A DNA stretch of 64,000 nucleotides. It comes from Cristatella mucedo (taxonomy: Eukaryota; Bryozoa; Phylactolaemata; Cristatellidae). Location of the stretch: positions 1,138,501-1,202,500 of the forward strand of contig WPIO01000076.1 in NCBI GenBank assembly GCA_009760855.2. Reading direction: 5' to 3'. Below the pieces are notes generated by a model. It worked only from the letters and a program-made list of their open reading frames with translations. It searched no databases and was not told the DNA's origin. The position numbers and the translations under genes were made by a program. This document shows positions 1 through 64,000 of this stretch, one piece after another. Position 1 is the stretch's first letter; each line of letters starts with the position of its first letter.

Positions 1-146
1 AGCCATGAGGGATTTACACGTGTATGGTTACTCGCCAGAAGCTTACAATTACCCGAGCTGCCAAGTTTCTTTAGGTGCCGATCAAGTCTTGCCTTGTGAC
101 CTGAGGAGTGCATCGATGCCGTGAAGCATAAGTTCGGTGCTTGTAG

Positions 147-18794
<18,648 letters not shown>

Positions 18795-19959
18795 AGGAAT
18801 ATTGCTGTGCACTCGCTGAAGGCAACATTATTCTTCTGCTGCTACTGCAGACTCGATCGGGTGCTGGTGCACGATGGTAATGGACGACGCGGGAATGCTT
18901 TGCAGTGTCAATGGATTGCAAGCAGGCATAGCTAATAATTCGCTGCTGTGTCGTCCCCATGTGGGACAACTGTTTGCCGGTTGCAAGGTTGTCTCTGTTG
19001 AGGGTGCTTGTATGCCCACCATATTTTGTGCCGCGGCTGATGGCGTCCAGAGACTACACAGTCCATATATGACAGCCGTATAATGATTTCATTTTCTAGC
19101 AATCACTGAACCAGTCTTCATTATGGTTGCGTTGCCTTTCTCGTAAAATGCGAATATCCGAATATCGCGAGACCTGGTTTTTTTAGAAGTCCTGTGACCA
19201 TGAGAACGTGTTGCTCATTAAGAGTAGGGTCTGAGCCCTGCATCTTGCTTCGTTGATCTACCGATCTGTCTCACATGTGGATCGTGGATGTTTGACTGGA
19301 CGAGCACAATTTAATGTCGTGCACGATTTGCTTAGACAGAACTGTTGTTGACAGCAACCGTTTATCAAGCCATTCAAAACCATGCAGCAACATCAGCCGT
19401 TTTGTGAGTGGGTACAAAAAGTATTACCGGGTTTGCAGTTAAAACTTAAGCTGGGGAGATAACCACGGCCATAAAAAAGACACGCCTTGCCCTTCTTTAC
19501 TAGAACTGCTTTGAGTGTTCGTAACTCGTCGGCTGCTGTAGCACCCAGAGGTCGGAGCAAGCCCCTTGAGGGTTGCCAGGCTATCAAAACCTGTCAAAAA
19601 CCGAAGATTCGGATTAGTTCGATTCATTCAATTACTTGCTACCTCAGGTTGTTGCTATTTATTTTGCTGTTTGCTACCCGCGGGAACCCACTTTGCTAGT
19701 TGGGCATTTCAGGAGGTGATGCCGGTGAGCTCTAGAACTGGACATATCTAGTTTGTTTGACTGAAGATGTTCATGTCGCACAAGCCGCTGCGTATGCGAC
19801 AAAAGAAGTTAATGTCGTCAGTTAGGCATCCAGTGGCCGAGAGGGCTAAAGCACCCCCCCCCCCCGAAGAAGCAGGGAAGGCTGTCATAGCCGTTCAAGC
19901 CGTTGCATCTTAGCCCCTCTCCTCCCCCTTGAAGCACGCGTCAGCCGTCAACTGTCCTC

Positions 19960-20200
19960 CTAACCGATGCTGACTTTCCTCTTAGTAATAGGGCATGTAC
20001 TCTACCGATGCAAGAAAAAACAGTATGGCCGGCTTAGCCTTGCCCGTGCCCTAATGCCAGAGTCTGGAAAAGAAAGAATTGGTTTTCCTGGAAGCCGCCA
20101 TGCCAACAACCACGGCAACCCGAGTTTGCGGCTGCTTGCGGTCATCATTGCTGATGAGCAGGGGAGAGGGAAAATGCAGGTACTGCATATAGGGTTTTGG
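19960..20200 (+). mobile_element. Relic related to the Harbinger-type element at 40.4 kb
   Basis: Shares a mosaic with 40,450-40,640: CGATGCTGACTTTCCTC, then ATTGGTTTTCCTGGAAGCCG, CATGCCAACAAC, and GCGGTCATCATTG followed by a GGGGAG-type stretch. No clear termini. Confidence 0.4.
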
Positions 20201-20804
20201 GAGGAGTATTGAGTGACTTTGGTGCCTGCCATAGAAATGGGTGAAGTGGTCCGGCTACAGTGCATTAACATCCCGTGTGCAAGGACTTGCCCTGAACGTT
20301 TCGAAAAATCCAAGCGTGCGAATGCTAGTTTTGCCTTGGTCGGGGTGTATACGACGCGCCCTATGATTTTGATTGGCCGTCTGGTGCTTCTAGGAGGCTT
20401 AAAGTAGAAGCAGCTTCTCCTTCATGGCAGTCGACCGATTTTGCTCTAACCCCAAGATCTGGTGATGTAGAAGCCCAAACCGAAACGAAGTAGGCGCGAT
20501 TTAGGAGAAAATTGTATACTTAAACGCAGCCTAGAACGTGACGCAAAGACCTCAGGCGTATTTTCACGGAATTCAGGCAGTGCACTCACGGCGATAGCAC
20601 TGGCTGGCGCCCGGCGACCCAATGCTCCCTTCAATGAAGTAAATCCATTAACCTGCACAATAGCCTTCGTATGCCACATTAGCCATTGCCAAGCAGGCTG
20701 CCTGCTTGCAAAATGCGATCTAGGAGCCAGTGGCACGGGTAGTTTGGACTAGACGTCTGGGTAGAGAGAGGCTCCGTCACTGAACCTCGAAACTATACAG
20801 CTTA

Positions 20805-21325
20805 AGCTGCGTTTACACTGCGAGTCTTGCTTCCTTCCCACTCTTGTCCTGCTTACAGCATTTGGCCTTTACGTCACCAAGACTGGGATATGGGGTTGTC
20901 CAAGACCTAGCGAAGACTCAGAAGCTTAACGCGGTTCTACTTCTGGACCAAGACTGAACAAGGACCGATTATATTTGGCGCCGTCAAGGGCTTGCCTACT
21001 TCATTGCTTGGAAAGCACGGACGACACACATTCGACCTTCGAAATCATCGATGCGTTCCTCGAGTCCCTGTTTATGGGCGCATCATGTAAGAACTAAGAC
21101 TCGACGCGGACGTCAATGGCGATCGAGGAAAGTTAGAATTCGCCGGGAGGTGCATCTCCGCGGAGAGCCATTTTCTGACTCCCTAACAAAAGTAATTTCC
21201 CACGATCCCTCTGGGAGTGGAGCGAGTACGAAAAAGCCAGACTTCGAAGAAAACTGATCGTGTATACTTTCCATAAAGGGACCACCGAATCAGGACAGAA
21301 GCAAGACTTGCAATGTAAACGCGGC
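20805..21325. mobile_element. PIF/Harbinger-like MITE with TTA target duplication, copy 1
   Basis: Ends are AGCTGCGTTTACACTGC and its inverted partner (GCAATGTAAACGCGGC at the right end), continuing into a matching AAGACTTGC / GCAAGTCTT-like stretch. The trinucleotide TTA flanks both ends (20802-20804 and 21326-21328). Three-base TWA duplications are the hallmark of PIF/Harbinger. No transposase ORF. Confidence 0.6.
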
Positions 21326-21399
21326 TTAATAGAGCCTCGTTGTTGGATGGCGAGTACATTCGCAGTTCATCTTTAGAGGGCAGCCATCTTTTTCGTAGG

Positions 21400-22730
21400 G
21401 CTAAAAAGGTGTAACGCCGAACGCTAGGCGGAGGAGGCGTACCTTGCCGCTTGCCAAGCCGTGTAGCGAACTGCCGAGTTAGGCGGTGCGCATCTGCGCG
21501 CAGCAATAAGCAGGTCTCCTTGCCAACGGCGTTTCTGGCGCCAACCACTTAAAGGCTGTGAGTTCGCTGCGTGAACTGTACCGAGATCCACACATTGCAC
21601 TTAGATTTGTTCGAAAGTGCCCAACATCGCTGCTCGTCTCAGTTCACTTGAATCCCCGCACTCCTGGCAAAAACTCAGCAAGGCACGCGAACGGAACCCA
21701 CCCTACAACCAGGGGGCCCTCGCTCTGCCGAAGAAACAACTAGCAGCCGGCGGGGCCGGTTCCAACGCTCCCAGTGGCTACGCAGAACCCGTGGCCCCGA
21801 GCGCTGCCCTAAAGAAGAGCCGTCCCCTGAGAATCCTGGGAAACGTTACTACTTCTGTTGCACGCCTCGCGAATCCGGAACTCCGGGCCGTCGTCATCGA
21901 GTGGCGGCCAGGGCGCCTGCATGCATGCATGCATGCCTGCCTGCCTGCCTGCACCGCTCCATTCGTTTCGGGTCGCTGGCTCGTCAAGCGACAGTGTACG
22001 AAGGAGTTACAATCGTTTTTTTTTTAAGCGGACGATCGTATTACTGCGGCGCTACGAACGAGGTCGTTCATCCTGGACACGTCCAGAGAGGCTTCCGCCG
22101 AGCTGCTCGCAGCTCCAGCCTGTCCACTTGGGGTAAACATTTCTTCTAGATGTCTCCGTCTGAAGGGGCTTCCGGGCGTCGGACTTTAGGACTGACTGGA
22201 TCGTAAGGGTCTCCCGGAATGGAATTTTTAAAGTCAGCTATTAAGCCTGTCAGGGCGGCGAGCCTTCGACGCGGCCGTCCAGCTTCAGCTTGTCCCCAGA
22301 CGAAAGGACGCCCACTTTTAGGACAGAACGACACGAGCCCATCGGGCAGGACCTCCGCTTCCGTCTCTCCTAGCGGGAGAGAGCTCGCGTGTTCCTTTAG
22401 ACGATGCCAAAGAGGCTGACGAGGGCGCAGCGCTCCTTCCGCTGATGGAGTTTCAGACTCGCAAAATCGGACCGGACGACCAGCGTGCACTCGGATTCGG
22501 CTCCCCCAAGAAGCCGCCGTTTCTTCGCTGGAAGGCCTTGCGCGAAGCCCGCCGAGCGACGCCCCGTCGACGCGCTTTGCGGTCATCCTGCGCCGCGTGC
22601 AAGATGTCCCCGCCGGAAGCTGGCCGAGCGACTGCAGGCATTTCTCTTGAGGCTGAAGTCTGAAGGGGTCTGCCAAGCGGCACAGCTGCAGACTCAAAAT
22701 AAATGCTAACTCCTGAGCATTTCGCTGTCC
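21400..22730. other. GC-rich block without a recognised gene
   Basis: Base composition and CpG density are clearly above the neighbourhood. Overlapping open frames exist on both strands (for example 22146-22754 minus), as expected in GC-rich DNA, with no recognised domain. It includes a (CATG)n/(CCTG)n patch at about 21918-21952 and an AATAAA at about 22697. It could be an unrecognised exon, promoter or degraded element. Confidence 0.4.
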
Positions 22731-23179
22731 CAAAAATTTTCCAAATTTAAACAAAGTTAACAGCTACAAGTGAGCAGACAAGCAATGTGCTTAGCTCAAT
22801 CGAGTGGTTGCGACGCGATGGCCACAATCTTGCGCCGCGTTCCTCAAGATGCTTAAGGTTCGAGGCCTCGAGCTGAAATCCCGGCCACGCTACTGATGGC
22901 TCTGGCTCACCTACCAGGTGCGGTGGCACGGAAGTGGTCCTCTTTGCAGATTGACTCGGAAACTGTGCGCCGGAAGCAAGAGTCCTCAGGTGAGAACCTG
23001 ACAGATATAGCGAGTGGCCTTCGCTGGCTACTGCCGCTGCAGGTTCGTGGCTATTTCCGAGTTATTCGCTTGGGATGGGGGCCAAAAGCGTCTAAAATCC
23101 CTCGTTTAAGGAATTGATAGAAGACTTACCTTTTAAATAGTGACAGCCTTCAGACACTAACCGCCGCAACGCGCCGCTA

Positions 23180-23312
23180 GGATGTTCACATTGAGCCACA
23201 TCGTATATCACATACAGTATATACTACATATATGCTGCTGCCTAGACAGAAATGTAAGCTCTCTGAGGGTGCTATACAAATCATTATTATTATCGTTATT
23301 ATTACCTTTGCT
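23180..23312 (+). mobile_element. L2/CR1-type LINE tail fragment
   Basis: TGTAAGCTCTCTGAGGGTGC, then TATACAAATCATTATTATTA: the LINE 3' terminus with its ATT run. Confidence 0.65.
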
Positions 23313-26184
23313 GGTCGCTCAAGACGGGTCCTCACTGGGAGCTAATGACTCAGAATTTATTGAGGCTTGGTTCGCTGGAGCCCGTATGAGCTAGCGGCAT
23401 GGACAGACAGCAGCCGACGCGAGCTACGAAAACTGTGCAATCCTAACGATTGCTAGAAAACCTTTTATCTACTGGGTACTCGTTTTTGCCATCAGCAACG
23501 CAGCCACCATTCATTCATTACCACGCAGTCCTCCGCGGCATTGGCTTCTGACTACGACCAATCCCAGCACAGCCCAGCCCACAATCGATTTCTATGCAAG
23601 TCTGCAATTGTAAGGCAAATGTGGCATGTTAAGAGTTCTAAAGTAGGGTAGTTCTGTGATTCTACAGTAAGCCATGCCCTTGAGTTGGAGAGTCGGCTCT
23701 TGCTTCCTTTCAAGGAGTGAAAGGATGGGCTTAAATTTGGGGCGCCTTCTCCGTACGCCAAGGCTTCATAGTTACACTAATACATCTGGCTTTTACCACT
23801 AAGATTGTCGAGCATGCTAAAAGAAATACTGTCATATCTGAGAGCCCTCGGCGAGTCCTTACGAGTAAAAGCAGACTCGCTGTCTCGTTGTCCTGAGGGA
23901 AGAAAGAGAACGTTCGATTTCGAGCATATTATGTTACTGACCGATTTGCCTCAGCGAAAGCAATGAAGTTACAGCTGCAGTTTTTTGAGTTGTAAAACAA
24001 TAATTAGTTTCAGTTAAACTTCACTGGACCTGCCAAGTGGTGCACTTTTGGGGAGGAGGGGCGCTCGCTTCTTATTATCGCCTCCAAAGAGGCTTCCCCG
24101 CGGCAAGCATTTGTCGTGGAGCCCAGCTCTCTCCAAAAATTGTTATAGAAACCAATAGTTGAAATAAGCTGCTAAAATAATAATGAGGGCTAAACTAGAA
24201 AAATAATGGAGAAGCTAGCAGACCCTGTCTGAAATCCTTGTGAAAGTAAAAGCCTCGATCCAATTATCACACTAGGGTCAAGATTTAGACGTTAAAACTC
24301 TGGATATGCCCTTGGGCTGAGGCAGCCAGCGATATAACTTTACATTGTCGCTGGGTGCTTATAAAATTAAAATTTCAAGTTGGATTAAAAGTTACGTTAA
24401 TTAAATTAAAATTTTAAAATTAAAATTTTAAATTTAGCTTATAAAATTCACCGCACAAAGTTGACATAGCTGGACTACGGCCCGTATATTCCAACAAAAA
24501 AGAATGCGTTCGAGTTTGTCAGACCATACATAGCTTGCAGCAGCATCATTAGCTTGGTACTATTGACCACCCATCACCTATTGGTACCGTCGATCATCTT
24601 GATCTTGAGCTTATATGTAGTCTTATATTCTATAGTTTTTAACTCCCATCTCCGAGGTGTAGTTCGGTGCATGGATGTCAACGGGCAGCAAGTCATGCAA
24701 GGAGCTCGGATTTCACTTTTATGTACACGACTGTCTGTCTGTAGCAGTGCTGTCATCATTTTGTGCTGCTGTCTCCCTGCCGTCCGGAAGTCAAACTTAG
24801 CTCTTAGCTCCCATGCAGCACGAATTGCTTACACGCAGCCAAATGTGCAGCAAACCCATCAGAAGTGGGACTACAGTTGGCCGTCGACTCATCAGCTGCA
24901 GAATCCGCAGTGACTGGCTTCCTATCGACTAAGAACCACCAACGTTTCGTTGTATTAGTGTATCTACCCAAGTTTTTATGTCTAGTAAACCGGAATCTGG
25001 ACGAATGACTAAGATTTGCATGAAATCTCTTTAAGGCAGAGTACACGAAAATGCAAACATATACTCTTACTTTAAGTAGCACAGGGAAGAGGCTTCATCT
25101 CCCTTTATATCCGGACGACACAGTTAAAAAAAGAGCATGTCACAGCTGGCTATGACCGGCTTGAACAAGGTCAAAGTTCACCCATCCTTTAAAAATGTCG
25201 GCCCACTAATAAAAACCTTGGCTGTTGTAATGCACGTCTTCCAGCATTGACAGCTTGAACGTATTGGCGTTGCTTCATTCCAGTGATGCTAGGCGACTTT
25301 GCCCTAAGTAGGCTTATCGATTGGTCAGATCTTCGGATATGTAGCTACCGGTATCGGCTACGATCGTTTGCTTCCGGCTGTTTTCCATCGCAGCAAGCTA
25401 CTACTAAGATGCTATGCTAATTATTACCATGTAAGCGCTGCGCTGAAGGAAAGGAACAACGTAACAAACTTGCTATCCCCTTTATTTACAATTGATAAAC
25501 GTAAAACAAACAGCAGAGCTCTGAAGCTTGGGGCTGGAGGAGCAGACCTGGATGTGGCTGCATCTGGAAGCAGCTCCCATCACTAGATGGTGAGTATGTA
25601 CAAGTTTTGATTGCCGTGACCTTGCTTGGAAGGGCAGCATCACTGCTATGCTGTTGAGGGAACATTATGTACATAGATATAAAACCGAATTACAAAGCAT
25701 ACCGACTACTAACAAATAATACTAACATGCCAAATAACTGATCATTTTTCAAAGTAACTGTACAGCCAGTAGTACAAGACCTGCATACATTATACAAATA
25801 CTTCTACGATCAGATGCTGCTATTGGAATTGTCTGTAACCGAGACATCCGAGTAGACGAGCATGCCGTAGTCTTGCACAGGACGAGACCTATAACAAAAT
25901 ATAAAGGTGCTATTCCCAGGCAACGCACATCAGACATGTAAAGACTGGTCATAACAAAGTTGAGTATGATGTGCTAGCAAGTAACAGTGCATGACATACA
26001 ACTCCGATCGACAGATGAAAGAGAAAGCAACAAGACATAAGCAGTGAGTGCAGTATCAGTGTCCAGATGTCCGGCATTCAGTGAAACATGTAACACGTCA
26101 ATGCCTGCACAAGAAATCCACCCACACTTTGAATCAACGCAAATCTCAAACGTTGCTAAGATTAACGAAATCAGAATAAACACG

Positions 26185-26290
26185 GAGGAACATTCCCTTT
26201 GCAGCAAATGTAAAGCGCCTAGAAAGAGATTAAGTTCTCTGAGGGCGCTTTATCAAGTTACATTATTATTACTATTATTATTATTATTAA
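26185..26290 (+). mobile_element. L2/CR1-type LINE tail fragment
   Basis: CAGCAAATGTAAAGCGCCTA and GAAAGAGATTAAGTTCTCTG, ending in (ATT)n. Nearly identical to the tail at 17.2 kb, so probably a young, severely 5'-truncated insertion. Confidence 0.8.
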
Positions 26291-28381
26291 ATGCTGCAAA
26301 TTGTGCGAGCTACCGCACTAATTAACTTACCAGGTAAAAAAATACGCAAAATTAATTTGGCAGTTTCAAGTGGGTTCGGAAACAGTTGCAATTTTTTGGA
26401 TAGTTTTTTATAGCACCATCAGAACATAGCAAAACAAGAATTTTTGGATGTGCCAATCACCCCCTCTCAAATATAGAGTTTCTCAGCTACTGTGTCATTC
26501 AATTCTTCAGGAATAGCTAGGTTGGAGATATTACCGGTTTGGTGTCAGCACAGACGCAGGCCAGACCTGCTTCGAGACAACCAAAGAAAATCGACGTTGC
26601 AGTTAGAGCAAGAAATCAGCCAGCTACGCATACTAATTAAAAGAAATTACTGGAAAAATTGCTGATTTAAAAATTGGATTTACTAAAAGGCTAGAAGCAT
26701 ATCCTCGGAGCCTTTGCAGCCAATGCTGATTGTAGCATCGGTCATACGTTTGACGGAGGGTCTTGGAGGAACACTGTCCCTCATCGGCAGGCATGCACCA
26801 AGGTGAAATCCCACGGGCAGACTGCAGACAGTATGCTCCTGGAACTGCAGTGCCAATTAGTCTGCTGCTACTGTGCGACAGCTGCTTTTCAAATGATAAA
26901 CAGCTGCATCAGACGGCGATTGTTCTTGAATTCTGTACGGCACACGCAGCCTTCAGCAGCACAGTGTTTTTGCAATAAGTTCTAGCCACCCAAAATCCTA
27001 GATACGGTTTGAAGGTACAGCAGAAAAGACCACTCAACCCTTTTCAAACCTAATACTCTCATAGCCAAACCTGAACAGTGATAAATCGAAGCTGCACTTG
27101 ATGACACTCGAAGCTGCACTTGCGGCACAAATCGAGGCCGCGAGTCGGCGATGCTAGAGCTAGCGATGTGAATGGATATTAATATCTAATATCATGTGAA
27201 TATTAATCCTCACAGGTATCAATGGGAGTAGCTAAGCATGACTTAAGAAAGTTATCAACTGCTGGCACGTGAAAAGCCGATGAGCATAACAACACCGGAT
27301 GGAAGGGAGTAAGCCAAATAAAGCCCCCCCCCAACTATTACAGCTAATTACCACCACTGTCACTCATGCAACATACTTAGCTGTCGATGTGCAAATATAT
27401 GCACCACCTGCTTTTAATAAAAAATCAACAATGAGAAGTTCAGATTGAAGCAGCTGCAATTCCCATGCGGGCACCATAGCACATTCATTAGATTCACACG
27501 AAATTCCAAGGAATTCGGTGGAGAAGTATTGCGATTGCCGGTTGGGATTCTCTTCTGTCCGGGTCTAATACTTGTAAAAACATGTGAGCTCACTCCTTAG
27601 GACTGATGGAAAATAGGTATATTCTTTCAGCATCAGCTCATACACAGGTATGCTTGTGTGTGCATGCACCTGTATATGCCTAGCTCTGCCTGTGTATTCT
27701 TAGAAGCAAGAAATATTTCTCAAACACACAGCTTGCTACGAAATATAGAATAGCTATTTCATTCTGGACAACTTCTGAGTAGTCTTCTGAAACACATCGT
27801 AAAGGGCATGGTGATATCTTCATCAGTCATATCGAACTGTTCGTGGGTGGTGAAGCTTATAAGGGCAAGAGCTTCAAAGAGCAAGCCACGTCGAGCAACT
27901 GGGAAGGGGCAGGCATGGTCACTCTAGAGTATCTGGTGGATAGCTTTTGGAAACAACCATTAAAGTGGGGGGAAGGAGGAAGGGGAGGGGAAGAGGCTCC
28001 CAGTTCTACACCCAAAAGGCTTTGCTAGTCGTTTCCGAAGGACATGAGTTACTGGTCAAAATCTCAAAGACAGACAAGTGAATACACAGCACATGATGCA
28101 TGCCTGTGGTCTAACTATACAAAGCATCTCATTTCCAAAAATGATCTTCCCGAACTATGTATTCGTATATTCGTCAGCTCAACAGAAAGAGCACCAAACA
28201 GGATATCGAATCAAGGATGATGAACAAACACAAACTCGGAACTCTAGAAAATTCCGGCAAACCAAATGGTGCTGGCAAAAAGCCCACACTGTCGATGCTA
28301 AGTTCTGTTGCTCTGCATATTTTCTAAAGCTGCAGTAAAACTCGAGAGCACGAGAACCGCACAACAACGACACGAAAGTGT

Positions 28382-34343
<5,962 letters not shown>

Positions 34344-34373
34344 TTTGGTTCGAAACCGACGAGGCGGCTAAGG

Positions 34374-34381
34374 TGACGTCA
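34374..34381. promoter_or_regulatory. CRE palindrome in the YY1 5' flank
   Basis: TGACGTCA about 31 bp upstream of the YY1 start codon, in a GC-rich stretch. Probably part of the promoter or 5' UTR. Confidence 0.5.
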
Positions 34382-34479
34382 CGTACCCGGGCTTTTCCGG
34401 AGTGTGTGAGAGCGGGCTACTTACAACTGATGGGGGACCGTTGGTGTGCCCAACCTCACGGGTCGTAGCCGCTGGTTTT

Positions 34480-36525
34480 TTTCGAATTTATTGCCCGTCA
34501 TACTTGGATTTTCTGAATTATGGCTACCGCCTGGGTGGGTTACCGTTTGAGTTGCCTGCGGTTGGTGATCGTTTATTACTCATATGCCGGTCTACCGACC
34601 GTGGTAGTGCATTAGGCTCTGCGTATGTGATTGTTGTTCATGCCTTGTTCCTTCTTCCTCCTGCAAAGTTTGGTATGTTGTCATTTTTCCTTGTTTACAT
34701 CAGCTCGTGCTCTAGTTTAGGCATGATACTCATGCTAATACACGAATAGCCTGCCCCATTGCTGCTTTTATTTCGAAATTGCCCACTATTGTTCAGCTAG
34801 CAGACTTGATTGAAGCGCTATTGAAACCTTACGATGATAACTACGTTCGTCGCGTGTGTGTGTAACCTTAGGGCAAGATTGACTGGCTTCGAATTGCTGG
34901 TATGCTTGCAGATTGTCACCGTTGTTATTATTGTGCACCCCTCAAACACAGCTATGTTGTTTATCCAGATTTATGGCTAGGCGGATTAGTATTATTGGTC
35001 TGCTTGTTTATAGTAACTTTAAATGGTTTTTCTGACATGGCATTTCTTTCAAGGTAAAAAAGCACCATCTGCTTGTATCGGGGCAACTTTCTTAGACTTG
35101 TACCTGCAACTGGTAAACAGTAAGGGAGAGTACTTGTGCGAATGCAAGCTACTGGTTTTTGTTGTGTTCGTGAATTTGCCTTTTGCATCTCGACATCGTA
35201 GCCCATTTCCAGAGTTAAAAGTCACGTGCCATGGCTAACCGAAGTTTGTAGCAGCCCTCTGGTGCAAAAAATCTGGGTTACAGTATTACGTCTTTTTAAA
35301 GCTGAAGAAAGCCATTGAAGCTATGCTGTAAGTCCAAAACATGGCTACGTGAGGCCTTTAAATGTAAGTGTGCATGCTACTGCTAAAGAAACTGGAGTGT
35401 TGCCAGCTAACTGGGTCGTACCAGAATGTGTCAGACAGCTCACATTTGCTTGACATTCGCGCTCTGCCATGGATTGCATTTTTAGATCAGCAAAACTGGT
35501 GCAGGTGTATATCATGCACCTTCCTCCAGGTTCTCCGAGGAAGATAAATAGGTTTCCCAAACGTACCTATTAGGCTGGTGGTGATATGCTTTGCTGAGCA
35601 GACATGAGACTGTTGAAACCACTTCAGCATTTGTTGCACACTGATGGTTGTTCTCACTGTAAATCCTAGCGCGTTGGTTTCTGGATGCCTGCCACTGACT
35701 TCTTTGCAGTTTCTTTTGCTGCTCTCTTGGTTTAGCCGTGACTCTTGCATCTGCATGTTGCTTACCTGCTTGTGTTACGTGTTATTGTGAGTGTGTGTAC
35801 GCTTGTGTACCCGGGAGCGGCCGATACCTGTGGTGTCACTCTGGCCTCGAGTCTGCTATAGGAGTAAGCTGGCCAGCATGGTACTCCCTCGGCAGTAATG
35901 GGCTCGTGGGGAAAGTGTAGCTTTGCCTGCCCCTGTTCCCTGCTTTCTGCCTCACTTTTTGAAGCTTTGCATCATCCTTAAACCTAGTGTGTGTACTCTG
36001 TTGCAGGGAAATGTGATTTGTTGGCCTGTCCAAAAGGAATCAGCTCAAGTGGAAGCATTTTCTCAACCAACCACAACAGTCAGGGAACATGCAGGCCCCA
36101 CGCTACTGGTGTCTGGCATGAATTGGTGTCTTGTATTCAGTTGTATCTGGTAGTCTTGCATGCACGTTTTGCTTGCAGCCCAGTGCACTTGCACTTTCGA
36201 CGTCACTCCTGCTTGCTTGAATGTGCATCCTCGTGCCCCCATCCACGACCAACTGGTACCCAGTCCCTATTCATTCACCGGATACTTAGCAACCTGAGCA
36301 CGTCTGCTTAGGCTAGAGAAACCGGCGTTTGATTATTTTACCTAAGCAAGATCTAGTGTAGGACGAGAACAGGGGTATGAGCAGCAAAGACCCACAGCTG
36401 AGAGAAGACATGGAGTGAGTGAAAATGTATGGGAAGAGTAACTTTTAGAACTGAATGGGCAGCTACCGGAACTGGTGCTGTATGCCTCGGTTTTTAGAAG
36501 CTAACTTGATATGATGCAAAGGAAG
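34480..36525. other. Upstream of YY1, no recognised gene
   Basis: A plus-strand open frame at 34402-34749 has no recognisable domain. I see no repeat family here. Confidence 0.5.
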
Positions 36526-36529
36526 CAAT

Positions 36530-37400
36530 GGTCGAATGGATAGTGGTAGCATGCTCAATCAACATCTTACATAACATAGAGGTGGCATGCACAGGGTCAG
36601 CATGCAAATATGGTTAGTGACAGCATGCACAGTGTCAGCACACGAAGGACGAATCACGTGGACCCACTAAATGCTGCGATAAATTGATGCGATTTTAGTT
36701 TCTCTTTAAATGCCGTCAAGTCAGGGGATGTCGTGTGATGCCGGTCCGGAGTGAGTTCCAGGCTTTAGGAGCATACGAACTATAGGCACGGTCTCCAAAG
36801 GATTTGAGGTTTTACGAGGCGCATGGGTAAACAGATTCCGAGAAATGTGTGGTGCCATGCTTAGCCTGGTGTGGGAGTAGATCTGATAGGTAGGCTGGGG
36901 CCAAAGAATGAAGGGACCTAAATGTGAATGACAGCACCGTGAAGTCTATGCGTTGCTTGACTGGTAGCCAGTGCAGGTTGGCGAGAAATGGTGTGCTGTG
37001 GCACTTCGACAGACAAATCTAGCTGCAGTTTTGCACCAACTGTGTATGCCTGACTGCACAGGCCGGTAGACTAGCAAGCAGTGAGTTACAGAAGTCGGGA
37101 CGGGATGTCAGAAACTGCTGGGCCAGTTAAGATGTTGAATCCCTGTCTAAAAGCCCGAATTTTAGAAATGTTATGTAGCTGAAAGAAGGCAGGCTTGACT
37201 GTAGTGCTGGTGTGGTCGTCTAATGAAAGGTCACTGTTTACAGGACACCTAGATTTCGTGCAGATTCAAGATGTTCTGGCAGAGCCGATTGTAAACGCTA
37301 ACCTTGAAGATTTCTGAATCGCACTTGGTTTGCCCATAACTAGTAAGTTGTTTTTATCATCATTCAATTTATGGGTAGCTCAGCCAGGGATGTCGATAAA
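36530..37400 (-). pseudogene. L2/CR1-type LINE remnant
   Basis: Minus-strand counterpart of the copy at 16.2-17.2 kb. It spans the GSA/PVESARNLGV segment, CNSLL..LP, LHWLPVKQ, LRSFHSL-like and FGDRA regions and the 3' GCATGCTG blocks. Frameshifts and stops abolish coding. Confidence 0.8.
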
Positions 37401-37525
37401 GACGTAGCAAGAGTAGGACGTTGAAAGCTTATACCATCCCTCTGACCTAAAAGAAAGCATCTGCTTGGTAATGTTTAGCCTGCGTGGAGATTGATAGCAG
37501 TGGCTGTCTGTGGGATTTTCTTATT

Positions 37526-37665
37526 ATAATAAATTTGTATAGCGCCCACAGAATCAAATTTTTTTCTAGGCACTTCACAGATGCTGCATAGAAAGCATGG
37601 CCAACTGATTGGTGGTAACATCTGCAAGCGGTAGGCATAGTGTAAGCCGGGACATGCAGACGAAG
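37526..37665 (-). mobile_element. LINE tail fragment (variant similar to 32.3 kb)
   Basis: Minus strand GTGCCTAGAAAAAAATTTG, TGTGGGCGCTATACAAATTT and ATTATAATAA. The preceding ACC.CCAA.....TGG block is shared with 32,345-32,375. Confidence 0.6.
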
Positions 37666-39610
37666 TACGAATCACGAAGACCCACCAACTGGGACCCACC
37701 AATTCGCCAGATGGTGTTCTCATGTGCAGAGTAAAAGCACTTTCCAATGGTATGGAGTTACCGTCGACTACTGTAACATTTTCTCTGGTAATCCACACCT
37801 CAAATCTTGGGCTTGTTTTGAATATATGTTACACATTATCGTTCTGGTCTCTTATCATTAGAATAATAATGTCGATGTACGAATGCCCTATATTCTCGGG
37901 AGTTCTGCCAAGATTTAACATTATTCTTAATGTGAAGTATATGCAGAACAATGGCTGTCCAATAAATGGCTCATTTGACAAGTTCACCAGTTCTAACTGT
38001 GAAGATTGGATGCTTAAATGAAATAAAAGTTGATCCAAATTGATTTTGTTGTGTTTTTGGCGTACGAAGTTAGTCAGCATACAAGCCAACAGCCATTAAG
38101 TGTTTGCCAGCTATAGAAAATATAGATTTAGTCAGATCGCAACTGAGGGTGGCAGCCCCCACAATAAAGCTTGAGACTGAAGGATGGCTGGCTGGAAGTC
38201 CAGCTTCAAATTGTCATTTGCCGTTTGCCACCAGACACCTGGATTCTGAAGCACATTTCGAATCTTTGCTGACTGGCTTATCTAACCTTGTTGAGCTAGC
38301 ATGTGCTAGGAGCATGAATCAACCATCCATCCAAAGGTGCAATAAAAGGGACTAAAATACTAGACAGCACATTGGATACGTCTGGTAAGTGGCTGCTGCA
38401 CGTGTTTCTTTTATCAACTGCCTCGAATTACAGCAGCTTGTTCTGATGCCTTGATTGCCACTGATTGTCGGCCTAGAAATGGAATGCAATATCGTGTTAT
38501 CTATTTATTTGCCCTGAGGGAAGGTGCTAAATTTAGCGCCTTGGAAAACAGGCAATGAAGAGCTGTAATGAGCTGAGAACGACTTTAATGGAAGAAGGAA
38601 ATGGTTATATTTTACTGCTGCTACAGGCGTTTTTAGTAGTCCAAAAAAGCCTGCCGAAAAGCACCTGGGGATTATGCATGTTTGCCTCAGAAGCTGGGCC
38701 CAGTCTATTTTTTGAGGCGGAAAGTGCCTTTTCGGCAGGGAAGTCCATAATCTAGTACTGGTTACGAAATAGAGAGGTTTATCCCGTGTGTACTGTTTAG
38801 GTACTTGGCTGTTATACAGGCTAACAAACATGGGAGTCATTCTGTCCTATTCATTAGTCTACCGATAATTGTTACATGCAATTAGGTCTTGATACCACGA
38901 CTAAGTCTAATCGCTAACCTTACATGCCACCAGGTTATAGATTCGTAAGCCAACGGAAGTCAGTCCAGTGTGCCGACTCAGTCACGAGATGCTTGCTCTT
39001 GGTTGGAGCTGTGGGTTAGCGACGTCCGTGCAGCGAAGCTAAGACCTCGGCTTATTTTTTATTCTTTTGACAATGATACTTCACCAAGCTAGTTTTAGCC
39101 AAACCGGTAGTAGTACACTGGCCTCTTGGTGCTCTGCAGGTTCTCGACCTCGGAACTAAATTCCACAATTCTTACGCAGCTGTCTTGATCTGCTACTTGG
39201 ATGCTACTCACTTCCTCGACTGACCTCCTGACTCAGCAATGCCTCAACTTTCTTTTGTTGTGCGAGATAGTCACCTGGTTACCGTATGCATACCGTACCG
39301 TGGCTTAGGCTTTGAGTGGGCTACAGAAAAAAACGTGCTTAACACCCACATAAGTCTTTGTGGAGTTTCAGAGGTACATACGTACACTTTTTACAGTATA
39401 CAAATGGGGTCTTGTGAAGTGGTTTATTAAGACGGATGGGTTTAGGCCCTGAGTAGCTTGATTGGAAGCTGCAGTGTTGAACATTGGCAATAAGCAGGCT
39501 AAACTCTGCAGCACTCCCACGAGGAGTCATGCAATTCCAAGCATAAGACAACCGGACTGGTTTAGAAAAGTTTGCAACGTTAGGCTTTAAGACTAATAGT
39601 GCTGGTTATA
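37666..39610. other. No recognised feature
   Basis: Short open frames only; no domains or repeat family recognised. Confidence 0.5.
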
Positions 39611-39615
39611 TTTAT

Positions 39616-39734
39616 AATTCGTTTGTATAGCGCCCTAAGAGAATTTAATTTTCAGACGCTTCACATGTGCCACGGGGCTCGAGCCCACGTGACCTTGGTC
39701 GGGGCCTCGAGCGCCTTAACCACTGGGCCGAACC
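39616..39734 (-). mobile_element. tRNA-derived SINE (family A)
   Basis: Minus strand CAGTGGTTAAGGCGCTCGAG, B-box-like GGGCTCGAGCCCC, then GAAGCGTCTGAAAATTAAAT and GGGCGCTATACAAACGAATT. Confidence 0.75.
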
Positions 39735-40189
39735 AGTGCAGCTGACAGGGTAATTTCGTCTCTTGCGAGGCGGGCAAGCGTTAACTAATAATTTAAGTTG
39801 TGAAAACTAGACAGATTGTTATAATTCAAAGAAAATTAGTGACAATATGTCTTAACGGAGCATTCCAGGAAAATTGTTCACCTTACAAGCGATATTAAAA
39901 TGCGACAGCCAAATTTCATATAACAGGGTAAAACCTTAAACATTTGAAGAAATGAGCTTGGTGCTTACTATTAGAAGTCTCGGTTTCCGCCTATGCCATG
40001 AAATGAGTATTTATTAGTTATAGACTACAAGTAATATCAAGCCCTCATTACCCAAGCTTTAACTTCGGTACATTCAAGCTGACTAGAGTATCGACAAAGC
40101 GCTCAACTCCGATTTTGAGGTTTGCCGACATTTGGAACCAATACAGAACCAACGAACAGTGCGAGTTCAAGTGGAAGCGGAAAGCTTCG

Positions 40190-40295
40190 GTATTCTTTTA
40201 TTGGACATACTAAGTCGAGCAATAAAGGATCGCCCACTGCAGAACTCGAACCAACGACCTGAATCGCGAAGTGCCAGCAGCTTTCCCTGTGGCTG
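40190..40295 (-). mobile_element. tRNA-derived SINE (family B), fragment
   Basis: Minus strand CAGGTCGTTGGTTCGAGTTC, TGCAGTGGGCGATCCTTTAT and TGCTCGACTTAGTATGTCC. Degraded. Confidence 0.55.
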
Positions 40296-40405
40296 GGACC
40301 CTTGATTCGTCTGTGACGTCAGTGTTGAGTATTGGCTCTCCGAGCACACGCGTACCTGCCAGAGCCCCACCCCCCCCCCCCGCTTCTTCGGAGAACCTAG
40401 TCTAA

Positions 40406-41057
40406 AGGTACGTTTACACGGCAGACTCTCCTCCCTACAGACGCCGACTTTCCTCCTAGTTAGGAGGTTTACACGACAGATTTAGTCCCGCCCACGACAG
40501 ACTTGAGGGCCGACTTAGTTCCGCCCACAGCCCGTGGTTTATTCCGGGAGGCTGGTATGAAAGATGGTTTCCCCAGGAAAGACGCCAAGCCAACACCGGC
40601 GGAAGTTGAGTTCGCCGCTGCAGTCATCATTGTAGAGGGGTATCAGAAGAATATTAATAAAAGGAGCGTTTAAAAAACCTTTCACCATAGGTACAAGTAA
40701 TGTGCGCCGTTACGGGTTAAGGTGGATTTGATAAACAGACTCGCGGCGCCTTCAATGTAGAAAAGGCTGAAGCGTTGGTTACAACGCATAAGCATTCCAT
40801 ATTCGAGGACTTGCTCTGACCGACTCGATATAGTCGAGCCTACGAACTACAGCCATTTTTATTTTGGGCTGTGCGGTGTACGTGGCGAGCGCCGGGGTTT
40901 TGAGTGGTCGGCTGGACCAATGGGGAGCCAAAAAGTTGAGACAACCTACAGACGTATCTGCAGGCTTGGCTCCGACCCCAAAATGTGTGACGTATGACGA
41001 TGCAGTAGCCCAAATCTGTCCAAAATCTGTTGGAAAGTTTGCCGTGTAAACGCAGCG
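40406..41057. mobile_element. PIF/Harbinger-like MITE with TAA target duplication, copy 2
   Basis: Left end AGGTACGTTTACACGGCA; right end TGCCGTGTAAACGCAGCG. Both are flanked by TAA (40403-40405 and 41058-41060). The terminal repeats match those of the element at 20.8 kb (GCGTTTACAC core). No intact transposase. Confidence 0.65.
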
Positions 41058-41384
41058 TAAGAGACCCACGAAAATTAGAACCAGTCGTCAGTCCTGCCAT
41101 CGCGTAGCCGAATTTCTTTTGTACCAGCGACGAATACCTAGGCTACTCATCGCAAAACTTACGTAGTTGCGTACGGACGAGATAGCGCTACTCTTAGTTG
41201 ATCACCTCGCTTTAAACTTCGAAGTAAAACCTAAAGACTGGTGAAAGAAAAGTCCGTGCACATACAGGCAAAGCAGGAGTCCAGCTTATTAATAAGTGCA
41301 GAGCGAATTTGAGTGAGACGTCTGCTAAAGTGATCAAATGAGCAGCTCCTGCAATCCAAGATGTCTACGATCTGAATATAATTA

Positions 41385-41450
41385 AAAACTCATGTAGCAC
41401 CCTGAGAGAATTACATCTCTTTCTACGCACTTTATATGTGCTGAAAAAAG
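41385..41450 (-). mobile_element. L2/CR1-type LINE tail fragment
   Basis: Minus strand GTGCGTAGAAAGAGATGTAA, then TTCTCTCAGGGTGCTACATG. Confidence 0.6.
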
Positions 41451-41699
41451 TAGCATTTTGCTGGGGATGTATTAACATGCACCGAAATTTCAGCATGAAA
41501 AAGTGCACAAATGACGATTCAAACGGACAGACCAAACGCTGTGAGGAGCAAGTAGATTTTTGGCTTTTTAATGTAAAGTTGGGTGATGTCAATGCGTCAA
41601 TACATGAGTCGAGTACATGAGCTCCTTTCTTTGTGAGCATACAAACTAATAACAGTCTCCAATGGTTTGAGGCCTGTTAAGCCATAGTTAAGTGACCAG

Positions 41700-42400
41700 T
41701 TAATAATAATAATATTTATAGTAATAGCTAATAACAATAATATTGACATTTGACAAAGCGCCTTCAGATAACTCAAATCTCTTTCTAGGTGCATTGCATT
41801 TGCTGAATTGGGCTGGCCGTTGGCGAAAAAGGAAGTACTTCAGTTAGGTAGAGCCGGAGCAATGCAATGCAACCTAAAAATGTAAAGTATCTGTAACTCC
41901 ACAAAGCCATAAAGACTATGTGGGTGTTGCGCAAAAGTGAGTTACAGAGCCTTGATGTGGATACGCTGCTTGATGGGGATCCAGGTGAAGTGACGTGCAG
42001 GCCTGTGAGAATTGGTATAATTTTGCTGCTGCTTCGCTCGCGGTAGACAGGCCTAGCCGTTTTACACCAATTGCACAAGCCATAATACCTGCAAGTAGTG
42101 AGTATCATGTCTAGATGGGATGTCATAAATGTATGGATGGCATCCATACCTAAGCAGGCTGAGTTTTTGCAATACCGCGTAGCTGAAAATAGAAAATAGG
42201 CCGCTTGTGGAGTGTTTTTGGGCATCAAATGAAAGGTCACATTGGAATAGGACACCCTAATTGCGTGCACGCGATACAGAGGATATGCTGGCCGAGCCCA
42301 TTTTGGAGGCTAGGCTCACTAATTTCTTAGTGACACAAAAGATTATCCATAGTCGGTAAGCTGTTTTGATCGTCAATCAATCTGAGAACGTTTGCTGCCA
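41700..42400 (-). pseudogene. L2/CR1-type LINE remnant
   Basis: (ATT)n plus tail at 41,700-41,800, then a diverged minus-strand body through the VKQ.IHIKAL, GYGLCNWCKTA and LDMILTTC regions. It ends in the GSA(S)-equivalent and MGKL-like segment near 42,350. Heavily mutated. Confidence 0.7.
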
Positions 42401-42799
42401 TTCAAGAGTGACTTGTCATTAATTCATGCTGCAAGGGAGCGAGAGAGTTCGACCGACGGGAAGGCAAGGGCACCAAATCGCAAGTACACTTGTGAGTCAC
42501 CTGATAAAAATTACAGGACGTGTTGTGCTTAACGATTGCATTGGCCAGATGTAAAGTAAAATTTTGAATAGAACTACTTACGACAGATCTCTGAGGTACC
42601 CTATGCCTCCAAGGGTCACCTGATGACTTGAGACCATTAGCATCGACGCTTTGGAATTTTGGGCTTGGGTTACCGAAAGGAATGTCAAAATCGTTCAGGA
42701 CAAAAAAGGGTCGATTCTTGCAACACAAAATCAAAATGGATCACTGAGAAAAGTCAGAAAAAGCAAGCCGGTGTCCGGGAAAGGGGGGCAATGGATCAC

Positions 42800-42960
42800 T
42801 GGGCCGTGGTTGGCCCAGGAGTTAAGGTGCTCGCTCATAACCGAGGTCGTGGGTTCGAATTCATCAGTGGACTATTATTTATTGCCAAACGCAATAGGTG
42901 GTGAAATTCGTCAAGGCTCTTCTGCCGCTATACAAATGAGGCTTTTACATCAGCTAATAT
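42800..42960 (+). mobile_element. tRNA-derived SINE (family B)
   Basis: Starts GGGCCGTGGTTGGCCCAGGA, GTTAAGGTGCTCGCTCATAA, B box GGGTTCGAAT, then AAGGCTCTTCTGCCGCTATA and a CAAATGAGGCTTTTACATCA-GCTAAT end. Its head is SINE A-like and its body SINE B-like. Confidence 0.7.
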
Positions 42961-43394
42961 TATTTTTATTCCTGACACCATTGGCAGGCTGTTGTGGGAA
43001 AGACAGAATACAAGAGATTCGGAAGTCTGCTTTGACTCGAGACAGGACCCAGAAGTCCAAGTTAGCCGATTGTCATTGCAACTTGTGGATACGTTGCTAT
43101 ACGTATACCTGCATATGGGGGATATACTGAACGCAAGCACACATGGCTAGATATAGTCATATCTTTTTAACATCCTCTCCCGTGAACACACACTTACACA
43201 CAGCTCTCTGCATTCCTCCCGTTTTATTTTAAAAGCTGTTGACGGTAGCACAAGGCCTCCCGTTTTGTAAATATAAATGAGATGAGTGAATCCCTTGCTG
43301 CGAGTATGCTCATCATTGTGCTGCACAAGAGCTTCGTGACTCAATTCCACTTTTGATCGCCATTAACATATTGGCTTTAATAATAATACTAACA

Positions 43395-43460
43395 ATAACA
43401 CGACGATTGTTTAGTGCCCTAAGAGAACTTATTTTCTACCCAGGCGCTTTACAAGTTATT
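43395..43460 (-). mobile_element. SINE/LINE tail fragment
   Basis: Minus strand AAGCGCCTGGGTAGAAAATA, then AGTTCTCTTAGGGCACTAAA. Confidence 0.55.
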
Positions 43461-44369
43461 TCAAAAGAATCAATATCCAAGCGTTGGTGACATTATGGTA
43501 TCAAGCATGCAAAAGCAAATATTACGCGGCTTGGGTGCAGGTCTGCGACCAACTGGAGCAAAGTGGCCCGACTTTAATGAGCCACTAGAGGCAAGCACAT
43601 CCTGTCTAGGGCACCTTTGCCCGTCTTGGGCTGTTTGTAGGAGGTAGGAGGCAGGGGCTAGCTGACCCTTTAAGAAACGGGCAGAGGCAACTAGGACTCG
43701 GGGGAGAGCGGTGGTGTGCTGCTGCGCTGAGAGCGTCAGAAGAGTATTCTGTATCGTCGTTGATATCGTGCCACGTGTCGTACTTAGGCCAGCATGCTTA
43801 TGCGAACGTGGACTTTCGTCGCCATCTCGTTGAGTGCTAAGACCTCTGAATAGGTTTTTTTTGCATGAATTGCGCGGGTACGCACGCAAAGCATACAGGA
43901 ACAAAAGGAAGATAATGTCGCTGGGGCAAACGAAAAGCTGACCGGAGCAGATACATCTTTAGCTGTGACTTACAAGACGCAATGTTATAGAGATCATGGC
44001 AGTAGCCAGAAACAAGTTCCTGTCTTTCGGTGCAAACGAGGTAAAGGCTAAACGATTTTAATTCAAAGAGACTGAAAGATGACTAAATGCTGAGGAACGG
44101 ATGGTTTGATAGTACACTGGATGAGCAAGGAGGTCGGTTAGGTAAGCTAGACTGAGGCTCGTGAAATCGGTTCGATGCTCGATTCGAAACCTGAGAAAGT
44201 CAGACGGAAGTGGCGGGATGTGGCACCTATGCCGTTAACGACAGACCAGACGAGCCGCTGAGTTTTATATCAGTTGCAGACTATTAAGGGCACAGGCCAA
44301 GAGTGCTGAAAAAAGGAAAGTGAATTAATCTAGACCAGTAGCGTACCGAAGAGGGGGCAGGAGGTCATA
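43461..44369. other. No gene recognised
   Basis: 44,040-44,300 looks like a diverged minus-strand LINE piece (pattern similar to 53.8-54.05 kb), but I cannot prove it. Confidence 0.35.
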
Positions 44370-44475
44370 CAATAATAATAATAATAATAATAATAATACA
44401 CTTGATAAAGCGCCCTCAGAGAACTTAATCTCTTTCTAGGCGCTTTAAATTTGCTGCAAAGGGAAAGGGAAATGC
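44370..44475 (-). mobile_element. L2/CR1-type LINE tail fragment
   Basis: (AAT)n at 44,370-44,397, then CTTGATAAAGCGCCCTCAGA, GAACTTAATCTCTTTCTAGG and CGCTTTAAATTTGCTGCAAA: a well-preserved tail. Confidence 0.8.
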
Positions 44476-44719
44476 ATATGTCCCCGGGCACTGGATCGGA
44501 GGGCGACCGAATGGGCGACTAATACGGGGGGGGCGGGAGGGTGCCATCTGTGTGGTTCGTACCAGGGAGCACAATATCCTAAGAACGCCACTGATCTAGA
44601 CGCCACGGAACAAAGAGTCTTACTGGCTATGACCCGCTTGCAGTGGCCAGTATAGGGTTACCTGCTGCCCAAGGTCCTGTGGGTCATGAAGTGCAAACAC
44701 CTTTAAGCATGGTGCTAAG

Positions 44720-44810
44720 ACCTAGGGGTCAGTGTCACATTCCAAAATGATTTTTCTTTGGATAACGATGCCAGCTCCATAACCAAGCCTGCCTGCTTGA
44801 ATATCTGATC
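44720..44810 (+). mobile_element. L2/CR1-type LINE internal fragment
   Basis: TCACATTCCAAAATGATTTT, CTTTGGATAACGATGCCAGC, TCCATAACCAAGCCTGCCTG: equivalent to the LGV.F..DLSLDDHIS.T..SAYF coding segment. Confidence 0.6.
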
Positions 44811-45554
44811 ATCGCATAGCCTTAACTGGGGTTTCGTTGCAATGGCTACCGCCCCAGACCGCTGTGTGAGTGGGCTGTGTCGCTCGATCGATGTGATGTG
44901 TACGCGGGGCGGGATGTATTGTAAGGGATCGATGTGGCATTGGGAAGTCGGGATCTGCTCTGGTGATTGATTTACCCTGGGGGCTGTCCAGTGGGAGAGT
45001 GGGCGAGAGACTCGTGCCTCTCGCTGCTCGTTGCCTAGCGAAATAAATTGGTGGCGTTGGTCGTCGGCGGACGTTCTGTGCGGCACGAGACGGCAACTAA
45101 ATCTCATTAGCCATTACAGTCTAGGCGAGCCGTCTTCAGTTTGTATGTCAGGACGTGTGGCTGCTCGGCTAATAGAACAAAACCCATGCAGCAGAATCAG
45201 CCGTCAAAGATGAATCCCGAAACAGCCAAATGCGTAACCTAAAACTCAAATAGACAAAGTACAGTAGGCTGCCTCTTAATATATAATTAACCTGCACGGC
45301 GACAGTCAATTGAAATGGTGTCGCTATTTTTTATTATTATTCGGAACCGGTTATATGATCATCTACGGAAAGGCAGCATATAAGCAAAAATTATGTCGGT
45401 CAGTTGTGCTTTTTACTTTGAACCGGTCATAAGTTGTGCTCTAGACTTTGAGCCACACAGGCCATGGACTTTTGTGTTTGGCGGGGTTTTTGTCCGAACC
45501 TTTGCTAGGGGGGAGGAGGTGCTCTGTCGAATTGACTTTGCAGCGCTATCTAAC

Positions 45555-45630
45555 CATACTTGCATGCTGACCCTGGGCACGTGAATCCTGAGGACGCTAT
45601 ATCAAACGTATTACTATTATTACTATTGAT
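45555..45630 (+). mobile_element. LINE tail fragment
   Basis: TAACCATACTTGCATGCTGA, CCCTGGGCACGTGAATCCTG, GACGCTATATCAAACGTATT and ATTs: internally deleted 3' end. Confidence 0.55.
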
Positions 45631-45639
45631 AAGGACTTG

Positions 45640-46102
45640 TAAAACAAACCTGGAACTCACTCTCGACAGACATCCCGATATCTCCTGACTTGACGATATT
45701 TACAAAAAAGCTAAAAGCGCACCTGTTTATCTCAGCATTTAATGGGTCCTTGAGTTCGTCGTTTTTGCGCCTATGCGTCCTGAAATTGTGCACGATGCCA
45801 CTAACCGAAGTTAATTGTTGGACGCTGTGCATGTCACCTCTAACCATGTTATGCTTGTTGACACTGAATGTTACCTATAACAATTTGATCACTTCCATTT
45901 CTTTTGTTACGCTTTTCTATAGCGTATTCGCAGGCTGTGAGGGCGCTATACAAAAGCGCAACGTATTCTTAGTCTTTGTGGAGTTACAGACGGAGATACA
46001 TTTCATTCCACTTCATGGTTCCTTTGCAGCAAATGCCAAGCTAGAAAGAGATCAAGTCCTCCGAGGGCGCTATACAAATATATTGCTATTATTATTACGG
46101 CC
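45640..46102 (+). mobile_element. L2/CR1-type LINE 3' fragment
   Basis: CCTGGAACTCACTCTCGACA, ATCTCCTGACTTGACGATAT, TCAGCATTTAATGGGTCCTT and GCATGTCACCTCTAACCATG. There are two tail-like ends (near 45,950 and 46,050-46,095). Confidence 0.7.
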
Positions 46103-47213
46103 GGCGTACTGCGTGCATTGGTGCAACCACCATCTGCAAGTCGCTCGCCATGCCCGAGTAGCGCTCTGTTTTACATCCGGGTATTGGTCGCACGTCGGCC
46201 CAAGGCCAGAGCCATTACGAGCGCTGCGTTTGCGGCCTAGCTCTGTCTGGGCGTGGAAGCCGCTCGACCCCGCTTGCAAAACGACTCGGTCGGTGCATTA
46301 AAGAGAGAATGTCGTTCATGGCCTGGCAAAGCAATTATCTCCGCGATCCTTAAAAAAAATTGGCGAGGATCTGCGTCCAAACGGAGAGCAGCGAGGACGT
46401 TCCCATGAAGCCTCGAGGCCGCGCGACGGAGCAGCTCGAAGACGCAGCTCGAAGCTCTAGCGCTCTCCGGCGCCGCCGAAACCTTCACTTGCAGCGCCCC
46501 ACGACAGCCGCAGTCGAATTGAAAAACGCTCGCGTTGAAAAACCGGAGCCCCTCCTCCACTGCTCACGTCATGATGCACACGCAGCCGACGCCTGGAACG
46601 GGGAAGTACGCACGTCAGCGAGTAACGTAGCGGGAAGCGGTTGCCCACTTGCGACGGCTTCGTTACGTCGCACAGACAGGTCTATCTCTGCCGTGAGAGC
46701 CTATAGAGCAGCAAAAATAGAAATCCACCCCTACCGGTAGCGTACTTGTGCACACAGTTTAGAAAGAAGCCTTGTACCGTGGTGCGCAGCGACGCCACGA
46801 AGTGAAAGTCATCGAATGTCATAGGTCGGTCAGCGTGCCAAGGGCAGCCTACTCCCGGTAGGCGCGGCTGCCGGAAATCAAGGGGGACTAGCCAATGTTT
46901 TCATGGACCTTAAGAGGTGCCTAAAGTAGGGTTAATCTTCCATAGATATATGCGCTGCATAGACGTACTTGTTCAATCACTCAAAGTCTCGACAAGAGCT
47001 GCAATTAGTTAATGGTCTGTGGGACGTCTTAGCGGGCTCCGAATCGCGGCGCCGAAACCTCCACCTTTAGCGGACTCGCGGCGGTCCGTGCTGGGCAGGT
47101 TGTATAAGCCAGCCGCTGTATGCTGCTGCAAGTCTATCCCGCTACTCAAGGAACTGGTGTCGTCAGACTGTCGGTGCGAACCTACTTTTAAAGAGCCGCT
47201 GGATCCGTAGTCG
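46103..47213. promoter_or_regulatory. GC-rich upstream region of the transporter gene
   Basis: CpG-dense sequence leading to the first transporter exon; probably promoter and 5' UTR. No specific element is certain. Open frames in both strands here look like composition artefacts. Confidence 0.35.
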
Positions 47214-47330
47214 ATGCAGCAAGCGACCGCTGCAACGAGCGGAATGAAGGAGACACGACGATTTTGGATATTTGGACTGGGCTGGCTCGCATATGGATCA
47301 ACTTACTTGCTACGGAAGCCTCTAGGAGTC
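47214..47330 (+). CDS. MFS transporter exon 1
   Basis: MQQATAATSG, then MKETRRFWIFGLGWLAYGS and TYLLRKPLGV, ending at donor GTC/GTGAGT. An in-frame TAG at 47208 precedes the ATG. Confidence 0.75.
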
Positions 47331-50300
47331 GTGAGTTAACATTTTGGCGATTTCATTCACTTTGTCCGCAGTCACTTGTGCCCCATGTGCTTCGTACGAG
47401 GGATCCCAAGATCCTAATCGCGTCTGGCTTGGTCTAGCGGTTAAGGTGCTCGCCCCGACCAAGGTCTGACTGAGGTCGTGGGCTCGAGCTCCGAGGCACA
47501 CGTGAAGCGCCCGAATAGAGATTACGTTCTCTTGGGGCGCTATACAAATGAATCATATTTATTATATCTAATCGCATGTAATCATGCTTGAGCTGCTTGA
47601 GCTAACGGTGCTCGTGCTAAAGAGGAAGCAAAACCGGCCACATTTTGAGCCTGCTGCTGGTGGGGCAACTAGAGAGGATATCGCGATTCCAATGAATTCA
47701 TTAAAGTCCCGTGGGTGTGTGTGCGTCCGCGCGCGCGTAAATGAGAGAGCAAGTCAGAGTTCCTGTCCTGGTCTACGACTTTGACTGGCAGATGAAATAA
47801 TTCTGCGTGCTGCACCTCCGCTTGATATAGGTTGCACGCAAATTGCCCTTTCTAGATTTTCTGGGCCATTTCAATCGGTCAGAGCCCCATCGCTTAGGTT
47901 GCCAAGAGGTCGAAGGCTGTAAATACAAGTATAAATTTAGCTGCGCCAGCTGTCAGAAGACGGACCTGTAGCTACAGCGCCCCCACCGGAGCCCCGGCGA
48001 TACGCTAGAGGAAAGGAAGAGAATGATGTGCTCGGTCGACGTTGGGCAGCCGTTGAGACCACAAACTCATCGAGGTGAGGTTAAAGGTCTCACCACTCAC
48101 TACTGCCGTGACTAACGTACTAGTTATGGGCAAACCAAGTGTGATTCAGAAATTGAAAAGGCTAACGCTTAAAATCGACTGCCAGCATCTCCTGTTGAAT
48201 CTGCACGAAATCTAGGTTCATGTTCCAAAATGACCTTTCGTTAGACGACCACATTAGCTCCATAATCAAGTCTGCCTACTTTCAGCTACATAACATTGCA
48301 AAAAGTCGGGTTTGTTTCGACAGGGTACCACATCTAAATTGATCTATGCATTTGTGCATTTATGACATCCTGTCTTGACTTCTGTAACTCAACTGTTTGC
48401 TGGTCGACTGGTCTGTGCAATCAGGTGCTTACAGCTGGTGCGAAACTCTGCAGCCAGGCTTTTCTGTCGTGAGCGTTGCAGTTGCCACATCGCACCACTT
48501 CTCGCCGACTTGCACTGGTTACCAGTCAAGCAGCGCATCGACTTCAAGCTTTTGTCACTCACTTTTAGGTCCCTTCATTCTTTGGCTCGAGCCTACCTAT
48601 CAGATCCACTCCCCTAACCAGGCCAAGCATCGTACCACAAGCTTTTCGGCATCTAACTGTTTACCTATACCTCGTACAAACCCTTAAATCCTTTGGAGAC
48701 CGTGTCTTTAGTACGTAAGCTATCAAGGCCTGGAACTCACTCCCGACTTGCATCACGACATCCCCTGACTTGACCATATTTAAAAAAGAAATTTAAAATG
48801 CACCTATTTATCGCAGCATTTAGTGGGTCTGTGATTCGACCTTTATGTGCTTATTTGTGCTGACACTGTGCATGCTGCCACTAACCTCACTTGAATACTG
48901 ACCCTGTGCATGTCACACCTAACCATATTATCCATGTTGTTTATCAAGCAAGCATGATACCACTCACCATTCGACCGTGTTTCCTTCACAGCAAATGTAA
49001 AGTGCCTAGAAAGAGATTGAGCTCACCGAGGGTGCTTTATCACGTGTATCATTATTATTGGATATTATTATTATTTAACATCTCAGTCGGAAGGCAGGCA
49101 AGAGAGATCCAGTACTGTGCCCTGGTTCATCTTACCTGCCGACAGATGGCCTTCCGTTTTAGTCATTTGCCAGATTTGCCTCTACTGCGCATTCACTTTT
49201 GCCACAAGCCTGAAGGCTTCGCATTTCACACTCGTTCCATTTTTGCTGAGGCGCCGCTCTAGTCTTTGACTCTTCGAGCACGTCTTGCTCGAATGAATGG
49301 CTTGCTCATCTGAACGATGAACGGCAACTACTGGGTTGGCACTCGGCCTGCAGCCGCTGGCACGGGGAGGCAGATTATGCTTAAAGCCTGTGTGAGTTGT
49401 GCGAGTCACATCTGTCTGTCTGCAACAGTTGGCTTGTCACATCTGTCCAGCATCACCTGCTTTCTCTCACTGGCACTGTGTTTATGTCTCGAAGTTACTG
49501 CATTTCATTGGGCATTCAAGTAGCATTGTTTTTTGCCTGATGCGACTGTATTTGCCATGTTCTGCTCTGCTCAGCTTTATATGGATCCCAGTGAACCTGT
49601 CTTTTTTTCTGGTGTGCTTTGCCTGCTTACCTGCCGTGCATGATTCATCGAATGTTACTAACTAGTGGTCTTATTAATCAGCGACCCCCGAATGCCTTCC
49701 TGTGTGCTTCTGCATGCTTGTCTGAATGTGATGCATTGCCTGTCATTAACTCTTAGTTAATGCTTCTCTTGCAGGGAGTTGTAAAGCCCTTGTTAGAAAT
49801 TTTTACTTTGATTAGGGTGCTGTACAAAAGTCATTATTATTTATTATTATTATGAATGCAGTTTCTGTTCCATGCTTGGCAGCAGTCAATGTCACAGATC
49901 ATTATATCAGTAGTACTTTTTATACAATTCTATTTATAACTGAATGGTGGTGCTGCTATTACTTGCCTGGTGTCCTTGCTGAATGATAACAGGAGGCTAC
50001 GTTTTTAAGCTATCGCCGATGTGCTTATCAAATGTTTTCTTATGGTGTTCTTAAAGGTGATCAATGGTGTTCTTTTCAAGTCTAATATCCAAAATTCCTT
50101 TTACTTTGGCAGTGCTAGTGGTCAGTCTTTCGGTACTAATAGTCTGCATAGCTCGTTTGCTTGTGTTGTTGTTCGGTCAATTCCCCTTATACTGAGCAGG
50201 GAGAATGTTGGTCTAGACAAGGAGCAAAGCCACGGCTGTAGGCCCTATGGCTTTGATAAAAGCCACTTTCTTCTAATTCAGATCTAAAGAGATGAAAGAA

Positions 50301-53300
50301 ACCCACGCCTCCCATAAATACTTTGATTCCTTATATTCGATTCACTGATGGTGGATTTTGCACACAATGGTTGAGAGCCAGGCATCTGTGAAAGCCTTGA
50401 CAGTCGTCTCCAACAAATTTGGTCGGTGTGGATGGGATGCAAACACAAGCAGATGCTGTTCTGCTCTGTTCGTGCCACTGTCTTCTTGCTGGCTTTGCTA
50501 ATCACGATGTATGCAGGTTTACTATTCTTGTATCCCTGTTGCTCAATTAGATCCTTTGCAGTGCTTGGTGTCCGGGCCACCTACAACTGCTCCTCCTGCA
50601 AGCCACAAACTTCTCCTGCAAGCCTTGATCTCATCTATAGCTGAGCTTTTGGGCATCTCTTTACAAATGGATTGCAAATAAAGGCCTTTTGAGCGGGGAC
50701 TGTGATATTGTTTCTTGGCTATGGCATGAGCAAAGTGTGGCACTGGGGAGAAGCTGAGACGTTTGCATTTGCTGCTTCGGCTTCCGGTGCCGGATTCAAT
50801 AGCGTACTTCAGTAGCCTGCAGGGAGACGGCTGCTATACAATGGCACTAAGAAGCGCTCGATTGGTTCAGCTCTATTCATGTGCGGTCAAACTCAGCTCA
50901 AGGAGCAGTGCGCTGTCTGCAATGCTGATGGGTCATGATGGCCAATTTAATCAGCGATTCGGTATATGTGATTGGTCTGCAAATTCAGCTCCATCTAGCT
51001 TTTTTCGCCTCATCTTTGTTGTCTTGCTTTGATTTACTGCCATTACTATTATGCTGGTTTTCGCCCTTCGTCGCATCGTCTTATGGCACATACGACCTCA
51101 CCTTTGTCGAGCCTGTATGAGCACAGAATGGGTGGCCAGATGGTGCTGCTGCTTACTGAGCTATTTTAATCTCTCTTGACCGTGGCATTGTCAAACGTGT
51201 AGTGTAGCATCTGCCCTGTGTCAATTGAGATCGATTGAGGTTGCCCTACATCAAACCTAGATATGTGGTTAAGCCCGGCTGAAAGATGGCTTGCTTAACC
51301 TGCTGTGGCTTCCTCTTCCTCATCCATCTGATGCTCGACCAGATGGTCACCGACGTGCACTGTCGATAGTCGGGAAAGTCAAGAGTTCATGGTTAAGTTG
51401 AGCTCCGAGGTCCCAAAGTAAATTTGGGACAAACAGAAGGACTAGCACTAATATAGCGTGTTTTCGAGGAGCTGCCCTGCAAAGAAAACTGCTGGCAGAG
51501 TGACTTCGGCCTTACGGATCTGTTCGTTGTCCAGTGCCTGAGGGCCTGCTGCTTTTATAAGTCAATGAGCCATGACTGGGAATGGCCACAGACCTTGGCC
51601 ACGTCTGAGTGAGCATGGCTTTGACACTAGCTCATTATATAATTGATGGCATCTCATTTATCTACTCTTGGCTGCTGTCATAATGTATAACTAATTTTTT
51701 TATTTGCATTCGTCAGCTCAGACTGCTGTACTTGGTAAACAGTGCATTCCTGGCTGTGATGCACTCCACTGGACTTCGTAATTGATAGCTCTGCTGCTGC
51801 TTTTCGTTGTGCTTGAAAAGCATGTCTTCTTCTGGGAGCAGTTCCTGAAAGCAAACACACTGTTTGCTTGTCAGCTGCAATCGCACCAACTCTGATAGGC
51901 ATATTCGCGAGCCATGCAGCATCCGTTGTATCTTAACTGAGTCAGCAGTTGTTTCGGCTATCACGTGGTACGTGGCATGGGTGCTGACTCCCCCCCCCCC
52001 CACTCATCTGCCTAATGAAGGCAGCATAGATAGATGGTAGTGATAGATTGCCGGGGTGGGAGGAACCTTGTCGGATAATGTGACCTCTCAGAATCCCGGA
52101 CGCTATTGTGGAGACAGCAAGTAATAACCACTGGCTAGGGTGTGTGGCCTGAAGTCAGCACTGCATCTGACGTGTAGCCTACTTACGTGGCAGTTTTGAC
52201 AAATGGCAGACCCTGCTCTGTCCTGCACCACAGCTGAAGCATCATCAGCAGTCACAGTCTAATGGGTCTTACCTTAACCGTTGGTTGATCCAATGCATGT
52301 GGCAATCCCTCATCGGTCACTGCTGTGCCTGTCGCCATGCTGGAATGAGTCCCTGACGGGTTCGTTCGTGGTAGTGGCCTCGGTATCGGTGAAGGCACTG
52401 TCATACGGCCGAGTTGGCAGAGGCTGTGCCACGCGTTGCAGAGGCCACTTGCCACTAGGCAATACTGACAATCTGGGTTTGGCAGCAACACCGGAAAGCG
52501 ATGGCTGCCTTTGTCCTATGTGGCAATCTGCCTGGCAGGATGCTGCTGCATCACCCCTCCCCCCTTGAGCTGCAGGCCGTGGAGGCTGACAGAAACCCTG
52601 ACCTCTGGTGCCTTCCCAAGTGTTTATCAGCAGGGATGGCTGTGCACCACCGTTGCCAAGCTAGATGAGCTGTTTTTCTGCTATCATGGACAAGTATAGC
52701 AAAATCTATCTGAATAAATCTATCCGAAATAAAAAATAATGTACTGTAATGATGTAAAAGCAGAGCTGAACTCGCATTTCAAATTTCACTCCGATACGTT
52801 AAGTATTGGCCGAATTACGGAATTTACAAGGTGCAAAGCTACACTTAAGAGGAAGCTTTTTAAAAGGCACAAGTATGCACCTCAGTATGCACCTTAGTGA
52901 TAGCATGCTCAGTAAACAACATGGATAACATGGTTAGGTGTGACACGCACAGGGTCAGCATTCAAGTGTGGTTAGTGGCAGCATGCACAGTGTCAGCACA
53001 CATAAGCACATAAAGGTCGAATCACAGACCCACTAAATGCTGCGATAAATAGGTGCATTTTAAATTTCTTTTTTAAATATGGTCAAGTCAGGGGATGTCG
53101 TGACGCAAGTCGGAGTGAGTTCCAGGCTTTGGAAGCATAAGAACTAAAGGGACTGTCTCCAAAGGATTTGAGGGTTTGTACAAGGTATAGGTAAACAGTT
53201 AGATGCCGAAAAGCTTGTGGTACGATACTTGGCCTGGTTGGGGAGTAGATCTGATAGGTAGGCTCGAGCCAAAGAATGAAGGAACCTAAAAGTGAGCGAC

Positions 53301-56300
53301 AAAACCTTGAAGACAATGGATTGCTTGACTGGTAACCAGTGCAGGTCGGCGAGAAGTGGTGTGATGTGGCAACTGCGACACTCACTGCAGACAAGCCTGG
53401 CTGCAGAGTTTCGCACCAGCTGTAAGTGCCTGATTGCACAGGCCGGTAGACCAGCAAGCAATGAATTACAGACGTCAAGACGGGATGCCGCAAAGGCATG
53501 GACCAACATAGATGTGGTATCCTTGTCTAGTCAAGCCCGAATTTTAGGAATGCTATGTAGCTGAAAGTAGGCAGACTTGATTGTGGAGCTGATGTGGTCG
53601 TCTAACGAAAGGTCAGCTTGGAACATGACACCTAGTTTTCGTGATCATTTTTCTTCCACGTAAAAGTCGTCAGAGAGTTTCCTATCCCATTTATTTTCTT
53701 GACTTTCACCGTAGGAATGGAACAGATAATTTATTGTCCGTAGAGGATCTGAGGGCACGAGGAGGCTGAAACTAATGCATCAGTTCAGCTACGTATGCTA
53801 GCGCCAAGCCATGGCGAGTCTTTTGGGGGTCAGCTTAAGAACTTTACTCTGTAAAATCCGTCGATCAACCGGAAGCCATCGAAGCTCCTTCGGCAAAGGA
53901 GACGCACGTGGTCAAACCTCTGGGATTTGTCAACCAGCCTTGCAGCCACATTTGTCGCCAGCTGAAGTGGCTTTTTCGGTAGCTCAGCCAAAACAGAGTT
54001 TTGCAATAGCCTAGCCAGGATAGAGCCAGGGCACTAGTTAAATTGTTTGCAAGCCACCTCGGTAGACAGCCCCTAATCTTAGATTGGGATCTGACGTGAT
54101 GGTTCTCTGTGCAGGCAGTCTTCTTAATGAAGCTTGCAACCTTTTTGGCAGCCCTGTGGCAGTCTGCACTCGCCACCAGCTGCCCATGTATGTATGTATG
54201 TGCCTGTTTGTAGATCAAAGCAGACCTCGAGGCAGAGCTGCACCTATCCAAGTCGGTCCTCGGCCTCCTGGACACGGCCATGCTGCTGCCGTATGCACTC
54301 GTCCAGCTCGTGGCCAGTAATCTCGGTGACAGCTTTGGACCACGCCGTACCATGGCCGTTTGCTTGTGCCTGTCGGCCGTATCCATGGTGAGTGCCGGTG
54401 ATGCCCCCTGCACCGACGGTGGTCTATCACTGAAATATTATTTTCGTCTTGACTCGGCTAGGCTTATTAATCTTTAATTTAATTTATTTATTTATAATTA
54501 ATTTATTAATTTTTACTTTTTAATTTTTGCATTTAGTGGCCAGGCTTCGTTCTTTTCTTCAGCCTGTCTCCAAGTCTAGCTGGCTTGCTTGCTCACTAAG
54601 AGGCCGTCGTGGAAGCTGTGAACAACATAACGTGCTGTCATAACAGCAGCAGCAGCAGTTTCATAGCAGCATCATTGCAGCAGCAGCAGTTTCTTCTTTG
54701 CTCTGGTTTCACAATTACGTTTGCACCTTGTGATGACGCGGTTGCTCGGTACCCAAATCTGTGGCATTTTGGCCTAGTGCACCTGAGATATAGAAGTGAC
54801 ATTAGTGTTAACTTAAGGTCAGGTGATTTAGCAGCCTCATTTATATAGTGACTGAAGAGCCTTAGTGGCTATCACCTCCCCCACTTACAGTGCAGCTAAT
54901 ACGTTGTTTAGCACAGAAGAGTAAACTGTGAAAAGTTCTGGTGTGAGCACAGTGCCCACAGGATAAAGTTCAACATGGTAGCCAGTGGCTGTAAACCGAA
55001 AGCTCTAAACCTTAATAATTAAAACCCTAAACCCGACACGCCTAAAAAAACATGCAAACCCTAAATCTCAATAGCTAAATATGCAAACCCTAAATCTCAA
55101 AATGCGTGGTGTGGCCATGGAGTTAATGTGTTCGCCTTAAACGACCAAAGTCAGAGTTAATGCGTTTGATGACCGAGGTCATGGGCTCGAGCTCTGCTGC
55201 TTAAGAGCCTGGAAAGAGATTAAGTTTTCTTAGCACACTATGCAAATGAATAATAGTTATCTTTTATGGGCATAGTGGCATTAGCAGGATCTTGGTCATT
55301 CATAGACATACTTCGACGTATTAGTTGTGAAGTGGGTAATAAAGGATTGCCTGCTGTGGGATTTGAACCCACGTCCAGAAAATGTAAAGTGCCAAGGAAG
55401 AGATTGAGTTCGCTGAGGGCATTATAACAAACGCATTTGCCAATGCAAGCGGTGGTGTTAGCCGTAAAGGCTCTCCTTTCACTATACAAAAAGAGGCTGT
55501 TAAATCAGCTGGTATTTGTTTTGGTGAGCCGTGATGGCTCAGTAGGTGAGGCGGTTGCTTTGCACGACCTCGATCCCGAGGTCGTGGGTTCGAATCCTGT
55601 GGTGGGCGATCCTTTATTGCTGCTGCAAGCGCTGATGATAGCCGTAAAGGCTCTTCTGTCGCTTTATAAAAAGAGGATCTTAAGTCGGCTAGGATTTTTT
55701 TGTAACAAACAAATGTATTATTATTGTTATGTGCTTGGCTGTGAAGCGCAAGCAGCTTGTGCCTGGACCAAAACTTGTGGGGGCATTGTAAATGTCTGCT
55801 GAATTCAACCGCTCCATTTGTGCTGTGGCAGACGAGCACTCATATCACTCCACCTGCACCACGTAATTGGTGTGATAGCCACTAAGGTTCGTCTGCCGTG
55901 ATATAAATAAGGATGTTGAATCAGCTAACCGGTACTTGAAGTTAAAAAAGAGGCAGTACAGTCGTCCCTCCCCACTTTGAGTTTCGACTTTTGCAGCTTC
56001 ACTCTTGTTGCGGCTTTTCCAATATACATGTTTTCATTAAAAAGTTGATCGAGATAGTGAAAATGATATAGCTCGCTCGGTTGTCTGAGTCAGCTATATG
56101 ACCATGTATTACAATTAAAATTAAAATTACTGTACGTATGGACTGTAGGCCCATGTATTCGAGCACCCATGCAAATCCTTCCAACGCTAGGTACAGCTAG
56201 CTGCTCGACCACTCCTTGAGTGTGGGCAAGAATTTCTTTCCGAAAAATCATGTGTATATTTTCATAGGTTAGTGATTATGTGTAAGAACTGTGTGTGTGT

Positions 56301-57670
56301 GTGTAATTAAATGTGCAATATAATAATATGATATTTCAAACGTCTAATATGTCTTAATTTTATTTATTTTGTCTAATACATTAGGTAATACCATTGTAAT
56401 GGTGACTAACAGGGTGCTATTTTGAGTTCAGAGGGCTCTAATAAAGTTAAAAACCGTATTAAAGGGTCGTGAACAGGTTTGCTATGATCTAACTACGAAA
56501 GTTATCGATTTATAAATAAAGAATCCCATTTGCGGAAATTCGGTTATCGCGGTAGAGTCTGAAACTGATTAATCGCGATAAACAAGGGTCGACTTTACTG
56601 TGGTTTTTCGGCCACAGCTCGTGAGCAGCTATCTTGTAATGTATTAATAATAATAACAATAATAATACACTTGATGAAGCACCCTCAGAGAACTCAAATC
56701 TCTTTCTTGGCACTTTTTATTTGCTACAAGGAAAGCGGACTTGCCCACTTCACGGGCTTTTCTATTGAGCAGCATTGCATAGGTGTTTGGCCTTGGCCGT
56801 AGGTGACGGCGCAGCACAGTGCAGCGCAGCATGCTTCCTTTTCCTCCTCCGGCAGCACGCGCATCGCCGCTGCTTCTGCTGCTCGATTGGGGTGCAAGGC
56901 ATGGCAGCGGCCGGCGATTGCCACTGGTATGCTTGCGATGGGGCGATGATTGCTGTAGCATGCTGAATGCTGCCCACGCGTTAGATCGTGCAGCAGGATC
57001 ATTGCACTGAGGCTCGTACTGAGAGCGAGCGAGCCAGCCGTGTATCGCTCGACTTGCCAAATTTTTACAATCCGCCAGATTTATGTGGTGGGGCACATCT
57101 CATGACTTGACATTGTCAACTGTGAGCTCATTTGTCGAACGGGATAATCCTTAGATGTGTGCCACGTGCGATGTGTCGTACGATGTGTTGCAGGCGACAT
57201 TCGGTTTGTGGAGTAACGTTCCTGCATTTGTACTGCTGCTATTCATGAATGGTGCTGCTCAGGTAATTCGTCAATTCGACCGGCTCTTTGTCATGGTGAA
57301 AACGATTGCCTTTGCTGTGGAAATCCTTACCAGAGTTTGAGTTTACTGCCAAAGTGGCGGCAGCCTGCTCGTGATGTGCGCACTGCTTTACCCAGTTGCT
57401 GCACTTGAATTTGTCACTGAATGCTTGCCCGTGATGTTGATTGGTCTATGAATGCACGTGCACACAATGCGACACCTCTGCTGGTGTGTACGTAGGACTT
57501 TGATGGCTGCCTGTCGTTGATTGCTAGCGCTGTCCCTCGTGCAGGCACTGTGCTGGCCCAGCAGCATCAAAGTTCTTTCGGGCTGGTTCCTTGGTACTTC
57601 GCGAAATGTGGTGTTTGGACTGTTCGGCACTTGTGCATTTGCTGGAGGTATTGCCGGAACAGTCCTTGCG
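47214..57670 (+). CDS. Major facilitator transporter, SLC37/organophosphate-antiporter-like, N-terminal half
   Basis: Four exons join in phase 0: 47214-47330, 54214-54387, 57194-57262 and 57545-57670 (162 residues). SLC37 proteins exchange sugar phosphates for phosphate across the ER or other membranes; the substrate here is unknown. TM1 is FWIFGLGWLAYGSTYLL followed by RKPLGV; TM2 is GLLDTAMLLPYALVQLV. The loop LGDSFGPRR fits MFS motif A. TM3 starts MAVCLCLSAVSM and TM4 is PAFVLLLFMNGAAQ. Then ALCWPSSIKVLSGWF resembles GLGWPP..KVL..WF of the glucose-6-phosphate transporter, and TM5 is VVFGLFGTCAFAGGIAGTVLA. The first in-frame ATG after a stop is 47214; a second is 47244. The 3' half was not located (candidate at 58744). 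MFS assignment is firm, SLC37 likeness moderate. Confidence 0.78.
47424..47553 (+). mobile_element. tRNA-derived SINE (family A), best copy
   Basis: GGCTTGGTCTAGCGGTTAAG (A-box-like), CGCCCCGACCAAGGTCTGAC, B-box-like GGGCTCGAGCTCC, GAAGCGCCCGAATAGAGATT and GGGGCGCTATACAAATGAAT. Confidence 0.82.
48100..49080 (+). pseudogene. L2/CR1-type LINE remnant
   Basis: Starts in GKPSVIQKLKRLTLKI, then passes the CNS..LLVDW/LQLVRNSAARL, HIAPLLADLHWLPVKQRID and SLHSLARAYLSD regions with frameshifts. The tail ends AAGTGCCTAGAAAGAGATTG and ATTs. Sense in transporter intron 1. Confidence 0.85.
49590..49855 (+). mobile_element. Diverged L2-type LINE tail (second subfamily)
   Basis: CAGTGAACCTGTCTTTTTTT, CTGGTGTGCTTTGCCTGCTT, then a GTTGTAAAGCCCTTGTTAGA, GGTGCTGTACAAAAGTCATT and (ATT)n end. 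The first part matches 63,170-63,235. Confidence 0.6.
49856..52885. other. Transporter intron, no recognised feature
   Basis: Only short open frames and a 12-base C run at 51,990-52,001. No repeat family or exon recognised. Confidence 0.5.
52890..53660 (-). pseudogene. L2/CR1-type LINE remnant, antisense to the transporter
   Basis: Minus strand keeps SRLDVCNSLLAGLPACAIRH, LQLVRNSAARLVCSECRSCH, ITPLLADLHWLPVKQ and AYLSDLLPNQAKYRTTSFSA in one frame (53,144-53,509) before shifting. The 3' GCATGCTGCCACTAACC blocks are at 52,900-53,000, and the (ATT)n tail is lost. Confidence 0.85.
53690..54060 (-). mobile_element. Possible second LINE remnant just upstream of transporter exon 2
   Basis: Contains an ACCGGAAGCCATCGAAGCTC / TTTTGCAATAGCCTAGCC pattern that looks like the antisense of an RT-type 'variable-to-HWLP' segment in another LINE subfamily. 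Weak. Confidence 0.35.
54214..54387 (+). CDS. MFS transporter exon 2 (TM2, motif A, TM3 start)
   Basis: 58 codons, phase 0 at both ends. Acceptor GTTTGTAG, donor ATG/GTGAGT. IKADLEAELHLSKSVLGLL, DTAMLLPYALVQLVASNLGD and SFGPRRTMAVCLCLSAVSM. Confidence 0.85.
55105..55251 (+). mobile_element. tRNA-derived SINE (family A), diverged
   Basis: GTGGTGTGGCCATGGAGTTA, GACCGAGGTCATGGGCTCGA, AAGAGATTAAGTTTTCTTAG and CACTATGCAAATGAATAATA. Confidence 0.6.
55378..55437 (+). mobile_element. LINE tail fragment
   Basis: AATGTAAAGTGCCAAGGAAG, AGATTGAGTTCGCTGAGGGC. It is sandwiched between SINE-B pieces. Confidence 0.5.
55438..55701 (+). mobile_element. tRNA-derived SINE (family B): 3' half followed head-to-tail by a full copy
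   Basis: The 3' part of one copy (55,438-55,517: GCAAGCGGTGGTGTTAGCCG, AAGGCTCTCCTTTCACTATA) is followed by a full copy from 55,525. That copy has GTGAGCCGTGATGGCTCAGT, CGAGGTCGTGGGTTCGAATC, CTTTATTGCTGCTGCAAGC and CGTAAAGGCTCTTCTGTCGC. The head keeps good A- and B-box sequence. It is too long and body-bearing for a tRNA gene. Confidence 0.75.
55954..56600 (+). mobile_element. pogo/Tigger-like MITE, copy 2
   Basis: Starts CAGTACAGTCGTCCCTCC and ends CAAGGGTCGACTTTACTG, Tigger-style inverted ends. It shares internal blocks with copy 1 (GTTGATCGAGATAGTGAAAA, GGTTGTCTGAGTCA, GCTCGACCACTCCTTG, TCTGAAACTGATTAA). No transposase ORF. Confidence 0.65.
56645..56740 (-). mobile_element. L2/CR1-type LINE tail fragment
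   Basis: (AAT)n, then CTTGATGAAGCACCCTCAGA, GAACTCAAATCTCTTTCTTG and GCACTTTTTATTTGCTAC. Confidence 0.75.
57194..57262 (+). CDS. MFS transporter exon 3 (TM4)
   Basis: 23 codons, ATFGLWSNVPAFVLLLFMNG then AAQ. Acceptor GTTGCAG, donor CAG/GTAATT, phase 0. The hydrophobic helix and the NG.AQ motif fit TM4 of SLC37-type proteins. Confidence 0.8.
57545..57670 (+). CDS. MFS transporter exon 4 (loop and TM5)
   Basis: 42 codons, phase 0: ALCWPSSIKVLSGWFLGTSR, then NVVFGLFGTCAFAGGIAGT and VLA at donor GCG/GTAAGC. The WP..KVL..WF motif is typical of organophosphate antiporters. Confidence 0.82.
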
Positions 57671-57890
57671 GTAAGCAGCAGCGTGCTATACTGGGCTCTT
57701 TACTGCTTCGACTGCTGCTTCAATTGCTGTGGCTGCCGCTGCTGCCTCTGCTGTGGCTGCGTCTGACTTGACGAATGCAGACTTGTGCATCACCTGCTGT
57801 AAGATCCAATCGGCGTATACTTTACTTATACTTATATACTTTAATACTTATGTGATACTTAATACTAATACTAATACTATATATTACATA

Positions 57891-58037
57891 CAGTTGACTC
57901 TGCTTATAAGAATATGCTCGGGCCGGCAAATGGCGATTCTTATAGGCAGAGTACAGTATTCTCATATGCGTAGTGGGACCATAGCTAAAGTAAATCAGGG
58001 ACTCTGAATTACTATTCTTATAAGCAGAATGTCCCTG
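57891..58037. mobile_element. TA-flanked MITE (Tc1/mariner-pogo type), 147 bp
   Basis: Left end CAGTTGACTCTGCTTATAAG; right end CTTATAAGCAGAATGTCCCTG-like. The inverted termini share CTGCTTATAAGAAT, and TA dinucleotides flank both sides. An extra internal copy of the same motif (ATTCTTATAGGCAGAG) lies at about 57,938-57,953. Non-coding. Confidence 0.65.
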
Positions 58038-58500
58038 TATATATTTACTATAAACTGCACATTCACTATTATATAATAATTTATGCTAGTACTTGATACA
58101 TTTATACTTATACCCACACTGTACACAAGACCAAAATGAGTTGGCAGGGTACTTTGCTGATGCAAATAGAAGCATATAAAAGCAAACTCAACTATCACTC
58201 CTCCAGCTGAAGCAGCAGAAAGCAGGAATGTAAAATACAAAACGGTATACAGGACAGCTGAGGCTGATAAAAAATAAGTCCTTCGAATGTTCTGACAGGG
58301 ACAACTAACTACCTTGCAGCTTTGTCTAAATGCATATGTGGGCATGCACGACTTCCTTTAGGTTAAAGCCTACTGCCTCTCAATGCAATGTCAAAGAAAT
58401 GGGTCATGGTCCCACTTTTGAAGACTCTTCTTTGGAGGTTGACCAAAGAGCTGGGAGCAACAGTGCTTCACGAAGGAGCACTAATCGAAAGACACTAGAC

Positions 58501-58696
58501 CAGCGGCTCTCAACCTGTGGGTCGCGACCCCTTTGGGGGTCGAACGACCCTTTCACAGGGGTCGCCTAAGACCATCGGAAAACACGCATTTCCACATTTT
58601 GGACACAATAATTTAATGGTTGGCGGTCGCCACTTTATGAGGAATTGTATCAAGGGGTTAGAAACTTGAAAGGGTTGGAAAGGTTGAGAACCACTG
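58501..58696 (+). mobile_element. SPIN-like hAT MITE (Space Invaders family), 196 bp
   Basis: Left terminus CAGCGGCTCTCAACCTGTGG, followed by GTCGCGACCCCTTTGGGGGT, then CGAACGACCCTTTCACAGG and GTCGCCTAAGACCATCGGAA. The right terminus is AGGTTGAGAACCACTG, the inverted partner. An 8-bp duplication flanks it: CACTAGAC (58493-58500) and CACTAGAT (58697-58704), one mismatch. The sequence agrees with the SPIN consensus as I recall it, a hAT family found in tetrapods, a triatomine bug and the pond snail Lymnaea. Non-autonomous, with no transposase. Confidence 0.85.
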
Positions 58697-58743
58697 CACT
58701 AGATGGTGTACAAAAATGTCAAGGCAGTCTAGTCGGTCTGCAG

Positions 58744-58806
58744 CACACACGATTTTGGCTGCTGCTCCTGCCATCGTTGCTTTTGGTGCCACGTTGAACA
58801 TATTTG
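58744..58806 (+). CDS. Candidate MFS transporter exon (TM6-like)
   Basis: Between CTGCAG and G/GTAAAT one frame reads TILAAAPAIVAFGATLNIF, which looks like an MFS helix after TM5. It starts with two bases of a split codon, but exon 4 ends in phase 0, so a further small exon would be needed. Weak. Confidence 0.3.
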
Positions 58807-60324
58807 GTAAATGAGGACTCAGCTTGTTTTTGCTGGTGTGTGCTCACTTGTCGGCATGTGCACCTGGGTGGTAATGGCACACACTGTGGGCTGCATTCGG
58901 GAATGATGCTCTACTGTCATTCGAATGACCTTGACACCGTGCGCAGGTTGCTGGCAGCCGATTTAGTTGCCACCATACTCGGTAGTGGGATTGCGAGATA
59001 GGTTACTAGTGCAACATCGTATTCACGAATCTCCTTCCGGAAACTAGCAAGTCCTAGCAGCTAGGGCTTAACGTGCAGCTGCTATGCTAGTATGCTTGCC
59101 ATCAATTTCCACGCAACTTGCATATGGGTGCTCCGGTCGCAAGATCTCTGTAGCACTGCACTGAATCTCAGGGCTAACCTCATAAAAGACAGAATGGAAC
59201 ATTCTGGAGGTTTTCTCTCTTTTCCCACTTCTGATTTGAACCGGGCACCGTGACACTCTATGGTGTGCACCTGAGCAACTAGAGCACTTCACCAGACAAG
59301 CGTGCACTTCTGCTCGTCGGTCGCTTCGGTTCTTTGCATAGACTTGCGGTTAAACATCGGTGGGTGGTAGTCGAGGAAGTTCTGACCCTTTGCAAATAGT
59401 GCTCATCTAGCAGAACTGTGGCAGAGAAATACCAAGCAAACGGTAGACACGGCAGAGGGACATCGAAGTAGCAGAAGGAAATAATGCTCTCCAGTGTTCA
59501 ATCTACAAGCAGGGACATTCGAGTCTTGTCATCTCTCCCATTCCAGGCCACCACTTTTCTGCCCCTGGACTATTTAGACGGCCTCCTTTGGCGACGCTTC
59601 AGATCCGGTCACTGAGCCGGCTCATGCATACCACCACATCTGGGAGTGAGAGTTCTGTATCTGTTTAGTAGGTTGTTTTTCTTTGCCTGGGTCATGCTCC
59701 GAAGACCTTGCTCGGCGTCTTGTTGCACCACTGCATTTTCATGCACGATTCTGCTTATTGCTCATCCTTTCAATGTGCTGCCGGTAATCTTTTCAATCTG
59801 TGGCCTGCGGTTTTTTCGTAGGGTCGATTACTTTGTCTCCTTCTGTTGTGCAAAGCCGTTAGCTCCAAACCACTACAAAAGAATGAGAGTCTCATTGGCT
59901 GTAGTGGCACTGTCGCCCTGTGTGCAGGGCCAGTGTGCAGAATACCAGGTCGTGTTCTGTGGCTATCTTGGATCGTGCTGCTGTTGCCTGATTGGGCCTA
60001 GCTCCTGCCCGGCACTGCCTCTGCCCAAGTGACCGTTTGCTCACGGATGCTCATGGCTTATCTCAGTTTCGTGGACATCCATCACCAATCCCCCTTCTAA
60101 GCTGGTGGGCACGGATGGATGCTTGTGCAAGCCGTATCGTTAGCTTTAGCTCGCGCTATCGCTGGTTGGACTTCAAGCTTGCTCCACAAACGTCGATCGA
60201 GGAAGCAAAGCCTCGAACCGACCCCCAAGTGCCGCCCACACACGCGTCACACTGCCTTGGATGACAAGCAGACCAGCAGCTTTGCCAGCTGCTCTCTATA
60301 GATCTGCAGTGACAAAGTTAGATT
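58807..60324. other. No feature recognised
   Basis: A hydrophobic open frame at 59,646-60,032 was considered as a transporter exon and not accepted. Confidence 0.4.
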
Positions 60325-60445
60325 ATCATGGCTCATGTTGTGGGTTCGAGTCCTGCAGTGGGCGATCCCGTATCGCTCGCTGCAAGTGGTGGTGTCAGCC
60401 GCCATGGCTCTTCTGCCTCTATATAAAAATGAGGCCGTTGAAATG
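60325..60445 (+). mobile_element. tRNA-derived SINE (family B), 5'-truncated
   Basis: GTTGTGGGTTCGAGTCCTGC, AGTGGGCGATCCCGTATCGC, then GGCTCTTCTGCCTCTATATA and AAAATGAGGCCGTTGAAAT. Confidence 0.65.
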
Positions 60446-60798
60446 TGGCAGGATCTAGAATGCAAGTCTCTCGATGATAGAAGTTCTACTCCATACTAAA
60501 GTTCCGAGATGGATAACCTCCTGCCTGATAGCTCTGACCATGGGACTTTCAGATTGTCAGCTGATTTGGTGCCAACGTTTCTACTCGGTCCCTGTCTCTC
60601 ACTGCTTCTGCCTCACTTTCTATCCGCGTCTTCATCTTTGATTCTCTTTGTCTTGCTCTTTCTTTCTATGAATGTCAGAAAGCCTCTTTGTGTTTTTCTC
60701 TTCTCACTACCTCTCTCCTCAGTCACTTTATCTCCTTCTATCTTTCTGTCAGTTTGTATGTGTTTATCTTTCACAGTATCTCTGTTTCTGTTGCTATG

Positions 60799-60802
60799 TC
60801 TC

Positions 60803-60842
<40 letters not shown>
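60799..60842. repeat. (CT)n microsatellite
   Basis: CT dinucleotides with one CC interruption, in a longer pyrimidine-rich stretch (60,580-60,860). Confidence 0.95.
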
Positions 60843-60980
60843 GCTCTCTCTTGCTCTTGTAGTTACTTTGTGCACTGGCCCAAACCACCATAGCACGTTT
60901 TAGCAGCACACCTGAATCACTCTCAGGTAGCCACAGCCACTGTCACTGCCCCAACTTATGCCCCGACTGCTGTAAAAAAA

Positions 60981-61122
60981 ATTCATTTGTATAGCATTCT
61001 AAGAGAACTTATTCTATTTTCTATTCTTCCACCTCACATATGCCACTGGGCTCATGCCCCGGCCATCAAATACATTCACACTGACCTCGGTCGGGGCAAG
61101 CACCTTAATAGCTGGGCCAGCC
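60981..61122 (-). mobile_element. tRNA-derived SINE (family A), diverged
   Basis: Minus strand TTAAGGTGCTTGCCCCGACC, GAGGTCAGTGTGAATGTATT, a CATGAGCCC B-box relic and AGAATGCTATACAAATGAAT. Confidence 0.65.
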
Positions 61123-61815
61123 ATGTGTTTGTGCTCTCGATTCATTGAGGTCGATGGGTCGATACTTGCCTATGCATCACACTGGTGGATAGCATGTCGG
61201 TACAAATTACACGAGGTATCACAGCTGGGCGAGTGCATTGCAAAACTACACCGTTTGGATCACGATTGTGCATAATGATAATCGCGATGAATTTTGCATG
61301 ATTTACCCTTAATTTTGTACTTTCAGTTAGATAAACATGCTGTCGATTTGCAGTCGACTTTTTCTTTACAGCTGTAATGGTCGTGCAATCATGTTGCTGC
61401 TGTCGGAGTCGCTGCATCCTGTTGTATCCAGCTTGATAACTTCTGTATTCGCATTTCATAGGTTCACCTTCAGACCACGTATGGATGGCGGGCAGTTTAT
61501 TACGTGCCTTGTGCAACAGTGGTAAGTGCACAGCACTAATTCCCAATGGCGTTCGTTCGTTTGAACTTGCAGGTAGGATGGAGGGAGGAGGTGGGATGGA
61601 GTGCCCCTAACCCTCCATCATCGGTGCGTACCTTTGCCACCTTGCGCCGGTGCCGAGGCATGGGTCAGAGGTTTCGCTCGCCTGCCTGCTGCAGCGCTGC
61701 ATAGGATCAGCTGGTTGCTTTCGTGGAGGTCCGTGTCACGATCAGCTCGGCTAGCTGTTAAGCATTCGGTCACTGAGAGCCCGATATGGACATCCCTCGC
61801 AGGATGGACTCATGC

Positions 61816-61885
61816 TACCAGCTCCGGCTCTCCAGCTGCTCCAGCTGCTGCTGCTCTCCAGCTGCTGCTGCTCCAGCTGCAAGCT
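61816..61885. repeat. CAGCTG/GCT-rich tandem region
   Basis: CCAGCTGCTCCAGCTGCTGC, then CTCTCCAGCTGCTGCTGCTC and CAGCTGCAAG: at least five palindromic CAGCTG (E-box-type) units within about 70 bases. Probably a slipped trinucleotide repeat. Confidence 0.7.
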
Positions 61886-62066
61886 CACCGCAAGCCACTG
61901 CAGACACCCGGGCTGAACCACAGGCAGCCAGGCCAATGCCTGTGGCTGCAAAGGGCCCCGGATGCTTGTTCTTCTGTACAAGGAAACTCTCGACTGTCGA
62001 TGTAATTTCGGTACTCACTCCATATGGCTACTTTGGTCTGAGCTGGTCGTCTGAGAGCCCTGTGTA

Positions 62067-62069
<3 letters not shown>

Positions 62070-62120
<51 letters not shown>
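62070..62120. repeat. (GT)n microsatellite
   Basis: About 25 GT units. Confidence 0.95.
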
Positions 62121-62684
62121 GTGCAGTTTGGTGCCCCGGCAGCAGCTGGCTGTCTTCTCGGCTGGCCGGCCAGGTTAGCAACCGAGGCAAATCGATTGCT
62201 GAACGACCTGGAGCAGAGGGCCTAGCACTAGAGCAAGCTACCGGTCACGTGCTTCTAGCCAGCGCCGCCAGTGAGGCTGTGGAATAGCGATGCTGCCTTC
62301 CTTGCTCATGATCGCTCGCTTGTGGGACGCATTGACTGGAGCTGCTGGAACCTAGTAAGACCTTCTCTCGGCCTAATGTAGGTCGAGTAGGCTCGAGGCA
62401 TGACGGCTCTGCGATTCAGCAGCTAGGATGAGCAGATGTTGTCAGGTGATGCCTCCTACAGCCTGGCTACCATCTGATGCTGTCATCAGAGAGCAGAGCC
62501 GACGTTCTTCCGGTTGTATTTATTCACACTCGTGAGATTTAGCTCTGGCAAGACTTGTGGCATTTTGCACATTCCTTGCATTGCCGGCAGCTGTTTTGCC
62601 AATTGCCCAGGGGCGTTCGTCAAAATTTGTGTAATTATGTGCATGGGCCAGTGCAGTAAAGAGAGACACGGTGCATCATGTGTC

Positions 62685-62805
62685 CGGATTACTGCAATGC
62701 CCCCTATATTCAGGATTCTGGACCTGTGTGCTTAATCGTCTGCAGCTAGTTCAACCTTCAGCTGGTCTGCCGGCCTGGTCTGCCGTCGACGACGTAGCTG
62801 ATACA

Positions 62806-62900
<95 letters not shown>

Positions 62901-63260
62901 CTTGCAGATCTCTCCACTCGCCTGCATATCAGCCTACCTATGCAGATTTCCTTGCTCTTCTAATGCGCTGATGCACCACCAACTTCTCCTTGGTTTCAAC
63001 ACGTCTTGCTGTTCCTCACGTGAAATTGAAATCTTTTGGTGATCGAGCCTTCAGTTTGTATGCACCGAAAGTCTGGGACTAGTGTTCAGCCTTTTTCACC
63101 ACCTAGATCGACTTTGCATAATTTATGCATCAGCTAAAGATGCACCTGCTCCACTCAGCTTTATTTTCCGGTGAACTTGTCTTTTTTCTGGTGTGCCTTG
63201 CATGCTTACCTGCTGTGCTTGATTCAGCAGATGTTACAAAAAGATCAACTAACTAACATG
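62685..63260 (+). pseudogene. L2-type LINE remnant (second subfamily) split by a CT array
   Basis: ITAMPPIFRI-region start (GATTACTGCAATGCCCC, a relic of the DYCNAL motif), RLQLVQPSAGLPAWS, then the CT array at 62,811-62,898. It resumes with a KLKSFGDRAFSLYAPKVWD equivalent, LKMHLLHSAL and the tail part also seen at 49.6 kb. Confidence 0.65.
62811..62898. repeat. (CT)44 microsatellite
   Basis: Uninterrupted CT dinucleotides within a LINE remnant. Confidence 0.97.
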
Positions 63261-63639
63261 TGTCAATTAGCCTCTCACTGTGACCTTTTTCATGCATATG
63301 GCTTTTTGAATCCCGGGAGAGCAGGATTTTTGTGTGTTGATGCCACGCGATCATCGGGCGATTCAACTTGGCCATCACTGCTACTCAGTCACTTATCTAC
63401 GGAATAGGAAGATGAGGAATGTGTGAAAAGCAGCAGGCTGCAAGACAGTGGCTCCTAGTGTGGCTCGATACTAATCTTGATCCACTCCGTGAAGCAGGAC
63501 CGCTCTTGCTAGCGATGCTAGCTAGCTGTACAGGTTCAGGTGATCGACTGGATTTGCAATGCGAACTCTTGGCTGCAATGATGGCAGCGCTGAAAATATC
63601 ACTGCACATGTCAACCAGCTCATTGGATAATGAATGTTT

Positions 63640-64000
63640 CAAGACGGCTATCCTAGACAAGACGGCTATCCTAGGCAAGACGGCTATCCTAGGCAAGACG
63701 GCTATCCTAGGCAAGACGGCTATCCTAGGCAAGACGGCTATCCTAGGCAAGACGGCTATCCTAGACAAACCGGCTATCCTAGGCAAGACGGCTATCCTAG
63801 ACAAACCGGCTATCCTAGGCAAGACGGCTATCCTAGACAAACCGGCTATCCTAGACAAGCCGGCTATCCTAGGCAAGACGGCTATCCTAGACAAACCGGC
63901 TATCCTAGGCAAGACGGCTATCCTAGACAAGACGGCTATCCTAGGCAAGACGGCTATCCTAGACAAGACGGCTATCCTAGACAAGACGGCTATCCTAGGC
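63640..64000. repeat. 18-bp minisatellite, about 20 units, continuing past the window
   Basis: Unit CAAGACGGCTATCCTAGR, with variant CAAACCGGCTATCCTAGR and one CAAGCCGG. Each G-ending unit has a CCTAGG palindrome. As 18 is a multiple of 3, the minus strand is an open frame of RIAVLP/S hexapeptides reaching into unique sequence (to 63,397). I do not consider it a proven gene. Confidence 0.97.

Follow-up and report, generated by a model that had tools for sequence, protein, structure and literature searches.

SPIN is a well-known transposon that crosses between phyla, and the snail Lymnaea is one of its carriers. Additional hosts whose copies are dated help to infer who the donors and vectors were and when the wave took place, a full-length relic most of all. 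SPIN is described from mammals, with transfers into mammals 15-46 million years ago (PMC5857283), and from squamates (PMC11008031). A study of Rhodnius prolixus names two elements, SPIN_NA_12_RP and SPIN_NA_13_RP, and reads them as transfer from vertebrates (PMC11614815). For Biomphalaria glabrata, a hAT of about 1,000 copies with significant identity to SPIN has been described, in a study that detected no intact transposases of DNA transposons (PMC5440852). SPIN in an invertebrate is already known; the present host may be new as a carrier.

The window, by which we mean the whole 64-kb stretch of DNA that was analysed, holds one copy of the hAT family treated here. Its features are as follows.

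58501..58696, plus strand: putative non-autonomous SPIN element (hAT, Buster-type), 196 bp, from the sequence and the family consensus.
58493..58500, no strand: left copy of the target-site duplication, CACTAGAC, of the nnnTAnnn type, from the sequence and the statistics of 41 copies.
58697..58704, no strand: right copy of the target-site duplication, CACTAGAT, mismatched to the left copy at 1 of 8 positions, from the sequence.
58501..58516, plus strand: left terminal inverted repeat, CAGCGGCTCTCAACCT, from the sequence and an inverted-repeat search.
58681..58696, minus strand: right terminal inverted repeat, reading CAGTGGTTCTCAACCT on the minus strand, from the sequence and an inverted-repeat search.
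58501..58593, plus strand: 5' arm, 90% identical to bases 1-93 of a 3,110-bp full-length copy (blastn).
58594..58606, plus strand: 13-bp stretch at the junction of the internal deletion in the 187-bp form, from comparison with the full-length copy.
58607..58696, plus strand: 3' arm, the consensus counterpart of which is bases 3031-3110 of the full-length copy (86%), from the family consensus.

The initial annotation had described a 196-bp element with 16-bp hAT ends and a near-perfect 8-bp duplication, and this proved correct to the base. Short terminal inverted repeats starting with CAG, a hAT trait, are present at 16 bp in both the window copy and the consensus. The two repeats of the window copy agree at 14 of 16 positions and form the longest inverted repeat found by the search tool (22 nt, 82%), which extends into the duplication; the duplication itself contains the palindromic CTAG. 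Aligned with the 187-bp consensus built from its own genome, the window copy is equal at 171 of 187 columns (87% in blastn, with gaps counted). The 13 bp at the junction correspond to consensus positions 94-106 and gave no blastn match to the full-length copy. No second copy of the family was found within the 64-kb window, where all other blastn matches to the consensus (E<=1) were 18 bases or shorter.

Elsewhere in the window, a zinc-finger exon at 30978-31331 (minus strand) matches the YY1 structure 1ubd at E 7.5e-45, ranking below three ZNF568 chains. The frame upstream of it (33723-34367, minus strand) has no Pfam hit and presumably resembles the N-terminus of YY1. Copies of interspersed repeats lie at 7800-8820, 12980-14020, 16190-17680, 48110-49060 and 52890-53640; we take them to resemble LINE 3' ends, and the three frames tried in them gave no Pfam hit. 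A long CA/TG microsatellite (15800-16150) adjoins one of these repeats, and an array of an 18-bp tandem repeat (63550-63999) reaches the end of the window.

Across the assembly (572 Mb in 688 contigs), the 31-base head CAGYGGYTCTCAACCTGTGGGTCGCGACCCC matched 573 + 586 = 1,159 times with up to 3 mismatches, and its reversed control 0 + 0 times. Querying the assembly with the window copy returned 2,141 candidates; 40 of these were scored, each matching at E 1.8e-53 or better. We sampled 48 loci, made up of the 8 best matches to the window copy and 40 loci with the exact head pattern, from which a script recovered 41 complete elements and a further 7 that lack a recognisable right end; one locus (L064) holds two elements, and the head pattern failed to pick up another (L006). 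Lengths fall at 176-196 bp for 39 of the complete copies and at 137 and 158 bp for the other two, and the majority consensus, which is the family's main form, is 187 bp long. The mean K2P distance to this consensus, calculated with the outermost bases of the element excluded (31 at the head, 15 at the tail), is 0.100 (median 0.093), or 0.089 when CpG sites are removed, figures biased downward by the picking of copies for an intact 31-base head or for likeness to the window copy. At assumed neutral rates of 1-5 per billion years, a divergence of 0.089 would mean a burst roughly 18-89 million years ago.

The flanks of the 41 copies carry the trace of insertion. The two flanking 8-mers are identical in 10 copies, differ once in 15 and twice in 4, and differ at 3-7 positions in the other 12. 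Flanks with at most two mismatches thus occur in 29 of 41 copies, against a mean of 5.0 and a maximum of 12 among shuffled pairs (1,000 shuffles). Of the 82 flanks, 72 have T at position 4 and 73 have A at position 5; C at position 3 and G at position 6 occur in 51 and 50. The two copies of the window element's duplication agree at 7 of 8 positions. We take the nnnTAnnn target pattern to mark the Buster group of hAT elements.

Longer members of the family were reached with two strings, of 29 and 39 bases and not drawn from a database, that we take to be non-coding interior (the longer one 3' interior) of vertebrate SPIN. The 29-base string was found at 14 places and the 39-base string at 34, in each case with 1 exact match and none for the reversed control. 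Among the 14 places of the shorter string, all of which were inspected, ten are complete by the script's rule and measure 311-608 bp. In one place (L094) the script chose the wrong left end, and an insertion is present; in another (L104) it took a false tail, and the next tail gives an element of about 640 bp; a third (L105) measures about 919 bp. The right end was unrecognised in the sequence examined at L093 and L102, as was the head at L102. One locus (L101), extended with the next piece, yielded an element of 3,110 bp (C133:3519332-3522441) with ATCTAAAT on both sides, a perfect duplication. Its transposase frame is broken: one open piece runs for 192 aa, and others lie in different frames. 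Bases 1-93 (91%) and 3031-3110 (86%) of this copy account for the 187-bp consensus, with 13 bp between them. Both ends are common to the full-length form, the intermediate lengths (311 to about 640 bp) and the 187-bp form, most of them with 8-bp nnnTAnnn duplications. A search of the genome for full-length SPIN with transposase, which the initial annotation had proposed, yielded this relic: the full-length partner with a hAT transposase, a further hAT trait, is present in broken form.

The genome also contains other hAT elements. A 2.7-kb hAT (L090, C645:1540700-1544700) with a 563-aa open frame has CAGGGGTGTCCAA ends and GCATACAG on both sides, which is an 8-bp TA-centred duplication; its frame matches PF05699 over the cut-off and PF14291 under the cut-off. 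About 60 of 138 PF05699 matches score alike, and six that were translated are nearly the same protein. Loci L009-L038 belong to a young, unrelated hAT family that expanded recently, its frames reaching about 640 aa. As an autonomous partner for the short elements the young PF05699 hAT was rejected, no SPIN-like 15-base end (<=2 mismatches) lying within 1.5 kb of the domain in 30 loci. The DUF4371 loci were likewise rejected: none of the 6 examined out of 46 places has a SPIN end pair, and at up to 3 mismatches 4 of the 6 show scattered or single end matches (two at L086, one each at L088, L090 and L091), the one at L090 being that element's own different end.

The transposase of the 3,110-bp relic is itself recognisably of hAT type. 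In tblastn, the 563-aa protein of L090 matched the relic over two stretches at E 7.8e-13 and a weak third at E 0.003, and a 187-aa piece of the relic matched the L090 protein at E 1e-6. Pfam searches with the 187-, 144- and 65-aa relic pieces gave no family over its cut-off, and a PDB search with the 187-aa piece gave no chain at E 1. In the genome, the 187-aa piece has 13 matches: itself, six at 45-81% and six distant ones at 27-40%. The six closer matches represent four loci, on C676, C111, C658 and C332, and all carry stops except a 54-residue match on C658. An intact SPIN transposase was not found in this one genome search, made with the 187-aa N-terminal piece only. Since the close transposase relatives are interrupted or short, the SPIN family here has most likely stopped moving.

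Identity as SPIN was judged from rodent stretches printed in papers and from the two interior strings, not from a Repbase or Dfam consensus. The rodent stretches, from mouse Adh5, mouse Ate1 and a rat primer, we take to be SPIN; this label is ours, and the source papers do not name SPIN. Mouse Adh5 DNA printed in PMC8376875 matches the 3' end of the consensus at 67 of 80 columns, and, when the 15-mer used as the search word is removed, at 52 of 64 columns (81%) with a score of 37.5, against scores of at most 16 in 5,000 shuffles. Mouse Ate1 screening primers in PMC2767504 fall on the SPIN 5' end. One of them was a search query; the second, which was not, matches at 18 of 20 bases, with both differences in one CpG. 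Shuffles of this 20-base primer have a mean of 11.0 and also reach 18, in at least 1 of 5,000, so that the primer alone is weak evidence. A rat primer in PMC5739704 matches at 20 of 22 bases, with the differences at CpG sites and 16 of the bases serving as the search term. Given the rodent stretches and the interior strings, the sequences argue strongly for membership in SPIN. The initial annotation had named SPIN from the left half of one copy, and the copy number, the longer members with SPIN interiors, the relic and the printed rodent copy now lend that proposal support.

The lineages of rodents and of this animal have been separate for over half a billion years, a span after which unconstrained DNA is saturated. 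The non-coding stretches of the family are too close to rodent SPIN for common descent, which would make horizontal acquisition the best explanation. We therefore read the window element as probably a SPIN copy that has decayed and lost its interior (MITE-type), in a lineage that would have received SPIN horizontally, and assign this reading a probability of about 0.9. Arrival by transfer had been suggested initially, and it gains support from a non-coding likeness to rodent SPIN beyond the vertical expectation. After such an entry, and following established hAT biology, full-length copies would have made SPIN transposase that bound the element ends in trans, and this transposase would have excised the short elements and inserted them into TA-centred targets. 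One deletion derivative may then have multiplied beyond its parent, the head matches now exceeding 1,100.

Sequences outside animals were also scanned. Exact searches with a 33-base head, a 28-base tail and a 24-base head found no match in the viral contigs scanned, and the 33-base head and 28-base tail found none in prokaryote genome contigs. The 187-bp consensus had no match at E 1e-3 among plasmids and phages, and a piece of the transposase gave one pattern match in viral contigs, which is no relative.

Three other explanations were weighed. One is an old hAT family passed down vertically from the ancestor that protostomes and vertebrates share, its ends kept for transposase binding. The ends of a hAT are indeed under selection while the element is active, and sampled copies about 9-10% from their consensus imply a burst that was not very recent; yet the likeness to rodent SPIN in the Adh5 DNA extends past the ends, with 52 of 64 columns matching once the final 15 bases are set aside, and the exact 29- and 39-base interior strings, if they are indeed SPIN, are non-coding. 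Vertical inheritance is accordingly improbable. A shade less probable still is a Buster-type hAT family other than SPIN, with similar ends, that would be merely SPIN-like: at least one further hAT in this genome (L090) does carry an 8-bp TA-centred duplication, but its ends differ from the SPIN-like ends, and the interior strings and subterminal sequence of the present family match rodent SPIN. Contamination of the assembly with vertebrate DNA, which the initial annotation had named as a danger to its proposal, can be dismissed as a negligible prospect, no sign of it having been seen on examination: the window's contig is 2.0 Mb long, the roughly 100 listed among the 1,159 head matches spread over many contigs, C111 (24.8 Mb) among them, 29 of the 41 complete copies sit in differing flanks, each with a duplication of its own, COX1 of the mitochondrial contig has an open frame under the invertebrate code, and pieces of the mitochondrial contig have 96-99.7% copies in the nuclear contig C166.

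The mitochondrial contig (C688) is 21,008 bp long and has genes on both strands. Its gene order was read by eye, COX1 alone being called by Pfam search. One strand carries COX3-ATP6-COX1-ND3 and ND1-ND6-CYTB-ND4L-ND4-ND5, the latter block being presumably of lophotrochozoan type, and the other carries COX2 and both rRNAs, recognised by motifs. ND2 and ATP8 were not located on C688 in the by-eye reading. Stretches about 2.1 kb apart are repeated on this contig, one of them containing part of ND3. Its order does not fit the two lottiid limpet orders given in PMC7648102. Searches for molluscan hemocyanin gave no match, and neither did their controls; those for hemerythrin gave no match, with controls matching in 7 of 14.

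The window copy departs from the family in its right half. It differs from the consensus at 1 of 72 positions in columns 32-103, versus 16 of 69 in columns 104-172, a contrast (Fisher 4e-5) that is the smallest in probability among the 41 copies. Its 3' arm is 9 bases longer than the consensus and more divergent, and a comparison with the full-length copy at E 1e-3 gave nothing for this arm. The greater difference of the right interior, remarked on from the outset, is thus real for this copy. The arm matches 22 other sites in the genome. One of these, C4:977473 (79%), covers a comparable 95 bases and, when fetched and aligned, carries the same longer variant arm; the remaining 21 cover 75-86 bases at 72-76%. 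A copy on C671, outside the 22 matches, was also fetched and has a different arm. Among the 41 copies, 8 variable sites have a second state in at least 7 copies (at most 11), and 3 of the 8 are CpG; we take the 41 copies to show no clear subfamily structure. The right-arm type of the window copy is a small variant, not a major subfamily, so that the suggestion of a distinct subfamily keeps slight support from the variant arm common to C4:977473 and finds none in the structure of the 41 copies.

A further reading is that SPIN entered one more invertebrate group independently, in a host lineage without reported SPIN and with a full-length relic surviving; we give it somewhat less than even odds. 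If true, the relic could help to place the donor and to date the wave.

Compared with known systems, the L090-type hAT of the same genome resembles the SPIN family here in its hAT transposase and its 8-bp TA-centred duplication, and differs in its termini (CAGGGGTGTCCAA) and its 563-aa open frame. By description, the SPIN-like hAT of Biomphalaria glabrata has a similar copy number, and no intact transposase was found there either (PMC5440852). SPIN_NA_12_RP and SPIN_NA_13_RP of Rhodnius prolixus, also compared by description, are likewise SPIN in a protostome, though in another host (PMC11614815). The rodent SPIN copies printed in PMC8376875, PMC2767504 and PMC5739704, the Adh5 one being a decayed mouse copy, have ends and subterminal sequence like those of the family here. 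Unlike rodent SPIN, the dominant form here is a 187-bp deletion product with a 13-bp junction of its own, residing in an invertebrate host.
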